The position numbers were made by a program, and so were the translations under genes. DNA of 64,000 bases from Hyphomicrobiales bacterium (lineage in GTDB: Bacteria; Pseudomonadota; Alphaproteobacteria; Rhizobiales; Beijerinckiaceae): NCBI GenBank assembly GCA_028290285.1, contig JAQGKD010000099.1:1-64000 (forward strand), in the 5' to 3' direction. How positions within the stretch are numbered: position 1 is the first letter of the stretch; every line of letters begins with the position of its first letter. The notes below the pieces were generated by a model. It was not told the origin of the DNA and ran no database searches. It was given only the letters and a program-made list of their open reading frames with translations. Shown here piece after piece: positions 1-64,000 of this stretch.

Positions 1-1198
1 CCGCAGCGAGAATCGTCGTGCCCGAGCCGACGAACGGATCGAGCACCAGGTCTCCTCGGCGCGTCACATCGCGGATCGCGTCGGCGACGAGCGCCGTCGG
101 CTTGATCGTCGGATGGTCGGCGAGATCTCCGGCGCGGTTCGCGTGAAAGGTGTTTTGCCCGGCGTAATCCCAGACGTTCGTGCGGTTACGGCCATTGCGG
201 CCGAGTTCGACATTGTTGACGTGCGGTGCCTTGCCCTTTTTGTAGACAAAGACGAGCTCATGCTTGGATCTGTAGAGAGAGCCCATGCCGCCATTGTCCT
301 TGTTCCAGACGCAGAGGTTCTTCAGTTCGGAGTAGGGTCCGCTTGCCGCCGCGAGCAGTTCGCCCATGTGACGCCAGTCCATGCACAGGAAGTGCAGCGA
401 TCCCTCGGCCGACCAGGCGGCCGTGTGCTCGAAAGCGGTCCGCAGGAAGGTCGTAAACTCGGCTGCGCTCATTTCTCCGGAGGCCATTGCGAACTCGCGG
501 TGCTGCGCTTGTCCGAGACCTGACACGTGGCCCTGAATGGGCACATTGTAGGGCGCGTCCGTGAACGCCATGGCCGCTCGCTCGTCGCCCATCAGCGCTG
601 CGTAGGAGGTTGCCTCGAGCGCCGAGCCGCAATAGAGCCGGTGCTTGCCGAGCAGCCAGAGGTCGCCGGGCCGCGCGACGCATTTTCCGTGATCCGGTGC
701 GGGGATCCGCGCCTCATCGGGCACACCGGTCCCCTGTTCGTCGAGGATGAGATCGATATCGCGCACCTCAAAGCCGGTCAGCGACAGGTCAAAATCGAGT
801 TCGCCCAGTTCCTCGAATTCGAGGGCCAGGATCTCGCGGTCCCAGCCGGCCAGCTCCGCGAGCCGGTTGTCGGCAATCGCATAGGCCCGCTTCTCGGCTG
901 GCTTGAGATGGCTCAGGCGGATGGTCGGCACGTCGACAAGGCCCAAGACCCGCGCCGCTGCCGCCCGGCCATGCCCGGCAATGATCCTGTCCACCTCGTC
1001 GATCAGAATCGGGACCGTGAAGCCGAACGTCCGAATCGCATCGGCGAGCTTGGTGAGCTGTGCCTGGCTGTGTGTGCGTGCGTTGCGGGAGTTGGCGTGC
1101 AAATCGGTGAGCTTTCGCATTTCGACATGCAGTCTCAGGGCCATCAGCGCCCTTTCTTTTGCAACTGCGCTATGGGTTTCAAATACGTTTGCCGTCAT
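1..1198 (-). CDS. ParB-like domain / DNA methyltransferase fusion, 3' end outside window
   Basis: This gene reads leftward off the window edge, and about 399 codons are visible. Residues about 25-115 form a ParB/Srx-like domain with the GHGRAAAAR box. Residues about 175-399 form an S-adenosylmethionine-dependent beta-class (N4-cytosine or N6-adenine) DNA methyltransferase: motif IV is DAPYN at 214-218, a HPTIKP segment lies at 362-367, and the SAM-binding DPFVGSGT is at 387-394. Such fusions are common in phages and integrated elements of alphaproteobacteria and modify DNA without necessarily belonging to a restriction system. Start ATG 1198 follows an AGAGAGGT ribosome site. Oddity: the first proline of the usual DPPY is alanine. 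The upstream gene ends about 25 bases before this start, so the two are probably one transcript. Family is firm; target base and sequence are unknown. Confidence 0.88.
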   Translation of the reverse strand, partial: MTANVFETHSAVAKERALMALRLHVEMRKLTDLHANSRNARTHSQAQLTKLADAIRTFGFTVPILIDEVDRIIAGHGRAAAARVLGLVDVPTIRLSHLKPAEKRAYAIADNRLAELAGWDREILALEFEELGELDFDLSLTGFEVRDIDLILDEQGTGVPDEARIPAPDHGKCVARPGDLWLLGKHRLYCGSALEATSYAALMGDERAAMAFTDAPYNVPIQGHVSGLGQAQHREFAMASGEMSAAEFTTFLRTAFEHTAAWSAEGSLHFLCMDWRHMGELLAAASGPYSELKNLCVWNKDNGGMGSLYRSKHELVFVYKKGKAPHVNNVELGRNGRNRTNVWDYAGQNTFHANRAGDLADHPTIKPTALVADAIRDVTRRGDLVLDPFVGSGTTILAA

Positions 1199-1222
1199 CG
1201 TGACCTCTCTGTGGGCGGGGGG

Positions 1223-1849
1223 CTAGGAACGTCCGCGTTTTCGGACGGGAATTCGTTCGAGCGCGTGCCGGAGGAGGGTCACGAGATTGACCAACTCGAT
1301 TGCGATCACTGGTTCACGAAGGTTCGCGAAATCGACGAGCGAGCCACCCACATCGGATACCGAACAGAACACGATTTTTTCGAGGTCAAGATCCGCAGAG
1401 CGTCCAAGTGGCGTCATCAAGAACACCATGTCCTCGCGCGACGGAAGCGGTAGATACCTGCGCTGGTCGTCCGGGACGTAATGCGTGAGGATTTCACGCA
1501 CCTTGGCATCGAGCTTGGGCCGGATCGTTCGCACCCGCGTCACGGCTCGAAGCTGGGTCAAACCGCCATTCAGCAGCCGCTCTGCAACGAGCAATGCAAA
1601 GGTGCATTCGAAGCTGTATGTCAGATCGATGCCCCGGCCCGGAGGCGGCCCATCGAAAAACGCGTAACGACTGAGGGGTCCCTTGCGCGTTGGGACGCCG
1701 ATGGCCCGGTCGACGTCAAACAAGCGTTTCATGTCGGCTTTGAGACCGGCGTCCGGCCGATCCTGCGCGTTTGAAATGCGGCGAGTTGTGGCCGCGATTC
1801 CTCGTTCGACCTGGTCGCGTTTGTACAGCGTGGGCAGGGGCGTCGTCAT
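1223..1849 (-). CDS. Hypothetical protein upstream of the methyltransferase
   Basis: This is a 208-residue soluble protein of no family I recognise. It has no signal peptide or membrane segment. The N-terminus is rich in basic residues (motif TLYKRDQVERGI) and suggests nucleic-acid contact, which is only inference. The C-terminal end is a basic tail (PVRKRGRS). Start could be ATG 1849 or TTG 1867, six codons earlier; I prefer ATG. It ends about 25 bases before the ParB-methyltransferase gene on the same strand, so the pair is likely co-transcribed and may act together, for example in choosing or protecting DNA sites. Codon use is as GC-rich as that of the methyltransferase. Confidence 0.6.
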   Translation of the reverse strand: MTTPLPTLYKRDQVERGIAATTRRISNAQDRPDAGLKADMKRLFDVDRAIGVPTRKGPLSRYAFFDGPPPGRGIDLTYSFECTFALLVAERLLNGGLTQLRAVTRVRTIRPKLDAKVREILTHYVPDDQRRYLPLPSREDMVFLMTPLGRSADLDLEKIVFCSVSDVGGSLVDFANLREPVIAIELVNLVTLLRHALERIPVRKRGRS

Positions 1850-2163
1850 GATGTACAAGGTATCCAAACATTTGCAGCTGTCAAATGGTTTTCAATCGAA
1901 TGTCCATCTTTGCCCTATTGGCACCTGCGGAATGAGGTGGGGTTGCGCGCTTCCGCAGACGCTTCAAAAAGCTGAGGGATCCGACAGAATTTAGCGCCCG
2001 GAGTGACAGTACAGGACAAAGGCCTTGCACACGAGGAGTGAGGGAAATTCGCAGGCCCGGTCCCCGAGGCGACGCGAGCGCGCCCGCCCTGGATGGCCCC
2101 TCGCGTCTCGCAGGCCCCCATGAACGTAAACCGTGCGGTGGACTGGCCGAGAAGCCAAATGCC
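1850..2163. other. Intergenic stretch without recognised gene
   Basis: The stretch lies between the start of the minus-strand hypothetical gene and the end of the next small minus-strand gene. Open frames exist on both strands but have no plausible family, ribosome site or periodic codon use. It presumably holds the promoter of the minus-strand methyltransferase operon; I see no clear -35/-10 pair. Confidence 0.4.
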
Positions 2164-2373
2164 CTATCGTCGCCGCGCTGCCAGCAGGGTGGCAGCTTGG
2201 GCAAGGACATCGAGGTCACGACCCGCCATTTGCAGCTGACGCGCTGCCTTTGCATACGGCGTTGCGGTCACGTGAAGGCCTTGGCCCTCGAATGCTGCTG
2301 CGGTCGCGTCTTCGGCAATTTCCGCCATCGCTACAAACAGGCGACGCAGCAGCTCGACACGATCATCATCCAT
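2164..2373 (-). CDS. Small alanine-rich hypothetical protein
   Basis: This encodes a 69-residue acidic-then-neutral helical protein beginning MDDDRVELLRRLFVAMAE and ending LLAARRR. The ATG at 2373 is preceded at ideal distance by a perfect AGGAGG site, which makes this a real gene despite its size. There is no signal peptide or transmembrane segment. It is transcribed away from the XRE regulator at 2573, and the 200 bases between them would carry both promoters. The function is unknown; the helical heptad-like pattern and the neighbour suggest a small regulatory or element-borne protein, which is inference. Confidence 0.6.
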   Translation of the reverse strand: MDDDRVELLRRLFVAMAEIAEDATAAAFEGQGLHVTATPYAKAARQLQMAGRDLDVLAQAATLLAARRR

Positions 2374-2572
2374 CCCAGCCTCCTGCACGATGACACTGAG
2401 GCTTGCGTGCCGTGCGAAGTCCACTCCGAACTGGCATGACCGGCGCCAATTCCCCTCGGGGCGCCGCGTCGGGGCCTTCTGTGCAATGCTCGATCGTAGA
2501 AAGCCAGTCATCGGCCAAATTGAGACTCATCGTCTGTAGATCGACCGACTGCATAGCCCTTCATCTGGGCGC

Positions 2573-2803
2573 ATGGATGTGCGTCGCCGCGTCGGTCAGA
2601 ACCTCAGGAAATTGCGTCTGGAATCCGGACGCTCGCAGGAGGATTTTGCCTTCGAGTGCGGGATACATCGGACCTATATCAGTGGCCTGGAACGCGGCAT
2701 CCGCAATCCAACGGTCCTGGTTCTGGAGAGGATCGCGAACGCCCTCAATGTTCCGGCCTCCGTCTTGCTGGAAGAACCCGCACGCGGTCGCAAGGCACGT
2801 TAG
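2573..2803 (+). CDS. XRE/Cro-family helix-turn-helix regulator
   Basis: This is a 76-residue protein that is almost entirely one HTH_3 domain: residues about 8-62 include SQEDFAFECGIHRTYIS (the helix-turn-helix) and the following GLERGIRNPTVLVLERIA. Size and make-up match the controller (C) proteins of restriction-modification systems and small phage-type repressors. It stands alone on the plus strand, divergent from the 69-residue gene and convergent with the nuclease gene at 2906-3946, so it is not in the usual leading position of a C-R operon. It probably binds the 2374-2572 interval to control itself and the leftward gene; no obvious operator palindrome was seen there. Confidence 0.85.
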   Translation: MDVRRRVGQNLRKLRLESGRSQEDFAFECGIHRTYISGLERGIRNPTVLVLERIANALNVPASVLLEEPARGRKAR

Positions 2804-2905
2804 GGGCCTCATCCGAGACCGACATGCGGGGCGTCCGGCAGACCGGGCAGGGCCGCCGGAAGCGTTGCGCAGTCTGCCGGGATTAGTCCCTGGTTGGCCT
2901 CGAAC

Positions 2906-3946
2906 TCAGGACACACGTTCGATCAGCCACTCGAACAGGCCGGCCGTGTTCACCTTGGTTGCGAGATCACGGTTGGCCCAGACGTGAATACGGCTGTCGT
3001 CGGGCCCGATCAGGCCGGTCGCCGGCGAATGGCAGATGAAGAACATGCGGTCGAGGCCCGAGGCCTCGAAGCGGGCGATGTAGTCGTCGAGGACCGCCTG
3101 GGTCGCACGCGACTTCACCTGCACAAACGCCCGCTCCCCGGTCGCGGGCTGCGCGACCACGAGATCGACGTCCGGCATCGATCCCCCGAGGGTAGAAATG
3201 CGGCTCCAGCCCATATGTCCGAGCATCAGGTCAGCCAGAAGTTCGAACTCGCGTTCGTGCAGGCGGGGAATCATGTCCTCGGCCGCCGACACAAGCTCGT
3301 GTAAAGCCTGACGGCCCCTGAACGCGCTGGGCTCATCCATGTCATTGATCCGGCGCAGGAGGTAATCGACCTCCTCGATCTTGCAGATGGTCTTCTGATA
3401 CGCCGCGACCTTCGACAATCTGGTGCTCAGGAGGTCCGTTCGCAGTGGCGCGCCCATCCGGCTCTCGTGGCTCCAGCCCAGGGTCGCCCGAATGACCGCA
3501 CCGTGGTCGCCTGGAGTCCCGCGCAGGTCCGTGACCCCGCCGTGTGACAGTGTCCACCAGAGCGAGCCTCCGGAGAACGTCACCCAAAGGGTGTCGTCCG
3601 GTAGCTCGTAGAAATCGCGCATCTCGCGCAAGGCATCGCTCGCCGGTCCTGGGGAGCGCCCGAGCACCTCGATCATGTAGCGCCGGGCGCCGTCCCACTC
3701 TCCTGCCAGGCAAAGATCGTGCGGCTCGCCGACGTCGCCAAAGTGCAGCTCGCCGCGCTCGAAACATTGTCGTGCCCATTTCCCGCCCGTCCCGAGCTTG
3801 ATGTAGCGGACATGCGCGGGCGCGACGGGAGGCGCGGGAATATGAGCATTCAACTCGGGCAGGGCGGGTTCACCGATCATCGCGGGTATTCCTTCCGTCA
3901 ACGTTTCCATAGCCTGGACATCGCTCTGGAGGGACTCGGCAGTCAA
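2906..3946 (-). CDS. Mrr-like PD-(D/E)XK restriction endonuclease with N-terminal reader-like domain
   Basis: This is a 346-residue protein. The C-terminal part (about 225-346) fits a restriction-endonuclease fold: a leading helix EREFELLADLMLGHMGWSRI, then PDVDLVV (D259/D261) followed by AFVQVKSR with Q276-x-K278, which gives the D...QxK active-site pattern of Mrr-type enzymes. Residues about 45-160 (YIKLGTGGKWARQCF and later VTFSGGSLWW) resemble the PUA/EVE-like domains that recognise modified bases in modification-dependent nucleases; that assignment is weaker. Start is uncertain: TTG 3946 or ATG 3913. It is convergent with the XRE gene. It could cut foreign modified DNA, or pair with the methyltransferase at 1-1198, though the two are 1.7 kb apart and separated by other genes. 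Confidence 0.7.
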   Translation of the reverse strand: MTAESLQSDVQAMETLTEGIPAMIGEPALPELNAHIPAPPVAPAHVRYIKLGTGGKWARQCFERGELHFGDVGEPHDLCLAGEWDGARRYMIEVLGRSPGPASDALREMRDFYELPDDTLWVTFSGGSLWWTLSHGGVTDLRGTPGDHGAVIRATLGWSHESRMGAPLRTDLLSTRLSKVAAYQKTICKIEEVDYLLRRINDMDEPSAFRGRQALHELVSAAEDMIPRLHEREFELLADLMLGHMGWSRISTLGGSMPDVDLVVAQPATGERAFVQVKSRATQAVLDDYIARFEASGLDRMFFICHSPATGLIGPDDSRIHVWANRDLATKVNTAGLFEWLIERVS

Positions 3947-4319
3947 GGGAAATGTGACTTATAGGATGCGGCTGCGGGCGCGTTAATCTGTAGTCCAATG
4001 CACGCATTTCGCGTTCAAGCGTGGTCAGCACATGCGAGCGGAAAAGTCCGTCGGAGGAGGCCGAGAGGTTGCTTTTGATGCAAAAGCTACATGAGTCGAC
4101 CTACGTCGGCTTTGCGCCAAAACCAGACATTGAGGCACCGCCCGTAAGCTGACTTGCTGCAATGCAAGGCTGACGAGCAGCCTCCGCCGCGCTAACGAGT
4201 CCCAAGTTCCGGCCGTCTGTGGCTGCGTTCGAATGCCTGACCAATAGGCATTTCGACTTCTACGCGTTACAATTGATTCGCTAAACTAAAAGCGATGCAC
4301 CGGGCGGGGGATTTGGACG
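3947..4319. other. Divergent intergenic region before the DUF3010-kinase operon
   Basis: The stretch lies between the start of the leftward nuclease gene and the rightward four-gene operon, so it should hold both promoters. The right half, including the stretch near 4255-4295 just before the operon, is clearly more AT-rich than the flanks. A short perfect hairpin (GCTTTTG, loop ATG, CAAAAGC) lies at 4071-4087. No open frame here looks coding. Confidence 0.4.
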
Positions 4320-4742
4320 ATGGTCGTTTGCGGCGTTGAGCTTCGCAGTAGCGAGGCTCGCCTTGTGCTTGTGATTGTGAAAGATGGCGAACCAGTCCAT
4401 GTTCGGAGCAAGACTAAGGTTTTGAAGCTTGGTGATGACACTTCCAACGATTCCATCGCGACTTTCCTTCAAGCGGTGAAAACGTTCGCACATGAGAACG
4501 GAGTCGAGGCGTTTGCAATCAAAGCACGCGCCAAAACCGGGCAAATGGCCGGGGGCGGCATAACCTTCAAAATGGAAGCGATCATCCAGTTGTCCGGGGT
4601 CGATGTGACGCTAGTCAACCCGGTCGCTCTATCGAAATTCTCGAAGAAGAACGTTGCAGGAATTCCCAGCACGATCAATGGCGTTGACCAAAACGCCTAT
4701 CTTTCGGCTGTCTTCGACCTTAATCGCAGGAAGCTCTTGTGA
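4320..4742 (+). CDS. DUF3010 family protein, first gene of candidate defence operon
   Basis: This is a 140-residue soluble protein. The opening MVVCGVELRSSEARLVLV, the central KARAKTGQMAGGGITFKMEAIIQL and the late hydrophobic strand match the DUF3010 family as I know it from gamma- and alphaproteobacteria. The repeated beta-strand pattern with acidic residues is reminiscent of RuvC/RNase H-like folds, but I cannot confirm catalytic residues, so nuclease activity is conjecture. Its TGA overlaps the ATG of the kinase gene by one base (TGATG), a classic sign of translational coupling. Base composition is visibly less GC-rich than the surrounding chromosome, in line with horizontal acquisition. 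Family call is fairly good; function is unknown. Confidence 0.72.
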   Translation: MVVCGVELRSSEARLVLVIVKDGEPVHVRSKTKVLKLGDDTSNDSIATFLQAVKTFAHENGVEAFAIKARAKTGQMAGGGITFKMEAIIQLSGVDVTLVNPVALSKFSKKNVAGIPSTINGVDQNAYLSAVFDLNRRKLL

Positions 4743-5815
4743 TGGCAGTCGACCTAAGTGTCCTAAAAGGCGACGTTCTCAAAAAAGCTGAAGAGCTGTC
4801 TAAAGACATCGAATTCCGGTCGATCAGTGAAAAGGGCGCGAACGGGTACGTGCTTTTCGGCCACAACAAAATTCTTAAGCGTGATGTGGTTGTCAAGTTC
4901 TATTATTGGGGAGCCGGCGATCATGCAGAGCCCGAACTTCTAGCTCGGTTGGACTCTGATCACATCTTGAAGGTTTATCACGCTGAACGTTTGAACAAGG
5001 ATGATGCCTACTTCATAACCCCTTATTGCGCTTCTGGCGATTTGCTCGACGCCATTGAGAAACGCAGGTTCGGGAATGTTGAGGCGATCGACATTGCGGG
5101 GCAGATCGCCGCCGGCACGAGCTTTTTGCACGCGAACGGCTATCTTCATCGCGATCTGAAGCCGGAAAACATTTTCTGCATATCAGATTCGAAGTTCGTC
5201 ATCGGCGATTTCGGATCAGTGGTGCCTCAGCATGCCGATGGGTCGACCAACTCTCAAACACGGCACTCCCTCATCTACCGAACGCCGGAAGAGATCACCG
5301 AGAAGAAATATTACAGGCAAGGCGACGTGTATCAGTTGGGAATCGTCTTATACCAACTTCTCGGCGGCGTCCTGTCCTACAATGAGCGGGATTGGCTCAC
5401 TAAAACCGAACAGGCAATCTATGACAAGCTGAGCGGAATTGATCCGCAGCTTTTCGCGACAGAGGCCATAGAAAAGCGCATCGTGAAGGGACGTGTCCTT
5501 GAACTCGATAGCCTTCCTCCTTGGGTTTGCAAACCGTTGCGAACGATGATCCGGAAATGCTGCTCAACCACTATCGCCGCGCGATACCCGCTCGTGTCAG
5601 ACCTCAGTTCCGCAATGAATAACGTGCGCGGAAGAGTTCCTGACTGGCGAGTGGAGGAGCACCCCATCTTGCGGCGGGGCCGGAGGCAGTTCCGCATTGT
5701 GCCCGCCAAGGACGCTTTGGTCATAGAAAAGAAGACGGGAGAAAGCTGGCGCAGAGAGCGAGCTCTCAATCCAGCGAACCTAGCTGAGGCCGTAGTCATG
5801 GCTGAGGCGATCTGA
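4742..5815 (+). CDS. Hanks-type serine/threonine protein kinase
   Basis: This is a 357-residue cytoplasmic kinase. The glycine loop is GANGYV at 32-37, the ATP lysine K52 lies in VVVKFY, and the helix-C glutamate is probably E63 or E65 in HAEPELL. The catalytic loop HRDLKPEN at 136-143 and the metal-binding DFG at 156-158 are intact, and the activation segment ends in YRTPEE, an APE variant. All catalytic residues are present, so the enzyme should be active. There is no transmembrane segment or PASTA repeat; after the kinase fold (ends near 300) comes a short basic region and a small beta-rich tail that I cannot assign. It is translationally coupled to DUF3010 upstream, and the dioxygenase gene begins about 40 bases downstream. 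Kinases of this compact type occur in phage-defence systems as signal transducers; that role here is inference. Confidence 0.9.
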   Translation: MAVDLSVLKGDVLKKAEELSKDIEFRSISEKGANGYVLFGHNKILKRDVVVKFYYWGAGDHAEPELLARLDSDHILKVYHAERLNKDDAYFITPYCASGDLLDAIEKRRFGNVEAIDIAGQIAAGTSFLHANGYLHRDLKPENIFCISDSKFVIGDFGSVVPQHADGSTNSQTRHSLIYRTPEEITEKKYYRQGDVYQLGIVLYQLLGGVLSYNERDWLTKTEQAIYDKLSGIDPQLFATEAIEKRIVKGRVLELDSLPPWVCKPLRTMIRKCCSTTIAARYPLVSDLSSAMNNVRGRVPDWRVEEHPILRRGRRQFRIVPAKDALVIEKKTGESWRRERALNPANLAEAVVMAEAI

Positions 5816-5853
5816 CCCAACCATTGGAGCTTCCGTGGCTACGAAATGGTACG

Positions 5854-6582
5854 ATGTCAATTCTTGTTAGCGCGAGCAACCTCCGGGATTTACCGAAGCA
5901 GTCGTTTGGGCGTATTTGGCTCTCGGTCAGAGAGGTCGTTGATCGCGACGGCTGTATATTCATTGAGGGCTATGAGCCTGAACGGCCGTCCGCCGAAGTA
6001 GCGCCGACGTTCGGAAAAATACTGTCAGTCTGGGGCGACAACGATCCAGTCCAGGAGCTCGTTCCGATCAACCAGAACGACGCAGCTCCTAACACCTACA
6101 GTGGCATTTTCGGCCGTGATCGCTTCCCATTCCACACCGACCTGGCGCACTGGCGAGATCCTCCGCGATATCTGATGCTCAGATGCGTCAAGGGCTATTC
6201 GGACATCCCGACGCCCGTGATCGACGGGCGTGACCTGGTTAAGGCTATCGGGCCCGATCTACTCAATCGCGCGCTGGTGAAGCCGAGGCGCCCTTGCGAT
6301 GGGCGCTTCAGAATACTGAGACTTCGCGAACCCGCGGGAGAACGGCTGGGGCTGATCCGGTGGGATGAGGTCTATCTCAAGCCGGTTAGCAATCTGGGCG
6401 AGTTGGCGATCTCTCGAATGAAAGCAGAGATCGCCAAGCGCAGGGCGATCGATAGGACACTTGCCAAGCCTGGCGACACCATGATCATCGACAACTGGCG
6501 GATGCTGCATGCCCGTGCTCCGGTACCGGCCGGGCTCAAAGACCGGATAATCGAACGGACTTACCTGGGGGAGTTGAATTGA
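5854..6582 (+). CDS. TauD/TfdA-like Fe(II)/2-oxoglutarate dioxygenase
   Basis: This is a 242-residue protein of the clavaminate synthase/TauD superfamily. The iron facial triad is visible as HTD in FPFHTDLAHW and the distal histidine in DNWRMLHAR; arginine in the following DRIIERTYL is a candidate 2-oxoglutarate ligand. Such enzymes hydroxylate small molecules or carrier-bound amino acids; no DNA-binding feature is seen. I chose ATG 5854; an in-frame TTG at 5824 would add ten residues. The stop overlaps the TTG start of the next gene (ATTGA), so the two are coupled. A TauD-like oxygenase between a kinase and a HEPN-like protein is unusual. Family is well supported; substrate is unknown. Confidence 0.8.
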   Translation: MSILVSASNLRDLPKQSFGRIWLSVREVVDRDGCIFIEGYEPERPSAEVAPTFGKILSVWGDNDPVQELVPINQNDAAPNTYSGIFGRDRFPFHTDLAHWRDPPRYLMLRCVKGYSDIPTPVIDGRDLVKAIGPDLLNRALVKPRRPCDGRFRILRLREPAGERLGLIRWDEVYLKPVSNLGELAISRMKAEIAKRRAIDRTLAKPGDTMIIDNWRMLHARAPVPAGLKDRIIERTYLGELN

Positions 6583-7535
6583 AGACGACAGTAGCGCCTG
6601 GCTCGATTGACCAAAATTGGAACGCAGAAGACCTCTACAACAAGGCACTACTTTACGTTCAACAGACTGCGGATCTGGAAAGCGACAAGTGGCAGTATGC
6701 GCTCTGGCTGAGCCTGGCGCTGGAGTTTCTCGCGCGCGCTGCTCTCGCGAACGTCAGTCCCGCGTTGCTCGCAGAAGTCAAAAATGACCAATGGGGCAGC
6801 CTCTATCACTCCCTTGGCTTTGCCCCAAAGGAGACGAGGTACGTCCCAAGGTCGATCGGTATCGCGGATGTGTTCAAGCGCTTGAACATGATCTTCGATG
6901 ACTTCACGCAAGAGCACGAGAATTTCGGGATCCTGCACACGGGCAACCGGAATACCGAGCTTCATACCGGAATTATGGCGTTCGAGGGCGTCAGCGCTCT
7001 GTCATGGCAACCAAGATTCTACGAAAGTTGCCAGATTCTCCTATCGTCAATGGGGAAATCGCTCGAAGACCTCTTTGGCGAAGAGGAAGCAAAAGCCGCC
7101 GTAAAACTCATCGCGGTGGCCAAGGACAAGGGCGCCAAGGCAGTCCAAGGGGACGTCTCCACGCACAAAAAGGTTTGGCAGGCTAAGTCTGAGGCCGACC
7201 AAAAGTCGCTGGCTGACTCCGCAGCGGTATGGGCCACTCGTCATATGGGACATCGCGTCCAATGCCCATCTTGTGGATCCCGATCGCTACTCTACGGTGA
7301 GCCGGTTGGTGATCCGAAGCAGCAATTTCTGGATGGCGAGATCATCGAAACACAAGAATATCTGCCGGCGCATTTTGAGTGCGTAGCCTGCGGACTGAAG
7401 ATTTCGGGTCTATCGAGACTGAATGAGGTCAAGCTCGGCGACCGATATAAGAAGACAGAGAGGTACAACGCGGCCAACCTTTATGCGCCGGAAGACGAAT
7501 ACGACGGCTACGAGGACGACAACAACGAGCGCTAG
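6579..7535 (+). CDS. HEPN-like protein with C-terminal zinc ribbon
   Basis: This is a 318-residue protein starting at TTG 6579, overlapping the dioxygenase stop. The N-terminal ~150 residues are helical (for example YALWLSLALEFLARAALA) and end in GNRNTELHTG: R124-N-x3-H129 is the Rx4H motif, with the favoured polar residue after arginine, of HEPN ribonucleases. A four-cysteine zinc ribbon follows: CPSC at 229-232 and CVAC at 268-271. The C-terminus is strongly acidic (EDEYDGYEDDNNER). HEPN proteins often act as RNA-cleaving toxins or defence effectors, and DUF4145-like relatives combine HEPN with zinc ribbons. The HEPN call rests on one short motif plus helix pattern, so it is moderate. It is the last gene of the operon and abuts the broken retron gene. 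Confidence 0.62.
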   Translation: MKTTVAPGSIDQNWNAEDLYNKALLYVQQTADLESDKWQYALWLSLALEFLARAALANVSPALLAEVKNDQWGSLYHSLGFAPKETRYVPRSIGIADVFKRLNMIFDDFTQEHENFGILHTGNRNTELHTGIMAFEGVSALSWQPRFYESCQILLSSMGKSLEDLFGEEEAKAAVKLIAVAKDKGAKAVQGDVSTHKKVWQAKSEADQKSLADSAAVWATRHMGHRVQCPSCGSRSLLYGEPVGDPKQQFLDGEIIETQEYLPAHFECVACGLKISGLSRLNEVKLGDRYKKTERYNAANLYAPEDEYDGYEDDNNER

Positions 7536-7585
7536 ACGCTGGTATTCTCCTGCTCCTAAACCAACGGCCTCGCCCAGACCCAATC

Positions 7586-9007
7586 TTGGCCGACCAGCTT
7601 TACCGCCCGCGGCAGCCCGTCCATGGCTTCGTGCCCAAGCGCTCGGTTAAGAGCAATGCCGAAGCTCACCGTCGCCGCCGCTTCATCGTCAACCTGGATC
7701 TCCAGGACTTTTTCCCGGGGATCACGGAGAGACGGGTCGCCGGGCTACTTCGCGCGTTGGGCATCGACCGACGCGTATCGGAGATCGTCGCCTTTCTTTG
7801 CTGCCATATGGGCCGGCTTCCGCAGGGCGCGCCCACCAGCCCGGTTCTGTCGAACATGATCTGCTATCGCCTGGACACCGACCTCCTGCTGGTCGCCAAG
7901 TCGGGCCGCGCGATCTACACGCGCTATGCAGACGACATCACCTTCTCCAGCTATCAGCCCCCGACAAAACTGTTCGACGTCGCCGTCCCAGGAGCCGGTC
8001 GGTTCTCGCCCGACGTGTTGGCGCCTCAGCTGCGCGCAGCGATCACGAGCAATGGCTTCGTGGTCAACTCCGACAAGGCCCACTACACCTAGCGCAACTC
8101 GCGACGGATGGTGACGGGCGTCAAGATCAACGCCGGCCTCAACGTCGACCGCCGCTACATCAGGCGCATCCTGGCGATGCTGCACTCTATCGAGAAGCTT
8201 GGCCTTGCCGATGCGCAGACCAGACACGATTCCAGCGGCGGCAAGGGCGCGCTCGCCGCCCATCTGCGGGGGAAGATCGCCTATGTCGCGCATCTCAAGG
8301 GCCAGACCGATCCCGTCGTGCGCTCGTTGGCCCAGCGCTACAACAAGAGCTTTCTCTCCAAGCCGATCAAGCTCGCCCCGAGGGCCGCCGAGCGGCGCGA
8401 CCGCGCGGTCTGGGTCGTCGAGGTTCCCGAGAAGCACAACGGCACGGCCTTTTTCCTCGCGGGCGTCGGCCTAGTGACCGCGGCGCACTGCATCGAAGGC
8501 ATGAGCGAGGTCGACGTCCTCCATCCGTCGAAACATACGACAATCTTCAAGGTGAAGGTCCGGCATTACGACAGGCATCGGGATGTGGCGGTGCTCGACG
8601 ATGCGAATATCCCTTCGACCGAGTTTTATGAGCTCCAACCCGCCGCGAATGCGGCCGCGGTCACCGATGCTATCATGGCCGTCGGTTACCCGATGTGGGG
8701 GTTCGGCGAACGCCTCAACATCCGACCTGGCGAGGTCAGCCTCCTAACAGTCCGATCCGGCGTCCTGTTGATCGAGGTCACCCAGCAGCTGACGCCGGGC
8801 ATGTCTGGCGGGCCCATCCTGAACGCCGAGGGCGAGGTTGTCGGGATCGTCCACAAGGGCGGCCCCGAAGGGGGGCGCCAGCTCGCGATCAGATTAAGTG
8901 AGCTCAAGGCGTCCCTGAAAGAGGCGGCAAAAAAGGGCCGGATCAAAGTCGGGGCATGGGCCCGGCAGCAGAGCCGCCAGCCAACGGTCTTGCCGGGGGC
9001 AGATTAG
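7586..9007 (+). pseudogene. Decayed retron reverse transcriptase fused to trypsin-like protease
   Basis: One reading frame encodes a retron-type reverse transcriptase followed by a serine protease. Retron hallmarks are present: NAEAH (the NAxxH of region X), QGAPTSP, the catalytic YADD, and VTG just after the break. An amber TAG at 8090-8092 interrupts the frame where relatives have glutamine, so one C-to-T change of CAG explains it; the frame is otherwise open to 9007. The first ~100 residues expected of a retron enzyme are missing, because homology begins directly behind the HEPN gene. The protease part, counted from ATG 8108, keeps a full triad: H127 (TAAHC), D159 (HRDV) and S233 (GMSGGP). 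Retron enzymes with protease domains are known; this copy lacks a recognisable msr-msd. The protease half could still be made from ATG 8108. Confidence 0.8.
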
Positions 9008-9167
9008 AAGTGCATCTCCTCGCGGGGTGCCGAGCCGTGAAGGTCCTTCGCGGGAAGCTTGCGACATACTCCAAGGAGAACTAGCTTAACAGTCGTCAAG
9101 TCGACCTTGAACCAATGCCTGCCCCTTAAGCATGTGAAGGAAATTACCGCATCAATTCCGTTCCACA

Positions 9168-9362
9168 CTGTCAGCCGCGCAGTTCGCGACCGCCTTCGCT
9201 CTGAGGCCTAATCTGGTTGCGTGGTTCCTAGGCGCGGGCGCATCGGCGGCCGCCGGGATTCCGACCGGTTACGCGGTGATACGGGATTTCAAGGCGCAGA
9301 TCTTCTGCCGCGAGACCAAGCTGTCGAAGCGAGAGATCGATACCGTCGATGCCGTAGGGTGA
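9168..9362 (+). pseudogene. N-terminal stub of a SIR2-like gene
   Basis: The frame reads LSAAQFATAFALRPNLVAWF, then LGAGASAAAGIPTGY and RDFKAQIFCRETKLS before a stop at 9360-9362. The GAGAS box with the following AAGIPTGY is the NAD-binding start of SIR2-like domains found in many antiphage proteins, where such proteins run several hundred residues. Only about 60 remain, with no clear start codon, so this is debris. After it, 9363-9599 holds no recognisable gene. With the broken retron it suggests repeated turnover of defence genes at this locus. Confidence 0.6.
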
Positions 9363-9599
9363 TCAAGCGGTCAAATGCCATTTCGGCTCTTTGAAAACGC
9401 TTGGCCTACGCCGCTACTCGCCAATAGCGGCCCCTCTGCCTAGGTGCCTGAACTCATTGCTTAGGACTGACCGAGATAAACCGTATAGGGACGGGCTCAC
9501 TTGCGATGAAAATGAATGGCGGCTGGCGGTCAGAGAAACACGCTACGCTTCGCTGTGCGCGTCCGCTCGACCTTCGCACCAAGCCACCGCCCAGTGTTT

Positions 9600-10616
9600 T
9601 CAGCCGCCCCGAGCTTTCTTGGCGAGAGCAACGACGTGGGCCGGCAGAGCAAGCGTCTCCTCAACGAGTTTTTGCAACTCTTCGCCTGTGAGAGCAGGGC
9701 CAAAATCAATCTTCTTTTCGTGAGTGAACGAGATCAATTCCGGGTCGCTCATGGTTTCGGCGAATGCCCTGCGAAGTGCTGCAAGCCGATCCGCCGGTAT
9801 GCCGGGCGTTGCCATGATTGAGCGACCCATTGCATTGCCCATCGCGAACAGGTTCAGCGCGCGCCGCTCGTCCTCATTGCGCCCGAGTTCCATCATGAGC
9901 GGCACATCGGGGAGATCCTTGTCGCGTGAGGTCGCATACTGCACGAGGATGTTCACCTTTCCATCTCGTAGCCAGTCAGCATTATCGACTTTCATCGATG
10001 CCCAGGCCTTGCTCCCGCCTTCCACTTCGCCACGTTGCATAGCAAGGTTCGTCTCTGCATTGCTCGGAAAGGCCGGGATCACGTTGAACTTCGTTCCAGC
10101 AAGCTGATTGAGGGCCTTGAGATAAAAAACGGTCGGTGAGGCGACGCCCGATCCGCCCATGATTGTCTCGCGCCTGCGTGCGTCGTCGAGAGTTTTGGTG
10201 GGCGACGTATGCCAAGTGTAGGTAACTTCAACGACCGGCGCCACACGGCCAATCCACGTAAATTGCCGTGCATCATACTGCACGCCTTCGGTGCCGAGCA
10301 CCTGTTCGATGGCAACTGACTGAGGGGCAGCAGCGATGACCGTACCATCCCGGGGCGCCGCACCATAAACCCAATTGGCCATTCGTAGATGGCCCGCACC
10401 CGGCATATTCTTCACGACAATCGATGGGCCACCTGGCATGTGCCTGCCGAGATAGCGAGCGATAAGTCGTGCGTACAAGTCGTAGCCGCCGCCCGGGTCG
10501 GTTCCAACGTAAAGCTCGATCGTCTTCCCCTTGTAAAACGCCGCGGGTGTTTGCGCTTGGACGCTTCTTGGTACGAGGCCAATTACTGCTAAAGTCATAG
10601 CGGCGACAAAGCGCAT
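9600..10616 (-). CDS. Bug-family tripartite tricarboxylate-type substrate-binding protein
   Basis: This is a 338-residue periplasmic protein with a signal peptide ending VQAQTPA. The fold signature is clear: FYKGKTIELYVGTDPGGGYDLYARLIARYLG, then the PSIVVKNMPGAG box, and the late GIPADRLAALRRAFAETMSDPE. Bug proteins capture organic acids or similar anions for TctAB permeases or for sensing. No permease is adjacent; the nearest is the TctAB fusion at 35.7-37.8 kb. It follows the SDR gene on the same strand after about 73 bases, so both probably form one transcript and may handle one carbon source. Confidence 0.88.
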   Translation of the reverse strand: MRFVAAMTLAVIGLVPRSVQAQTPAAFYKGKTIELYVGTDPGGGYDLYARLIARYLGRHMPGGPSIVVKNMPGAGHLRMANWVYGAAPRDGTVIAAAPQSVAIEQVLGTEGVQYDARQFTWIGRVAPVVEVTYTWHTSPTKTLDDARRRETIMGGSGVASPTVFYLKALNQLAGTKFNVIPAFPSNAETNLAMQRGEVEGGSKAWASMKVDNADWLRDGKVNILVQYATSRDKDLPDVPLMMELGRNEDERRALNLFAMGNAMGRSIMATPGIPADRLAALRRAFAETMSDPELISFTHEKKIDFGPALTGEELQKLVEETLALPAHVVALAKKARGG

Positions 10617-10689
10617 CTTGTCCTCCCAACTGCCAGCCGATTCTTGGTGAGCGCTCCAACTGCCGGCAAGCGTGCAACGATCCGATCGG

Positions 10690-11430
10690 TCAGGCGGGCC
10701 CCGTAAAGTCCAACAACCTGTCTTGCGGAAAGTCGTACATGCGACCGGTCTCTTTCCATGACGGGAGGCACAACGCGACGACCTTTGACGCGAAATCCGA
10801 CGGCATACGGAGGGTCATGGGATCTTCATCCGGAGCGGCTGAGGCGCGTAGGCCTGTCCGCAGCGGGCCCGGATTACAGAGCATCACCCGCACGTTGGAA
10901 CTAGCTGTTTCGGACGCGTAGGTTCGGGCCAATGCGTCGAGCGCAGCTTTCGAGATTGCATAGGCGCCGCGCGCGGGCGCCATCTGTGCGCGACTGCCGG
11001 CGCCGGACGTGACGAAAATCGCCCGGCCGGCTTCGGACGCGCGCAGCAGGCGGTCGAAGTTGTGGATCAGACGCCAGTTCGACGAGACGTTGGTGTCGAA
11101 TACCGTGCGCCAGTCGCTCTCACGCAATTCCGAAAGCGGAATGCGCGGCCCCATGACAGCCGCGTTGCCGATAAGGACATCAAGGCGGCCCCACCTTTGC
11201 TGAACGAGCTTCGAAACCCTTTCGACGTCGTCCTGCGAAGTGAGATCGCAAACGAGCGGCGAGCAGGCCGCGCCAATGTTGTTGGCGAGGTCGGCAAGCA
11301 ATTCTGCGCTGCGAGCTAATGCGATGACGTGAGCGCCGTGACGGGCCAGCTCCAGAGCGATCGCGTGGCCGATGCCGCGGGATGCCCCGGTCACCAAGGC
11401 GACTTTGCCGTCGAGGAGTACGGCCGTCAT
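10690..11430 (-). CDS. Short-chain dehydrogenase/reductase
   Basis: This is a 246-residue classical SDR. The NAD(P)-binding TGASRGIG is at about 15-22, the NAAV (NAG-type) structural motif is present, and the catalytic YAISK tetrad part is preceded by serine in FVTSGAGS. The enzyme is cytosolic and interconverts an alcohol and a ketone; the substrate cannot be read from sequence. It is the first gene of a two-gene leftward unit with the Bug protein at 9600-10616, which suggests a catabolic step for the imported compound. The C-terminal end (MYDFPQDRLLDFTGPA) carries no membrane or oligomer tag of note. Confidence 0.88.
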   Translation of the reverse strand: MTAVLLDGKVALVTGASRGIGHAIALELARHGAHVIALARSAELLADLANNIGAACSPLVCDLTSQDDVERVSKLVQQRWGRLDVLIGNAAVMGPRIPLSELRESDWRTVFDTNVSSNWRLIHNFDRLLRASEAGRAIFVTSGAGSRAQMAPARGAYAISKAALDALARTYASETASSNVRVMLCNPGPLRTGLRASAAPDEDPMTLRMPSDFASKVVALCLPSWKETGRMYDFPQDRLLDFTGPA

Positions 11431-11782
11431 TTATGCTTCACGCGCGAACGCGTGGCTCCCGAGATCATGGCATTCCTCCCCGATCGCAACCCTGCGCGTC
11501 AGCGCGAGCCCATGGCAGTTTTCCTGCTCGTCGGGGAAGTATGTCGTGTCGGCTCGCCAACAGCAAGAGGCGATACTTCGTCATACAAGGAAACGCTGGT
11601 CAATCCCGGCGTTTCGCTGTCGGATGGCCGAGCGACGAGCGTCCCGAATATTCCCGGTGCGACGGGTGCAGCCCAGAATATTTTGGGTCGTTTCTACACG
11701 AGAGTGGAGCGCGTTCCCTCTCGTACTCCACTGCGCACGGCGCCCACTGAAGCCGGAGAAAGGCGCTTGGAGGCCGGTTACG
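11431..11782. other. Intergenic stretch between SDR start and nrdB end
   Basis: No coding frame of plausible composition is seen. An imperfectly spaced inverted repeat (AGTGGAG at 11703-11709, CTCCACT at 11726-11732) could help end nrdB transcription but lacks a T-run. The left part must hold the SDR promoter. Confidence 0.35.
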
Positions 11783-12844
11783 TCAAGCCACGTCGAACGC
11801 CTTCCATACTTCCTCCCAGGCCCCCCTGGTTGCTCCCTTGGAGTACTCTGTCGCGCGCTGCTCGAAGAAGTTCGCGTGCTCGACCCCGTTGAGGATCTCG
11901 ACGATCCAGGGGAGCGGGTGCGGCCTGCGCTGCTCATGCGCGCCATCAACGGTTACGAAATAGCCAAAGAGCGTCGGCAGCCGGAGCTGCGTGAGGCGCC
12001 AATCGGCGATGTAGCGGACGTAGCTCTTGATGTCAGCGGGCTTCATTCCCTCGACGGGCCCGAGGTCGAAGGCGAGATCGACGAAACGGTCCTCCAAAGA
12101 GACCATCGTATTCGCGACATCCAGAATGTCGTCCCGCACGGCATTTGTCAGCGCCCCGGTCTCGCGGTTCCATTCGTGGAAAAGCTTGATAATGCCTTCG
12201 CAATGCAGGCTCTCGTCGCGGACCGACCAGGTGACGATCTGCCCCATGCCGTTCATCTTGTTGTGCCGGGGGAAGTTAAGCAGCATCGCGAAACTCGCAA
12301 ACAGCGCCATGCCTTCCGTGAACGCGCCGAACATGGCGAGTGTGCGGGCCACATCGCCCACCGTGTCGACGCCGAAGGCGTGCATGTAATCGGCCTTGGC
12401 GCGCATTGCGTCATAGTCGCGGAACGCCTCGAACTCCTCCTGCGGCATGCCGAGTGTCTTCAGCAGAAGCGCATAAGCATCAATGTGCACCGTCTCCATG
12501 TTAGAAAATGCCGCCATCATCATCTGCAATTCCAGCGGCTGGAAAATGGGGATGTAGCGCTTGAGGTAATTGTCACCCACCTCCACGTCCGATTGCGTGA
12601 AGAAGCGAAAGATCTGCGTGAGCAGGCTGCGATCTGCCTCGGTCACACGGTCGGAGGCCCAGTCCTTGAGGTCCCCGCCGAGGGGGACTTCCTCGCCCAT
12701 CCAATGGGTCTGCTGCTGCCGTTTCCAGAACTCGTAGGCCCACGGATAGCGTTCGACGTTGTAGGTGCCCGTGGACGTCAGCAGGCCGACCTTCCCGGTT
12801 CCGATGAGCGTGCGAGGGTCGATGTGCGACAGGTTCACTGACAT
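11783..12844 (-). CDS. nrdB: Ribonucleoside-diphosphate reductase small subunit (class I, R2)
   Basis: This encodes the radical-bearing subunit of oxygen-dependent ribonucleotide reductase, about 353 residues. The di-metal site is recognisable: an acidic residue in QSDVEV, METVHIDAY (E-x2-H with the radical tyrosine four residues after the histidine), EGMALFAS and RDESLHCEG. The tyrosine in that position argues for an ordinary tyrosyl-radical enzyme rather than a tyrosine-less variant. The start is ATG 12844 or 12853; either overlaps the end of nrdA by 10-19 bases, so translation is coupled. Expression should follow the cobalamin riboswitch in front of nrdA. The C-terminal docking tail is not separately recognisable. 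Confidence 0.92.
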   Translation of the reverse strand: MSVNLSHIDPRTLIGTGKVGLLTSTGTYNVERYPWAYEFWKRQQQTHWMGEEVPLGGDLKDWASDRVTEADRSLLTQIFRFFTQSDVEVGDNYLKRYIPIFQPLELQMMMAAFSNMETVHIDAYALLLKTLGMPQEEFEAFRDYDAMRAKADYMHAFGVDTVGDVARTLAMFGAFTEGMALFASFAMLLNFPRHNKMNGMGQIVTWSVRDESLHCEGIIKLFHEWNRETGALTNAVRDDILDVANTMVSLEDRFVDLAFDLGPVEGMKPADIKSYVRYIADWRLTQLRLPTLFGYFVTVDGAHEQRRPHPLPWIVEILNGVEHANFFEQRATEYSKGATRGAWEEVWKAFDVA

Positions 12845-14736
12845 GCGAGGCACTCCTCATAGTCGGTGCGTGTCTGCACATGGGCGGTCTCGTTCTTCGT
12901 CTCGATGCCGGCGTATCCTGCGCGGCTCAGCGACTTCGAGCGGCAGTAGTAGAGGCTTTTGAGACCCTTCATCCAGGCGGTCCAGTGCAGCATGTGGAGG
13001 TCCCATTTGTCGATGTCGGCGGGCAGGTACAGGTTGATCGACTGGCTCTGGCAGATGTAGGGCGCCCGATCGGCCGCCAGTTCGATGATCCAGCGTGGAT
13101 CTATTTCGAATGCCGTCCGGAAGATCGTCTTCTCATCGTCGCTCAACACGTCGAGATGTTGAACCGAGCCTTCCTGCGCAATGATGCTCTGCCAGATCTC
13201 CGGCGTATCGACGCCGCGCTCTGCGAGCAGATCGGCGAGGTGCGGATTGCGCACGATATAAGAGCCGGTCAGAGTCTTGTGGTTGTAGACGTTGGCCGGA
13301 ATCGGCTCGATACAGGCGCTCGTTCCGCCACAAATAATGCTGATCGACGCCGTCGGTGCGATAGAGACCTTGTGGCTGAAGCGCGCATTGACGCCGCGTT
13401 CGGCGGCATCCGGGCAGGGGCCGCGCTCATGTGCGAGCCGCACCGACACGGCATCGGCTTCGCGGCGGATCTGCTTGAAGACGCGCATGTTCCATGACTT
13501 CGAGAGTGCGCTTTCCATGGGTATGCGACGGGCTTGCAGGAAGGAATGGAAACCCATGACGCCGAGCCCGACGGAGCGTTCGCGCATCGCCGAATATTTG
13601 GCACGCGCCATGCTGTCGGGCGCCGTCTCGATAAACGAGGTCAGCACGTTGTCGAGGAAGCGCAGGACGTCCTCAACGAGGTCCGGATCGGCGTTCCACG
13701 CTTCCCAGGTTTCAAGATTGAGAGATGCCAGGCAGCAGACCGCCGTGCGCTCCATGCCGAGGTGATCTGTGCCTGTGGTCAGCGTGACTTCGCTGCACAG
13801 GTTCGAGGTCGAGACCAACATTCCGAGGTCGCGCTGGTGCCTCGCCAGCGCCCGGTTCACCGTGTCGATGTAAAGTAGGTAGGGCTCACCCGTCTGCACC
13901 CGCGTCTCCAGAATGCGCTGCCAGAGCTGGCGCGCATCGACCCGGCGCAGGACCTGATTCGTCTTCGGGCTTCTCAGTCCGAAGCTGTCGCCCGCCTGGA
14001 CTGCGCGCATAAACTCGTCGGTGACGTTAATTCCGTGGTGCAGGTTCAGGCCCTTGCGATTGAAGTCGCCGGAGGCCTTGCGGATCTCCAGGAATTCCTC
14101 GATCTCCGGGTGATGAATGTCGAGGTAGACGGCGGCCGATCCGCGCCGCAGCGAGCCTTGACTGATGGCGAGCGTCAGCCCGTCCATCACATGGATGAAG
14201 GGGATGATTCCCGAGGTTTCGCCCGCGCCCTTCACGGGCTCGCCGATGGAGCGGACCTGCCCCCAATAGGTGCCGATGCCGCCGCCATTCGAGGCGAGGG
14301 CGACGTTCTCGTTCCAGGTCTCGACGATGCTGTCGAGAGAGTCCGAGACGGAGTTCAGAAAGCACGAGATCGGCAGGCCGCGCTCGGTGCCGCCATTCGA
14401 GAGGATCGGTGTCGAAGGCATGAACCACAGCCGCGACATCCCATCATAGAGACGCTGAGCATGCGCGGCATCGTCCGCGTAGGCGCAGGACACGCGCGCG
14501 AACATGTCCTGGCTGGTCTCGCCCTCGAGGAGGTAGCGATCCTCCAGAGTCGCGCGGCCGAAGGGCGTGAGGAGCGCATCGCGCGACAGGTCAAGCCGGA
14601 TATCGTCTGGCGCCGGTTTTACCGGGCGACGAACGATGGGCGTGCCGGAGGCGACTGGCGCGAACGGAAGGACCTCGGCGGGGCCGTGGACAGATTGCAG
14701 GTGACCGTTGCGGTCGAATTCATAGGCCAGTGACAT
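12835..14736 (-). CDS. nrdA: Ribonucleoside-diphosphate reductase large subunit (class I, R1)
   Basis: This is a 633-residue catalytic subunit that reduces ribonucleotides to deoxyribonucleotides. Visible features are PISCFLN with the first redox cysteine, NLCSE holding the radical cysteine between its N and E partners, the QGSLRRGSAAVYL loop, and the C-terminal CLAC pair that shuttles electrons from thioredoxin or glutaredoxin. It is short at the N-terminus: the ~90-residue ATP-cone of many class Ia enzymes is not evident, so overall-activity inhibition by dATP is probably absent. It is transcribed leftward with nrdB overlapping its stop, and a cobalamin riboswitch occupies its leader. The organism probably also has a B12-dependent reductase elsewhere. 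Confidence 0.93.
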   Translation of the reverse strand: MSLAYEFDRNGHLQSVHGPAEVLPFAPVASGTPIVRRPVKPAPDDIRLDLSRDALLTPFGRATLEDRYLLEGETSQDMFARVSCAYADDAAHAQRLYDGMSRLWFMPSTPILSNGGTERGLPISCFLNSVSDSLDSIVETWNENVALASNGGGIGTYWGQVRSIGEPVKGAGETSGIIPFIHVMDGLTLAISQGSLRRGSAAVYLDIHHPEIEEFLEIRKASGDFNRKGLNLHHGINVTDEFMRAVQAGDSFGLRSPKTNQVLRRVDARQLWQRILETRVQTGEPYLLYIDTVNRALARHQRDLGMLVSTSNLCSEVTLTTGTDHLGMERTAVCCLASLNLETWEAWNADPDLVEDVLRFLDNVLTSFIETAPDSMARAKYSAMRERSVGLGVMGFHSFLQARRIPMESALSKSWNMRVFKQIRREADAVSVRLAHERGPCPDAAERGVNARFSHKVSIAPTASISIICGGTSACIEPIPANVYNHKTLTGSYIVRNPHLADLLAERGVDTPEIWQSIIAQEGSVQHLDVLSDDEKTIFRTAFEIDPRWIIELAADRAPYICQSQSINLYLPADIDKWDLHMLHWTAWMKGLKSLYYCRSKSLSRAGYAGIETKNETAHVQTRTDYEECLACQ

Positions 14737-14849
14737 GCGTTACCCCGCTCGCGATGGGCGGGGATTTCCATGGCACCGGCCGACCGAGCCGCATCGCGCA
14801 GCCGGACGACAAGCGACCACCGGGGCACCCCGCCCGAGGACGTTTCTGT

Positions 14850-15025
14850 TCGCGGCAGGTCTCCTGGCTCGCGGGTCGACGCCAGAGCCGGCCTTCCCAG
14901 CGCATGCGCACCAGTGGCGTATTCGGCTCTGGCTCACCGCTTACAGTTGCGGGGGCAGCCCCGGCTTACGCTTGCGCGAGTACCGGGTTCCCTCTTAGCC
15001 CCAAAGCGAATCAGGGACCGTGAAC
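14850..15025 (-). promoter_or_regulatory. Cobalamin (B12) riboswitch controlling nrdAB
   Basis: Read on the minus strand, the leader of nrdA contains the conserved elements of a cobalamin riboswitch in order: a GGGAACCCGGT block (around 14984-14994), GGGGCTGCCCCCGCAACTGTAA (about 14943-14964), and the B12 box AGCCAGGAGACCTGCC at 14854-14869. The box lies about 120 bases from the nrdA start, leaving room for an expression platform that hides the ribosome site or ends transcription. Known biology: such switches in front of class I reductases turn them off when B12 is available, favouring the class II enzyme. Confidence 0.95.
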
Positions 15026-15060
15026 ACAACATATGGTAGCACTCATCGGTAAGGGATCAA

Positions 15061-15639
15061 TTAAGCCCTTTCTTGTCCCCAGCGTTTCTGTCCGCCCCAG
15101 TGGGCCCACTCCAGACCAGCCTCCAAAATTGCCCTATTCGCCGTGTGCGTTGTGACGCAGGGAGGGCGCAGCCCGACCGAAAGTGTGAAACATCGCGGTC
15201 CCCACGCGCTAGATCTCCTCCCCTGGCAACGGCTGCACTTCGAGGCCATGCCTCGATGCACCGCGAGGAAATCGGGGCCGGCCCTCACGCCATTGAACGG
15301 ACCGGGGCTCCAATGGATGCCAGTTGTGCTTCGACCGTTGCAGGACCCAGGCGCAGCCGATGTGTGGAACGTCCGCGCCAAGATCGCAGCGGTTAATGAG
15401 CCTGCCCGGTTGCAGGCGGGCGTCGAACCAACCGCTCAGCATTGTTCCCAGTTAATGAAAGTGTCCCTCCCTGTTTCTGAAATCTTTTTCCCTGTTTGGT
15501 CACGCAGGGAATTTCGCAAAAGGCAGCTGGAAGACAGAGGCCTTCTCGTCGACCAGAGGGCGCTTTTCGGCGTGTTTCGGAAATTTTCCCTGTATTTTCC
15601 CAGAGTACAGGCAATTTCGACCGGAGACGGGTTCGCGCA
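15061..15639. other. Degenerate non-coding region, probable mobile-element debris
   Basis: This 580-base stretch lies between the riboswitch and the recombinase fragment. The open frames on it have poor codon structure and no family. It contains repeated short runs around CCCTG/TTTCCCTG (15465-15600) that look like imperfect direct repeats. It reads as eroded element DNA continuous with the recombinase fragment to its right; nothing functional can be supported. Confidence 0.4.
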
Positions 15640-15960
15640 GCGCTGCAAGCACCACCAAGCAACCCTCGATTTTAAACGTCTCGGCCTCAGGCGCCGACAT
15701 GCGCTTCACGGACCCAGCTTCCGCTGCGCGCCCCTGCGCCAACAGGCAGGACATGTAATAGCGATAGCGCCGAGGGCCTTTCTTCGCCGCACTCGGGGTC
15801 ATGCGATGACCCCGGTCATCATAATTTTGCTCAGCAGCAGAGCGCCCGAGGCAACGCGCTGTGCCCGGCGGCCATTCAGATTGCTTGTGAGCCTGGCCTG
15901 CACCGCCTCGAAAAGCTCCGTCGCGATGATTGCTTCATGATCCCCGGGACGGGACGTTAA
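15640..15960 (-). pseudogene. C-terminal fragment of a serine recombinase, frameshifted
   Basis: On the minus strand, SRPGDHEAIIATELFEAVQARL followed by SGALLLSKIMMTGVIA matches the recombinase zinc-ribbon-side region of large serine recombinases. A shift of frame at 15799-15802 then leads into MTPSAAKKGPRRYRYYMS and AQGRAAEAGSVKRMSAPE, which continues the same protein family. The resolvase catalytic domain is absent, so this is an immobile remnant. It directly abuts the 3' end of the isochorismatase gene, so the element's insertion or loss defined that boundary. Confidence 0.65.
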
Positions 15961-15961
15961 C

Positions 15962-16693
15962 TCACCCTTTCGAGGGCAGGCCGGGGAACAGATCTGCGTC
16001 GAGCGACGAGGCAAACTCAAGCACCTTTGACGAGGGTAGCACATCCGCGTACTTGGCGTTCATATCGCACAGATTGATCGCATGGCTGGCTTGCGCGCGA
16101 TCGAAGCATCCATCCTCCACCACGGACACGCGGAAATTGTTGCTGAACGCGTCGATGACGGTCGCCCGCACGCAACCGCTGGTCGTCGTCCCGGTGACAA
16201 TCACGCTGTCGCAGCCGAGAAGGATCAGGTAGCTCAAAAGATTGCTGCCGTGAAATCCGCTCGGCTTCTGCTTCAGCACGACGACGTCCTGGGTCTGCGG
16301 CGCGATCTCGGCGACGATCTCGTTGGCATCCAGCGTGTTCGTCGGCCGCGGCGCGGATTCTGCGGTGCGCGTGTTCTTCCCTGCCCAGCTGCCCGCATCC
16401 CAATTGTCGGGACGGACAACGCCCGTTGTATAGATGACCGGCAGCTTCTTCGCCCGAAACGCATCGGCCAGTGACTTGATCACTTTGATCGCGTCCCAGG
16501 CGTCCTCGCCGCAGGAGTTCGGCCAGCGCTTGATGGAGTCGAGAATCGGCTCGCGCTTGTCGCCCGTGAAGCCATAACTGACGTCGATCACCAGCAAAGC
16601 GGGGCGTTTTCCGAAACCCTGGCGCGCGCCGTAGCCGGACGCGGAGAAGACGGCCTTGTCGCGTTCGGTCAGAAACTGGTCCCAGACAGGCAT
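15962..16693 (-). CDS. Isochorismatase-family cysteine hydrolase
   Basis: This is a 243-residue cytosolic hydrolase. The expected triad is visible: aspartate in ALLVIDVSYGF, lysine in LKQKPSGF, and the nucleophile cysteine in TTTSGCVRATV. The N-terminal arrangement (PVWDQFLTERDK) is like N-carbamoylsarcosine amidohydrolase relatives that release ammonia and CO2 from carbamoylated compounds, but the substrate is not determined. ATG 16693 follows an AAGGA site and is preferred over in-frame starts within dppF. It is the last gene of the leftward ABC transporter operon, so it probably acts on the imported compound. A second, internally deleted copy lies at the operon head (24235-24593). Confidence 0.88.
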   Translation of the reverse strand: MPVWDQFLTERDKAVFSASGYGARQGFGKRPALLVIDVSYGFTGDKREPILDSIKRWPNSCGEDAWDAIKVIKSLADAFRAKKLPVIYTTGVVRPDNWDAGSWAGKNTRTAESAPRPTNTLDANEIVAEIAPQTQDVVVLKQKPSGFHGSNLLSYLILLGCDSVIVTGTTTSGCVRATVIDAFSNNFRVSVVEDGCFDRAQASHAINLCDMNAKYADVLPSSKVLEFASSLDADLFPGLPSKG

Positions 16694-16707
16694 GTTGCGT
16701 TCCTTTG

Positions 16708-17526
16708 TCATGAGCAATGATCAGAGACGGGGGGCGCAACGAGCGCCGGCGCGGCATTGAGCAGAGCCTTCGTATAGGGCTGCTGCGGATTGTCGAAGAC
16801 AGCGCTGGCTGGCCCCGTCTCGACGATCGCTCCGTTCTCGATGACGGCGACGCGATCGCACAGATACTCGACGACGGCGAGATTATGCGTGATGAACAGA
16901 ATGGAAAGATCCATCGCCTCGCGGAGATCGAGAAACAGGTTCAAAATCTGCATCTGCACGGAGACGTCCAGTGCTGACACTGCTTCATCCGCAATCAGCA
17001 GCCTCGGCCGCATCACCAGAGCGCGTGCGATCGAAATGCGCTGACGCTGACCGCCGCTGAACTGGTGCGGGTAGAGCGAACGATCCTTCGGGTCGAGGCC
17101 CACCAGCTCCATACATTGCGCCACGCGCTGACGAATGTCTGCCCGATTCACATCACCGGCGATCCGCAATCCTTCGCCGATGAGCTGTTCCACCCGCATG
17201 CGCGGGTTCAGGGACGAGTAGGGGTCCTGGAAAACCATCTGGATGCCGCGCTGCGAGGCCTTAACGGCTGGCTCTGCGCCGCCGAACAGAGTCCGCCCGT
17301 CGAAGGTGAGCGAACCGGCGTCCGCCTTCATCAGGCCGACGATGATCTTGGCCAGCGTCGATTTTCCCGAACCGGACTCGCCCAGGAGGCCGACGATTTC
17401 CGCGCGGTTCACTTCGATGGAGACGTCAGCGAGCGCAATCGCGTGCGAAACGGGCTTCCACCATTTTTCGCGATAGGGGAAGGCCTTGCGGATGCCGCGC
17501 GCGACGAGCAGGGGTTCGTCTCTCAT
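16708..17526 (-). CDS. Dipeptide/oligopeptide-type ABC transporter ATPase, second subunit (DppF/OppF-like)
   Basis: This is a 272-residue nucleotide-binding subunit. Walker A is GESGSGKST, the Q-loop is FQDPYSSLNPRM (the SLNPRM wording is typical of DppF/OppF), the signature is FSGGQRQR, Walker B is RLLIADEAVSALD, and the switch histidine is in ITHNLAV. The end (PQQPYTKALLNAAP) is the short oligopeptide-transporter tail. Its ATG overlaps the stop of the companion ATPase by four bases. The cargo may be peptides, opines or other amides; the isochorismatase genes at both ends of the operon point to an amide-like compound, which is inference. Confidence 0.93.
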   Translation of the reverse strand: MRDEPLLVARGIRKAFPYREKWWKPVSHAIALADVSIEVNRAEIVGLLGESGSGKSTLAKIIVGLMKADAGSLTFDGRTLFGGAEPAVKASQRGIQMVFQDPYSSLNPRMRVEQLIGEGLRIAGDVNRADIRQRVAQCMELVGLDPKDRSLYPHQFSGGQRQRISIARALVMRPRLLIADEAVSALDVSVQMQILNLFLDLREAMDLSILFITHNLAVVEYLCDRVAVIENGAIVETGPASAVFDNPQQPYTKALLNAAPALVAPPVSDHCS

Positions 17527-18527
17527 GCGAGTGGCCGCAGGCAACGCACCGAAGCCCCCTCGATGTCGACCATGGGAATGCCGCCCTTGTCACAGGCGTC
17601 GACCCGGCGCGGGCATCTCGGACTGAATCGGCAGCCTGGCATGGGCGCCGCAAGTCTCGGCACCGTGCCTTCGATGCCAAGCTGGCGACGGCCGTCGATC
17701 CTGCGGCGCGGGATGCAATTCATCAGAGCTGCGGAATAGGGATGGCGCGGGGATCTCACGATGTCGGTGGTCGTCGTCACTTCCATCATGTCGCCGCCGT
17801 AAAGCACACCGACGCGGTCGGCATATTGCGCGACGAGCGACAGGTCGTGCGAGATGAACAGCACCGAGATCTTATACTTCAGGCGCAGGCGCGCCAGAAT
17901 GTCCATCACCTCCGCCTGAATGCTGACGTCCAGCGCGGTCGTCGGCTCATCTGCGATCAGAAGCGCCGGCCGGTTGCTCACCGCCATCGCGATCATCACG
18001 CGCTGGCGCATCCCGCCACTCAATTCGTGCGGGTACATTTTCATGAGGCGCTCGGGATCCTTGAAGCGCACATCGGACAAAAGCCCGGCGGCCAACTGCG
18101 CACGCTCCGATGTCGGTAGATTCTGATGCGTGACGATCGCCTCGTCGATCTGCTTGCCGATCGTCATAAGCGGATTGAGCGAACTCATCGGCTCCTGAAA
18201 GATCATCGCGATGCGTGAACCGCGCAAGCTGCGCATGCGGTTCGCGCTGGCAGAGGCGATGTCATCGCCCTGGAAGACAATCTTGCCTTCGATCTTCAGA
18301 AGCGCAGGCGGAAGAAGCCGCATGAGCGCGCGCGCGATCATCGTCTTTCCCGACCCGCTTTCTCCGATCAGCGCGAAACATTCGCCTTGCGCAATCGAAA
18401 ACGACACGTCTCGCACGATGGGAATGAGAGTGTCGTTGGAGCGCACCGAGAGATGCAGTCCCTCAACGGACAAAAGCGGCGCATCAAGGCCTGTAGACGG
18501 ATCGAGAGCTTGCGGGGCTGCTGTCAT
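17523..18527 (-). CDS. Dipeptide/oligopeptide-type ABC transporter ATPase, first subunit (DppD/OppD-like)
   Basis: This is a 334-residue nucleotide-binding subunit with Walker [11 protein letters not shown]-loop [12 protein letters not shown], signature LSGGMRQR, Walker [14 protein letters not shown] and switch histidine in ISHDLSL. The C-terminal extension carries the conserved cysteine pattern of oligo_HPY domains ([15 protein letters not shown] and a later RCLRP), which can bind an iron-sulfur cluster in OppD/DppD. ATG 18527 overlaps the preceding permease stop by four bases and is preferred over an upstream in-frame start inside that gene. It pairs with the 16708-17526 ATPase to drive the DppB/DppC-type channel. 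Confidence 0.93.
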
Positions 18528-19360
18528 GATACGTTCAGATGGGATTTCGGATCGAACATGTCGCGCAGGGCGTCGCCGATCAGGTTTAGGCCGAGAACAG
18601 TGACGAAGATTCCGACGCCGGGAAAGACCGCCAGCCACCATGCCTGGGTGACATAGGAGCGCCCGTCCGCGAGCATGCTCCCATAGGTGGCGACCTCAGG
18701 CGGCACGCCGATGCCGAGAAAGCTGAGGCTCGATTCGGCCAGAATGGCGGTCGCCATCGAGAAGGTGGCGACGACGATGGCCGGTCCGATCAAGTTGGGA
18801 AGAATATGCCGCGTCAGAATCCATCCCGTGCCGCCGCCCATGATCCGGGACGCGGAAACATATTCCATGTCGCGCAAGGTGAGGGCCTGAGCGCGCGCCA
18901 CGCGCGTGTAGGGGATCCAGCGCTGCAGCGAAAGCGCGAGGATCACGTTGGGCAAGGACTGGCCGAAGAAAGTAAGAACCGTGATGGCGAGAAGAATGGG
19001 TGGAAAAGCCCAGACCGTCTCGACCAGCTTCTGGATCGCAGTGTCCCGGGCGCCTGCGACAAAGCCTGAATAGGCGCCCAGCAGAAGACCAATCCCGCCC
19101 GAGATGAACACGACGGCGGCGGCTATTGCGAGCGATACACGCGCGCCCGATACCATTCGGGAAAAGACGTCGCGCCCCAATTGGTCGGTCCCGAAGGGAT
19201 ACTCCGGGTTCAGGAGATCCGGCGGCTGCAGCGACGCCATCAGGTCCTGTTCGAGCGGTCCATGTCGCGCGAAGAAGCCGCCCAGCGTCGCGAGCGCAAC
19301 GATCAGCAGACGACAAGCCGCTCCGAGAATGAGCTTGTAGTTTCCGCGCAGCCGCATCAC
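18524..19360 (-). CDS. ABC transporter permease, DppC-like
   Basis: This is a 278-residue inner-membrane protein of the binding-protein-dependent transport family. The N-terminal helix is followed by PFGTDQLGRDVFSRMVSGARVSL, the signature stretch of DppC/OppC, and there are about six membrane segments with the ATPase-contacting EAA-type loop near AQALTLRDMEYVSASRIMG. It overlaps dppB upstream and dppD downstream by four bases each. The first residues (MMRLRGNYK) are basic, consistent with a cytoplasmic N-terminus. Confidence 0.92.
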   Translation of the reverse strand: MMRLRGNYKLILGAACRLLIVALATLGGFFARHGPLEQDLMASLQPPDLLNPEYPFGTDQLGRDVFSRMVSGARVSLAIAAAVVFISGGIGLLLGAYSGFVAGARDTAIQKLVETVWAFPPILLAITVLTFFGQSLPNVILALSLQRWIPYTRVARAQALTLRDMEYVSASRIMGGGTGWILTRHILPNLIGPAIVVATFSMATAILAESSLSFLGIGVPPEVATYGSMLADGRSYVTQAWWLAVFPGVGIFVTVLGLNLIGDALRDMFDPKSHLNVS

Positions 19361-20367
19361 GTCGATCCCTGCAGCCGGATGCGCGGGTCGATCCAGACAT
19401 AAAGGAGGTCGATCACCGTGTTCAGCAGGATGAAGATGCTCGTGTAGGTCATGACGATGCCTAGGACGAGCGGGATGTCGCGCACGCTGACCGCCTGGAA
19501 CAGAAGCGTTCCCAATCCTGGCCAGGAGAAAACCACCTCGACGATGATGCTGCCGCTGAGAAGGCTGCCGAGTTCGAGGCCGATGATCGTGATGACGGGG
19601 ATGGCGGCGTTCGGCGCCAGGTGATACGCAATAATTCTCCGCAGCGAAAGCCCCTTGGCCACAGCGGTGAACACGAACTCCTGCTGTCCGACATCGATGA
19701 TCGCCGACCGCGTGATGCGGGTGATGATCCCGACCATGGCAAGTGCCAGTGTCGCGGCCGGAAGCAGAAGATGTTTCGCGGCGACCACCGTCAGTCCGAT
19801 CTGGCCGGCGAGCAGCGTATCGGGAATGAGCAGACCCGTGATTCTGGCCGGCGCGGCGCCATAGGGCATCCGGTCGCCGGACGGCAGCAGGTTCAGTTCG
19901 GCGGAGAAGACCAGCACAAGCATGATGCCGATCCAGAAGCTCGGCGCGCTGACGCCGGCGATCGATGCCAAAGAGAGAATCGCATCAGGGAAGCGGCCCT
20001 TGTACATCGCGGACGCGAGCCCCGCCACCAGGCCGATGAGGATCGCCGCCAGAGTCGCCGCGAGGGCGAGTTCGATCGTTGCCGGCAGGCGCTCCGCAAT
20101 CAGCTTCGACACAGGCTGGTGAAACCGAAAGGACTCGCCGAAATCGAGATGCAGTCCGTTCCAGACGAACCGCGCGAATTGAACGGCGACGGGCTGATCG
20201 AGCCCCCATCGCTCGCGTAATCTCGCGGCGTCCTCGGGCGTCGCGAGATCCGGCAGCAGAATGTCGGCGGCGTCGCCCGAGGCGGATTTCAGCATCGTGA
20301 ACAGGATCAGGCTCACGAGCAGAAGAACCACGATGGCGCCGCCGACCCTCGACAGGAAAAACTTCAT
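19357..20367 (-). CDS. ABC transporter permease, DppB-like
   Basis: This is a 336-residue inner-membrane permease. The N-terminus MKFFLSRVGGAIVVLLLVSL, the conserved LRERWGLDQPVAVQFARFV region and the EAA loop (FVFTAVAKGLSLRRIIAYH) are characteristic of DppB/OppB. Six membrane segments are expected. It follows the binding-protein gene after about 30 bases and overlaps dppC by four, placing it second in the five-gene transporter unit. Confidence 0.92.
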   Translation of the reverse strand: MKFFLSRVGGAIVVLLLVSLILFTMLKSASGDAADILLPDLATPEDAARLRERWGLDQPVAVQFARFVWNGLHLDFGESFRFHQPVSKLIAERLPATIELALAATLAAILIGLVAGLASAMYKGRFPDAILSLASIAGVSAPSFWIGIMLVLVFSAELNLLPSGDRMPYGAAPARITGLLIPDTLLAGQIGLTVVAAKHLLLPAATLALAMVGIITRITRSAIIDVGQQEFVFTAVAKGLSLRRIIAYHLAPNAAIPVITIIGLELGSLLSGSIIVEVVFSWPGLGTLLFQAVSVRDIPLVLGIVMTYTSIFILLNTVIDLLYVWIDPRIRLQGST

Positions 20368-20396
20368 GGTATCCGGATCACCTAGAGCGCACGCAG

Positions 20397-21923
20397 TCAG
20401 TGCATTTTGACGTCAAGCCACCAGGCTTCGCCGGATGGATCGTTCGGCCAATCCACATTCGAGCGGACGCCGTTAATCAGGCGATGCGACCAAAGGAATT
20501 GAGCTGGAGCGTCCTCGGCGAGCTTTTCCGCGACGTCGCGCAGGATCGCGCAGCGCTGCTCCGCATCGAACGTCGCCCGGCCCTTCTTGAAGAGGGCGTC
20601 GACCTCCGGATTGGAATATTTAATGCGCGGCGAAACCCCGGTCTCGAAATATTGCGAGAGCGCTACTGCCGGATCTGCGACCTGGCCGCGGCCCATGTAA
20701 TACATCGGCGTCTTGCCGTTACGCACGTCGGCCCAGAGGTTGGCCCATTCCGGCGTTCTCAAGCGCACCTTGAAGCCGACTTGCGTCAGCATCTGCGCGA
20801 TCGCCTCAGAAATTTGCCGATCCGAGATGTAGCGACCCGTCGACGAGTAAAAATCGATCTCTGGGCCGCCGCCGGCATAACCTGCTTCGGCGAGCAGCGC
20901 CTTCGACTTTTGCGGATCGTAGGTCGCAGCGGATTTCGCCGGGCCCGTGTAGCAGAACTGGTTCGGACCGAGCGGCCCGTTCAAAGGATCCGCGTAGCCG
21001 AACAAGAGCCGCTGCATGAGAGCGTCGCGGTTGATCGCATGCGCAGCGGCGCGGCGGACGCGCACGTCGTCCCACGGCTTGGCTGCCGGGCTCATCGCAA
21101 CAAACATGATCTCGACTGAACCGGTCGGCACGACCTTCACGTCCGGTCGGTTCTTCAGTCGCTCGACAAGCTGCGGCGGAACGAGCCGCGCCACCTGGAC
21201 TTCGTTGTTGAGCAGGGCCGTCACACGTTGCTCGGGCTCGCGCATCTGCCGATAGACGACAACGTCGGGCGCCTCCGGCTTCTTCTCGGGCCACAACTCA
21301 TTCTTGCGCAGCACATAGCGTTCGTCGGTAGCGAAATCCTGGTACTTGTACGGGCCCCAACCATAGGGATGGCTCTTATCGGCGTCCTTGCCGTACTTCT
21401 CGAACAGGTCCGCGCTCGTGATAGCGAACTGGCCGAAAATGTCGGCGGCAAGCTGAGAGCTCGGCTCCTTGGTGTTGATGTCGACGGTTTTCTCATCCAC
21501 CACGACCATGTCTTGCACGGACGAGAACAGAAACCGCTGCTGGCTGTCCGGATCCGTCATGATCCGCTTCCAGGAATGCACGACGTCACGCGCAGTCGGG
21601 CCCGGGCCACCGTCGCTGCGCTTCAAATCAGTACGAAGCGTGAAGCGCCATGTCTTGCCTTGGTTGATGACCTCCCACTTGTCGGCGAGCATGCCCACGA
21701 AGGCTTTCTTCTCGTAGTCGAGACGGCCGAGACAGCCGTAGACCTGACACCAGATAAAGTAGAGCTGCGACTCGCTCTCGGCGTATGGATCCATCGTCGT
21801 AATGGTGGAGGTCGAGGTCACCGTGAGGACGCGGTCGGCGGCCTGCGATTCGAGGGCGCCGAGCAGGCAGACAGGCACGGCCACAGCAGCGCAGAGCCAC
21901 GATCTGAATGGGTTTCGAAACAT
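20397..21923 (-). CDS. Periplasmic extracellular solute-binding protein family 5 (DppA-like)
   Basis: This is a 508-residue protein with a signal peptide (MFRNPFRSWLCAAVAVPV... ending ESQAAD) and the SBP_bac_5 pattern: a LTVTSTSTITTMDPYAESE start, KWEVINQGKTWRFTLRTDLKR, the DVRVRRAAAHAINRDAL region, and a C-terminal tail typical of peptide-binding proteins. ATG 21923 is chosen because it begins the signal peptide; an upstream in-frame start at 21983 adds an implausible leader. It captures the ligand for DppB/C/D/F. It is preceded by two Bug-protein genes on the same strand, so two different binding-protein systems share one transcription direction. Confidence 0.92.
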   Translation of the reverse strand: MFRNPFRSWLCAAVAVPVCLLGALESQAADRVLTVTSTSTITTMDPYAESESQLYFIWCQVYGCLGRLDYEKKAFVGMLADKWEVINQGKTWRFTLRTDLKRSDGGPGPTARDVVHSWKRIMTDPDSQQRFLFSSVQDMVVVDEKTVDINTKEPSSQLAADIFGQFAITSADLFEKYGKDADKSHPYGWGPYKYQDFATDERYVLRKNELWPEKKPEAPDVVVYRQMREPEQRVTALLNNEVQVARLVPPQLVERLKNRPDVKVVPTGSVEIMFVAMSPAAKPWDDVRVRRAAAHAINRDALMQRLLFGYADPLNGPLGPNQFCYTGPAKSAATYDPQKSKALLAEAGYAGGGPEIDFYSSTGRYISDRQISEAIAQMLTQVGFKVRLRTPEWANLWADVRNGKTPMYYMGRGQVADPAVALSQYFETGVSPRIKYSNPEVDALFKKGRATFDAEQRCAILRDVAEKLAEDAPAQFLWSHRLINGVRSNVDWPNDPSGEAWWLDVKMH

Positions 21924-22135
21924 GTGGGCCTCCCTAATTCGCGCGTCTGTCGGCACGATGAAATCATTCACGCATGATGGCATCCGAAGATCAAGTGTTT
22001 GCGCAGGGCGAGATTTGCGCTGCGGCTGAAGGCATCATTAGACGTGCGGACGCAGCGACCTGCTAGTGAACGCGCCGAAGATCCGCGCTTCCGACTCATT
22101 TCATCCGGTGCCGTTCCGTTTTGCAGTCAAGCTCT

Positions 22136-23170
22136 TCAGAAACCCGCCTTGTTCAGTTCCTCGACCGCCCTCGCCTGAACTTTCGGTGGCGCGCCGAGGG
22201 CCAGGTTGATCAACTCGAGAATTCTTTCGGGTGGCAGATAGGCTACATCGAGACCGAGCTTTTCAGCCTCCGTTTTGAACTCGGGATCTTCAAGCGTCTC
22301 GGCGAAAGCCTTTCTCAGGGCCGCAAGGCGATCAGCAGGGACTCCGGGAGGCGCTGCAAAGGGGCGATTGTAGACCTGCGTGCTCAGAATGACTTTCAAT
22401 GCTTCCTTGTTCTCACCTTCCGGCAACATGTCCATGAGGAAGGGCACGCCCATTTTCTGCAGTTCGGGCTGCGGCTGTATCGCGATGTCGATCACGACGC
22501 GCGCAGAGTCGCGGCTGAACATGTCTCGCCCGTTGACGCGCGCACCGTCCCAGGACCAGCCGCACATGCCCGAGACCTCGCCGCTTTCCATCGCGAGTTG
22601 CACGTTGGACGTGGAGACGTAGCCATTGACGATCTTGAATTTCGTCCCAGCCAGATTGTTGAGGATCAGCGGGATCATGTTCGGCGAACCGGATGTCGCA
22701 CCGACGACGAATTCGCGAGAAAACAAATCCTGCGCCTTTGCCTCCTTTGCCGCACCTGACATGGCGCAGATCGTCGAGGCGACGCTCATGTTGCCGATCC
22801 ATGAGAAATTGCGCACGTCGAATTTGACGCTCGGCATGGCGGCCAGTTGATTCAATGTCACCGTGTTCTGGAATATGCCCATGGTGAGGCCATCCGGAGC
22901 AGCGATAGAGTAGAGATTGTTGGCCGCCGTCAGGCCACCGGCGCCGGGCATGTTCTTCACGACGATCGACGGTTGGCCCGGGATATATTTTCCGAGATAC
23001 CGGACCAGGAAGCGAGTGTAGAGATCGTACCCACCGCCCACACCTGAGGGGACGATCATCGAGATCTGCTTCCCCCGATAGAAATCTGCAACCGGATCCG
23101 CACGGGCCGGAAACGCGCCGGCCGCGGTCAGAGCGGCGAGGGCGAGTAGTCGTGCAATGGTTGTTTTCAT
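22136..23170 (-). CDS. Bug-family substrate-binding protein
   Basis: This is a 344-residue periplasmic protein with a signal peptide ending FPARAD. The signature blocks are DFYRGKQISMIVPSGVGGGYDLYTRFL, PSIVVKNMPGAGG, and VPADRLAALRKAFAETLEDPE. ATG 23170 with GGGGG before it is chosen; an in-frame ATG at 23185 would overlap the stop of the neighbouring Bug gene. It shares the general architecture but not a close identity with the copy at 23182-24210, so they probably bind different anions. No TctAB permease lies next to it. Confidence 0.88.
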   Translation of the reverse strand: MKTTIARLLALAALTAAGAFPARADPVADFYRGKQISMIVPSGVGGGYDLYTRFLVRYLGKYIPGQPSIVVKNMPGAGGLTAANNLYSIAAPDGLTMGIFQNTVTLNQLAAMPSVKFDVRNFSWIGNMSVASTICAMSGAAKEAKAQDLFSREFVVGATSGSPNMIPLILNNLAGTKFKIVNGYVSTSNVQLAMESGEVSGMCGWSWDGARVNGRDMFSRDSARVVIDIAIQPQPELQKMGVPFLMDMLPEGENKEALKVILSTQVYNRPFAAPPGVPADRLAALRKAFAETLEDPEFKTEAEKLGLDVAYLPPERILELINLALGAPPKVQARAVEELNKAGF

Positions 23171-23181
23171 GATCGCCCCCG

Positions 23182-24210
23182 TCATTTGGTTTCGATGCCG
23201 AGCAATTTGCGGGTGCGCTCGACGATGTCCTTGGGCGCCTTGTAAGCGTCGGCGACCAGCTCCGAGATGCGCTCCGGCGCCATGTAACGGGTTTCCAGAT
23301 TCATCTTCGCTGTGTCTTCGCGCAGCATTGGGTCGTCCATCATTTCGGCGAAGGCTTTGCGCAGCATGACCATTTTGTCATCAGGCGTATTCGGCGGCGC
23401 CATGATGGGCGCACCATAGGCCCAAGGGGAAAAGACGAGCTTCATGATCTGGCGCGCGTCCTCGTTCGGTGCCAGCTCGAATACGCTTGGGATATTCGCG
23501 GCGAGGGCGGGATGTTTTTCGATCCCGGTCTGGATCACCACGTGGAACTTGCCGGCCTGATATGGCTCCCAGAGAGTGGCCTTGATCGCGGAGACCTGAA
23601 GACCGCAGAAGCCATCTACTTCCTTGTTCTCGGCGGCGAGGCGCACGTCGTTGAGGCCGGGATAGCCGAGAACCATTTTGAAATTCAGCCCTAGAATTCC
23701 CTGGATCGCCTTGGCGTCGAGTGTTGAGCCGGAGGAGGGGCCTGTGGCGCCCAGTGTCGCGGTCGTCGACTTCAGGTCGTCGAGGCTCCGGATTTTGTCG
23801 TTCCAGAAGCCGCAGGTTCCGACTTCGCTGTTCATGCTGCCGATCCATTTGAACCGGCGTGCATCGAACTTTGCAACATCAGGATTGAGGATCGGCTCCA
23901 TCGCATTCACCGGGTTGATGAGTGCGAGCGTCAGCCCGTCAGGCGCGGCGACATTCGCGGCGTTGGACGTGGCGGTAAGGCCGCCGGCACCCGGCATGTT
24001 CTGCACGATGACGGTTGGATTGCCGGGAATGTGCCGGCCGATGTGTCGCGTCGCGAGGCGCGCATAATTGTCGAACGTGCTGCCCGGCGGGTAGCCGACG
24101 AGAATACGGATGGTCTTACCTGCGAAAAAGCCGTCCGCTTCGGCGGCGTTCGCAGTCCCTCCAGGGACAAGTGCTGCAAGGATGAGAGTCGCCGCAAGTT
24201 TGATCCGCAT
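23182..24210 (-). CDS. Bug-family substrate-binding protein
   Basis: This is a 342-residue periplasmic protein; the signal peptide ends TANAAEA. The pattern is FFAGKTIRILVGYPPGSTFDNYARLATRHIG, PTVIVQNMPGAGG, and a late TPDDKMVMLRKAFAEMMDDP. The usual PGGG of the ligand loop is PPGST here, which may change anion specificity. It comes just downstream of the deleted isochorismatase copy and upstream of the second Bug gene, with ends within a few bases of that neighbour, so it belongs to the same leftward transcript. Confidence 0.88.
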   Translation of the reverse strand: MRIKLAATLILAALVPGGTANAAEADGFFAGKTIRILVGYPPGSTFDNYARLATRHIGRHIPGNPTVIVQNMPGAGGLTATSNAANVAAPDGLTLALINPVNAMEPILNPDVAKFDARRFKWIGSMNSEVGTCGFWNDKIRSLDDLKSTTATLGATGPSSGSTLDAKAIQGILGLNFKMVLGYPGLNDVRLAAENKEVDGFCGLQVSAIKATLWEPYQAGKFHVVIQTGIEKHPALAANIPSVFELAPNEDARQIMKLVFSPWAYGAPIMAPPNTPDDKMVMLRKAFAEMMDDPMLREDTAKMNLETRYMAPERISELVADAYKAPKDIVERTRKLLGIETK

Positions 24211-24234
24211 ATGTACGCTCCAGCCGTGTCGAGT

Positions 24235-24593
24235 TCAGTCGCCCGGCAGATGAAACAGTCCGTCAGGCAGTATCCGTATGAATTCGAGCGCATTCGTCAG
24301 GGCAACGACATCCGCGTATCTTGCATGCATGTCCGCGAGATTGATCGCGTGCTCGCCTTTGACAGCGGCTGGATCTGCTCGAGTGTCGTCCAAGCGTCCT
24401 CGCCGCAGGGCGTCTGCCAGGCCTTGATCGCCGAAAGTATGGGCTCCGGCTTTTTGCCGCAGAAGGCGTCGTTGACGTCGATGATTACCAGCGCGGGGCG
24501 CTCGCCGTAGCCTGCCAGAGCGTCATCACCCGACGCCTCGAGGACCTGCCGGTCGCGTTCCGTCAGGAAGGAATCCCAGATTCTCCTCCGCAT
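24235..24593 (-). pseudogene. Isochorismatase-family gene with internal deletion
   Basis: The first ~70 codons (IWDSFLTERDRQVLEASG, ERPALVIIDVNDAF, CGEDAWTTLEQI) align with the N-terminus of the intact gene at 15962-16693. The frame then breaks, and in another frame GEHAINLADMHARYADVV followed by LEFIRILPDGLF matches that gene's C-terminus. The middle of about 130 codons, which includes the catalytic lysine and cysteine, is missing, so no active enzyme is possible. It heads the leftward transport operon and mirrors the intact copy at its tail. A divergent paralogue, not a recent duplicate: N-terminal identity is only partial. Confidence 0.82.
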
Positions 24594-24643
24594 ACGTTCC
24601 CCGCGTTCATTTTTGACCTAGGCGGTTTTTCGTGGAGGGAAGA

Positions 24644-24663
24644 ATGGCCCCCGAGGGGGCCAT
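24644..24663. repeat. Perfect inverted repeat between divergent genes
   Basis: ATGGCCCCC, GA, GGGGGCCAT forms a nine-base perfect palindrome arm pair. It sits in the 350-base gap (24594-24945) between the leftward transport operon and the rightward GST gene, so it may be an operator for a dimeric regulator or a leader hairpin. A terminator is less likely because both flanking genes point away from it. Confidence 0.55.
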
Positions 24664-24945
24664 CTGTCAACGGATCGGGAATAAATCCAAAAAAAGAACA
24701 CCTGCCGTTTGCGAAATGCCCGGACAAACCTATCGAAATCACCCAAACTCGCCTAAAGGCCAGCAATCCCTGTTCTTTCCCGCAGAACAGGAAAATCAGA
24801 CGGAGAATGGTTCGGAGGTAACTGCGAGCACGAGCAAGCACCAATTTTCAAAGAAGGTATCTGCAGACGCCGCGCTTTTGGCTCTCGCGACCGCATCCTG
24901 TATCCTGATTCCGGCTTGTCTTCCGAAACGCCCGAGGGATCATCG

Positions 24946-25512
24946 ATGCTCACGCTCTATTTCGCTCCGGGGTCGAGCTCGATGGCTCCGCATATCGCCT
25001 TGCACGAGATCGGCGCGCCTTTCGAGGGCCGGCCGGTCTCGCTGGCCCGCAAGGAGGCTCGGTCGCCTGAATATCTGGCAATCAATCCGGAGGGCAAAGT
25101 GCCGACGCTCGTCATCGACGGTCGTCCACTGACTGAAGTCGCGGCCATCCTGTTTTATCTGGCGAGACGCTATCCGGAGGCTCGATTGCTGCCCGTTTCA
25201 GATTTCGAGCAGGAGGCGCATGTCATTTCCTGGATGTCATTTGCGGCTGCGACGCTGCACCCCGCGCGTCGCCAGGGCCTCGACCACGCGCGGCGGATTT
25301 TCGGGCTGGCGGAGCGCCGGCTTGCCGATCGCGAATGGGCCGTTGGACAGTACTCGATCGCAGACATCCACATTTTCCGCCTGTTCTGGCGTTTCATGGG
25401 CGGCTACGAGGCGGCCGAAGGCGAGTTTCCCGCATTGGGCGGTCACTACAGGCGCATGATGGCGCGTCCCGCCGTGCAGAAGACCCTGGCCGCCGAATCA
25501 GCGGCGGGCTAG
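24946..25512 (+). CDS. Glutathione S-transferase family protein
   Basis: This is a 188-residue protein. The thioredoxin-like N-terminal domain (MLTLYFAPGSSSMAPHIALHEIG) has serine at the catalytic position as in beta/theta-like bacterial enzymes, and the glutathione-binding segment NPEGKVPTLVIDGRPLTE is present. The helical C-terminal domain carries the ADIHIFRLFWR (N-capping-box region). ATG 24946 is chosen; an in-frame start at 24916 adds ten residues outside the fold. It conjugates glutathione to an electrophile or serves as a glutathione-dependent lyase; the substrate is unknown. It stands alone, divergent from the transport operon. Confidence 0.87.
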   Translation: MLTLYFAPGSSSMAPHIALHEIGAPFEGRPVSLARKEARSPEYLAINPEGKVPTLVIDGRPLTEVAAILFYLARRYPEARLLPVSDFEQEAHVISWMSFAAATLHPARRQGLDHARRIFGLAERRLADREWAVGQYSIADIHIFRLFWRFMGGYEAAEGEFPALGGHYRRMMARPAVQKTLAAESAAG

Positions 25513-25547
25513 GAGCTGCCCGGCTAGCGCGCGAGCGCCTGGCTGTT

Positions 25548-26318
25548 TCATCGCTGCGCGAGCAGCATGGTGCGCGCTTCGGCGGGGTCCAGAGCTGACG
25601 TTTTCAGAGGGGCTCCACAGCAGGAGAGCGTCTCGCCGACGACGCGTATGGTTCGTCCACGTGCGTCGACGATGAAATTGTCCGGCGATTTGGCCATGGC
25701 GATCTGCACGGAGGAGTGTTCGGGGGCGCGTGCTCTCGATGGTCTGGCCGTGGGTGGCCGGGCGGGGGGCCTGTGCTCGAGCGCCGCGAGGCGAGCCCGC
25801 AGATCCGGGCTGATCCCGTGAGCCTTGTCGATTGCCACAAACCGCTTCTGTGCCGTGTCTTTCTTTGCTGCACCGACGAAGACGCGCAGTCCATCAGCGG
25901 CCATGTAGGCGTCGCCGGGGCGAAGTGTCTCGTCCTGAAGGACCTTGCTGATTGCTTCCTGGGCCGTCGAGGGGGCCCTGACGGCGGGCGCGGAGGTCGC
26001 AGCCTGTCTGGTTGCGCCGGCGACGAAGGCCGCCGCAGCCTTTTGAAAATCGGTGGTCCTTGCGAGCAGCTTCGCTTTCTGGGCCCGACGCCGCCTGGCC
26101 TGAAGCTCGCGCTGGCGCTTCGCCTTTCGCAGAATGGCCGCCTTGTCCTGCAGAGGTTGGACGGTGCTCTTCATCTGGAATGCCGGGTTCTGCAACTGCT
26201 GCGGACGCCCGAAGACGGTGTCGAGGAAGCCGGTCGCGGCGCGTGCGGGCGTGGTGCCGAGACCGGCCCCGAAGAGCGCCATGACGAGAAAGACTGCAGT
26301 CCTGAAATGCGTGCTCAC
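25548..26318 (-). CDS. Secreted basic hypothetical protein
   Basis: This is a protein of about 256 residues of unknown family. The N-terminus is a signal peptide (STHFRTAVFLVMALFGAG ending TPARAATG). It is followed by a strongly basic helical stretch (about 60-85, many R/K/Q), an Ala-rich linker, and a small C-terminal domain with a CCGAP pair and the FIVDARGRTIRVVG strand pattern. GTG 26318 gives the cleanest signal peptide and has a purine-rich site ahead; a longer in-frame start at 26363 is less likely. It ends about 35 bases from the convergent GST gene. It is likely periplasmic; nothing more can be said. Confidence 0.6.
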   Translation of the reverse strand: MSTHFRTAVFLVMALFGAGLGTTPARAATGFLDTVFGRPQQLQNPAFQMKSTVQPLQDKAAILRKAKRQRELQARRRRAQKAKLLARTTDFQKAAAAFVAGATRQAATSAPAVRAPSTAQEAISKVLQDETLRPGDAYMAADGLRVFVGAAKKDTAQKRFVAIDKAHGISPDLRARLAALEHRPPARPPTARPSRARAPEHSSVQIAMAKSPDNFIVDARGRTIRVVGETLSCCGAPLKTSALDPAEARTMLLAQR

Positions 26319-26363
26319 GCTCAAATCCACCCGTACGCAACAAGAAAGACCAGCACCGAGCAA

Positions 26364-26787
26364 TCATCGTCAGGCTAGTAATTAACGACTGTTAAGGCTT
26401 AGATTGTCAGAATTGGACCGCGCAATCAACAGCCCATCTCGGTAATGGTTAGTTGTCTCGGCATGCCTTTCAAGTACGTCGCTAAACATGTTGAAATACA
26501 AACGCGTAGACCGAAGCTGCTCTTCTGCTTGAGCGCACCGTGCAGGGCGCCCGCCACTGCCTGGAAATTCGTTTCCCTCCCGGTGACGTCCAAGTATGAT
26601 GGACGGCGAGCCGGAAAACCGGCCGCATTGAGGAAACCTTTCAGGAGCGGCGCAAGGCCGGTCGCGCATGTGGCCGCCGGGGTGCCGGAGAGACACCCAT
26701 GAACACCCATGATCCGTCCAAGCTCCTGCGGGAGTCCGCGTCGACTTTCGGCCTCGTCGCCCACGATCGCGCAGCTTGAGTGGTCCG
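26364..26787. other. Intergenic stretch before the Ldh-type gene
   Basis: The stretch lies between divergent genes, so it should carry both promoters. The left end near 26375-26520 is AT-richer than the rest. Several open frames exist on both strands but none has a family, signal peptide or good ribosome site. Confidence 0.35.
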
Positions 26788-27840
26788 ATGAAGCCTGGCG
26801 CGGTTGTCATCACGCCTCGGGATCTCGCGGCTTTCGTGTCCGCGCTTTTCGCTGCGCGCGGCATGAGGGCCGTGGATGGGCAGACCGTGGCCGAGGTGCT
26901 GCTCTGGGCCGATCTGCGGGGCACGGCTTCGCATGGGGTGAGCCGCGTGCCCAATTATCTGGGTATGATCGACAAGGGACAGCTCGATCCAGTCGCGGTC
27001 CCGGAGATGCGGGTCGATCTGGGCGCTGTCTTCTCGCTCGATGCGCAAAGGGCGGCGGGACCGGTGGCGATGATGGCGGGGCTTGCGGCCGCCCAGACCC
27101 GTGCGCGGGCGTTCGGTATCGGCATGGCCCTCGTCAGCCGCACTACGCACACGGGTGCGATCGGCTGCTATGCGGAGAAGGCGGCGCAGCAGGGCTTTGC
27201 GGCGGTCGTACTCGGGGCTGGGCCGCCGATCATGGCCTATCACGGCGCGCGTGTTCCCAGCGTCTCGACAGCGCCGGTCGCCATCGCCGTGCCGGGCGGG
27301 CCATCGGGCGCGATCGTGCTCGACATGGCGTCCAGCATCGTCGCCAACGGACGGCTGAAGCAGGCGCGGCAAACGAACGAGCCGATTCCGGAAGGATGGG
27401 CGCTGGATGCCAATGGGCGCTCCACGACAGACGCGGCGCAGGCCTCGATCCCGCTGCCGATGGGCGGGGCCAAGGGGGCGGGGCTCGCCCTGATGAACGA
27501 GTGCCTCACCAGCGTACTGGCCGGCGCGCCCATCCTGTCCGCCATGCTCGGTCCCAACGGCAAGCGGGCGCATGTTCAGAACGCGTCGATCATCCTGATC
27601 GACATTGCGCGCTTCCGGCCGCTCGACGCGTTTACATCCGACATCGATCTGCTGTCCGGGATCATCCACAGCCTGCCGCGCATGGAGGGCGTGGACGAGA
27701 TCCGCCTGCCCGGTGAACGGGGAGCGGCGGAAGCCGAACGGCGGCGCGCGAGCGGGGTCCGTGTCAGCGCGAAGAGCTGGCAGGATCTCCTGAAGGTCGC
27801 CGGAGAACTGGGCGTTCCTCCGCCCGCCATCAAAGCATGA
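26788..27840 (+). CDS. Ldh/malate dehydrogenase-2 family oxidoreductase
   Basis: This is a 350-residue NAD(P)-dependent dehydrogenase of the Ldh_2 (MDH2/YlbC/ComC) family. Diagnostic segments are the early ADLRGTASHGVSRVPNYL with the substrate histidine, TTHTGAIGCYAEKAAQQGF, and PIPLPMGG-type text near SIPLPMGGAKGAGLALM. Members oxidise malate, lactate, ureidoglycolate, sulfolactate or related 2-hydroxy acids; which applies is not visible. ATG 26788 is preferred to TTG 26776. A Bug-type binding protein follows after 65 bases and a hydrolase after that, so the three look like a small pathway for importing and oxidising a hydroxy acid or its ester or amide. Confidence 0.87.
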   Translation: MKPGAVVITPRDLAAFVSALFAARGMRAVDGQTVAEVLLWADLRGTASHGVSRVPNYLGMIDKGQLDPVAVPEMRVDLGAVFSLDAQRAAGPVAMMAGLAAAQTRARAFGIGMALVSRTTHTGAIGCYAEKAAQQGFAAVVLGAGPPIMAYHGARVPSVSTAPVAIAVPGGPSGAIVLDMASSIVANGRLKQARQTNEPIPEGWALDANGRSTTDAAQASIPLPMGGAKGAGLALMNECLTSVLAGAPILSAMLGPNGKRAHVQNASIILIDIARFRPLDAFTSDIDLLSGIIHSLPRMEGVDEIRLPGERGAAEAERRRASGVRVSAKSWQDLLKVAGELGVPPPAIKA

Positions 27841-27905
27841 TCAGCGAGCCGGGCTTCAGACCCGGCAGTGACCAAAAAACAAGAAAGCTCTCTGGAGGAA
27901 ATACC

Positions 27906-28919
27906 ATGTCCCGATATTCCCGGTTCGCAGGCGCCTTGCTCGCGCTATCAGTTGCGGTCGCCTCCGCTCCCGCGCAGGCAGATGCCCTCGCCGATTTCTA
28001 TCGCGGCAAGAACATCACGTTTTTCGTCGGCTCCGATCCGGGTGGGAGCTTTGGTCCCTATGCGCAGGTGCTCGCCGAGCACATGCCCAAATACATCCCG
28101 GAAAACCCGAAGATCATCATCAAATATACGGGTGGCCAGTCGGGCGGCCTGCAACTCGCCAACACCATCCAGAGCGTCATGCCGGCCGATGGATTGAACA
28201 TGGCGATGACGCAGCAGACCATCGTGCTCAACCAGGTGCTGCAGCCGCAATATGCCAAATACGATGCGCGTCAATGGTTGTGGCTCGGAAACATGGCGCC
28301 CGTGCGCAACATGCTGTCGCTGTGGCACACCGCCAAGGCCCAGAGCATCGAGGAGGCCAAGACCACGGAGGTCGTCATCGGCGCCACCGGCCCGAGTTCG
28401 CCGACCTATATCGTGCCCAATCTGCTGAACAGGTTTCTGGGTACCAAGTTCAAGATCGTGACCGGCTACAAGGGCGCCGCCGATCTCAATCTCGCGATGG
28501 AGCGCGGCGAGATCGAGGGGCGCGGGGCCTCCTGGGTGAGCGTGCAACTCGCCATGCCCGAGGCCATCGCGCAAGGCAGGATCAAGCCGATCGTCTTCGC
28601 CTCTATCACGCGCGAGCCCAGCGCACCGGACGTGCCCACGCTCGCCGAACTGATGACGGACCCAGTGCAGAAGCAGGTGGCGGAATTCCTGTCCGCCGAA
28701 TCCGACTTCGGCCGCAGCGTCTTCCTGCCGCCCGGCGTGCCGGATGACCGCGTCGCCATGCTGCGCGCGGCCTTCGAGAGCACGATGAGGGATCCTGCGT
28801 TCCTCGCCGACGCCAAGCGTCTCACGCTGACCATCGAACCGATGTCGCATCAGGATCTGGCGCGAATCACGCTCAAGGTTGTGAACGCACCGCAGGCCGT
28901 CGTCGACCTCGCCAAGTAA
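27906..28919 (+). CDS. Bug-family substrate-binding protein
   Basis: This is a 337-residue periplasmic protein beginning at ATG 27906 behind a strong TGGAGGAAA site; the signal peptide ends APAQAD. It shows ADFYRGKNITFFVGSDPGGSFGPYAQVL, then a KIIIKYTGGQSGG variant of the PGAG box, and VPDDRVAMLRAAFESTMRDPA. The ligand loop reads DPGGSF rather than PGGGYD, and the second box is altered, so its ligand probably differs from those of the three minus-strand Bug proteins. It sits between the Ldh-type dehydrogenase and the hydrolase in one rightward unit. Confidence 0.88.
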   Translation: MSRYSRFAGALLALSVAVASAPAQADALADFYRGKNITFFVGSDPGGSFGPYAQVLAEHMPKYIPENPKIIIKYTGGQSGGLQLANTIQSVMPADGLNMAMTQQTIVLNQVLQPQYAKYDARQWLWLGNMAPVRNMLSLWHTAKAQSIEEAKTTEVVIGATGPSSPTYIVPNLLNRFLGTKFKIVTGYKGAADLNLAMERGEIEGRGASWVSVQLAMPEAIAQGRIKPIVFASITREPSAPDVPTLAELMTDPVQKQVAEFLSAESDFGRSVFLPPGVPDDRVAMLRAAFESTMRDPAFLADAKRLTLTIEPMSHQDLARITLKVVNAPQAVVDLAK

Positions 28920-28958
28920 CGGCACCGCTTCAAGAAGCGGGATTTCAGGAGCAGAATT

Positions 28959-29834
28959 TTGGAACAGAAGCTTGGTTTCGAGTCTGACGGGCTCGCCCTT
29001 TCGGCGGCGATCCGCATGCCCGACGACATGGCTGCTGGCGAACGCCGTCCGGCGATCGTCGTGCTGCACGGTTTCGGCAGCAATATGGATGCGGGGAATG
29101 TGACGAAGCCCTGCGCGATGCTCTCGTCGCTCGGCTACATCACGCTGCGTTTCGACATGCGCGGCTGCGGGGACAGCGAGGGAGAGAAGGGCCGCATCAT
29201 CTGTCTCGATCAGGTCAGCGACACGCGCAACGCGGTGACGTTCCTGAGCCAGCATCCGCAGGTCGATCCGCAAAGGATCGCCGTGCTGGGCAGCAGTTTC
29301 GGCGCAGCCGTCGCCGTCTATACGACGGGCGTCGACCCGCGCATCGGAGCGGTGATTTCAGCCTCGGGCTGGGGCCACGGCGAGCGCAAGTTCCAGGGAC
29401 AGCACAATACGCCGGACGGGTATGCGCGCTTTCTCGCGATGCTCGAGGAGGGCTGGAAGCATCGGGAGCGTACGGGGTCGTCGCTCATGGTCTCGCGCTA
29501 CGACATCGTGCCGATTCCGCAGGGACTTCGTACGCATGTGGTCGATCGTTCCGTGCAGACTTTTCCGGCGGAGACCGCGCAGAGTATGTTCGATTTTCGC
29601 GCCGAGGATGTCATTGGGCAGATCGCTCCCCGTCCCGTCCTGCTGCTGCACTCGGCGCAGGACAGCGTGACGCCGACGGAGCAATCGATCGAGATGTTCA
29701 AGAAGGCGAAACAACCGGCGGAACTGCACCTGTTCGCCGATACCGATCACTTCATGTTCGCCGATTCCAACACGCGCGTGCGGCATGTGCTGACCGACTG
29801 GCTCGAACGTTATTTTCCGGCCAAGGGCGTCTGA
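28959..29834 (+). CDS. Alpha/beta hydrolase
   Basis: This is a 291-residue cytosolic hydrolase starting at TTG 28959 after a good AGGAG site. The oxyanion-hole HGFGSN is at about 38, the nucleophile elbow is GSSFGAA, the acid is probably aspartate in SAQDSVTPTE, and the catalytic histidine is in TDHFMF. It fits the dienelactone-hydrolase/acyl-peptidase-like group. It closes the Ldh-Bug-hydrolase unit and probably cleaves an ester or amide of the imported compound. The last 25 bases overlap convergently with the GT87 gene. Confidence 0.87.
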   Translation: MEQKLGFESDGLALSAAIRMPDDMAAGERRPAIVVLHGFGSNMDAGNVTKPCAMLSSLGYITLRFDMRGCGDSEGEKGRIICLDQVSDTRNAVTFLSQHPQVDPQRIAVLGSSFGAAVAVYTTGVDPRIGAVISASGWGHGERKFQGQHNTPDGYARFLAMLEEGWKHRERTGSSLMVSRYDIVPIPQGLRTHVVDRSVQTFPAETAQSMFDFRAEDVIGQIAPRPVLLLHSAQDSVTPTEQSIEMFKKAKQPAELHLFADTDHFMFADSNTRVRHVLTDWLERYFPAKGV

Positions 29835-31135
29835 GACAGGGGCAGCATCGGGACGCCGCGATATGGGGTCGCGGCGTCGCGGCTTCGCCTGACCAGCCAG
29901 ACGAAGAACAGGATTTGGACGACGGGTCCCAGAGGAATGAATGTCGCCCCTGCAACTAGACGCGCCGCGAGCGGCATGATCCAGACCAGTGCGAGCAGGC
30001 TGATCTCATACGGCGCGAAGCCCTTTTCGAGCGCATAGGAAACCAGCAGCGCCATGGCCGGCCCGAGAATCACCAGATCGTAATCGACGCAATACGGTGT
30101 CGATAGAAGCGCAGCGGTCATCAGGGCCGCGCCCTTGAGGCGGGCATCGACGTCCGATGCCCAGATGCGCGCCACGGCGATCAGGACGCAGAGTGTCGTG
30201 GCAGCCTGCGCCGCATAGGCCAGCCACATGGGACATCCGACCAGGCGCATCGCCCCAAAGACGGTTTGGATCTTTTCCCACCCGGTCGCGCCGAGTTCGA
30301 GCGTCAGTCTGCGCGTGTCCGGAAGGCTGTCGAAAAAGGCCAGCCATGGTCCGGCGCCGAGCCATTCATGGAGCGCCAGGGTCAAGACCAGCCAGGTCCC
30401 GCAGCCCGCGGCGATCGTCCGCCAGTGCCGCCCGGCCAGCAGCGCAACCGGCAGGACGAGCATAAACTGCGGCTTGTAGGACAGCAGCGCGAAACATACG
30501 CCGGCGAGCCAAGGCCTGCGCGTGATGTTGACGGCTCCGGCCGCGAATAGGGAGGCGGTCAGGAAACCGTTCTGACCGTGCCCGAGGTTGACGAAAACGG
30601 CCGGATAGGCGGCTGCGAGCAGGATGACCTGCCCTTGCCTTGCCGCAGACTGCGACATGCTCGCCAGCATTGCCGCGAGATAGAGGCAGAGGGTGCCTCC
30701 TTGCCAGAGGGCAAGAGCCCAGAAATAGGGCAAGGCGGCGAGCGCGGCGGCGACGGGCAGGAAGTAGGGCGGGTAATGCCATGGCGTTACACCCGCCTCC
30801 GGTCCAAAAAGAGCTGCCATCATCGCAGCCAGTCGCGACAGCGAAAAGGGCAGCTCTGCATCGCCGTGCAGGACCGCCAGTCCTGCCGTCCACAGCATCG
30901 CGAAATCGGTGCCGACAGGTCTCCCGAGCCGGTCCAGCATTCCCTGGCTCGTGCCCACGACCAGAATGGCAGTCACCGCGTAACCGGCGACCAGCATCCC
31001 CGCATAGGCGGTCACCCGCTCGCGGGTCAGCCAAGCGCCGCTCGCCAACGAAGACCGGATCGAGCCCGGGCGGCCCCCCGTACCGAACGCGGCAGGCGGC
31101 GTGTCGGACGAGGTGGGGGCGACGTGAGGTTGCAT
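29810..31135 (-). CDS. GT87-family (DUF2029) membrane glycosyltransferase
   Basis: This is a 441-residue polytopic protein, about ten membrane segments after a soluble proline/serine-rich N-terminus. GT87 traits are the first-loop GTDFAMLWTAG (aspartate), the TPWHYPPYFLP segment, NLGHGQNGF and the CFALLSYKPQFML motif. These integral enzymes, related to polyprenyl-phosphate mannosyltransferases, use lipid-linked sugars to build envelope glycans. It stands alone on the minus strand, convergent with the hydrolase. The acceptor is unknown. Confidence 0.85.
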   Translation of the reverse strand: MQPHVAPTSSDTPPAAFGTGGRPGSIRSSLASGAWLTRERVTAYAGMLVAGYAVTAILVVGTSQGMLDRLGRPVGTDFAMLWTAGLAVLHGDAELPFSLSRLAAMMAALFGPEAGVTPWHYPPYFLPVAAALAALPYFWALALWQGGTLCLYLAAMLASMSQSAARQGQVILLAAAYPAVFVNLGHGQNGFLTASLFAAGAVNITRRPWLAGVCFALLSYKPQFMLVLPVALLAGRHWRTIAAGCGTWLVLTLALHEWLGAGPWLAFFDSLPDTRRLTLELGATGWEKIQTVFGAMRLVGCPMWLAYAAQAATTLCVLIAVARIWASDVDARLKGAALMTAALLSTPYCVDYDLVILGPAMALLVSYALEKGFAPYEISLLALVWIMPLAARLVAGATFIPLGPVVQILFFVWLVRRSRDAATPYRGVPMLPLSQTPLAGK

Positions 31136-31182
31136 GCTCGAAAGTGTAGCTCCGCCGGCCTAAAAAAGCGTGACGAAGGACC

Positions 31183-31395
31183 TCAAGGCTTGGCGGGGCT
31201 CTTGCCTGCCTTCTCCGCCTCCTCGAGACCGGTGCGCTGGTCGTTTTCCGTGAGCTCATGGTGCCCCTGGTCGCGGGCCGGACCGCCCGAGGGCATGGCC
31301 GGTCCGGCGTTGACGCTGCTTTCGGCGAGGCTGTCGCCGTTGCTTCCCGGCTTCTCGCGGGCACCGTCTCCCGGTGGTTTGCTGGGCTTGTTCAT
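31183..31395 (-). CDS. Small hydrophilic hypothetical protein
   Basis: This is a 70-residue, highly charged, disordered-looking protein (MNKPSKPPGDGAREKPGSNG start; ends KAGKSPAKP) with no hydrophobic core. Composition resembles the small stress-induced hydrophilic proteins common in Hyphomicrobiales, but no motif confirms it. It lies about 50 bases upstream-side of the GT87 gene on the same strand, and the SWIB gene follows on the other strand. The gene is plausible because the frame is clean and compact; function is unknown. Confidence 0.5.
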   Translation of the reverse strand: MNKPSKPPGDGAREKPGSNGDSLAESSVNAGPAMPSGGPARDQGHHELTENDQRTGLEEAEKAGKSPAKP

Positions 31396-31563
31396 CGAGT
31401 TCTCCCCTGTCAGGACAGTGTCGCGGGTTCATCTGCGTTGCATCTGAGCCTGAAAAGGTGCAGATGCGGAACGACAGTCGCTGGTCACCCGTTCAGTCGG
31501 TGAGCGGCGGCTTACCCGTTTTGTTCAACGTTTCCATCATTCAACGTTTCCACGGAGGCACCC

Positions 31564-31863
31564 ATGGCGAAGAAACCGGCCGATTCCACGAGCGAAAGCA
31601 AGGCGGCTCCCAAGGCAAATTCCGCTTTCATGAAGCCGCTGCAGCCCTCGAAGGAACTGGCGGCCGTCGTCGGCGCCGATCCGCTGGCCCGCTCGGAAGT
31701 TGTCAGCAAGGTCTGGGAATACATCAAGAAAAACAATCTTCAGAACCCCGAGAACAAGCGTGAGATCCTCGCCGATGACAAGCTTGAGCACGTGTTCGGC
31801 AAGAAGAAGGTGACCATGTTCGAAATGAACAAGCACCTCGCCCAGCATCTCAAGGCAATCTGA
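31564..31863 (+). CDS. SWIB/MDM2-domain protein
   Basis: This is a 99-residue protein. A lysine/alanine-rich start (MAKKPADSTSESKAAPKA) leads into a SWIB domain at about 22-97: FMKPLQPSKELAAVVG, then EVVSKVWEYIKKNNLQNPENKR and VFGKKKVTMFEMNKHLAQHL. In eukaryotes this fold belongs to chromatin remodelers; bacterial stand-alone versions occur in chlamydiae and many alphaproteobacteria and are thought to bind nucleoid or topoisomerase partners. ATG 31564 follows a CGGAGG site. It is monocistronic, and the basic tail suggests DNA association, an inference. Confidence 0.92.
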   Translation: MAKKPADSTSESKAAPKANSAFMKPLQPSKELAAVVGADPLARSEVVSKVWEYIKKNNLQNPENKREILADDKLEHVFGKKKVTMFEMNKHLAQHLKAI

Positions 31864-32120
31864 AGCTCAAGCACTCCTGCCGGGCGCCGGACACTTTGTC
31901 CCGGGCGCCCGGCTTACTCCTCGGGTCATGGATTGCCCGACGAGACTCCGGCAACCGGCGCGCGGATCGGCTCCCGCCAGCCAGACCGAAGACATCGGGT
32001 GCGTGCGCGCACGGCGGCACGACCGTTGGTTTTCCCCAGGTGATGCGACTCAAAACTCCGCATCTTCGCGAGGGACCTTCATGCCGCGAATACACGTACG
32101 CGGGAGTCAGACACATCCAG

Positions 32121-32348
32121 TCACATCGTCGCGGGAATCTCGGGCTCGGAGGGCCCGGGCGGAACGCTCGGCGGCACTGTGGGCGGAATGCCCAGAGGGG
32201 CCGGTTCTGGGTCTGTCACAGGCACGGGCGGTTGTACGTCCGGGGGCACGACCGGCGGCTCTTCCGGACCGGGCGGCAGGGGCGGATAAGTCGGCGTGTC
32301 GCCGGGCTGGCCGGGGGCCGTTCCGGGGGACTTCGGCATATCGGGCAT
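32121..32348 (-). CDS. Proline-rich small protein
   Basis: This is a 75-residue, low-complexity protein, nearly half proline/glutamate/glycine (YPPLPPGPEEPPVVPPDVQ and similar). ATG 32348 has an AAAAGGAT site ahead, which favours a real gene over chance. No signal peptide or membrane segment is seen. Such proline-rich peptides can bridge periplasmic or membrane partners, but nothing in the sequence shows the partner. It lies between the SWIB gene and the EEP gene, head-to-head with the latter. Confidence 0.5.
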   Translation of the reverse strand: MPDMPKSPGTAPGQPGDTPTYPPLPPGPEEPPVVPPDVQPPVPVTDPEPAPLGIPPTVPPSVPPGPSEPEIPATM

Positions 32349-32529
32349 GGGTGATCCTTTTCTCAGGTCGGCAGTGTCGCGGGTCAACCGCGCGTTACGC
32401 GCGAGGTTCCTGCGCGAGCTTGCGTGCCGCTCCGAATGATTGTGTGTTGCAACGCGTTGAACGTCCGGTGAGGGTTGGCGTTGTCGAACGCGCTCGGCGT
32501 GCCCGCCATCTTCCAATCAGCAGGTTTGC

Positions 32530-33288
32530 GTGACCGTCATTCGACTTCTCACCTGGAACGTCCATCGTTGCCTCGGCGTCGATGGCCGCATCTCGCCGCA
32601 ACGAATCGCCCAGGTGATCGGGGAGGCGCGGCCCGACATCGTCGCGCTGCAGGAGGTCGACGTCCTGCGCAAACGCACGGGCCTGGTCGACCAGGCCGAG
32701 GAAATCGCGCGGGCGCTCGGAATGGATTCACATTTTCATCCGGCCGTGCGCGTGCTCGAGGAGCTTTATGGCGACGCCATCCTGACGACTCTGCCCTCGA
32801 AGCTCATGCACACGGGCGCTCTTCCCGGAAGGCCGGGACTTCGCACCCTGGAGCCCCGTGGCGCTCTCTGGGCGCAGATCGAGGTGGGGGATCTCTCGCT
32901 GCAGGTTCTCAACACGCATCTCTCGCTGGTGGCCCGCGAGCGGCGCACCCAGACGGATGTGCTGTTCGGCCCGGACTGGATCGGGCGTGCCGATTGCACC
33001 GGCCCTGTCGCGCTGGTCGGCGACTTCAATCTCGTGCCGCGCTCGCGCGTCTATGCCCGCCTGTCACGGCGCATGAGCGATGCGCAGCGCGCACCCGGCA
33101 TGGGGAAGCCCAAACCGACATTTCCGGCGGGCTTTCCGGTGCTGCGCATCGATCACGTTTTTACGCGTGGAGACGTGAGCGTGCGCAGCGTCGAGGTGAT
33201 TCGCACCGAGGTGACGCGCGTCGCCTCGGACCATCTGCCTCTGGTGGTGGAACTCGAACTTCACACTGGATCGCCCGGCGCCGCGTAG
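32530..33288 (+). CDS. Endonuclease/exonuclease/phosphatase (EEP) family protein
   Basis: This is a 252-residue metal-dependent phosphohydrolase. Catalytic blocks of the EEP fold are present in order: TWNVH, ALQEVD (metal glutamate), NTHLSL, GDFNLVP (catalytic D and N), DHVFTR and SDHLPL. It has no signal peptide. GTG 32530 is the start. Relatives next to phospholipase D and TVP38-type genes form a recurrent trio thought to work on membrane lipids. The 3' end overlaps the convergent phospholipase gene by 28 bases. Confidence 0.9.
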   Translation: MTVIRLLTWNVHRCLGVDGRISPQRIAQVIGEARPDIVALQEVDVLRKRTGLVDQAEEIARALGMDSHFHPAVRVLEELYGDAILTTLPSKLMHTGALPGRPGLRTLEPRGALWAQIEVGDLSLQVLNTHLSLVARERRTQTDVLFGPDWIGRADCTGPVALVGDFNLVPRSRVYARLSRRMSDAQRAPGMGKPKPTFPAGFPVLRIDHVFTRGDVSVRSVEVIRTEVTRVASDHLPLVVELELHTGSPGAA

Positions 33289-34802
33289 GGCGGCACGGCC
33301 GTCACCTGTTGCCGAACGATCTTCTGCCGCGCTGCATGCCGACGCCATGGACGCCAGGCATCCTCGACGCCGAAGGGGTCGCCGAGGTGCCAGCGGGCGA
33401 CGAAGGCCGAAAACAGGCTCGGCTCGCGGCGGACGATCGGGCGCAGGCGTCCGCCTGCCCCGCCCCCCAGCGCGTGGATGGCGCGCGCGAGGCTCCCATG
33501 GCATTCGCAGGCGCTGCCGAATTCCTCCGGCGCGCGGCCGAGGAAATGGCCGACCAGGCGGTTGCGAAAAGCCCTGATCGCGGCCCGCTTTTCCGCGTGC
33601 GCCTCGCCCCGCCGGGCTTCGATTGCAATGTCGCATTCCGTATCGAAGCCGAACGAGCGGTTGTTCAGGTTCGAGGAGCCGATGCGCAGCAGGACATCGT
33701 CGATGATGGTCACCTTCGAATGCACGATGACGCAGCCGCCCGCGTCTGTCCGAGCCTCGAACGGATGGAACCTGCCGAAGCGGTCGGCGGCGTGCAGGCG
33801 TGCGAGCAGGGCTTCGCGTGCCGCGTCCATGATGGTGCGATCGATCAGACCGGCGCTGGTCGGCGAGGTCACCAACACCACTTCGGGGCCGTTCTCTTCT
33901 TTCAGCCGAGCGGCCAGGGCGCCGCCGACGGCGGCCGAGGCGAAATATTGATTTTCCAGATAGATGACATCGCGCGCCGCGACGATGGCTGCCAGGTGAA
34001 GCCGCTCGTTCTCGCGTATGGCGCTCACGCCGCCGCGGGACTGGTGTGTCCGAGCGATGGCGATGCCGGCCGGCCCGATGTCCGGCGTCACGTGGTCGGG
34101 CCAGCACGACGAGAGCTCGTGGCCGCTTTCGGGGTCGCTCGCGTCGCTGCCCGAGGCAGGTCCGGGCAAAGGCTTGCCGATCGCGTCTTGCCAGCGCGCC
34201 CTGCCGAGATCGCCCAGCGCGCGAGCGGCGTCGCCCTCGACCATCATCATCACGTCGTGGCGCGGCGGATAGGGTTTTTCAGAGACGGGCAGGCGGCGGC
34301 TCGGCTCGCTGTCGTGGTGATGGTTGGTGTCCCAGCGACCCATCGCAAAATCGCCGCCACCGCAGAAGGCGATCTCGTCGTCGATGACGAGGATTTTCTG
34401 GTGATGGCACGCGCCGAGCGCGAGCCCTGCGGCGAGTTGGAACCGGACCCTGCCGCGAAACCAGCTCTTGGCCCGCTGGGGGAAGAAATCATGGGCGGCG
34501 GCGATGGGCGCCGACATGTCCCAGATCAGCAGGCGCACGTCGATTTCGGGACGGCGCAATGCGAGGTCGTTCAGGAAGGCGCCGATCGCGTCGATTCCGT
34601 CGTCGGGCTTGTGGGGTTCGAGACGCGTGCGGGGATCGAATTCCCAGCCGAGCAACAGGATCGAGCGGCGGGCCTTCAGCATGGCGGCCTTGGCGGCAGC
34701 ATAATGAGCTTTGCCATCCACCAGAAACGCGGCTCGGCTGGCGGTCACGATGCGCCAGCAGGTGTCTCCCTCGCGGGTGATCTGGTCCGCCCTCACGCTC
34801 AT
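33261..34802 (-). CDS. Phospholipase D-like protein (cardiolipin synthase group)
   Basis: This is a 513-residue protein with the two HxK(x4)D catalytic motifs of the PLD superfamily: HHQKILVIDDEIAFCGGGD near residue 140 and HSKVTIIDDVLLRIGSSN near 375. The IGSSNLNNRSFGFDTE wording after the second motif is that of cardiolipin synthase-like enzymes, which join or cleave phosphatidyl groups. There is no strong signal or membrane segment, so it is probably peripheral to the inner membrane. Its ATG overlaps the stop of the TVP38-type gene by four bases, marking an operon. Confidence 0.9.
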   Translation of the reverse strand: MSVRADQITREGDTCWRIVTASRAAFLVDGKAHYAAAKAAMLKARRSILLLGWEFDPRTRLEPHKPDDGIDAIGAFLNDLALRRPEIDVRLLIWDMSAPIAAAHDFFPQRAKSWFRGRVRFQLAAGLALGACHHQKILVIDDEIAFCGGGDFAMGRWDTNHHHDSEPSRRLPVSEKPYPPRHDVMMMVEGDAARALGDLGRARWQDAIGKPLPGPASGSDASDPESGHELSSCWPDHVTPDIGPAGIAIARTHQSRGGVSAIRENERLHLAAIVAARDVIYLENQYFASAAVGGALAARLKEENGPEVVLVTSPTSAGLIDRTIMDAAREALLARLHAADRFGRFHPFEARTDAGGCVIVHSKVTIIDDVLLRIGSSNLNNRSFGFDTECDIAIEARRGEAHAEKRAAIRAFRNRLVGHFLGRAPEEFGSACECHGSLARAIHALGGGAGGRLRPIVRREPSLFSAFVARWHLGDPFGVEDAWRPWRRHAARQKIVRQQVTAVPPYAAPGDPV

Positions 34803-35545
34803 CCCCGATCACCCATGCCTTTTCGAGCCAATTTTTCCCGGGCCTTCGTCGTGATCACCACGACGACAGCGACCGTCGCGGCGAGACCGAGCCCGAGGAA
34901 TATCCATTGCAATGCGGAGGTTCCGCCTTCGCCCGCGGCGCGACCGAGCACGCCGAGATAGGTGCTCAGCAACGTGCCGGGAATCATCCCGGCCAGCGTT
35001 GAGGCGAAATAGGTCGAGGTCGCGACCTTTGTCGCGCCGAGCAGATAGTTCTGCACGTTGAAGGGTATCACGGGACTGAGCCGGATGAGCGCGAGGGCAA
35101 CCCAGCCCTCCTCGTCCACTGCCGAGACAGTCGCTTTGAGAGCGGGGCGCGATTCGATCAGGTTGCGCAGGCGGTCGCGGAGGAAGAACCGGCTGATGAG
35201 AAAAGCCAGAGTCGCGCCGGTCGTGGCCGACACGAGAACGAGGGGCGCACCCCACCAGCCGAAAACGATGGCGCCGGCGATGGTCATGGGCGCGCCCGGC
35301 ACGAGAAGGAGCATTGCAAGTATGTAGGCCAGCCCGAAGGCTATGGCGCCGGCCGCTCCGTAACCTGTCACCCAATGGCTGAAGGCCTGCATCCAGTTCT
35401 GCAGCGGCAGGACCGTCCAGGCGCCGGCGATCACCAAGATCGCCAGGAACACGGCGACCCAGGGCGCGAAGGTCCAGAGGCCGCCAGACCACGCGCGGGC
35501 CTTTGCTTTGCCTTCTCGATCGAGGCTCACCTGCAGTCCCACCAT
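34799..35545 (-). CDS. TVP38/TMEM64 (VTT/SNARE-associated) family membrane protein
   Basis: This is a 248-residue inner-membrane protein with about five or six segments. The family core is visible as LVPGAPMTIAGAIVFG, then WGAPLVLVSATTGATLAFLISRF and the LIRLSPVIPFNVQNYLLG motif. VTT proteins of the DedA superfamily move or scramble lipids across membranes. ATG 35545 is preferred; an earlier in-frame start at 35614 adds a non-membrane leader. It is first in the pair with the phospholipase D gene. Confidence 0.88.
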   Translation of the reverse strand: MVGLQVSLDREGKAKARAWSGGLWTFAPWVAVFLAILVIAGAWTVLPLQNWMQAFSHWVTGYGAAGAIAFGLAYILAMLLLVPGAPMTIAGAIVFGWWGAPLVLVSATTGATLAFLISRFFLRDRLRNLIESRPALKATVSAVDEEGWVALALIRLSPVIPFNVQNYLLGATKVATSTYFASTLAGMIPGTLLSTYLGVLGRAAGEGGTSALQWIFLGLGLAATVAVVVVITTKAREKLARKGMGDRG

Positions 35546-35647
35546 GCGCGTTTCAAACCTGGGGCACTGTCTATCAGAGACCCTGAACGAGCGGGAACCC
35601 GGAAGGACCGGCAAGGTTCCGCTTCAGTCGCGTCCGTCGAGCGTGGA

Positions 35648-35681
35648 CGAAAAAATGGCCGGGGTATCCCCCGGCCATTCG
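35648..35681 (-). terminator. Intrinsic terminator of the TctA-TctB gene
   Basis: Read leftward, AATGGCCGGGG, a short loop and CCCCGGCCATT (arms at 35669-35679 and 35654-35664) are followed by a run of T residues. It lies just past the stop of the transporter gene at 35704, so it ends that transcript. Confidence 0.85.
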
Positions 35682-35703
35682 CGTGTTTGTCCGTCGTCGT
35701 CAC

Positions 35704-37791
35704 TCAGACCGAGGGGATCAAGCCCTTAAGCGCGGGGATCCACGAGCCGATCAGCGTGGGCGGCCACGGGATGGTCAGCAACTGGTCGAACAGAACGTAG
35801 ACGAAGATCGTCAGCAAGACCGCCTGCGGGATGACGAGCGACCACCTTTCCTTGGTCTCTTCGAGGCGCATGAAGGCGACGACAAAGATCGGCACCGTCG
35901 GGATGAGCCCGATGGTCGCCATGGAAGCCATGAACGCGATCAACCATCCGAAGAAGATGCCCGCCCGCATAAGGACGACTTTGGTCGGAAGGTGGTCGGT
36001 ATCCGATTCCAGGTCCATGTGGATCTTCTGCTCGACCTGCTCGCGGGCTTCCTCGCCCATGCCGAGCGCGACCTGCGCCTCGGGCCGTCTGAACATGTAG
36101 TTGAACAGGCTGACAGCCATGCATACGCCCGCCACCGAGCCGACGATCATCGGCACGATCTTGGCGCTCATGTTCCAGTGCGAGGCCTCCCACATCATGT
36201 AGCCGAGCACGGACATCAGAAAGAGGTAGAAAATCTGGTCTTTCTGAAGGTTCGGCGTGGCGTGGAAATCCGTCAGCATGCGTCGCAGCCCGCCGTGGAT
36301 CTTCACGTCCTGCAGGAAGGGGCGCAGCAGGCCGATCAGCGCGATGGCGAAGATGATGATGACGAGGGGACGGGCGAACCAGTCCACGCCGTAGCGCTGG
36401 ATCGAGATAAAGAGATAGCGCTCCACGATCTCACCGAGCACGCAGCCGAGCAGCAGCGGCGGACGCGGCCATTTCAGCATTTTCATTGTCCAGCCGAGCA
36501 CGCCGAAGATCAGCAGCGTGTAGAGATCGCCCCAGTTCCGCGAACCCTGGAACGCGCCGATATAGATGATCGCCAGGGTCGCCGGCAGGATCAACGTGTA
36601 GCGGAGCGTTGCGAGACGCGCGAATTGCGCACTGAAGAGATAGCAGAGACCCGCGCCCAGAATATTGGCGAGCGCCACGCTCCACACCATCGCATAGGTG
36701 ATGTCGAGGTTCTTGGTGAGCATGTCGGGTCCGGGCACCAGACCGTGGATCAGGAATGCCCCGAGCAGGATCGCCATGCCCGCGCTTCCGGGAACGCCGA
36801 AGGCGACGGTGGGCACGAGCGAGCCGCCCTCCTTCGCATTGTTGGCGCTCTCCGATGCGATCACGCCGCGGACGTCGCCCTTGCCGAACGAGCCCGCCGC
36901 GCCTCTCTCCGTCTTCAGGGCGTGGCCATAGGCGACCCAGTCGACGATGGCGCCGCCGATACCCGGCACCGCACCGAGGAATGCGCCGATCCAGCTGCAT
37001 CGCAGGACCAGCCACCAATGCTTGTAACAGTCTCGCGCGCCCTGGATCATGCCGGACGTGGAGGTTTGCAATTGCTTGGCGCCCGGCGCGATGGACGTGC
37101 GCGAAATGGCGAGGTCGGCCAGCTCCGGAAGCGCGAAGAGACCCAGCACAATGGGCACGATCGGCGCGCCCTCCCAGAGGTAGAGACTGTCCAGTGTCCA
37201 GCGCAGTGTGCCCGTCTGGGGGTCCGAGCCGACCATCGAGACCATCAGGCCGAGCCCGCCGGCCGCAAGGCCGCGAAGTGGTGCGCTGCCCGAGAGCACG
37301 GCCACCATGGAAATGCCGAGCACCGCGAAGGCGAGGAGTTCAGGTGAGCCGATGTAGAGCATCATCGGCCGGAGTACTGGCAGCAATGCCGCCATCAGGA
37401 TGGCGCCGAAAACGCCGCCCATCATGGAGGACATGTAGGCGGCGCTGAGTGCGCGGGAGGCTTCTCCGCGCTTGGCCATGGGCAAGCCATCGAGCACCGT
37501 CGCGGCGGAGCCTGCACCTCCGGGCACGCCGAAGAGAATGGCGGGGATAGGGTCACCCGTCGCGGTCGTCGCGCCGAGCCCGAGAAGAAGGGCCATGGCC
37601 GCGTAAGGGTCCATGTTGAAGGTGAATGGAAGCAGCAGGGCCGTGCCCGCCAGGCCTCCGATGCCCGGCAGGATGCCGAGCACGAGCCCCATGATCACAC
37701 CCAGGAACAGCAACGACATCCTGAAAGGATCCAGGAGCATTACGAACGCTTTTCCTGCGGCGTCCAGCATACTGACGTCCATATCGGTCAC
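35704..37791 (-). CDS. Tripartite tricarboxylate transporter permease, TctA-TctB fusion
   Basis: This is a 695-residue inner-membrane protein. Residues about 20-500 are TctA: MGLVLGILPGIGGLAGTALLLPF, the duplicated GIGG/GVPG substrate loops (ILFGVPGGAGSAATVLDG and AVPGIGGAIVDW, VAFGVPGSAGMAIL). After a cytosolic link (FLQDVKIHGGLRRML) residues about 545-695 form the four-segment small subunit TctB. Separate tctB genes are the norm, so this is a fusion. It is the only TTT permease in the window and could serve any of the four Bug binding proteins, none of which is adjacent. An intrinsic terminator follows it. Confidence 0.9.
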   Translation of the reverse strand: MTDMDVSMLDAAGKAFVMLLDPFRMSLLFLGVIMGLVLGILPGIGGLAGTALLLPFTFNMDPYAAMALLLGLGATTATGDPIPAILFGVPGGAGSAATVLDGLPMAKRGEASRALSAAYMSSMMGGVFGAILMAALLPVLRPMMLYIGSPELLAFAVLGISMVAVLSGSAPLRGLAAGGLGLMVSMVGSDPQTGTLRWTLDSLYLWEGAPIVPIVLGLFALPELADLAISRTSIAPGAKQLQTSTSGMIQGARDCYKHWWLVLRCSWIGAFLGAVPGIGGAIVDWVAYGHALKTERGAAGSFGKGDVRGVIASESANNAKEGGSLVPTVAFGVPGSAGMAILLGAFLIHGLVPGPDMLTKNLDITYAMVWSVALANILGAGLCYLFSAQFARLATLRYTLILPATLAIIYIGAFQGSRNWGDLYTLLIFGVLGWTMKMLKWPRPPLLLGCVLGEIVERYLFISIQRYGVDWFARPLVIIIFAIALIGLLRPFLQDVKIHGGLRRMLTDFHATPNLQKDQIFYLFLMSVLGYMMWEASHWNMSAKIVPMIVGSVAGVCMAVSLFNYMFRRPEAQVALGMGEEAREQVEQKIHMDLESDTDHLPTKVVLMRAGIFFGWLIAFMASMATIGLIPTVPIFVVAFMRLEETKERWSLVIPQAVLLTIFVYVLFDQLLTIPWPPTLIGSWIPALKGLIPSV

Positions 37792-38179
37792 CCTTCAAAC
37801 CACACCGCGCGAAGTCCCGGCAATGCTGCCTCTGAGGGCGAGCCGGGCGGATTTTGAGATGGAGGGCGCGTGAGCGTCGTGTCCTCAAACACGACGGCAC
37901 AGCGGATGGACGTTCGCCCTGGGGCTACAGTGCCGCTGTCTCGTTCCCTCCAGAGCTGGCGCCGGCCAAGGTTTTTTCCAAACCCATTATCCGGCCATTC
38001 GCCTTTTCGGGTGTGATATAATCATAAGTATAAGGCAAGCGAAAGCTTATCTCCGCATAAACTGTGATGAAATTTTAATTGAGCCCCCCGCCCGCAGGGA
38101 CGGTCGGGAACTCCGGTCCGCGCATCACAGTTGAGCTTGCTGCCGGTCCCATTTGGGCGTCGGCACGAGGGCGAGACAG
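37792..38179. promoter_or_regulatory. Divergent promoter region with AT-rich island
   Basis: The stretch lies between the leftward TctA-TctB gene and a rightward small gene. A perfect TATAAT at 38017-38022 stands in an unusually AT-rich island (38010-38080), but no good TTGACA partner is seen at 17 bases. No coding frame is recognised. The transporter promoter should lie in the left half. Confidence 0.4.
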
Positions 38180-38410
38180 ATGCGGCTTCTACTGGGAATT
38201 ATTTTGGGCTTCCTCCTCGCGGTGGCTGTCGCCTACTGGCACGATTCGGGTGCAGGGCCCGTCGACGCCACCGGCGCGAGTGAGCGGATCGTCAATTGGG
38301 ACGTAGCCGATCGCGCATTCCGCAGCGCGCGGGAGAATGTCGAAAGAGGTTGGGATCGCCTCACGGGCCGGCACGATTTCGCGCGGGAAGACCAGCGCGA
38401 ACGTCTGTGA
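38180..38410 (+). CDS. Small membrane-anchored hypothetical protein
   Basis: This is a 76-residue protein: a single N-terminal membrane helix (MRLLLGIILGFLLAVAVAYW) and a charged, helical, periplasm-facing tail (VADRAFRSARENVERGWDRL). The start at ATG 38180 follows a GCGAGACAG stretch, a weak site. It ends just before the convergent CoA-transferase beta gene. The frame is clean, but no family is recognised. Confidence 0.55.
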   Translation: MRLLLGIILGFLLAVAVAYWHDSGAGPVDATGASERIVNWDVADRAFRSARENVERGWDRLTGRHDFAREDQRERL

Positions 38411-38431
38411 CAACGACCAGAGCGGGCGCGG

Positions 38432-39082
38432 CTAGTTCAGCCCCGCGCCTACATGGAATGTGGCTTCCGTCTTGGCCTTGATCTCCTCGACCGAAACGCC
38501 GGTGGCGAGTTCGACGAGCGTCATCCCGCCCGAGCCGTGCTTGTCGATGGTGAAGACGCCGAGATCGGTGATGACCATGTCGACGACACCCGAGCCGGTC
38601 AGGGGCAGGTTGCAGCGGTGGAGGAGCTTGGGACCGTCCTTGGCGACATGCTCCATCACGACCACTACCTTCTTGACGCCTGCGACGAGATCCATCGCGC
38701 CGCCCATGCCCTTCACCATCTTGCCGGGGATCATCCAGTTGGCGAGATCCCCGTTTTCCGCGACCTGCATGGCACCGAGAATCGAAAGGTCGATATGACC
38801 GCCACGAATCATGGCAAAGGAATCGGCGCTGGAGAAGTAGCTCGTCGTGGGCAGTTCGGTGATCGTCTGCTTGCCCGCGTTGATGAGATCGGCGTCCTCT
38901 TCCCCCTCGTAGGGGAAGGGACCCATGCCGAGCATGCCGTTCTCGCTCTGCAGTTGCACGGTCATTCCGGCCGGAATGTAGTTCGACACGAGGGTGGGAA
39001 TCCCGATGCCGAGATTCACATAGAAACCGTCGCGCAATTCCTTCGCGGCGCGCGCGGCCATATCTTCGCGTGTCCAGGCCAT
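38432..39082 (-). CDS. 3-oxoacid CoA-transferase family, subunit B
   Basis: This is a 216-residue family I CoA-transferase beta subunit. The catalytic glutamate that forms the CoA thioester is in [11 protein letters not shown], and [14 protein letters not shown] plus [13 protein letters not shown] are the usual beta-subunit landmarks. It works with the adjacent alpha subunit to move CoA between succinyl-CoA and a 3-oxoacid such as acetoacetate or 3-oxoadipate; sequence alone does not separate these. It is the second gene of the leftward pair, 30 bases after the alpha gene. Confidence 0.93.
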
Positions 39083-39112
39083 CGAAACGTCTCCCAGGAT
39101 GCCGGTTTGGTG

Positions 39113-39814
39113 TCAGATGCGCTTGCGCGTCGTGCGTTGCTCGATGCGCTTCTGCGCTTCGGGAACATGCACGATGCGCTGCACGAAAATGCCCGGCGTG
39201 ACGATGTGATCGGGCTCGATCTCGCCGGGCTGGACGAGATGTTCGACCTCGGCAACCGTGACCTTGCCGGCGGTGGCCATCATCGGATTGAAGTTCCGGG
39301 CGGTCTTGCGATAGACGAGATTGCCCTCTGTATCGCCCTTCCAGGCATGGACGACGGCGATGTCCGCGACGAGGCCGCGCTCCATCACATAGGTCTCGCC
39401 GTCGAATTCACGCAGGTCCTTGCCTTCGGCAATGATCGTGCCGACGCCGGTCTTGGTGAAGAAGGCGGGGATGCCCGCGCCGCCTGCCCGGATGCGCTCG
39501 GCCAGCGTGCCCTGCGGGTTGAACTCGAGCTCCAGTTCGCCTGCCAGATATTGCTGCGCGAACAGCTTGTTCTCGCCGACATAGGACGAGATCATCTTGC
39601 GGATCTGGCGGGTCTCGAGAAGGATGCCGAGGCCGATGCCGTCGACGCCCGCATTGTTCGAGATGACGGTCAGGTCACGCGCGCCTGTGTCGCGAATGGC
39701 GAGAATCAGGCTTTCCGGGATGCCGCAGAGGCCGAAGCCCCCGGACATGACCGTCATGCCATCCTTCAATAGGCCGGCGAGAGCCGACCGGGAATCCGAA
39801 TAGACCTTGCTCAT
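39113..39814 (-). CDS. 3-oxoacid CoA-transferase family, subunit A
   Basis: This is a 233-residue alpha subunit beginning MSKVYSDSRSALAGLLKDG. The nucleotide/CoA-binding MSGGFGLCGIPESLI and GVDGIGLGILLETRQI, and late ARNFNPMMATAGKVTVAEVE are family hallmarks. ATG 39814 starts the domain properly; the longer frame to 39931 adds unmatched sequence. With subunit B it forms the heterotetrameric enzyme of ketone-body or beta-ketoadipate use. Confidence 0.93.
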   Translation of the reverse strand: MSKVYSDSRSALAGLLKDGMTVMSGGFGLCGIPESLILAIRDTGARDLTVISNNAGVDGIGLGILLETRQIRKMISSYVGENKLFAQQYLAGELELEFNPQGTLAERIRAGGAGIPAFFTKTGVGTIIAEGKDLREFDGETYVMERGLVADIAVVHAWKGDTEGNLVYRKTARNFNPMMATAGKVTVAEVEHLVQPGEIEPDHIVTPGIFVQRIVHVPEAQKRIEQRTTRKRI

Positions 39815-40009
39815 GTGGATGGCCGTGGCTCCAAACGTCAGCGTCGGTTGAAGGTAGAGGCTGGCCGTCGCGAAACCAAGCGTTTTTGCAGGGGCGTCCC
39901 CGTCGCAATGCCCTCGCGTTCCGATGGTCAACCCCGTCGCGCTCGGCTATAGGGGCGAAACAAAGTTTGCTCATTCTGTACGTTACTTCTCCCGCCGGGC
40001 CGCCCTGTC

Positions 40010-41818
40010 ATGAACATTCTTCGTATCTACGTCCGCGTCCTCAAGCAGCTCGGCAGTGAATATCGCCTGGCGGTGATCCTGGTGTTCGCCAATCTGGCGC
40101 TGGCGGCTGCGCAGTTCGCGGAGCCCGTCCTGTTCGGGCGGATCATCGACAAGCTTGCCAATGCGCAGAAGGAATCCGCGCCGCCGCTTCGGTTCGAAGA
40201 TCTGATGCCACTTGTCGGCGCCTGGGTCGGGTTCGGCCTGTTCACCATCGCGGCGGCCGTGCTCGTGGCCCTGCATGCCGACCGCCTGTCGCATCGCCGC
40301 CGGCTCGCGGTGACCGGCAATTATTTCGACCATGTGCTCCATCTGCCGCTGAGCTTCCACACCGCCATCCATTCGGGCCGGCTGCTCAAGACCATGCTCG
40401 ACGGTGCCGCGGGCATGGCGACCCTGTGGTTGTCGTTCTTCCGGGAAAACTGCGCGTCCTTCCTCGCCCTGTTCGTGCTGCTGCCCGCCTCCCTGTTCAT
40501 CAACTGGCGGCTGGCAGGGCTCCTGATCGTGCTCGTCTTCTTCTTCGGGTTCCTGACCACCATCGTCCTCCGCCGCACGGAGGGCCTGCAGGGCGTCGTC
40601 GAGCGGTTCAATACCGATCTCGCCGAGCGCGCGTCCGATGCGCTCGGCAATGTCCCGGTCATCCAGAGTTTCACGCGGGTGGATGCCGAGACCGGCGCCA
40701 TGCGCCAGATTATCACCAATCTGCTCGCAGCCCAGATGCCCGTCCTGTCGTGGTGGGCGCTGGCCGCGGTTGCGACTCGGGCCTCGGCGACATTGACGTT
40801 GGTCGCGATCTTCCTGCTCGGCACGTGGCTGCATCTGCAGGGGCTCGCGAGCATCGGCGAAATCGTGACCTTCATGAATTTCGCGACCATGCTGATCGGC
40901 CGGCTCGAACAGGTGGTGAGTTTCACCAACTGGATCTTCATGCTGTCGCCGAAGCTGCAGGAGTTCTTCGACGTCCTGGACACGCAGCCGGGTGTCTCCG
41001 ACCGTCCGGGTGCGAAGGATGCGGGCCGGATGCAGGGGCGCGTGGCCTTCGAGAACGTGACCTTCTCCTACGATGGGCGCCGCATCGCCGTGTCGGACGT
41101 GTCCTTCGTGGTCGAGCCCGGCGAAACCGTCGCACTCGTCGGCACGACGGGCTCGGGCAAGTCCACGACGCTGAGCCTGCTGCACCGCGTCTTCGACCCC
41201 GTACATGGCGCCGTGAAGATCGATGGTATCGACATCCGCGACATGACGCTGGTATCGCTGCGCCGGAACATCGGCGTTGTCTTCCAGGAGCCGATGCTGT
41301 TTGCGCGCTCCATCGAGGAAAACCTGCGGGTGGGCAAACCCGACGCGACCGACGAGGAAATCCAGCTCGCGCTGGACCGCGCGCAGGCCCAGGACTTCGT
41401 CGCGCGCCAGACTGACGGGCTTGCGACACTTGTGGGCGAGCGCGGACGCTCATTGTCGGGCGGCGAGCGCCAGCGCATTTCGATCGCGCGCGCTCTTCTG
41501 AAAGATCCGCCGATCATGATCTTCGACGAGGCGACCAGCGCGTTGGACGCCACCACCGAGCGCCAGCTGCAGTCGGCGCTGGATGCGGCGACGCAGGGCC
41601 GCACCACCTTCGTCATCGCGCATCGACTCGCGACGGTGCGCAACGCGACGCGCATTCTCGTCTTCGATCAGGGGCGCATTGTCGAGACAGGGTCCTTCGC
41701 CGAACTGGTCGCGCAGAACGGACGTTTCGCGGCCCTGGCGCGGGCGCAGTTCATGGCCGAACCGGAGGCTGCTGTTCCCGCCATGGCCCCGGTCACGACC
41801 GTCGTCGCGCCCGCCTAG
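40010..41818 (+). CDS. ndvA: Cyclic beta-1,2-glucan exporter, ABC ATPase/permease
   Basis: This is a 602-residue half-transporter: six membrane segments (about 1-310) then an ABC ATPase with Walker [10 protein letters not shown], signature LSGGERQR and Walker [12 protein letters not shown]. The overall wording, from [20 protein letters not shown] to the [17 protein letters not shown] helix region and [33 protein letters not shown], is that of NdvA/ChvA. It exports the periplasmic osmoregulatory glucan needed by rhizobia and relatives for host interaction and osmotic adaptation; NdvB synthase is not in the window. It is monocistronic and convergent with the CorC-like gene (four-base overlap). 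Confidence 0.92.
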
Positions 41819-43119
41819 CCGCTGTCGTCCTCGCCGCGCGAGACGACTGGCCGTATGCGCAGCAGCGTGATGCGGTTGCGGTTCTTGCGGGCGACGTCGA
41901 AGCGGAAGCCGTGGAAGGTGAAGATCTGTCCGGTTTCCGGGATGGCGCGGGCTTCGTGGATCACGAGCCCTGCGATGGTTGTGGCTTCCTCGTCGGGCAG
42001 GTGCCAGTCCATCACGCGGTTCAGATCGCGGATCGGCACCGAGCCATCGACATTGACGGTGCCGTCCGGCTGGGGGCGGACGCCTTGCAGCGCGATGTCG
42101 TGTTCGTCGCGAATGTCGCCGACGATCTCCTCAAGGATGTCCTCGAGCGTGACGAGGCCCATCACCTCTCCGTATTCGTCGACGACGAGCGCGAAATGCG
42201 TCTTGCGCTTGAGGAAAGCCTGAAGCTGGTCCTGCAGGCCGGTGCTGTCGGGCACGAACCAGGCATCGAGCGCCACCTCCGAAATCTTTACCGCCTTCGC
42301 ATTGCCCTTGGCGAGGTCGAGCGCGCGCAGCAGATCCTTGGCGTGGAGCACGCCGACGATGTTTTCAGGCTCTCCGCGCCAAAGCGGCAGGCGCGTATAG
42401 GGTGACGCGAGGATCTCGCGCACAAGGTCTTCGGGCGGCAGATCGGCGTTGATGGTGCGCATCTTCGTGCGATGGACCATCACGTCGGAAACCGTCATCT
42501 CCTTGATGTCCAGCAGGCCGCCGAACATGTCGCGATCGGTGCGCGCGACGCCGCCCTCCCGATGCAGCAGATCGACTTGGCCGCGCAATTCCTCATGCGC
42601 GGACAGGACCGCCTGATTGTCGCCGATGCTGATACCGAAGGGGCGCAGCAATGTGCGCACGATCAGGTTCGCGCCGTTGGCGATGGGACCGAAAATCGCG
42701 ACGAAGATTGCGACGGGACGCGCCAGCCGCAGGGCGGCGTGGTCGGTAGAGGTGATCGCGATGGTCTTCGGCATGATCTCGGAGAAGATGATGACGAGGA
42801 TCGACATTCCGATCGTGGCGTAGAGAACGCCTTCCGCGCCGAACAGGTCGACGAGCACGCTTGTCGTGAAGGCGGAGGCGCCGATGTTGACGACATTGTT
42901 GCCGATCAGCAGCGCGCCGATGAGCCGCTCGCGTTCGGCCAGCAGGAGGTTGACAATCCGGGCCCGCTTGTCGCCCGCCGTCTGCATCGCGTGCATCCGG
43001 GCCCGGGAGGCCGCGGTCAGGGCCGTCTCGGCGGCCGAGAAAAACGCCGACAGCGCGAGGCAGAACACGACGATGCAGAGGGCGACCCACGGATTCGTCG
43101 CTGTTCCCAAGGCGTCCAT
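41815..43119 (-). CDS. HlyC/CorC family DUF21-CBS transporter-like protein
   Basis: This is a 434-residue protein. An N-terminal DUF21 membrane domain ([18 protein letters not shown], three or four segments) is followed by a CBS pair (about 205-330, [20 protein letters not shown] and [25 protein letters not shown]) and a C-terminal CorC_HlyC domain. Family members mediate magnesium or sodium efflux, though many are uncharacterised. It lies ten bases after aroKB on the same strand, a conserved neighbour in this order, which suggests housekeeping rather than accessory status. Confidence 0.9.
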
Positions 43120-43129
43120 ATTTTTGGTT

Positions 43130-44962
43130 TCAGTCCTTCAGTTCGTCGATCAGGAAGGCGCGCACGTCACCGGCCGGAATGTTCCTGGCGATGAAGCTGC
43201 GTCCGATGCCGCGCGCCAGAATGAAGGTGAGCGATCCGCGCTCGACTTTCTTGTCCTGGTACATGGCATGCAGCATCGTATCCGCATCGGCTGTCCAGCC
43301 GGGAATCGAGCGGATCCGGGTGGGCAGGCCGACCGTCGTCAGATGTGCGACGGCCCGATCAGATTCCTCGTGGGTGCACAGGCCGAGTCCGGCCGAGAAG
43401 CGGAAGGCGCAGGCGATGCCTATGGCGACGGCCTCGCCGTGGACGAGGCGCGTGCCGTCGAAGCCCGTCAGTGCTTCCAGCGCATGGCCAAAGGTGTGGC
43501 CGAGATTGAGCAGGGCGCGGTCGCCCTGTTCGGTCTCGTCGCGAATGACGACGGCAGCCTTGGCGGCGCAACTCGTGGCAATGGCCCGGGTCAGTTCCGG
43601 CCCCGCGCCGAAGACGCCCCGCCAGTTCTGCTCGAGCCACGCAAAGAAAGCGGGATCGTTGATCAGTCCGTATTTCGCGACTTCCGCATAGCCCGCGCGG
43701 AACTCGCGCTCGGGCAGGGTGGCGAGCGCGCCGGTGTCGGCGAGAACCAGTGAGGGCTGGTGAAAGGCGCCAACCAGATTCTTGCCGTGGAGCGAATTGA
43801 TGCCGGTCTTCCCGCCTACCGACGAATCGACCTGGGACAGAAGCGTAGTCGGGATCTGCACGAAGGGCATGCCGCGCCGGACGCTCGCCGCCGCGAAGCC
43901 CGCGAGATCGCCGATGACCCCGCCGCCCAGGGCGACGACGAGATCGCGCCGTTCCATACGGGCCGCAATGATCGCGTCGCAGACCGTGGCGAAGACGGCA
44001 TAGGATTTCGAGGACTCGCCGGGCTCGACCACGCAGCGCGTGTGCCGGATGCCCGCCATTTCGAGCCCGGCTTCGAGCGAGGGCAAATGGCGTTCCGCGA
44101 CGTTGCGGTCGGTGACGATCGTGCAGGCTGCGCCCGGGAACAGATGTGCGATGTGGCTGCCGGCCTCCTCGATGAGATGGGAGCCGATCAGGATGTCGTA
44201 GCGGCGGGCCCCGAGTTCGACGGGCACGCGGGTCACGGCAGGTGCGGCCGGCATCGCGGCTGGGATTTTAGAGGCGGTGGTCATGGCAGGCCCATTTTGT
44301 GCCGGGGGGACGATCATGCCCTCGCCCGGCTGAAGGTGCGGCAGCTCGCGTTCCAGGGTGGTGAGGATGTGCTCGACGACCCCGTCATGGGGTCCGTCGC
44401 TCGAAACGACGGTGCAATCGGCCATTGCGTAAACGGGATACCGATCCGCGATCAGTCGTTTCATCGTGGTTTCCGGATCCTCGGTGTGGAGCAGCGGCCG
44501 GTTGGAGCGCTTGCGGACGCGGCGCATGAGCACGTCGAGATCGGCCTTGAGCCAGATCGACAGGGCACGCTCGGCAATGCTGGCTCGCGTGTCTTCACGC
44601 ATGAAAGCGCCGCCGCCTGTCGCCAGCACCTTCTGGCCCTCGGCCAGCAGTCGGGCGATGACGTGGTGTTCGCGATCGCGGAAGAAAACTTCGCCGTGGC
44701 GCTTGAAGATTTCCGCGATGGTCATGCGCGCCGCCGTCTCGATGGCAGCGTCGGCATCGACGAAATCGAGCCCGAGGCGGGCAGCGAGCCTGCGTCCGAC
44801 GGACGTCTTGCCCGAGCCCATGATGCCGACGAGCACGATCGAGCGCCCGCCCAGGCGGCGGACGAGGTTGATGGCGCGCGCGTCGCGGCGCTGGGGATTG
44901 GGGCCGCCCGGGTCCGTATTGAAGGTGGACGGGGCCAGCATCCTGTAGGGATTTTCAGTCAT
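43130..44962 (-). CDS. aroKB: Bifunctional shikimate kinase / 3-dehydroquinate synthase
   Basis: This is a single chain of about 610 residues carrying two enzymes of aromatic amino acid synthesis. The first ~190 residues are AroK: Walker A GIMGSGKTS, FVDADAAIE and the RKRSNRPLL lid. From about 235 on is AroB: DILIGSHLIEEAG, GGGVIGDLAGFAAASVRRG, and the zinc ligands in AEVAKYGLI, LGHTFGHALEAL and HGEAVAIG. The two steps are not consecutive in the pathway. ATG 44962 is preferred over 44980. The fusion is known from alphaproteobacteria. Confidence 0.93.
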   Translation of the reverse strand: MTENPYRMLAPSTFNTDPGGPNPQRRDARAINLVRRLGGRSIVLVGIMGSGKTSVGRRLAARLGLDFVDADAAIETAARMTIAEIFKRHGEVFFRDREHHVIARLLAEGQKVLATGGGAFMREDTRASIAERALSIWLKADLDVLMRRVRKRSNRPLLHTEDPETTMKRLIADRYPVYAMADCTVVSSDGPHDGVVEHILTTLERELPHLQPGEGMIVPPAQNGPAMTTASKIPAAMPAAPAVTRVPVELGARRYDILIGSHLIEEAGSHIAHLFPGAACTIVTDRNVAERHLPSLEAGLEMAGIRHTRCVVEPGESSKSYAVFATVCDAIIAARMERRDLVVALGGGVIGDLAGFAAASVRRGMPFVQIPTTLLSQVDSSVGGKTGINSLHGKNLVGAFHQPSLVLADTGALATLPEREFRAGYAEVAKYGLINDPAFFAWLEQNWRGVFGAGPELTRAIATSCAAKAAVVIRDETEQGDRALLNLGHTFGHALEALTGFDGTRLVHGEAVAIGIACAFRFSAGLGLCTHEESDRAVAHLTTVGLPTRIRSIPGWTADADTMLHAMYQDKKVERGSLTFILARGIGRSFIARNIPAGDVRAFLIDELKD

Positions 44963-45129
44963 CGCCTCCCTCCCTAGCACGGCATGAACGGGGATTTAAG
45001 CTCCAGCCTGCAGGATGATGACATCGAGAGCGGGCCGGATGCGGCAAATGGTTGATTTCGCTGTTCCGCCGTGATCGAAACATTGCGAATACGCCGGTTT
45101 TCGGCAGCCGACCCGATGCGGAGACGTTC

Positions 45130-45273
45130 GTGCCCACTCTGTTCAGATTCGTGATCGTCGTCGGCGTGCTCGCGGCCCTGGTCTGGGGCGGCATGATCGC
45201 GCTGGTCACTTTTGTAGAGCCGCAGCCCCGCGAGATGACGCAGACGCTGCCGGCTTCGAAGCTTGCCAAATGA
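45130..45273 (+). CDS. Small single-span membrane protein upstream of xerD
   Basis: This is a 47-residue protein with one membrane helix (FVIVVGVLAALVWGGMIALV) and a short tail with REMTQTLPASK. GTG 45130 follows a GGAG site; a longer in-frame ATG at 45052 exists but its added leader looks non-coding. The stop overlaps the xerD start by four bases, so the two are coupled. Similar tiny proteins with a FVEP-type tail sit before xerD in Hyphomicrobiales; role unknown. Confidence 0.6.
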   Translation: MPTLFRFVIVVGVLAALVWGGMIALVTFVEPQPREMTQTLPASKLAK

Positions 45274-46211
45274 GCGCGGTTCCCGCCAGCCGTCTGACCG
45301 CCCTGTTCCTTGATATGATCGCCGCCGAGCGCGGGGCCGCGGTGAACACGCTCGACGCCTACCGGCGCGACCTCGACGATTACTGCACCTACCTCGCCGA
45401 ATCGGGCGCCGATCCCATGAGCGCGGATACAGCGCTGGTGCGAGGCTATCTCGAGGATCTGGCGGCGCGCGGCTTCAAGTCGTCGACAAGCGCGCGCCAC
45501 CTCTCCTGCGTGCGGCAGTTCCATCGCTTCCTCTACACGGAGGGTCGGCGTACGGAAGATCCGACGACCGTCATCGAGGGTCCCCGGCGCGGGCGCGTCC
45601 TGCCCAAGGTGCTCGGGATGAACGAGGTCGATCGCCTGCTGGCGGCAGCCAAGGAGGGGATCGAGGACCCCGGGCGCCCGGCCCCGGAACGGCTGCGAGC
45701 GGCGCGCATGGCCTGCCTGCTCGAAACGCTTTATGCGACCGGCCTGCGCGTGTCCGAACTGGTGGCCTTGCCGCGCAGCGCTGCGCGAGGACGCGATCCG
45801 CTGCTGACGATCAAGGGCAAGGGCGGGCGCGAACGGCTCGTGCCTTTGTCGGAGCCCTCGCGCGCGGCCATGGTGACCTATCTGGACGTTCTCAAGCAGG
45901 TGCGGCCGGGGGCGGCGGCGAGCACCTGGCTTTTTCCCGCCGACAGCGAGAGCGGGCACCTGACCCGGCAGGCTTTCGCGCGCGATCTCAAGAGCGTGGC
46001 CGGAGCGGCAGGGTTGCGGGGCGACCTCGTCAGCCCGCATGTGCTGCGCCATGCCTTCGCCAGCCACCTGTTGCAGAACGGCGCGGACCTTCGGGTCGTG
46101 CAGGAATTGCTGGGGCATGCCGACATTTCGACGACGCAGATCTACACGCATGTCCTGGACGAGCGCACCAAGGCGATGGTGCGCGACCTGCATCCGCTGT
46201 CGGACGGATGA
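45270..46211 (+). CDS. xerD: Site-specific tyrosine recombinase XerD
   Basis: This is a 313-residue recombinase that resolves chromosome dimers at dif with XerC. The N-terminal SAM-like core-binding domain (AVNTLDAYRRDLDDYCTYL) is followed by the catalytic domain with the conserved RKHRHY set: R in ATGLRVSEL, K in KGKGGRERLVPL, HxxR in HVLRHAFASHLL, H in LGHADISTTQ and the nucleophile Y in IYTHV. The position with a small membrane gene in front and AccA nearby is conserved in the order, so this is the housekeeping enzyme, not a mobile integrase. Confidence 0.93.
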   Translation: MSAVPASRLTALFLDMIAAERGAAVNTLDAYRRDLDDYCTYLAESGADPMSADTALVRGYLEDLAARGFKSSTSARHLSCVRQFHRFLYTEGRRTEDPTTVIEGPRRGRVLPKVLGMNEVDRLLAAAKEGIEDPGRPAPERLRAARMACLLETLYATGLRVSELVALPRSAARGRDPLLTIKGKGGRERLVPLSEPSRAAMVTYLDVLKQVRPGAAASTWLFPADSESGHLTRQAFARDLKSVAGAAGLRGDLVSPHVLRHAFASHLLQNGADLRVVQELLGHADISTTQIYTHVLDERTKAMVRDLHPLSDG

Positions 46212-46320
46212 TGAGAGATAAAACACCATTGACTCTGCGCTTAAAAAATATTTCGATGGTTAAGTTGAAGTTAATTTCCAGTCTTCCTTTGTTGCGTTCA
46301 AGTTATTTTGGAGTCTTGCG

Positions 46321-47322
46321 ATGTCGAGGACCGCTCTCCCCGTAGTCATTGCCGGGTTTTTTATCTCCCTTCTGACCTCCGGCGCCGCGTCGGCTTGCAA
46401 GTCCGTTGACGATGCTCAGCACATCGCCATCGCGCCGGCCGTGCTGCACGATCTCGCCAAGGTCGGTATTTCCCGAAGCTTCATCTTCGATGCTCTCAAG
46501 GAGGTTTCGGCAACCGAAACCAGCGGTTGCTGGGCAGGTGCGACCGGCAATTTCGATGCCCAGATCGTTTCCGTGGGTGTGCTGCAGTGGAATTACGGTC
46601 AGGGCTCGCTTCAGCCGGTCATGCGCCGTTTCCGGGACAAGTTCCCGACCTCCGCCGGCTTGAGTCAGGAACTCACACGGCTGATGCCCAACCATGGCCG
46701 CCTCGTCTTCTCCGCTGGATGTCTCGCCGCAATTCAGACGGCGGACTGCAGGGACGGGTTGCTGGCTCAGCAATCGGGCGGGAAGCTGTCGACGACTTTG
46801 AAGCAGGAATTCGACGCCCTATTCGAGTCGGACGCCATGGTGCAGGTTCAGGTCGATTATTACGTGCGGCTGCTGACCAGCGTGAAGGATGACCTGCTTC
46901 GCCTGTTCAAGGGCACCACGCCGACGCCCCGGCAGATTCGCTGGGCCATCGATACGAAGGTGCAACAAGGCGGTTTTCCGGGGAACGCGGATATCGACCG
47001 GGTTCGCAAGAGGTACGGATCGCTCTCCGCAAAGGAGAAGATCACCGCAATGCTTGCGATCACGACCTGGTACGATGGGCTGTGCCACACAATTGATCAG
47101 GGCGGCGTGCGTCTCGATTGCGACTGGAACGTCGAGCATTGGCGCAAGACGATCCAGGCAGGCGCTGTTCCGGACGAGCAATTTGACCTTCTACAGCTGA
47201 CCTTTCTCAAGAGCAGAACGGCGATCGGCATGTCCGGCCATTGGCAGGCGCTCACGTTCCAACGGCGGGCGACAATCGTTCTGGGCGTCGGCAGCGTCGC
47301 CGGCAAGCGTGTCGGGGCATAG
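46321..47322 (+). CDS. Secreted hypothetical protein, possibly lysozyme-fold
   Basis: This is a 333-residue protein with a signal peptide (SRTALPVVIAGFFISLLTSG ending AASACK). The segment TSGCWAGATGNFDAQIVSVG and VLQWNYGQGSLQPVMRRF resembles the start of lysozyme/chitosanase-like or peptidoglycan-binding proteins, with a glutamate in ATETSG as a possible acid. The rest (about 130-330) is helical with conserved-looking WYDGLCHTIDQGG. The assignment rests on that one segment, so it is tentative. It stands alone between xerD and accA; the 100 bases ahead are AT-rich, consistent with its own promoter. Confidence 0.55.
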   Translation: MSRTALPVVIAGFFISLLTSGAASACKSVDDAQHIAIAPAVLHDLAKVGISRSFIFDALKEVSATETSGCWAGATGNFDAQIVSVGVLQWNYGQGSLQPVMRRFRDKFPTSAGLSQELTRLMPNHGRLVFSAGCLAAIQTADCRDGLLAQQSGGKLSTTLKQEFDALFESDAMVQVQVDYYVRLLTSVKDDLLRLFKGTTPTPRQIRWAIDTKVQQGGFPGNADIDRVRKRYGSLSAKEKITAMLAITTWYDGLCHTIDQGGVRLDCDWNVEHWRKTIQAGAVPDEQFDLLQLTFLKSRTAIGMSGHWQALTFQRRATIVLGVGSVAGKRVGA

Positions 47323-47540
47323 GCCAAAGCCCTGCGCCGACTTGGCTTCCCTTGCCACCTCGTCGGCAGAACCGGGCTTCTGCCGCAAGCTTAATCCCTG
47401 CGCGCGACTTGCCCCGCTTGACTTCACCGGGCGAAATGGACAATTTCCGCCCGCTCCGCTGCCCATGGCTCGCGGTGGCACCATGCTGGTTCTGTATCGA
47501 TCCGGTCTCCCGGCGTTTGTGCCGCAAGGTCCCCTCCGCG

Positions 47541-48497
47541 ATGAGCATGCGTTCTTATCTCGACTTCGAAAAACCCGTCGCCGAACTTGAAGCCAAGGTC
47601 GAAGAACTGCGGGCGCTGGCCACCGACGATTCGGTCGGAATCGGCGAGGAACTCGTCCGGCTTGAGGCCAAGGCCGCCAGGGCCCTGACGGATCTGTATT
47701 CTTCGCTGACGCCATGGCAGAAGACGCAGGTGGCGCGCCATCAGCAGCGTCCCCACTTCATCCATTACGTCGCCGGCATGATCGAGGATTTCACGCCGCT
47801 TGCGGGAGACCGCAAGTTTGGCGAGGACGAGGCGCTGATCGCGGGTTTCGGCCGTTTTCGCGGACGCTCGATCTGCGTCATGGGCCAGGAAAAGGGCTCC
47901 GACACCGACGGTCGCATCCGGCACAATTTCGGCATGACCCGGCCCGAGGGCTATCGCAAGGCCGTGCGACTGATGGAACTGGCCGACCGTTTCGACCTGC
48001 CTGTCATCTCGCTGGTCGATACGGCCGGCGCTTTTCCGGGCATCGATGCCGAAGAGCGCGGACAGGCGGAGGCCATTGCGCGCTCGACGGAGGCCTGCCT
48101 CGCGCTCGGCGTGCCCAATGTCGCCGTCGTCGTGGGCGAGGGTGGATCGGGCGGCGCGGTCGCCATCGCGACGGCCAATCGCGTGCTGATGCTGGAACAT
48201 TCGATCTATACGGTGGCCTCACCCGAGGCATCTGCCTCGATCCTCTGGCGCGACAGCGGCCGTCGTCAGGATGCCGCGACCAACATGAAGATCACCGCGC
48301 AGGACCTGCTGCGCTTCGGGATCATCGACGGTATCATTCCCGAGCCCGCAGGCGGCGCGCACCGCGATCCCGATGCGATGATCGCGGCGACCGGCGATGC
48401 GATCGAGAAGGCGTTGGGGGCTTTTCAAGGCCTTTCCAAAGACGAGGTCCGGGAGGCGCGCGCCGAGAAATTCCTGGCGATGGGCCGCAAGATCTGA
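47541..48497 (+). CDS. accA: Acetyl-CoA carboxylase carboxyltransferase subunit alpha
   Basis: This is a 318-residue alpha subunit of the carboxyltransferase that makes malonyl-CoA. Characteristic text is YLDFEKPVAELEAKVEELR at the start, GRSICVMGQEKGSDTDGRIRHNFGM, LVDTAGAFPGIDAEERGQ, the oxyanion GEGGSGGAVAIATANRV, and YTVASPEASASILWRD. ATG 47541 (another ATG two codons on) gives full length; open sequence upstream is not part of the protein. It works with AccD, which is not in the window. Confidence 0.95.
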   Translation: MSMRSYLDFEKPVAELEAKVEELRALATDDSVGIGEELVRLEAKAARALTDLYSSLTPWQKTQVARHQQRPHFIHYVAGMIEDFTPLAGDRKFGEDEALIAGFGRFRGRSICVMGQEKGSDTDGRIRHNFGMTRPEGYRKAVRLMELADRFDLPVISLVDTAGAFPGIDAEERGQAEAIARSTEACLALGVPNVAVVVGEGGSGGAVAIATANRVLMLEHSIYTVASPEASASILWRDSGRRQDAATNMKITAQDLLRFGIIDGIIPEPAGGAHRDPDAMIAATGDAIEKALGAFQGLSKDEVREARAEKFLAMGRKI

Positions 48498-48673
48498 CGC
48501 TGCGTCGCCTGCAATTTCCTGAGGCGCGCGTGTGGTTAAGAGTTCCTTCACCATCCGTGGATTTTTGCTCGCCACATGGTAACCAAGGTGTAAGATTAAG
48601 CTTCTATTGGCTTGGGGTGAGGTTCGCGCTCGTGGGCCTTTTCTGTCAGTCTTTCAGCGGGTCCAGACAGCGC

Positions 48674-50158
48674 ATGACGTCTTTCAGCCATAAGCTCGGA
48701 CAGTTTGGTGCGCCCCTCGGCCGCGCCGCCTTGGTCGCTCTCTCTGCCGGCATGGTGTCGGCCTGCCAGGATACCGGAGCCAACGGCAAGGCTTTTCGGC
48801 CGATCCCGCCCGAAACGGTTGCCCTTATGGAACAGAAGGGCACGACCCGTCAGGCGCCGATCCTGATTCGGGCCTACAAGAAGGAAGCCGAGCTCGAGAT
48901 CTGGAAGATGAAGGCCGACGGGCAATACACACTGCTCAAGTCCTTCCCCATGTGCCGCTGGTCGGGCCAGCTCGGCCCGAAGCGCCGGGAAGGCGACCGC
49001 CAGGTGCCCGAGGGCTTCTACACGATCACGCCGGGTCAGATGAACCCGAACTCCAATTATTACCTCTCGTTCAACGTCGGCTATCCGAACGCGCTCGACC
49101 GCGCTCAGGGCTATACGGGCGGTTCCATCATGGTGCATGGCGCCTGTTCGTCCGCCGGCTGTTTCTCGATGACGGACCAGCAGATCGAGGAAATCTACGC
49201 GATCGCCCGCGACGCCTTCGCGGGTGGCCAGCGCTCGATCCAGATGCAATCCCTGCCGTTCCGCATGACGCCTGAAAACGTGGCGCGGCATAGGCTCGAC
49301 CCCAATATGGCGTTCTGGAAGCAGCTCAAGGAAGGCAGCGACCGGTTCGAGGTCACCAAGCGCGAGCTGGTGGTGAATTATTGCGGCCGTCACTACGTGT
49401 TCGACGCGAGTTCGGCGCTGCCCGGTCAGGGGCTCGAGGCGTCCGACGCCTGCCCGCCCCTCAAGCAGGATCCGTCCGAGACCGCCTTGCTCGTCCAGAA
49501 GCAGAAGCACGACGACGCCAAGGTTGCCGAACTGATCGCGCAGGGCGTGCAGCCCATAAAGGTCGTCTACAGCGATGGTGGCCAGCATCCCAGCATGGCA
49601 AGCGTGTTGGAAGTCAGTCGGCCCGACGCGCTGGCGCAAGGGCCGGTCGAAGTGGCGCTGGATGCAAAGGGACGCCCGCTGCCGCCCCTCGTCCAGATGG
49701 CCGCTGCGAAGACCACAGAGAAGCCGGTTGAGGCGCCTGTCGTCGCTAACGTGCCCGCCAAGGCTGCCGCTCAGCCGGCGATTCTCGGCAAGGCGGAGCC
49801 CGCCAAGTCCACCACCACGAAGGTGGCTGCTGCCAAGGCTCCGGTAGCGGCTCCCGTGAGCACGCCCGCCGGGACGGAAGACAAGCCGAAACCTTCGACC
49901 GTGAAACGCTGGTTCGGTTTGGCCCTGCCGGGCGGCGAAGAGGAAACGGCGCAAAAGGCGGAGACACAGAACGGTCCCGCAGCTCCGGCCAAACCCTCGC
50001 CGCGCGCCTCGGCTGGCCCGGTGAAACCGCAAGCCTCACTGGCGCCGCAGCATTCCGCGCCGGCGAAGCCCGTGCGGATCGCCTCGCATGAGGCCCGGCC
50101 TGCGCAGATGGCGGGTGCGACACCTGTTCTCCCGAACGGCTTCTCATCCCAGAACTGA
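48674..50158 (+). CDS. L,D-transpeptidase (YkuD family) lipoprotein with low-complexity tail
   Basis: This is a 494-residue protein. A signal peptide ends in the lipobox VSAC, so it is a predicted lipoprotein. Residues about 50-200 form an L,D-transpeptidase catalytic domain with the HGxxxxxGC core in IMVHGACSSAGCFSM; it cross-links peptidoglycan or attaches proteins to it. Residues about 330-494 are an alanine/proline/lysine-rich low-complexity tail, long for the family. ATG 48674 gives the lipoprotein leader; an upstream GTG is possible. An intrinsic terminator follows at 50198-50228. Confidence 0.87.
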   Translation: MTSFSHKLGQFGAPLGRAALVALSAGMVSACQDTGANGKAFRPIPPETVALMEQKGTTRQAPILIRAYKKEAELEIWKMKADGQYTLLKSFPMCRWSGQLGPKRREGDRQVPEGFYTITPGQMNPNSNYYLSFNVGYPNALDRAQGYTGGSIMVHGACSSAGCFSMTDQQIEEIYAIARDAFAGGQRSIQMQSLPFRMTPENVARHRLDPNMAFWKQLKEGSDRFEVTKRELVVNYCGRHYVFDASSALPGQGLEASDACPPLKQDPSETALLVQKQKHDDAKVAELIAQGVQPIKVVYSDGGQHPSMASVLEVSRPDALAQGPVEVALDAKGRPLPPLVQMAAAKTTEKPVEAPVVANVPAKAAAQPAILGKAEPAKSTTTKVAAAKAPVAAPVSTPAGTEDKPKPSTVKRWFGLALPGGEEETAQKAETQNGPAAPAKPSPRASAGPVKPQASLAPQHSAPAKPVRIASHEARPAQMAGATPVLPNGFSSQN

Positions 50159-50197
50159 TATCAGGGCTCGGGCCCGATGGTGCTCCTGAAACGCGAA

Positions 50198-50228
50198 GAC
50201 CCTCCGGGAGGGGGCGTCCCGGAGGGTC
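50198..50228. terminator. Bidirectional intrinsic terminator
   Basis: GACCCTCCGGGA (50198-50209), loop GGGGGCG, and TCCCGGAGGGTC (50217-50228) make a perfect twelve-base stem between convergent genes (the L,D-transpeptidase and the small secreted protein). T-runs are weak on both sides, but the stem is very stable, so it likely serves both. Confidence 0.75.
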
Positions 50229-50289
50229 TCGTCAGTAGCCGCGAGGAGGCGTAGCGGCAAGCTGAACCGCAAGCGTGTGTTGCGGGCTA

Positions 50290-50634
50290 TCAATCGCAGA
50301 CGGTCACAGCGCGGTAGCCGAGAAAGCGGCCCCAGCGATCGTAGGTCGGGCGGTCCTGACGGAAACAATCGCCCCCGTAGCCTGCCGCGTAGGCCGGTTC
50401 CGCGTAGCCCCGGTTCGAATTCGCAGCGATAGCGCCAATAGCCAGTGCGCCGATCAATCCCGCGGCAACCGGGGCACCCCAGCCGCGATGCCCGCCACCC
50501 CAGCCCTGATGATAGCCACCGCCACGGTGACCGCGCCAATCGGCGGCGGCGGGCGTTGCGGAGGCGGCGACGGCTGCGCCGAGGGTGAGCGCGGCGAGCG
50601 CGCCGGCGACGGATTTGTGGAGGATGGTGGTCAT
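50290..50634 (-). CDS. Small secreted glycine-rich protein
   Basis: This is a 114-residue protein with a signal peptide (MTTILHKSVAGALAALTLG ending PAAADW), then a Gly/His/Trp-rich stretch (WRGHRGGGYHQGWGGGHRGW), a hydrophobic segment (LIGALAIGAIAA) that may span or associate with the membrane, and a C-terminal YDRWGRFLGYRAVTVCD. The last block, ending in a cysteine-aspartate, recurs in small envelope proteins of Hyphomicrobiales; role unknown. It is monocistronic and convergent with the transpeptidase gene. Confidence 0.75.
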   Translation of the reverse strand: MTTILHKSVAGALAALTLGAAVAASATPAAADWRGHRGGGYHQGWGGGHRGWGAPVAAGLIGALAIGAIAANSNRGYAEPAYAAGYGGDCFRQDRPTYDRWGRFLGYRAVTVCD

Positions 50635-50831
50635 TCTGCTCTCCCGATCTCTGGCCCAGGGAGGATCAAGTCCTTCGGGGCATGAGATAGAGATTAGGGG
50701 AGCCCGCGTGAACGCAGCATGTCCGCGCCGTTCAGATTGCGTTCATGTGCGCGGGACGCCAGGGCCGGCGCGCTGATTGAAGCTGACCACGAGGCTGTAA
50801 CCCGCAACCCCGCGCCGCCCTCCGGTCGAAC

Positions 50832-51857
50832 TCACCCCGGTCTGGGTAGCGAAATCGATCTCATAGTGGAAAGTGCCCGGCGCTCATACCAGAAATGGTA
50901 AGCGATGCCCGCGAGGGTTGAAATGCAGATAATCGAAAGGAGAACAGGCCACCAACCTGTGACGCCCAATCGAGCAACTCCACGCCAAGCAACGGCCAAA
51001 ATGGGGGAATGGATGAGATAAATCGAATAGGAAGCGTCACCAAGCAGCAGGAGCGCAGGCGCCACGTGAAAGCGCCCAGTTTTCTCCGCACGGCAAATCG
51101 GAACCAGCGAAAACGCTATCGATAGCCCAACCAAGACGCTGTAATCGCGTGGCATTCCAAGCCAGACGAAGATTGCCAACGGAGCGCAAACACCTAGAAA
51201 AAGAAGCGATCTAGGCTCCGATGTCCGGTGCAAAAACATCCGAGCTGCGATCATCCCGAAGATAAACTCCAGGTTTATCGGCGAAAGAAAAACTTCCAGT
51301 GGCTCGCCGAGGTTGGCGATCGGGTCCTTGCTGCCTGACGCGAACGTAGAACTAACGATTATGCACGCCATCCAGATGATCATACCCTGGCGCATTTTTT
51401 TGAAATAGTTCAAGGCCGCGAAAATGAAATAGAAAACAAGTTCATGTTGTAAAGTCCACGCGACTCGCAGCGCCGGTGGATCTCCAATCGGCAATAACGT
51501 TGTCGATGCAAACCAGCCCCAGCTTCTATCCTCCATTCTTATCGGCGGCAGCACTGAGTAAGCCAACGCCATGCCAATTCCAATTGGGATATATGGAACA
51601 AATATGCGGATTAATCTCTTGGCGAGGAAGTGTCGTACGTCAAATGTTTCCGAAGCATTTTCCAGCGACGTATAATAAATAATGAAACCCGACAGAACGA
51701 AGAAAAAATCGACTCCGAGATACCCCTTGTCGAAGATCGACGCCCAAAATGGTAGCCTGCCGCCGTCGGAGGCGAACGACGCGCTGTATGAGGCGTGGGC
51801 TCCCACTACCACCAGGGCTGCGATCGCGCGGCCGGCCTGCAGCGACTTTATTGTCAT
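50832..51857 (-). CDS. Acyltransferase 3 family membrane protein
   Basis: This is a 341-residue polytopic protein. MTIKSLQAGRAIAALVVVGAHA with the catalytic-type histidine after the first helix, GYLGVDFFFVLSGFII and LLLGDASYSIYLIHSPIL are the canonical acyltransferase_3 motifs. Members acetylate or otherwise acylate O-antigen, exopolysaccharide or Nod factors. ATG 51857 is chosen; an upstream in-frame start at 51899 adds 14 residues. It is the leftmost gene of the glycan cluster; the AT-rich gap to its right probably holds its promoter. Confidence 0.92.
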   Translation of the reverse strand: MTIKSLQAGRAIAALVVVGAHASYSASFASDGGRLPFWASIFDKGYLGVDFFFVLSGFIIYYTSLENASETFDVRHFLAKRLIRIFVPYIPIGIGMALAYSVLPPIRMEDRSWGWFASTTLLPIGDPPALRVAWTLQHELVFYFIFAALNYFKKMRQGMIIWMACIIVSSTFASGSKDPIANLGEPLEVFLSPINLEFIFGMIAARMFLHRTSEPRSLLFLGVCAPLAIFVWLGMPRDYSVLVGLSIAFSLVPICRAEKTGRFHVAPALLLLGDASYSIYLIHSPILAVAWRGVARLGVTGWWPVLLSIICISTLAGIAYHFWYERRALSTMRSISLPRPG

Positions 51858-52252
51858 GGAATAATATTCCTCTACGCACCTAAATCGAATGAAAATCAAA
51901 GCGAATATAAAAACGTGAAGACGAGGTAATAATTAATTAATGACCAATGCCGAAAATCGTCCGGCGCCTGCATGGCCCATAGCTTATGCGTTGTCATGAA
52001 ACGGCCAGACTGACAATGGTGCAGACGGGTTTCAAAACTCTGAAGGGTGCGGATCTCCGCCAATAGCGGGCCCAAGGGCAGCTTATCGGCGCGTGTAGAT
52101 GTCGATCGTCGGTGGCTCGCGCAGACCGCATTGCGATTTCACCAGGAGGTTATCGCTTTCGAAACGTTATGGAGGGACGATGCTACGGCTGAAGGCGTCG
52201 ATTTCAGCCTCTGACTTTGTCTTGCTACGTATTTCGATGCTGGATCAGGTGA
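51858..52252. other. AT-rich divergent intergenic region of the glycan cluster
   Basis: The stretch lies between the acyltransferase and GT4 genes, which diverge. The left half (51860-51960) is markedly AT-rich and likely holds both promoters. Short open frames run into the GT4 gene but none looks real. Confidence 0.4.
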
Positions 52253-53434
52253 ATGTCGCAAGTGTCCCCGAATGGCGCGCGGAAGCTCTTCTTTGCGCAC
52301 CTATCGAGCTTTTCGGGCGTCAACGCGGCGGTCAAGGACAGCTTGTGTGCTCAATTGCCGGACCTGGATATCGTTTCCTTCGACGTCTGGCGATTCCTGA
52401 CGTCGAAGCGCTTTTTGCTAGCCTATCTGGTGCTGGGCACCGTGCTCGAATACGGGCTGCCCGCGCTCCGCTCACGAAACACGCTCATCGAACATATTAT
52501 GAAGTCGCGGCGCTTCTTCGATCTCGCGACGCGCGTCATCCATGACCGGATTTCCGCCGAGTCCAACGTAGCGGCTGTCTTGCAGACGCAGGGGCTCTTC
52601 AACGCCAAGGCGCCGGGCAAGCCGCTGATCATCTACACCGACGACGTCATCGAGAGCTCTGCGCCAAGGACCTTTGAGACGGTAACCATCTCGGCTGACG
52701 TCGTTCGTCGCGAACGCCGGCTCTATGCCGATGCGGACCAGATCGCCGTGGCTGCATCGCATGTGCTGGCCTCGCTATCCGCGGGATACGGGCGGGTGGA
52801 CCGCGTCCACGTCATCTTCGAGGGCGCCAATTCACCGGCGGTCCGAAGCGTGGCTCCGGACCGGTACCGGAAGAGGCGGCTTCTGTTTGTCGGCGTGGAG
52901 TGGGAGCGCAAGGGAGGCCCGGAACTCGTCGATGCCTTTCTCAAGGTGCTGCCGCGCTTCCCCAACGCACGGCTGACAATTGCAGGCTGCCGGCCCGCCA
53001 TCGCGCACCCGAATATAGATGTGCGCGGACGCATGAGCTTCGCGGAGGTCTCAGACCTCTATGCATCCCATTCGATCTTTTGCCTGCCCAGCCGGGTCGA
53101 GCCCTTCGGCATTTCGACCATCGAGGCCTCCCACGCCGGTCTGCCCACCGTCGGCACCGAGACCGGTGGCTTTCTGGACACGATTGTCCAGGGGAAGACC
53201 GGGTTTCGCGTCCCTGTGTCTGATACGGGAGCGCTGGCGATCGCGCTCGATACCTTGTTGGCGGATCCCGACCTCTGCCGACGCTTCGGAGAGGCGGGGC
53301 GCCTTTACGCCGCCCAGAATTTTACTTGGCCGATCGTCGCCACCAAGCTCGGGGCGCTGATCACGGACGCCATCGAACAACATGCGGCAAGGCCGGCCGC
53401 AGATGCCCTGGCCGCCTCCGCTGGAGAGGCGTGA
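52253..53434 (+). CDS. Glycosyltransferase family 4-like protein
   Basis: This is a 393-residue GT-B enzyme. The C-terminal nucleotide-sugar domain has the series LLFVGVEWERKGGPELVDAF, the SRVEPFGISTIEASHAGLPTVGTETGG (E-x7-E) motif and VQGKTGFRVP. The N-terminal acceptor half is less conserved. It transfers a sugar from a nucleotide donor to a glycan, probably cell-surface. It is on the plus strand opposite the rest of the cluster and convergent with the methyltransferase gene. Confidence 0.9.
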   Translation: MSQVSPNGARKLFFAHLSSFSGVNAAVKDSLCAQLPDLDIVSFDVWRFLTSKRFLLAYLVLGTVLEYGLPALRSRNTLIEHIMKSRRFFDLATRVIHDRISAESNVAAVLQTQGLFNAKAPGKPLIIYTDDVIESSAPRTFETVTISADVVRRERRLYADADQIAVAASHVLASLSAGYGRVDRVHVIFEGANSPAVRSVAPDRYRKRRLLFVGVEWERKGGPELVDAFLKVLPRFPNARLTIAGCRPAIAHPNIDVRGRMSFAEVSDLYASHSIFCLPSRVEPFGISTIEASHAGLPTVGTETGGFLDTIVQGKTGFRVPVSDTGALAIALDTLLADPDLCRRFGEAGRLYAAQNFTWPIVATKLGALITDAIEQHAARPAADALAASAGEA

Positions 53435-53470
53435 GGCGACGAAGGCCCGACCGACCGCAGCTCAGTCAGC

Positions 53471-54271
53471 TCAGTCCCCGAACACCGCCCAAGCGCAAAA
53501 TGGCTGGTGCGGAAAATGTCTGAGGGACAGGTTGTTCAAGCCGATCACCTCGTCGAGGGCACGCGTTTCGCCCGGAAAATGAGGACAGTTCAACTCGTCG
53601 AACACAAGAAGCGAGCCCTTGGTCAGGCGGGGAAGGATCTTTTCGAGCACGTCTTTTGTCGGCTTATAGACGTCCATGTCGAAGATCACCATGGCGACGA
53701 TCGCATGGGGGTTGTCGGACAGCCAGCTATCGATCGTGATCGAGGCGTCGCCTTTGACGAGCTCGAATTTCTTGATGTGCGGGATGGGCGAATAGGATTC
53801 GTGAAGCGACAAGATCGCCTCCAGCGTTTTCTCGTAATCTTTCAGGGTCGAATAATCGCCGACGCTGGAGAATCCGCCGTCCTTGTCGTCCACCACTGGA
53901 AAACCTTCGAACGTGTCGAAGCCGAAGATCTTCCTGCTGTGATTGAAGGGCTCGTAGACGCCGCGCAGATTGATGAGCTGCGCCAGCGTCGCGCCCCACT
54001 GCACGCCGAATTCGCAGATCACGCCGGGGATGCCGACGATCTGCTGATAGAGGTGGTTGTAATAAAGGATACGGTTAAGGGACTGGCGCCGGAGCGTCAC
54101 CAGATTATGAAGATTCCACTGGTTACCGTAGTGCGGCAGAAGTGCCGATGCCAGCTGGAGCAATTCCCGATTGCGGACCTGTTCATCGGCGGACTGCTGC
54201 GTGAACTCGCCGGAAAGCTTGCTGAGGCTGGCGGCGCTGTGCCGCGCGATGGTCGCTTGGATGTCGTTCAC
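53471..54271 (-). CDS. TylF/MycF-type class I methyltransferase
   Basis: This is a 266-residue SAM-dependent O-methyltransferase of the macrocin O-methyltransferase group. The SAM site is ICEFGVQWGATLAQL, the following GFDTFEGFPVVDDKDGG is typical of the family, and the metal/catalytic acidic residues are in IFDMDVYKPTKDVL and FDELNCPHFPGE. In glycan clusters these methylate sugar hydroxyls or terminate chains. It lies about 40 bases upstream-side of the GT-C-like gene's end on the same strand, so it may belong to that operon. Confidence 0.82.
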   Translation of the reverse strand: MNDIQATIARHSAASLSKLSGEFTQQSADEQVRNRELLQLASALLPHYGNQWNLHNLVTLRRQSLNRILYYNHLYQQIVGIPGVICEFGVQWGATLAQLINLRGVYEPFNHSRKIFGFDTFEGFPVVDDKDGGFSSVGDYSTLKDYEKTLEAILSLHESYSPIPHIKKFELVKGDASITIDSWLSDNPHAIVAMVIFDMDVYKPTKDVLEKILPRLTKGSLLVFDELNCPHFPGETRALDEVIGLNNLSLRHFPHQPFCAWAVFGD

Positions 54272-54310
54272 GAGAGAGGCCTTTTTTTTAGTGGCTGAAC
54301 CATGATCGCG

Positions 54311-56116
54311 TCAATCCCTGACGGTCATGAGAAGGCCGTCGCTGTCAATCGCGGCAATGTCAAAATCGCGACTGTAGACTTCGCGGTCAAATTTTGGGAC
54401 CCTCGCCGTCGACACCGCAAGCATCTTCGCGCCGAAACTCCCCATGATCGCTTTCATGCGGACCGGGTCAACCATACCGCACCCATCTGCCGCGCAAACT
54501 AGCATTTGACGGTAACGCCCTGGACCGAACCAATCGCCGATGGCGGTCCCGTGAAAGAAATATACTCCGTTCTCGAAACCCACATGGAGGATGCGGTTAC
54601 CGTATTGCGGGATCATCCCATTAGCTTGGGCGAATAGCCGGTATCCGGAGCGGCGCTCAAGGCTCGATCGCCATTCGGTTGGTGCAATCTCAATTCTCCG
54701 ATACTGGTCCCACAGTAATGCTCCAAGGGTCGAGTTAATCACTAACGTTGCAACAATGCCGCCAACATGATGCCCACGTCCCGTAAAGTACTGTTTTAAG
54801 GGTGAAAGCCAGTCGATCTGATAGACCACACACCAGGCAAGAAGGACCCCGACCGCATATATCGGAGCCAGATAGCGATCGACTTGGGTAATGAAGAACC
54901 AGAAAATCAAATAGCCGATGAACACAACGCGCAGGCCGCGTAACGGCAACGGCAGGTTGGATAAAATCAAGCTGCCGAGCGCTAACGCGAGGGGAAAGGC
55001 GCCGGCGGACTTGAGTGCACCGAAAATGTCCAGCGAACTGGGCAGCACTCCATGGGACGCCTGCTCCCGCTTTTGATTGAGTAGGTCGGTTGCGTCCCAC
55101 AAGTAATAGCCAAAAAGGTTTCCGCCCGCAGGATGTATCGGATCACCGGATATTATGAAGCTACGGAAGTACCACCAAAACCCAATGGAAAATGCCGTCG
55201 TAAGGTAGATTATGCTAGCCTTCCAGTCCCTGCGAACCACTAGTATATAAACAGCAAGTAGTACAGCGAAGACGACGCCGAAGTATTTACTTCCCGCAGC
55301 CCCTCCCCCTAATATCCCCGCAACGACCAGCCACTCACTGGACGGCTGCTCCTGCGTTGAATCTATCCACACCGCTAGAGCTAGGGCCGCCCCCCAGCAG
55401 AAAAGAGCCAAGCCGTTATCGATATAAGCATAGCCGAGTGTCTCTCTCACCGGGGCCAACACGAACAGGGTCCCCGTTGCGAGTAAACCTAGGACGATGG
55501 AGCCAGTGAACCAAAGCGAGGCGCCGACTAAGCCCAGCGCGATCACGAAGAGCGGCAGGCTAGCCATCGCTTGCGCGCCGATGTCTCCGCCCATCATAAT
55601 GCCCAGCGCGATTAGGAGATTGACGTTCTGCGGGAAGAGTGGGAAGCGGATGAACTGGTTTGTGATAATTCCTTCATACTCAACATAGGTGCGGGCTAGC
55701 GGGAGATGGTACATCGTGTCGTCCCAGTGGCCGGGAGCGTGCAGCGATGCCATAAAGGTTACTGTAAACAACGCGGCCAGGACTGCTGCGTCCTGAAATC
55801 CCCATCTGGGATGCGCGGGGGGGGCTGCCATTGAGGCATTCAGAAGTACTGCTCCTGATAGAACGGCAAGGGCCAACCCCATCGCCAATACGCCTAACGT
55901 ATTCAGTAGGCCCGCCACGCCGAGACCAAATACAGCCGCGATATTCACTACAAGCCCGACGCTGATCGCGAAGAACCAAATCGAATAACGGTTAGTCCTC
56001 TCCTTTGTCCTCTTATCTGCTCGCCGTAGTAGTTTCAGCACGGCATGGCCGTTAGCAGCGGAATGGAGAACGAACATCAGAAGTAAGACGTAGAGCTTCG
56101 CCAATTCAATTGTCAT
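54311..56116 (-). CDS. Polytopic membrane protein, probable GT-C glycosyltransferase
   Basis: This is a 601-residue protein with about eleven or more membrane segments. The first periplasmic loop has HWDDTMYHLPLARTY, an acidic pair followed by YHLP that resembles the GT-C active site of ArnT/PMT-like enzymes that use polyprenyl-phosphate sugars. The C-terminal ~90 residues are soluble. Its sequence is visibly less GC-rich than flanking core genes. It is downstream of the GtrA/GtrB-like pair on the same strand, consistent with use of the lipid-linked sugar they supply; that link is inference. Confidence 0.75.
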   Translation of the reverse strand: MTIELAKLYVLLLMFVLHSAANGHAVLKLLRRADKRTKERTNRYSIWFFAISVGLVVNIAAVFGLGVAGLLNTLGVLAMGLALAVLSGAVLLNASMAAPPAHPRWGFQDAAVLAALFTVTFMASLHAPGHWDDTMYHLPLARTYVEYEGIITNQFIRFPLFPQNVNLLIALGIMMGGDIGAQAMASLPLFVIALGLVGASLWFTGSIVLGLLATGTLFVLAPVRETLGYAYIDNGLALFCWGAALALAVWIDSTQEQPSSEWLVVAGILGGGAAGSKYFGVVFAVLLAVYILVVRRDWKASIIYLTTAFSIGFWWYFRSFIISGDPIHPAGGNLFGYYLWDATDLLNQKREQASHGVLPSSLDIFGALKSAGAFPLALALGSLILSNLPLPLRGLRVVFIGYLIFWFFITQVDRYLAPIYAVGVLLAWCVVYQIDWLSPLKQYFTGRGHHVGGIVATLVINSTLGALLWDQYRRIEIAPTEWRSSLERRSGYRLFAQANGMIPQYGNRILHVGFENGVYFFHGTAIGDWFGPGRYRQMLVCAADGCGMVDPVRMKAIMGSFGAKMLAVSTARVPKFDREVYSRDFDIAAIDSDGLLMTVRD

Positions 56117-56166
56117 TAATGGTCACTTCTATCAGATCAGAAAAATTAAAATAAAATCGGTGGAGA

Positions 56167-56580
56167 CTAACCTGCTGTCTCTTCGCTTTGAACGAAACGA
56201 TACAGTACAAAACGTGAGGTCAAGAGATTTATTGCCATGCCGGCGAGGCTCCCGAACCCAGCAGCAACAATGACGTTCATCTCAGCCATCTTATTAGAGG
56301 AGATAAGCGACCAGTAGACCAGATAATTCACACTTCCGCCCACCAGCATTAGGGCGACGTAGATCACCAACTCCTTTGCCGGCCTGTGTCCCGACCTTCG
56401 ATCTCGGAAGGTCGTGGCCCGGTTCATCAGCCACGTTACAAAAGCGGCGCAGAAGAAAGAAAAAACACGACCCAAGTAAAGACCTGTCACGCCCATTATT
56501 AGAAACAGCACACTGGCATCAACAAGGAAGCCGGCTACGCCGATCATTCCGAAGAGGACGAACTGCTGAGAGGGGATCAT
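56167..56580 (-). CDS. GtrA family membrane protein
   Basis: This is a 137-residue protein with four membrane segments: FVLFGMIGVAGFLVDASVLF, YLGRVFSFFCAAFVTWLMNR with the conserved arginine after the second helix, and two more. GtrA proteins are thought to flip polyprenyl-phosphate-linked sugars for GtrB-type transferases. Its start overlaps the stop of the GT2 gene by four bases, so the pair is translated together. Confidence 0.92.
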   Translation of the reverse strand: MIPSQQFVLFGMIGVAGFLVDASVLFLIMGVTGLYLGRVFSFFCAAFVTWLMNRATTFRDRRSGHRPAKELVIYVALMLVGGSVNYLVYWSLISSNKMAEMNVIVAAGFGSLAGMAINLLTSRFVLYRFVQSEETAG

Positions 56581-57545
56581 GAGGACTTAGCGCTATGGCG
56601 GGGGTGCGGAATCGCCAAATAGGCCAGACGCTTCATCTCATGACGGCCTCGGGTGACGTGGTCCAGCACCAGCCCGCAGGTCAGCGAAAGCAAGGCGCAT
56701 ACCATAATCGAGGCGGAAAGAACTGCTGTGGGAAAGCGAGGGACGAGGCCCACGTCCAGATACTCCGCGATCAGCGGCATCGCGATCGTAACTGAAATTA
56801 GCGCGATCAAGGCAGCGCAAATGGCGTAAAAGGCGAGCGGACGCTCGGCGACGTACAGCCGCCCAATGGTTTTGAGAATGCGCCAACCGTCGCTATATGT
56901 GGATAGCTTACTTTCCGATCCTTCAGGACGGGCTCCGTACGGTGCCATCACCTCGCCGGTGGGCATGCGCAACTCCAACGCGTGCACAGTAAGCTCGGTT
57001 TCAATCTCGAAGCCTTTGGAAAGAGCGGGAAAGGACTTCGCATAGCGCCGGGTGAATGCGCGGTAGCCGGAAAGCATATCCGTGAACGCGCCGCCGAAGA
57101 TCTGCACCATACTTTGGGTGAGCATGCGATTGCCTAACTGGTGTCCGCGCCGATAGGCGGCCTCAGCTTCCGACTCCCGCGTCTGGCGGCAACCGACAAC
57201 CATGTCGAGCCCGTCGTCGATGAGTTTGTCCACGAGACTTGTGACCGATGCTGCATCGTAGGTGGCATCCCCATCGACCATGACGAAGACATCTGCTTCA
57301 ACGTCGGCGAACATACGCCGCACGACATTCCCCTTGCCTCGGAGTGACACAGAGATGACCTGCGCACCAGCCGCCCGCGCTACTGCTGCGGTGCTGTCGC
57401 TTGAGGAATTGTCGAAAACGAAAACGTTCAGGGTAGGCATCGCTGAGCGGAAATCATTGATTACCTGCGCAATCGTTAACTCTTCATTGAAGCACGGGAT
57501 AATGAGGGTAACGTTTAAGCCTCTATAAAACATTGACTTCTCCAT
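56577..57545 (-). CDS. Family 2 glycosyltransferase, GtrB-like (polyprenyl-phosphate sugar synthase)
   Basis: This is a 322-residue protein. The N-terminal GT-A domain has VTLIIPCFNEELTI, the DNSSSDST motif, and MVDGDATYDA (the DxD-like site); the C-terminus holds two membrane helices (AICAALIALISVTIAMPL and SIMVCALLSLTCG). This is the layout of bacterial dolichyl/undecaprenyl-phosphate sugar transferases. Next to GtrA it supplies the lipid-linked sugar. It is the first gene of the leftward GT2-GtrA-GT-C set. Confidence 0.88.
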   Translation of the reverse strand: MEKSMFYRGLNVTLIIPCFNEELTIAQVINDFRSAMPTLNVFVFDNSSSDSTAAVARAAGAQVISVSLRGKGNVVRRMFADVEADVFVMVDGDATYDAASVTSLVDKLIDDGLDMVVGCRQTRESEAEAAYRRGHQLGNRMLTQSMVQIFGGAFTDMLSGYRAFTRRYAKSFPALSKGFEIETELTVHALELRMPTGEVMAPYGARPEGSESKLSTYSDGWRILKTIGRLYVAERPLAFYAICAALIALISVTIAMPLIAEYLDVGLVPRFPTAVLSASIMVCALLSLTCGLVLDHVTRGRHEMKRLAYLAIPHPRHSAKSS

Positions 57546-57929
57546 AGCGCCAACGCTTCCTGGCGCAATGTAAAGCTAAAGCTTACCCCACTTAGGTGAG
57601 GAGGTCCATCTATGGCGTTGGAAGACCGCATCCTTCCGGACGCCCCCCAGACATCAGTAGTTTTGGAAAATATTATCTGTGGAAATGTTCCACCCAAGTT
57701 GGCCCGTTCGACAGTAGCGAGCAGATTTCACAGAAACCCTGGCATTCCAGCGCGACTGGTGAACAGGCGTGCCTGATCGACTCCGCGGGACAGATTCGAT
57801 TCAAGCCGGGGCCACGCCGACCACGATTGCGATCGCCGGGGTTTCCGCTCGCGCAGGGAACGGCGTCGTGTTCGGTCATGGCGTCCCGCACCCGTTGATG
57901 GCGCGTGAAGGAGCGCGCAGAAAACCACA
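57546..57929. other. Intergenic stretch between GT2 start and secA end
   Basis: The part near 57550-57690 is AT-richer and should hold the GT2 operon promoter. The secA 3' side (57700-57929) has no clear terminator hairpin with a T-run. No coding frame is supported. Confidence 0.35.
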
Positions 57930-60743
<2,814 letters not shown>

Positions 60744-61192
60744 TCAAAGACCTTTCTGGCGGATCGGAGTTTCGCGCGCGGCCCGGGGGAGCCGTTCGAA
60801 CCCGAACCGTTTCTAACGCCCGATCCGACACCGGAGCCGAGCGCCTTCACCCTCACGGGCGGACGAAGCCACGTCACTGGGGTCCTTGCCGAACTCCGGA
60901 CAGGCCTGCGCACAGACGAATAGACGGAAAAGACTGGGCTGAGAGATAAGATCGCCCCTGTGCCTTGTCAATCAGACGGCCCTCCTGAGGCCGCAAGAGA
61001 CTTGACGAGACGCAGGAGGCGTTCGCCCGTTCAATTCCACGACATTCCGCCGGTTCCATGGCGCTCTGAGCAGGTACGTACCTTGGGGCGGCCACTTGCC
61101 CACGACGGCGGTTTCGACCAAGTTACGCCCCAATTGCCGGGCAGGACGATTTCGAGTTCGACGACCGAGCGAGACAGGAACGGAGTCTTTTT
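60744..61192. promoter_or_regulatory. Divergent promoter region of secA and the ppiC-type gene
   Basis: This 450-base gap lies between divergently transcribed genes. A GTTCGAACCCGAACC stretch at 60795-60809 is a small inverted-repeat-like motif near the secA side. No reliable -35/-10 boxes could be picked, and no gene is seen. Confidence 0.4.
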
Positions 61193-62149
61193 ATGACGTG
61201 TCTGATAGCCAACCGCCGCACGGGCGCCAGTTTTGCCGCCATCGGCCTGGCGGTCGCCCTTGGCCTGGGCTTCGCAGCTTCGGCCGAGGCCAAGGTTCTG
61301 GCCAAGGTCAACGGCGTCGAGATCACAGATGATGACGTCAAGGTGGCGCTCGACGACATCGGAGCGGGCCTGCCGCAGCAGATCCAGGGGCCGGAGCGGG
61401 AAGCCTATGTGCTCGACTACCTCATCGACCTGAAGATCGTGGCCCGCAAGGCCGAGGCCGAGAAGATGGGCGACGGAGCGGACTTCGCCCGCCGCATGAC
61501 GTACCAGCGTGACAAGGCGCTGATGGAGGGACTGCTCTCGAAAGTCGCCAAGGAAGCAACGACGGACGCAGCCCTGAAGACGGTCTATGACGAGGCCGCC
61601 CATGCGCAGAAGCCCGACACCGAGATTCACGCGCGCCACATCCTGGTGCCGACCGAGGAAGAGGCCAAGGCCGCTCTGAAGCGCGTCAAGTCGGGCGAGG
61701 ATTTCGCCAAGGTTGCCGACGAAGTGTCCAAGGACCCGGGTTCGCAGGGTGGCGATCTCGGCTGGTTCACGCGGGACCGGATGGTGCCGGAATTCGCGGA
61801 AGCCGCGTTCAAGCTCGACAAGGGGCAGATCTCCGATCCCGTTAAGAGCCAGTTCGGGTGGCATGTCATCCAGCTCGAAGACAAACGCGAGAAGACCTTC
61901 CCGGACTTCGACACTGTGAAGGAGCAGGTGGCTCACTACGTGGTTCAGAAGGCCCAGACCGAGCAGATCGTGAAGCTGCGCGAAGGCGCGAAGATCGAGA
62001 AGACGGCGGTTCCGGCTCCGGCTGCGCCCGATGCCGCGGCCCCGGCGGTCGATGCCAAGCCGGCGCCCGATGCCAAGCCGGCGGCGCCGGCAGCCAAGCC
62101 GGCCGCACCCGAAACCAAGCCCGTGACGCCGGCCGGCAAGGCGAAGTAA
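61193..62149 (+). CDS. Parvulin-type peptidyl-prolyl isomerase (PpiC/SurA-like)
   Basis: This is a 318-residue periplasmic folding factor. The signal peptide ends [13 protein letters not shown], a SurA-like N-terminal helical part (about 35-140) follows, and the rotamase domain at about 140-235 has [39 protein letters not shown] and [10 protein letters not shown]. The tail (about 265-318) is an alanine/proline/lysine low-complexity run. It assists outer-membrane and secreted proteins after Sec export. It precedes argJ by about 115 bases with a terminator in between, so the two are probably separate units. Confidence 0.92.
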
Positions 62150-62172
62150 GCCTTATTGCCGTTGCGTCACAG

Positions 62173-62210
62173 AAACCTCGTTCCGCAGCGCGGGACGAGG
62201 TTTTCTTTTG
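62173..62210 (+). terminator. Intrinsic terminator after the ppiC-type gene
   Basis: AAACCTCGTTCC (62173-62184) pairs with GGGACGAGGTTT (62192-62203, one G-U pair) around a short GCAGCGC loop and runs into TTTTCTTTT. Stem plus T-rich tail on the plus strand is a standard terminator. Confidence 0.85.
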
Positions 62211-62265
62211 CCTGCCGCTTTGCTTTTCTGGCGCCCTCGATTCGCGCCCGCCTTCAGGACATCAC

Positions 62266-63513
62266 ATGGCCAAAGCCTCGCCCATCTCCCCCCTTGCCCC
62301 GAAGTCGTACCCCGAGTGCCCGGAGATCGAGGGCGTGCGTTTCGCCACCGCCGCCGCGGGCATCCGCTATGCCGGGCGCACGGACGTGATGCTCGCTTTG
62401 CTGGACAAGGGAACGCAGGTCGCAGGGGTTTTCACGACGTCCAAATGTCCCTCGGCCCCCGTCGATTGGTGCCGCACGAAACTGAAGGGCGGGCAGGCGC
62501 GCGCGCTCGTCGTCAATTCCGGCAATGCCAATGCCTTCACCGGCCGCAGTGGCGTCAGCGCGACGCAGCTCACTGCGCAGATCGCCGCCAAGGCCACGGG
62601 CGCGCCGCCGAGCGAAATCTTTCTGGCCTCCACCGGCGTCATCGGCGAGCCGCTCGATGCGAGCAAGTTCGACGCGGTGCTGGCGGACATGGCTAAGAGC
62701 GCGATGCCTGGCGGTATCCTCGATGCGGCCCGCGCGATCATGACGACCGACACCTATCCCAAGATCGCGACGATGCGCGCCAGGATCGACGGCGTCGAAG
62801 TGACGATCAATGGCATGGCAAAGGGGGCGGGAATGATCGCGCCCGACATGGCGACCATGCTCTCTTTCGTCTTCACCGACGCTTCCATCGATGCAGCCGC
62901 GTTGCAGGCGATGCTGAGCAAATCGGTCGCGGCGTCCTTCAATTCCATCACCGTCGACAGCGATACCTCGACCTCGGACACATTGATGCTGTTTGCCACC
63001 GGCGCAGCAGCCAAGCGTGGTGCGCCGCATATCGCGACGGCAGGCGACGAGCGGCTCACCGGCTTCAAGCGCGCGCTCGACATCCTGCTGCTCGATCTCG
63101 CCCAGCAAGTGGTGCGCGACGGCGAGGGATGCCGGAAGTTCGTGGAAATCTCCGTCGAGGGCGCGGCGAGCCCCGCCGCTGCCAAGCGCATCGCCATGTC
63201 CATTGCCAATTCGCCGCTCGTGAAGACGGCGATCGCCGGTGAAGACGCCAATTGGGGCCGAGTCGTCGCCGCCGTCGGCAAGGCCGGCGAGAAGGCCGAC
63301 CGAGACAAGCTCGCCATCTGGTTCGGCGATTTTCGCGTGGCGCACAAAGGCTTGCGCGACCAGACCTACGACGAGGCCAAGGTCTCCGCCTATATGAAGG
63401 GCGAGAAGATCGACATGCGCGTCGATGTCGGTATCGGCAAGGGCGAGTGGACGGTCTGGACCTGCGATCTCACCAAGGAATATATTGCGATCAACGGCGA
63501 TTACCGCAGCTGA
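62266..63513 (+). CDS. argJ: Bifunctional glutamate N-acetyltransferase / amino-acid acetyltransferase
   Basis: This is a 415-residue enzyme of arginine synthesis that recycles the acetyl group from acetylornithine to glutamate and can also use acetyl-CoA. The self-cleavage point is the threonine of the MATML motif inside [16 protein letters not shown], splitting alpha and beta chains. Other family blocks are [24 protein letters not shown] and the C-terminal [21 protein letters not shown] 62266 gives the right N-terminus; upstream open sequence is not part of it. Confidence 0.95.
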
Positions 63514-63547
63514 GTTTTCAGCGTCCGGCGACGTTGTGACTGAAAGG

Positions 63548-63571
63548 AGCGGCCCATTTTTTCGGGCCGCT
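63548..63571. terminator. Hairpin after argJ, probable terminator
   Basis: AGCGGCCC (63548-63555), loop ATTTTTTC, GGGCCGCT (63564-63571). A stable stem placed 35 bases past the argJ stop. The T-rich stretch is in the loop rather than after the stem, so it is weaker than the terminator at 62173. Confidence 0.6.
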
Positions 63572-63628
63572 TCGATACTCGTGCTTTTTGATTCCGTTGC
63601 GTTTTCGCTTTTCTATTGCAGGTGATCC

Positions 63629-64000
63629 ATGCGCATTTCTGTGCTGCTGACCTCCCTTCTCGCCCTTTCCGCCTGCGGAACCATGGCTCCGCCCGATGTC
63701 GCCTTCGATGCGAAGGAGGCTGCCTATATCAACACGCAGGGCAAGGCCACCATCGAGGGCCACGCTTTTCTCTCCTCGCGCGGTGGCAAGGTGATGGCGG
63801 CGGCGGGCGAGACGGTGCGTCTCGTGCCCGCGACGACCTATGCGCGCAAGCGCTTCGCGCTGTTGTTTCCGTCCGGCAAATTCAGGGGTGCTTTCCTCTA
63901 TCGCAACATGGAAGCGAACGAGGAGTATGCCGCGCTGACGCGCAGCACCAAGGCGGAATCCAACGGCCGCTTCACCTTCGAACATGTCGCGCCCGGCGAT
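63629..64000 (+). CDS. Lipoprotein of unknown function, truncated by window edge
   Basis: About 124 codons are visible and the frame stays open to the edge. The start ATG 63629 follows a CAGGTGA site. MRISVLLTSLLALSACG is a lipoprotein signal with the lipobox LSAC. The mature part (AAYINTQGKATIEGHAFLSSRGGKVMAAAGETVRLVP) has the beta-rich pattern of carboxypeptidase-regulatory-like domains. No family is claimed. Confidence 0.75.
   Translation, partial: MRISVLLTSLLALSACGTMAPPDVAFDAKEAAYINTQGKATIEGHAFLSSRGGKVMAAAGETVRLVPATTYARKRFALLFPSGKFRGAFLYRNMEANEEYAALTRSTKAESNGRFTFEHVAPGD

What the first reader, a model, noticed from the sequence alone, without database searches (positions are those of the whole stretch)
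4320..7535. Uncharacterised four-gene operon: DUF3010, Ser/Thr kinase, TauD-like dioxygenase, HEPN-like zinc-ribbon protein
Four genes in one direction, mostly touching or overlapping (TGATG, ATTGA), sit in a defence island and are visibly less GC-rich than their surroundings. Kinases and HEPN ribonucleases are known in antiphage systems, but the addition of an oxygenase of the TauD type and a DUF3010 protein is a combination I do not recognise. It could be a kinase-triggered RNA-cleaving abortive system with an oxygenase-made signal or modification. My not recognising it is not evidence of novelty; a search must show that.
Basis: partly seen in the sequence, partly recalled or inferred. Interest (0 to 1): 0.88.

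Follow-up and report, generated by a model that had tools for sequence, protein, structure and literature searches.

The report
Dioxygenase–HEPN ribonuclease gene pair
What looked like one four-gene operon is two separate gene pairs side by side, and one of them, an iron-dependent oxygenase found next to a likely RNA-cutting toxin wherever it could be checked, looks like an undescribed bacterial toxin or phage-defence module that may be switched by protein hydroxylation.

Summary
The four genes exist as described (4320-7535; DUF3010, Ser/Thr kinase, TauD, HEPN+zinc ribbon), but they are not one conserved system. TauD lies directly upstream of the HEPN gene in 35 of 35 loci with readable upstream DNA, in Alpha- and Gammaproteobacteria and Streptomyces; DUF3010 and the kinase accompany it in 1 of 35, the window. 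DNA similarity to the nearest relative (Bosea) covers just the two ORFs (5923-7538). DUF3010+kinase is another pair, in 5 other loci without TauD-HEPN.

The HEPN call is supported by fold (16 of the top 20 rows are HEPN or HEPN-type toxin entries, 4 untitled) and by RNxxLH in 32 of 33 proteins. TauD keeps its iron ligands in 32 of 32. HEPN ends in a predicted-disordered tail with a conserved Asn-Asp/Glu (21 of 23 dereplicated). DUF3010 is RuvC-like.

Best reading: a HEPN ribonuclease toxin/effector gated by its dioxygenase, possibly by hydroxylation, carried on plasmids and near unrelated defence systems. PADLOC has no model for it, and my literature searches (listings partly capped) found no description. 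The pair is well supported; its chemistry, and whether TauD silences or activates, is inference.

The parts
4320..4742 (+). DUF3010 gene, RuvC-like (RNase H-like) protein, 140 aa; first gene of module A
4739..5815 (+). Ser/Thr protein kinase gene (GTG 4739 or ATG 4742); second gene of module A
   Evidence: Pfam Pkinase 2e-30; HRD and DFG motifs in the sequence; best PADLOC profile mad6 3e-35, then PD-T4-6
5854..6582 (+). TauD/TfdA-type 2OG-Fe(II) dioxygenase gene (ORF open from 5824; the Bosea relative aligns from 5923); first gene of module B
   Evidence: Pfam TauD 1.8e-13; profile hit to clavaminate synthase 6e-15; HxD at 6133-6141 and distal His at 6508-6510; iron ligands kept in 32 of 32 proteins
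6579..7535 (+). HEPN + zinc-ribbon protein gene, 318 aa (TTG start overlapping the TauD stop by 4 bases); second gene of module B
6948..6965 (+). RNTELH: the HEPN RX4H catalytic motif (residues 124-129)
   Evidence: R, N, L, H invariant in A3, 23 rows; RNxxLH in 32 of 33 proteins
7263..7391 (+). zinc ribbon CPxC...CxxC (residues 229-271)
   Evidence: 33 of 33 proteins
7488..7532 (+). conserved acidic C-terminal tail ending ...YEDDNNER, predicted disordered (residues 304-318)
   Evidence: pLDDT below 50; N[DE] in the last 6 residues in 31 of 33 proteins, 21 of 23 dereplicated; shuffled mean 3.6, maximum 10 of 23 in 2000 shuffles
5923..7538 (+). extent of the cassette: the only stretch of window 3901-9300 alike in DNA to the Bosea relative L003 (77.4% over 1616 columns)
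   Evidence: single blastn HSP at E<=1e-3, from codon 4 of the Bosea TauD to 3 bases past the HEPN stop

Best explanation
The stretch holds two independent two-gene modules that happen to lie head to tail. Module B (TauD-HEPN, 5854-7535) is the conserved unit. HEPN is a ribonuclease toxin or effector that cuts RNA through its RNxxLH site. The small clavaminate-synthase-like 2OG-Fe(II) dioxygenase, translated just before it from an overlapping frame, controls it enzymatically, most likely by hydroxylating the HEPN protein itself; the conserved Asn in the disordered C-terminal tail is the leading candidate site. The pair would act as a toxin-antitoxin / abortive-infection module carried on plasmids and beside unrelated defence systems: loss of the oxygenase, or of oxygen, iron or 2OG, or a phage trigger would free the RNase. 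Module A (DUF3010-kinase) pairs a RuvC-like protein with a Ser/Thr kinase, perhaps a nucleic-acid sensor and an effector of its own. Shown: the two units, their families, predicted folds of HEPN and DUF3010, kept catalytic motifs, gene coupling, purifying selection on module B (window against Bosea), spread. Inferred: RNase activity, the direction of control (off rather than on), the hydroxylated residue, the trigger, and all of module A's function.
For: Coupling: TauD directly upstream of HEPN in 35 of 35 loci with readable upstream DNA (window, L003-L016, L034-L037, L076-L080, L083-L093); one gene or the other is broken in L087, L089 and L092. In the two genome samples alone, 9 of 9 genomes with readable flanks, own included; a tenth, G077, has a decayed HEPN at a contig end. 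The genes overlap by exactly 4 bases in 19 of 29 loci measured. Unit boundary. Co-variation: TauD and HEPN pairwise distances correlate at r=0.90, 0 of 2000 permutations as high, 23 dereplicated pairs. Selection, window against Bosea: dN/dS about 0.12 (TauD) and 0.08 (HEPN, dS 1.6, near saturation); L083/L015 0.22 and 0.05; L004/L012 0.10 and 0.06. Catalysis kept. HEPN fold. Tail; kept in Streptomyces (ends EPEYGND) at about 27% overall identity to the window protein. Context: plasmid copies near VapBC or rep/par genes (L089, L090, L086); others beside Gabija GajA (1.5e-286), Mokosh MkoA, PDC-S68, Tmn, class I pAgo, TrlF/Ppl. In L087 HEPN is truncated and in L086 it has Gln for the catalytic Arg, each beside an open TauD frame.
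Confidence: 0.46

Rival explanations
1. The dioxygenase is an activator: infection (or an upstream ATPase, helicase or kinase) triggers it to hydroxylate and so switch on a silent pro-RNase, as nuclease-protease pairs do in other defence systems.
For: The pair sits beside many unrelated defence genes and can follow an upstream gene closely: PDC-S68 in L034 (adjoining), TrlF in L015 (9 bases) and the kinase in the window (38 bases). Precedent in principle: PMC12799240 (abstract and opening read). L092 (TauD interrupted, HEPN intact) fits an activator better than an antitoxin.
Against: HEPN broken or catalytically altered beside an open TauD frame in two loci (L086, L087) fits an antitoxin slightly better. 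Copies on plasmids near VapBC or rep/par genes look like addiction modules. No constant sensor gene was seen.
Confidence: 0.26
2. TauD acts on RNA, a nucleotide or a small molecule rather than on HEPN: it marks self RNA for protection, or phage/host RNA for cleavage by HEPN.
For: Strict pairing and a zinc ribbon on HEPN could mean a shared nucleic-acid substrate; most profile relatives of TauD act on small molecules.
Against: The relatives listed (clavaminate synthase, Asn/Arg/Lys hydroxylases) are not titled as RNA enzymes; the conserved disordered HEPN tail points to a protein-level interaction.
Confidence: 0.16
3. The four genes are one kinase-triggered, RNA-cleaving abortive-infection system, as first proposed.
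For: In the window the genes are co-directional and closely spaced (38 bases between kinase and TauD), with lower GC throughout.
Against: 0 of 34 other TauD-HEPN loci have DUF3010 or the kinase, and 0 of 5 other DUF3010-kinase loci have TauD-HEPN; DNA homology to Bosea stops at the TauD start.
Confidence: 0.04
4. Ordinary metabolism: TauD for sulfur or amino-acid use with an accessory protein.
For: The TauD/TfdA name; one plasmid copy (L090) lies near sulfite-exporter genes.
Against: The constant partner is a HEPN protein with a kept RNase motif; neighbours otherwise vary; distribution is patchy (6 of 385 and 7 of 398 genomes, own included).
Confidence: 0.03

Closest known systems
HEPN-MNT (HepT-MntA) type VII toxin-antitoxin systems
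   Different: Partner is a TauD dioxygenase, not a nucleotidyltransferase; the acceptor Tyr of RX4HXY is absent in 33 of 33 (motif and acceptor Tyr from passages of PMC11586414); extra zinc ribbon and C-terminal tail.
Nuclease-protease pairs of Hachiman, AVAST, Lamassu and DRT (PMC12799240)
   Same: An enzyme-plus-nuclease pair found beside several unrelated defence systems; possible enzymatic gating of a nuclease.
   Different: No protease and no MBL nuclease; here an oxygenase and a HEPN protein, also found without an obvious defence neighbour; gating untested. Only abstract and opening of the paper were read.
AbiV (HEPN RNase of a two-component antiphage system, Lactococcus; PDB 9bj6)
   Different: Weak structural match; the table of PMC3710099 marks AbiV 'No' in what appears to be the motif column and mentions an alternative His (passage).
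RuvC / Tex / YqgF branch of the RNase H-like superfamily (for DUF3010)
   Same: DUF3010 is placed there by PMC3985635 (passages); fold match here.
   Different: Joined to a kinase gene in 6 loci (window included); in the 30 best-scoring of the 40 DUF3010 hits of the phylum sample no such kinase lies within 1.5 kb.
MADS kinase MAD6 and PD-T4-6 kinases
   Same: Closest defence profiles to the kinase (3e-35, 5e-25).
   Different: NCBIfam MAD6 score 64 against a cut-off of 460; none of the eight scanned window proteins matched another MADS model among the hits shown.

Membership tests
HEPN superfamily | HEPN helical bundle | tested here: met
   AlphaFold2 mean pLDDT 85; top 20 VIA rows: 12 titled HEPN, 4 HEPN-type toxin-antitoxin entries by title or recall, 4 of unknown function. 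Foldseek alone gave no E below 0.001, best 0.16, MntA-HpeT
HEPN superfamily | RX4-6H RNase motif with a polar residue after R | tested here: met
   RNxxLH in 32 of 33 proteins; window RNTELH
HEPN superfamily | ribonuclease activity | not testable with these tools
   needs an RNA cleavage assay
Type VII HEPN-MNT toxin-antitoxin | acceptor Tyr two residues after the motif His (RX4HXY) | tested here: not met
   0 of 33 have Tyr there
Type VII HEPN-MNT toxin-antitoxin | minimal nucleotidyltransferase partner | tested here: not met
   the partner is Pfam TauD in the window and a homologue of it in the other loci
Type VII toxin-antitoxin in general (enzymatic antitoxin) | toxicity of one partner relieved by enzymatic modification by the other | not testable with these tools
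   needs co-expression and mass spectrometry
TauD/TfdA 2OG-Fe(II) dioxygenases | family profile and Fe(II)/2OG ligands H-x-D/E ... H ... R | tested here: met
   51.5 bits against cut-off 27; H-x-D/E (E in four related copies) and DNxxxLHxR in 32 of 32
A defence system named in PADLOC-DB 2.0.0 | match of TauD and HEPN to a model | tested here: not met
   no hit up to E 1 for TauD or DUF3010; HEPN only 0.045 to a cyclase model
   0 of 34 other TauD-HEPN loci and 0 of 5 other DUF3010-kinase loci
RNase H-like superfamily, RuvC branch (DUF3010) | RuvC-like fold | tested here: met
Nuclease-protease-type recurrent pairs | trypsin- or caspase-like protease partner | tested here: not met
   the partner is TauD; the trypsin-like domain at 8108-9007 belongs to a broken retron XI

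The most novel reading that the evidence does not exclude
A bacterial toxin-antitoxin / abortive-infection system in which a 2OG-Fe(II) dioxygenase silences a HEPN ribonuclease by hydroxylating an asparagine in a conserved C-terminal tag, so that immunity or plasmid addiction is wired to oxygen, iron and 2-oxoglutarate: a bacterial counterpart of oxygen-sensing hydroxylation, spread from Proteobacteria to Streptomyces.
Probability: 0.2. Interest if true: 0.87.

Novelty: new variant of a known kind. Interest (0 to 1): 0.62.

Why it matters
HEPN ribonucleases are a central toxin fold of bacterial immunity, and the enzymatic antitoxin described for them attaches nucleotides (PMC11586414, passages). 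A strictly coupled dioxygenase would add a new control chemistry and would tie a defence or addiction switch to the cell's oxygen, iron and central carbon state. The unit is small, bounded, widespread and easily tested in E. coli K-12. Correcting the four-gene reading also prevents experiments on a false system.

Tried and rejected
Four-gene system: rejected by co-occurrence. DUF3010 as part of module B: rejected. In the phylum sample DUF3010 was found in 40 of 398 genomes, 39 over the cut-off. The 30 best-scoring of these have no match to any of the seven window proteins tried other than DUF3010 within about 1.5 kb (L065 is only 2141 bases, and its DUF3010 showed only); of the other ten, the own genome, G415 and G584 have the kinase, G325 (below cut-off) has not, and six were not looked at. 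Sequence search of HEPN against the PDB gave nothing usable (best E 0.014, AlbE homolog), so a fold search was needed. With the window HEPN there was no match in 50,697 phage records; with the Pseudomonas copy none in the E. coli genomes at DNA level; one relative in viral contigs. Promoter and terminator scan: no excess over shuffles. Repeats around the operon: only short two-copy pairs. Defence neighbours: of 29 hand-picked neighbours of pair loci, 10 matched PADLOC at 1e-5 (one, L078:2104-5988, is a TRCF-type helicase by Pfam, and counts for nothing), 19 did not; the latter include all sampled neighbours of L003, L007, L010, L012, L035, L036, L037, L079 and L084. Of 11 neighbours of DUF3010-kinase loci, 4 matched (restriction enzymes in L082, IetAS in L031); none in L030, L040, L081. 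The case/control comparison dropped L035, whose control stretch did not exist, proteins under 100 or over 1500 aa and ORFs at stretch ends; its gene calls come from a home-made codon model and the control stretches were picked by me. I first took L089 as a HEPN-only break; a check showed an in-frame stop in its TauD too, so it was removed from that argument, and the odds of the antitoxin reading were lowered slightly (0.50 to 0.46, activator 0.22 to 0.26, novel case 0.22 to 0.20). Literature: nine searches ran. 'TauD'+'antiphage' 0 papers, 'dioxygenase'+'HEPN'+'anti-phage' 0, 'HEPN'+'hydroxylation'+'antitoxin' 0, 'HEPN'+'2-oxoglutarate'+'toxin' 2 (listing only, seemingly unrelated). Searches listed only the top 20 of 39, 20 of 702, 10 of 53 and 8 of 51 papers. 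The held main text of PMC3710099 has no 'oxygenase' or 'TauD'. Subscription papers and preprint servers are largely not covered.
Full report
Observation. The four ORFs are real and placed as stated. Families: DUF3010 (1e-31), protein kinase (2e-30), TauD (1.8e-13); the fourth gene has no Pfam family above cut-off. GC is 52-59% in 4001-8000, against 64-65% in the kilobase on either side. The TauD start is probably ATG 5854: the ORF is open from 5824, but relatives align only from about 5923. Downstream (7586-9007) lies a type XI retron RT-protease in two pieces, lacking about 70 N-terminal residues and split by a stop (model positions about 70-231 and 236-505). Upstream (2906-3946, minus strand) is a weak Mrr-like gene (22.3 bits, cut-off 21).

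The conserved unit is TauD-HEPN. HEPN relatives were collected from genome contigs (8 loci), plasmids, two samples of whole genomes (6 of 385 class genomes and 7 of 398 phylum genomes, own genome included and three genomes shared) and viral contigs (1). TauD lies directly upstream of HEPN in 35 of 35 loci with readable upstream DNA; in L087, L089 and L092 one or both genes are broken. One more locus, L038, has a decayed HEPN gene at a contig end and cannot be judged. The 35 include near-copies; at under 80% HEPN identity there are 23 pairs with both frames open. The two genes overlap by 4 bases in 19 of 29 measured pairs; the rest range from -16 to +10. Named hosts are Alpha- and Gammaproteobacteria, Streptomyces (L091) and a record labelled Roseateles but flagged unverified (L090). 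Pairwise distances in the two proteins correlate at r=0.90 (0 of 2000 permutations), though shared descent contributes.

DUF3010 and kinase do not belong to it. tblastn with the window proteins and divergent representatives found neither in the 34 other TauD-HEPN loci. Most DUF3010 genes lack the kinase: 30 of 30 checked in the phylum sample (the 30 best-scoring of 40 hits), and L032, L033, L039. The family is mostly gammaproteobacterial according to PMC3985635 (passages). DNA similarity between the window (3901-9300) and its closest TauD-HEPN relative (Bosea, L003) is one block, 5923-7538, 77.4% over 1616 columns: from codon 4 of the Bosea TauD to 3 bases past the HEPN stop. Between window and Bosea, dN/dS is about 0.12 for TauD and 0.08 for HEPN; two other comparisons give 0.05-0.22, but the decaying pair L086/L092 gives about 0.3 and 0.5. 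For module A no dS could be computed (saturated).

The tail. HEPN ends in a low-confidence acidic segment (pLDDT below 50), yet its last residues stay alike while the residues before them vary: YEDDNNER, FEEDFNE, YEPDYGND, EPEYGND. N[DE] occurs in the last six residues in 21 of 23 dereplicated proteins; shuffling the last 20 residues gives a mean of 3.6 and a maximum of 10. It looks like a short linear motif kept by selection. With an amino-acid-hydroxylase-like partner, hydroxylation of that Asn is an attractive but untested idea.

Context. Neighbours include Gabija GajA, McrBC and a SAVED/HNH-like protein (L011), Tmn, and by annotation AbiV and AbiH (L013), Mokosh MkoA (L016, L085; MkoC-like in L077), TrlF/Ppl (L015, and by annotation L083, L088, L093, L085), PDC-S68 and BrxA (L034) and class I pAgo (L080). 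Others lie on plasmids near rep/par or VapBC genes (L086, L089, L090). In L007 and L012 a further gene of 152-156 aa (79% identical to each other, no family found) sits 12 and 3 bases upstream of TauD. Of 29 hand-picked neighbours, 10 matched PADLOC at 1e-5 and 19 did not. A small case/control scan at 1e-20 gave 23 models matched among 80 neighbours of seven pair loci (several models per protein) and 6 among 101 control proteins; the control hits were mad3 (2), RtcR-type, PDC-M72A and ankyrin: suggestive, not decisive.

Natural breakage. HEPN is truncated in L087 and has Arg-to-Gln in L086, each beside an open TauD frame; in L089 both genes are interrupted; in L092 TauD is interrupted near its start while HEPN looks intact. 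This does not settle antitoxin against activator.

Verdict. The finding is worth keeping, but redrawn: a compact TauD-HEPN pair, absent from PADLOC-DB 2.0.0 and not found in the literature searches made (three of them with zero papers, others with capped listings), next to an unrelated DUF3010-kinase pair. Mechanism: HEPN RNase gated by its dioxygenase (antitoxin reading about 0.46, activator about 0.26).

Noticed in passing
window 7586-9007 (+): Broken type XI retron RT-protease: about 70 N-terminal residues missing and the frame split by a stop near 8090; directly downstream of HEPN.
   Followed up: partly
window 2906-4122; L029: Mrr-like gene on the minus strand; the DNA upstream of it recurs in the same genome (C105, 88% over about 143 bases) beside what by eye reads as a shortened copy of the gene.
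   Followed up: partly
L031:9584-10000: On Cupriavidus necator H16 pHG1 the DUF3010 partner of a kinase is apparently interrupted by an in-frame stop; IetA- and IetS-like genes follow.
   Followed up: partly
L012:10871-11329 and L007:7837-8307: Family-less 152-156 aa gene, 79% identical between Shinella and a Hyphomicrobium MAG, 3 and 12 bases upstream of TauD: possible third component in some lineages.
   Followed up: partly
L086 and L092: Two Bradyrhizobium plasmids carry near-identical pairs, one with the HEPN catalytic Arg replaced by Gln, the other with an interrupted TauD: a natural comparison.
   Followed up: partly
L015, L083, L088, L093, L085: TrlF/Ppl AAA-like ATPase beside TauD-HEPN in two different arrangements (upstream in four related plasmids, downstream in Pseudomonas), which may mean a functional link.
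   Followed up: partly
L089, L090, L086: The pair sits near plasmid rep/par or VapBC genes, like an addiction module.
   Followed up: no
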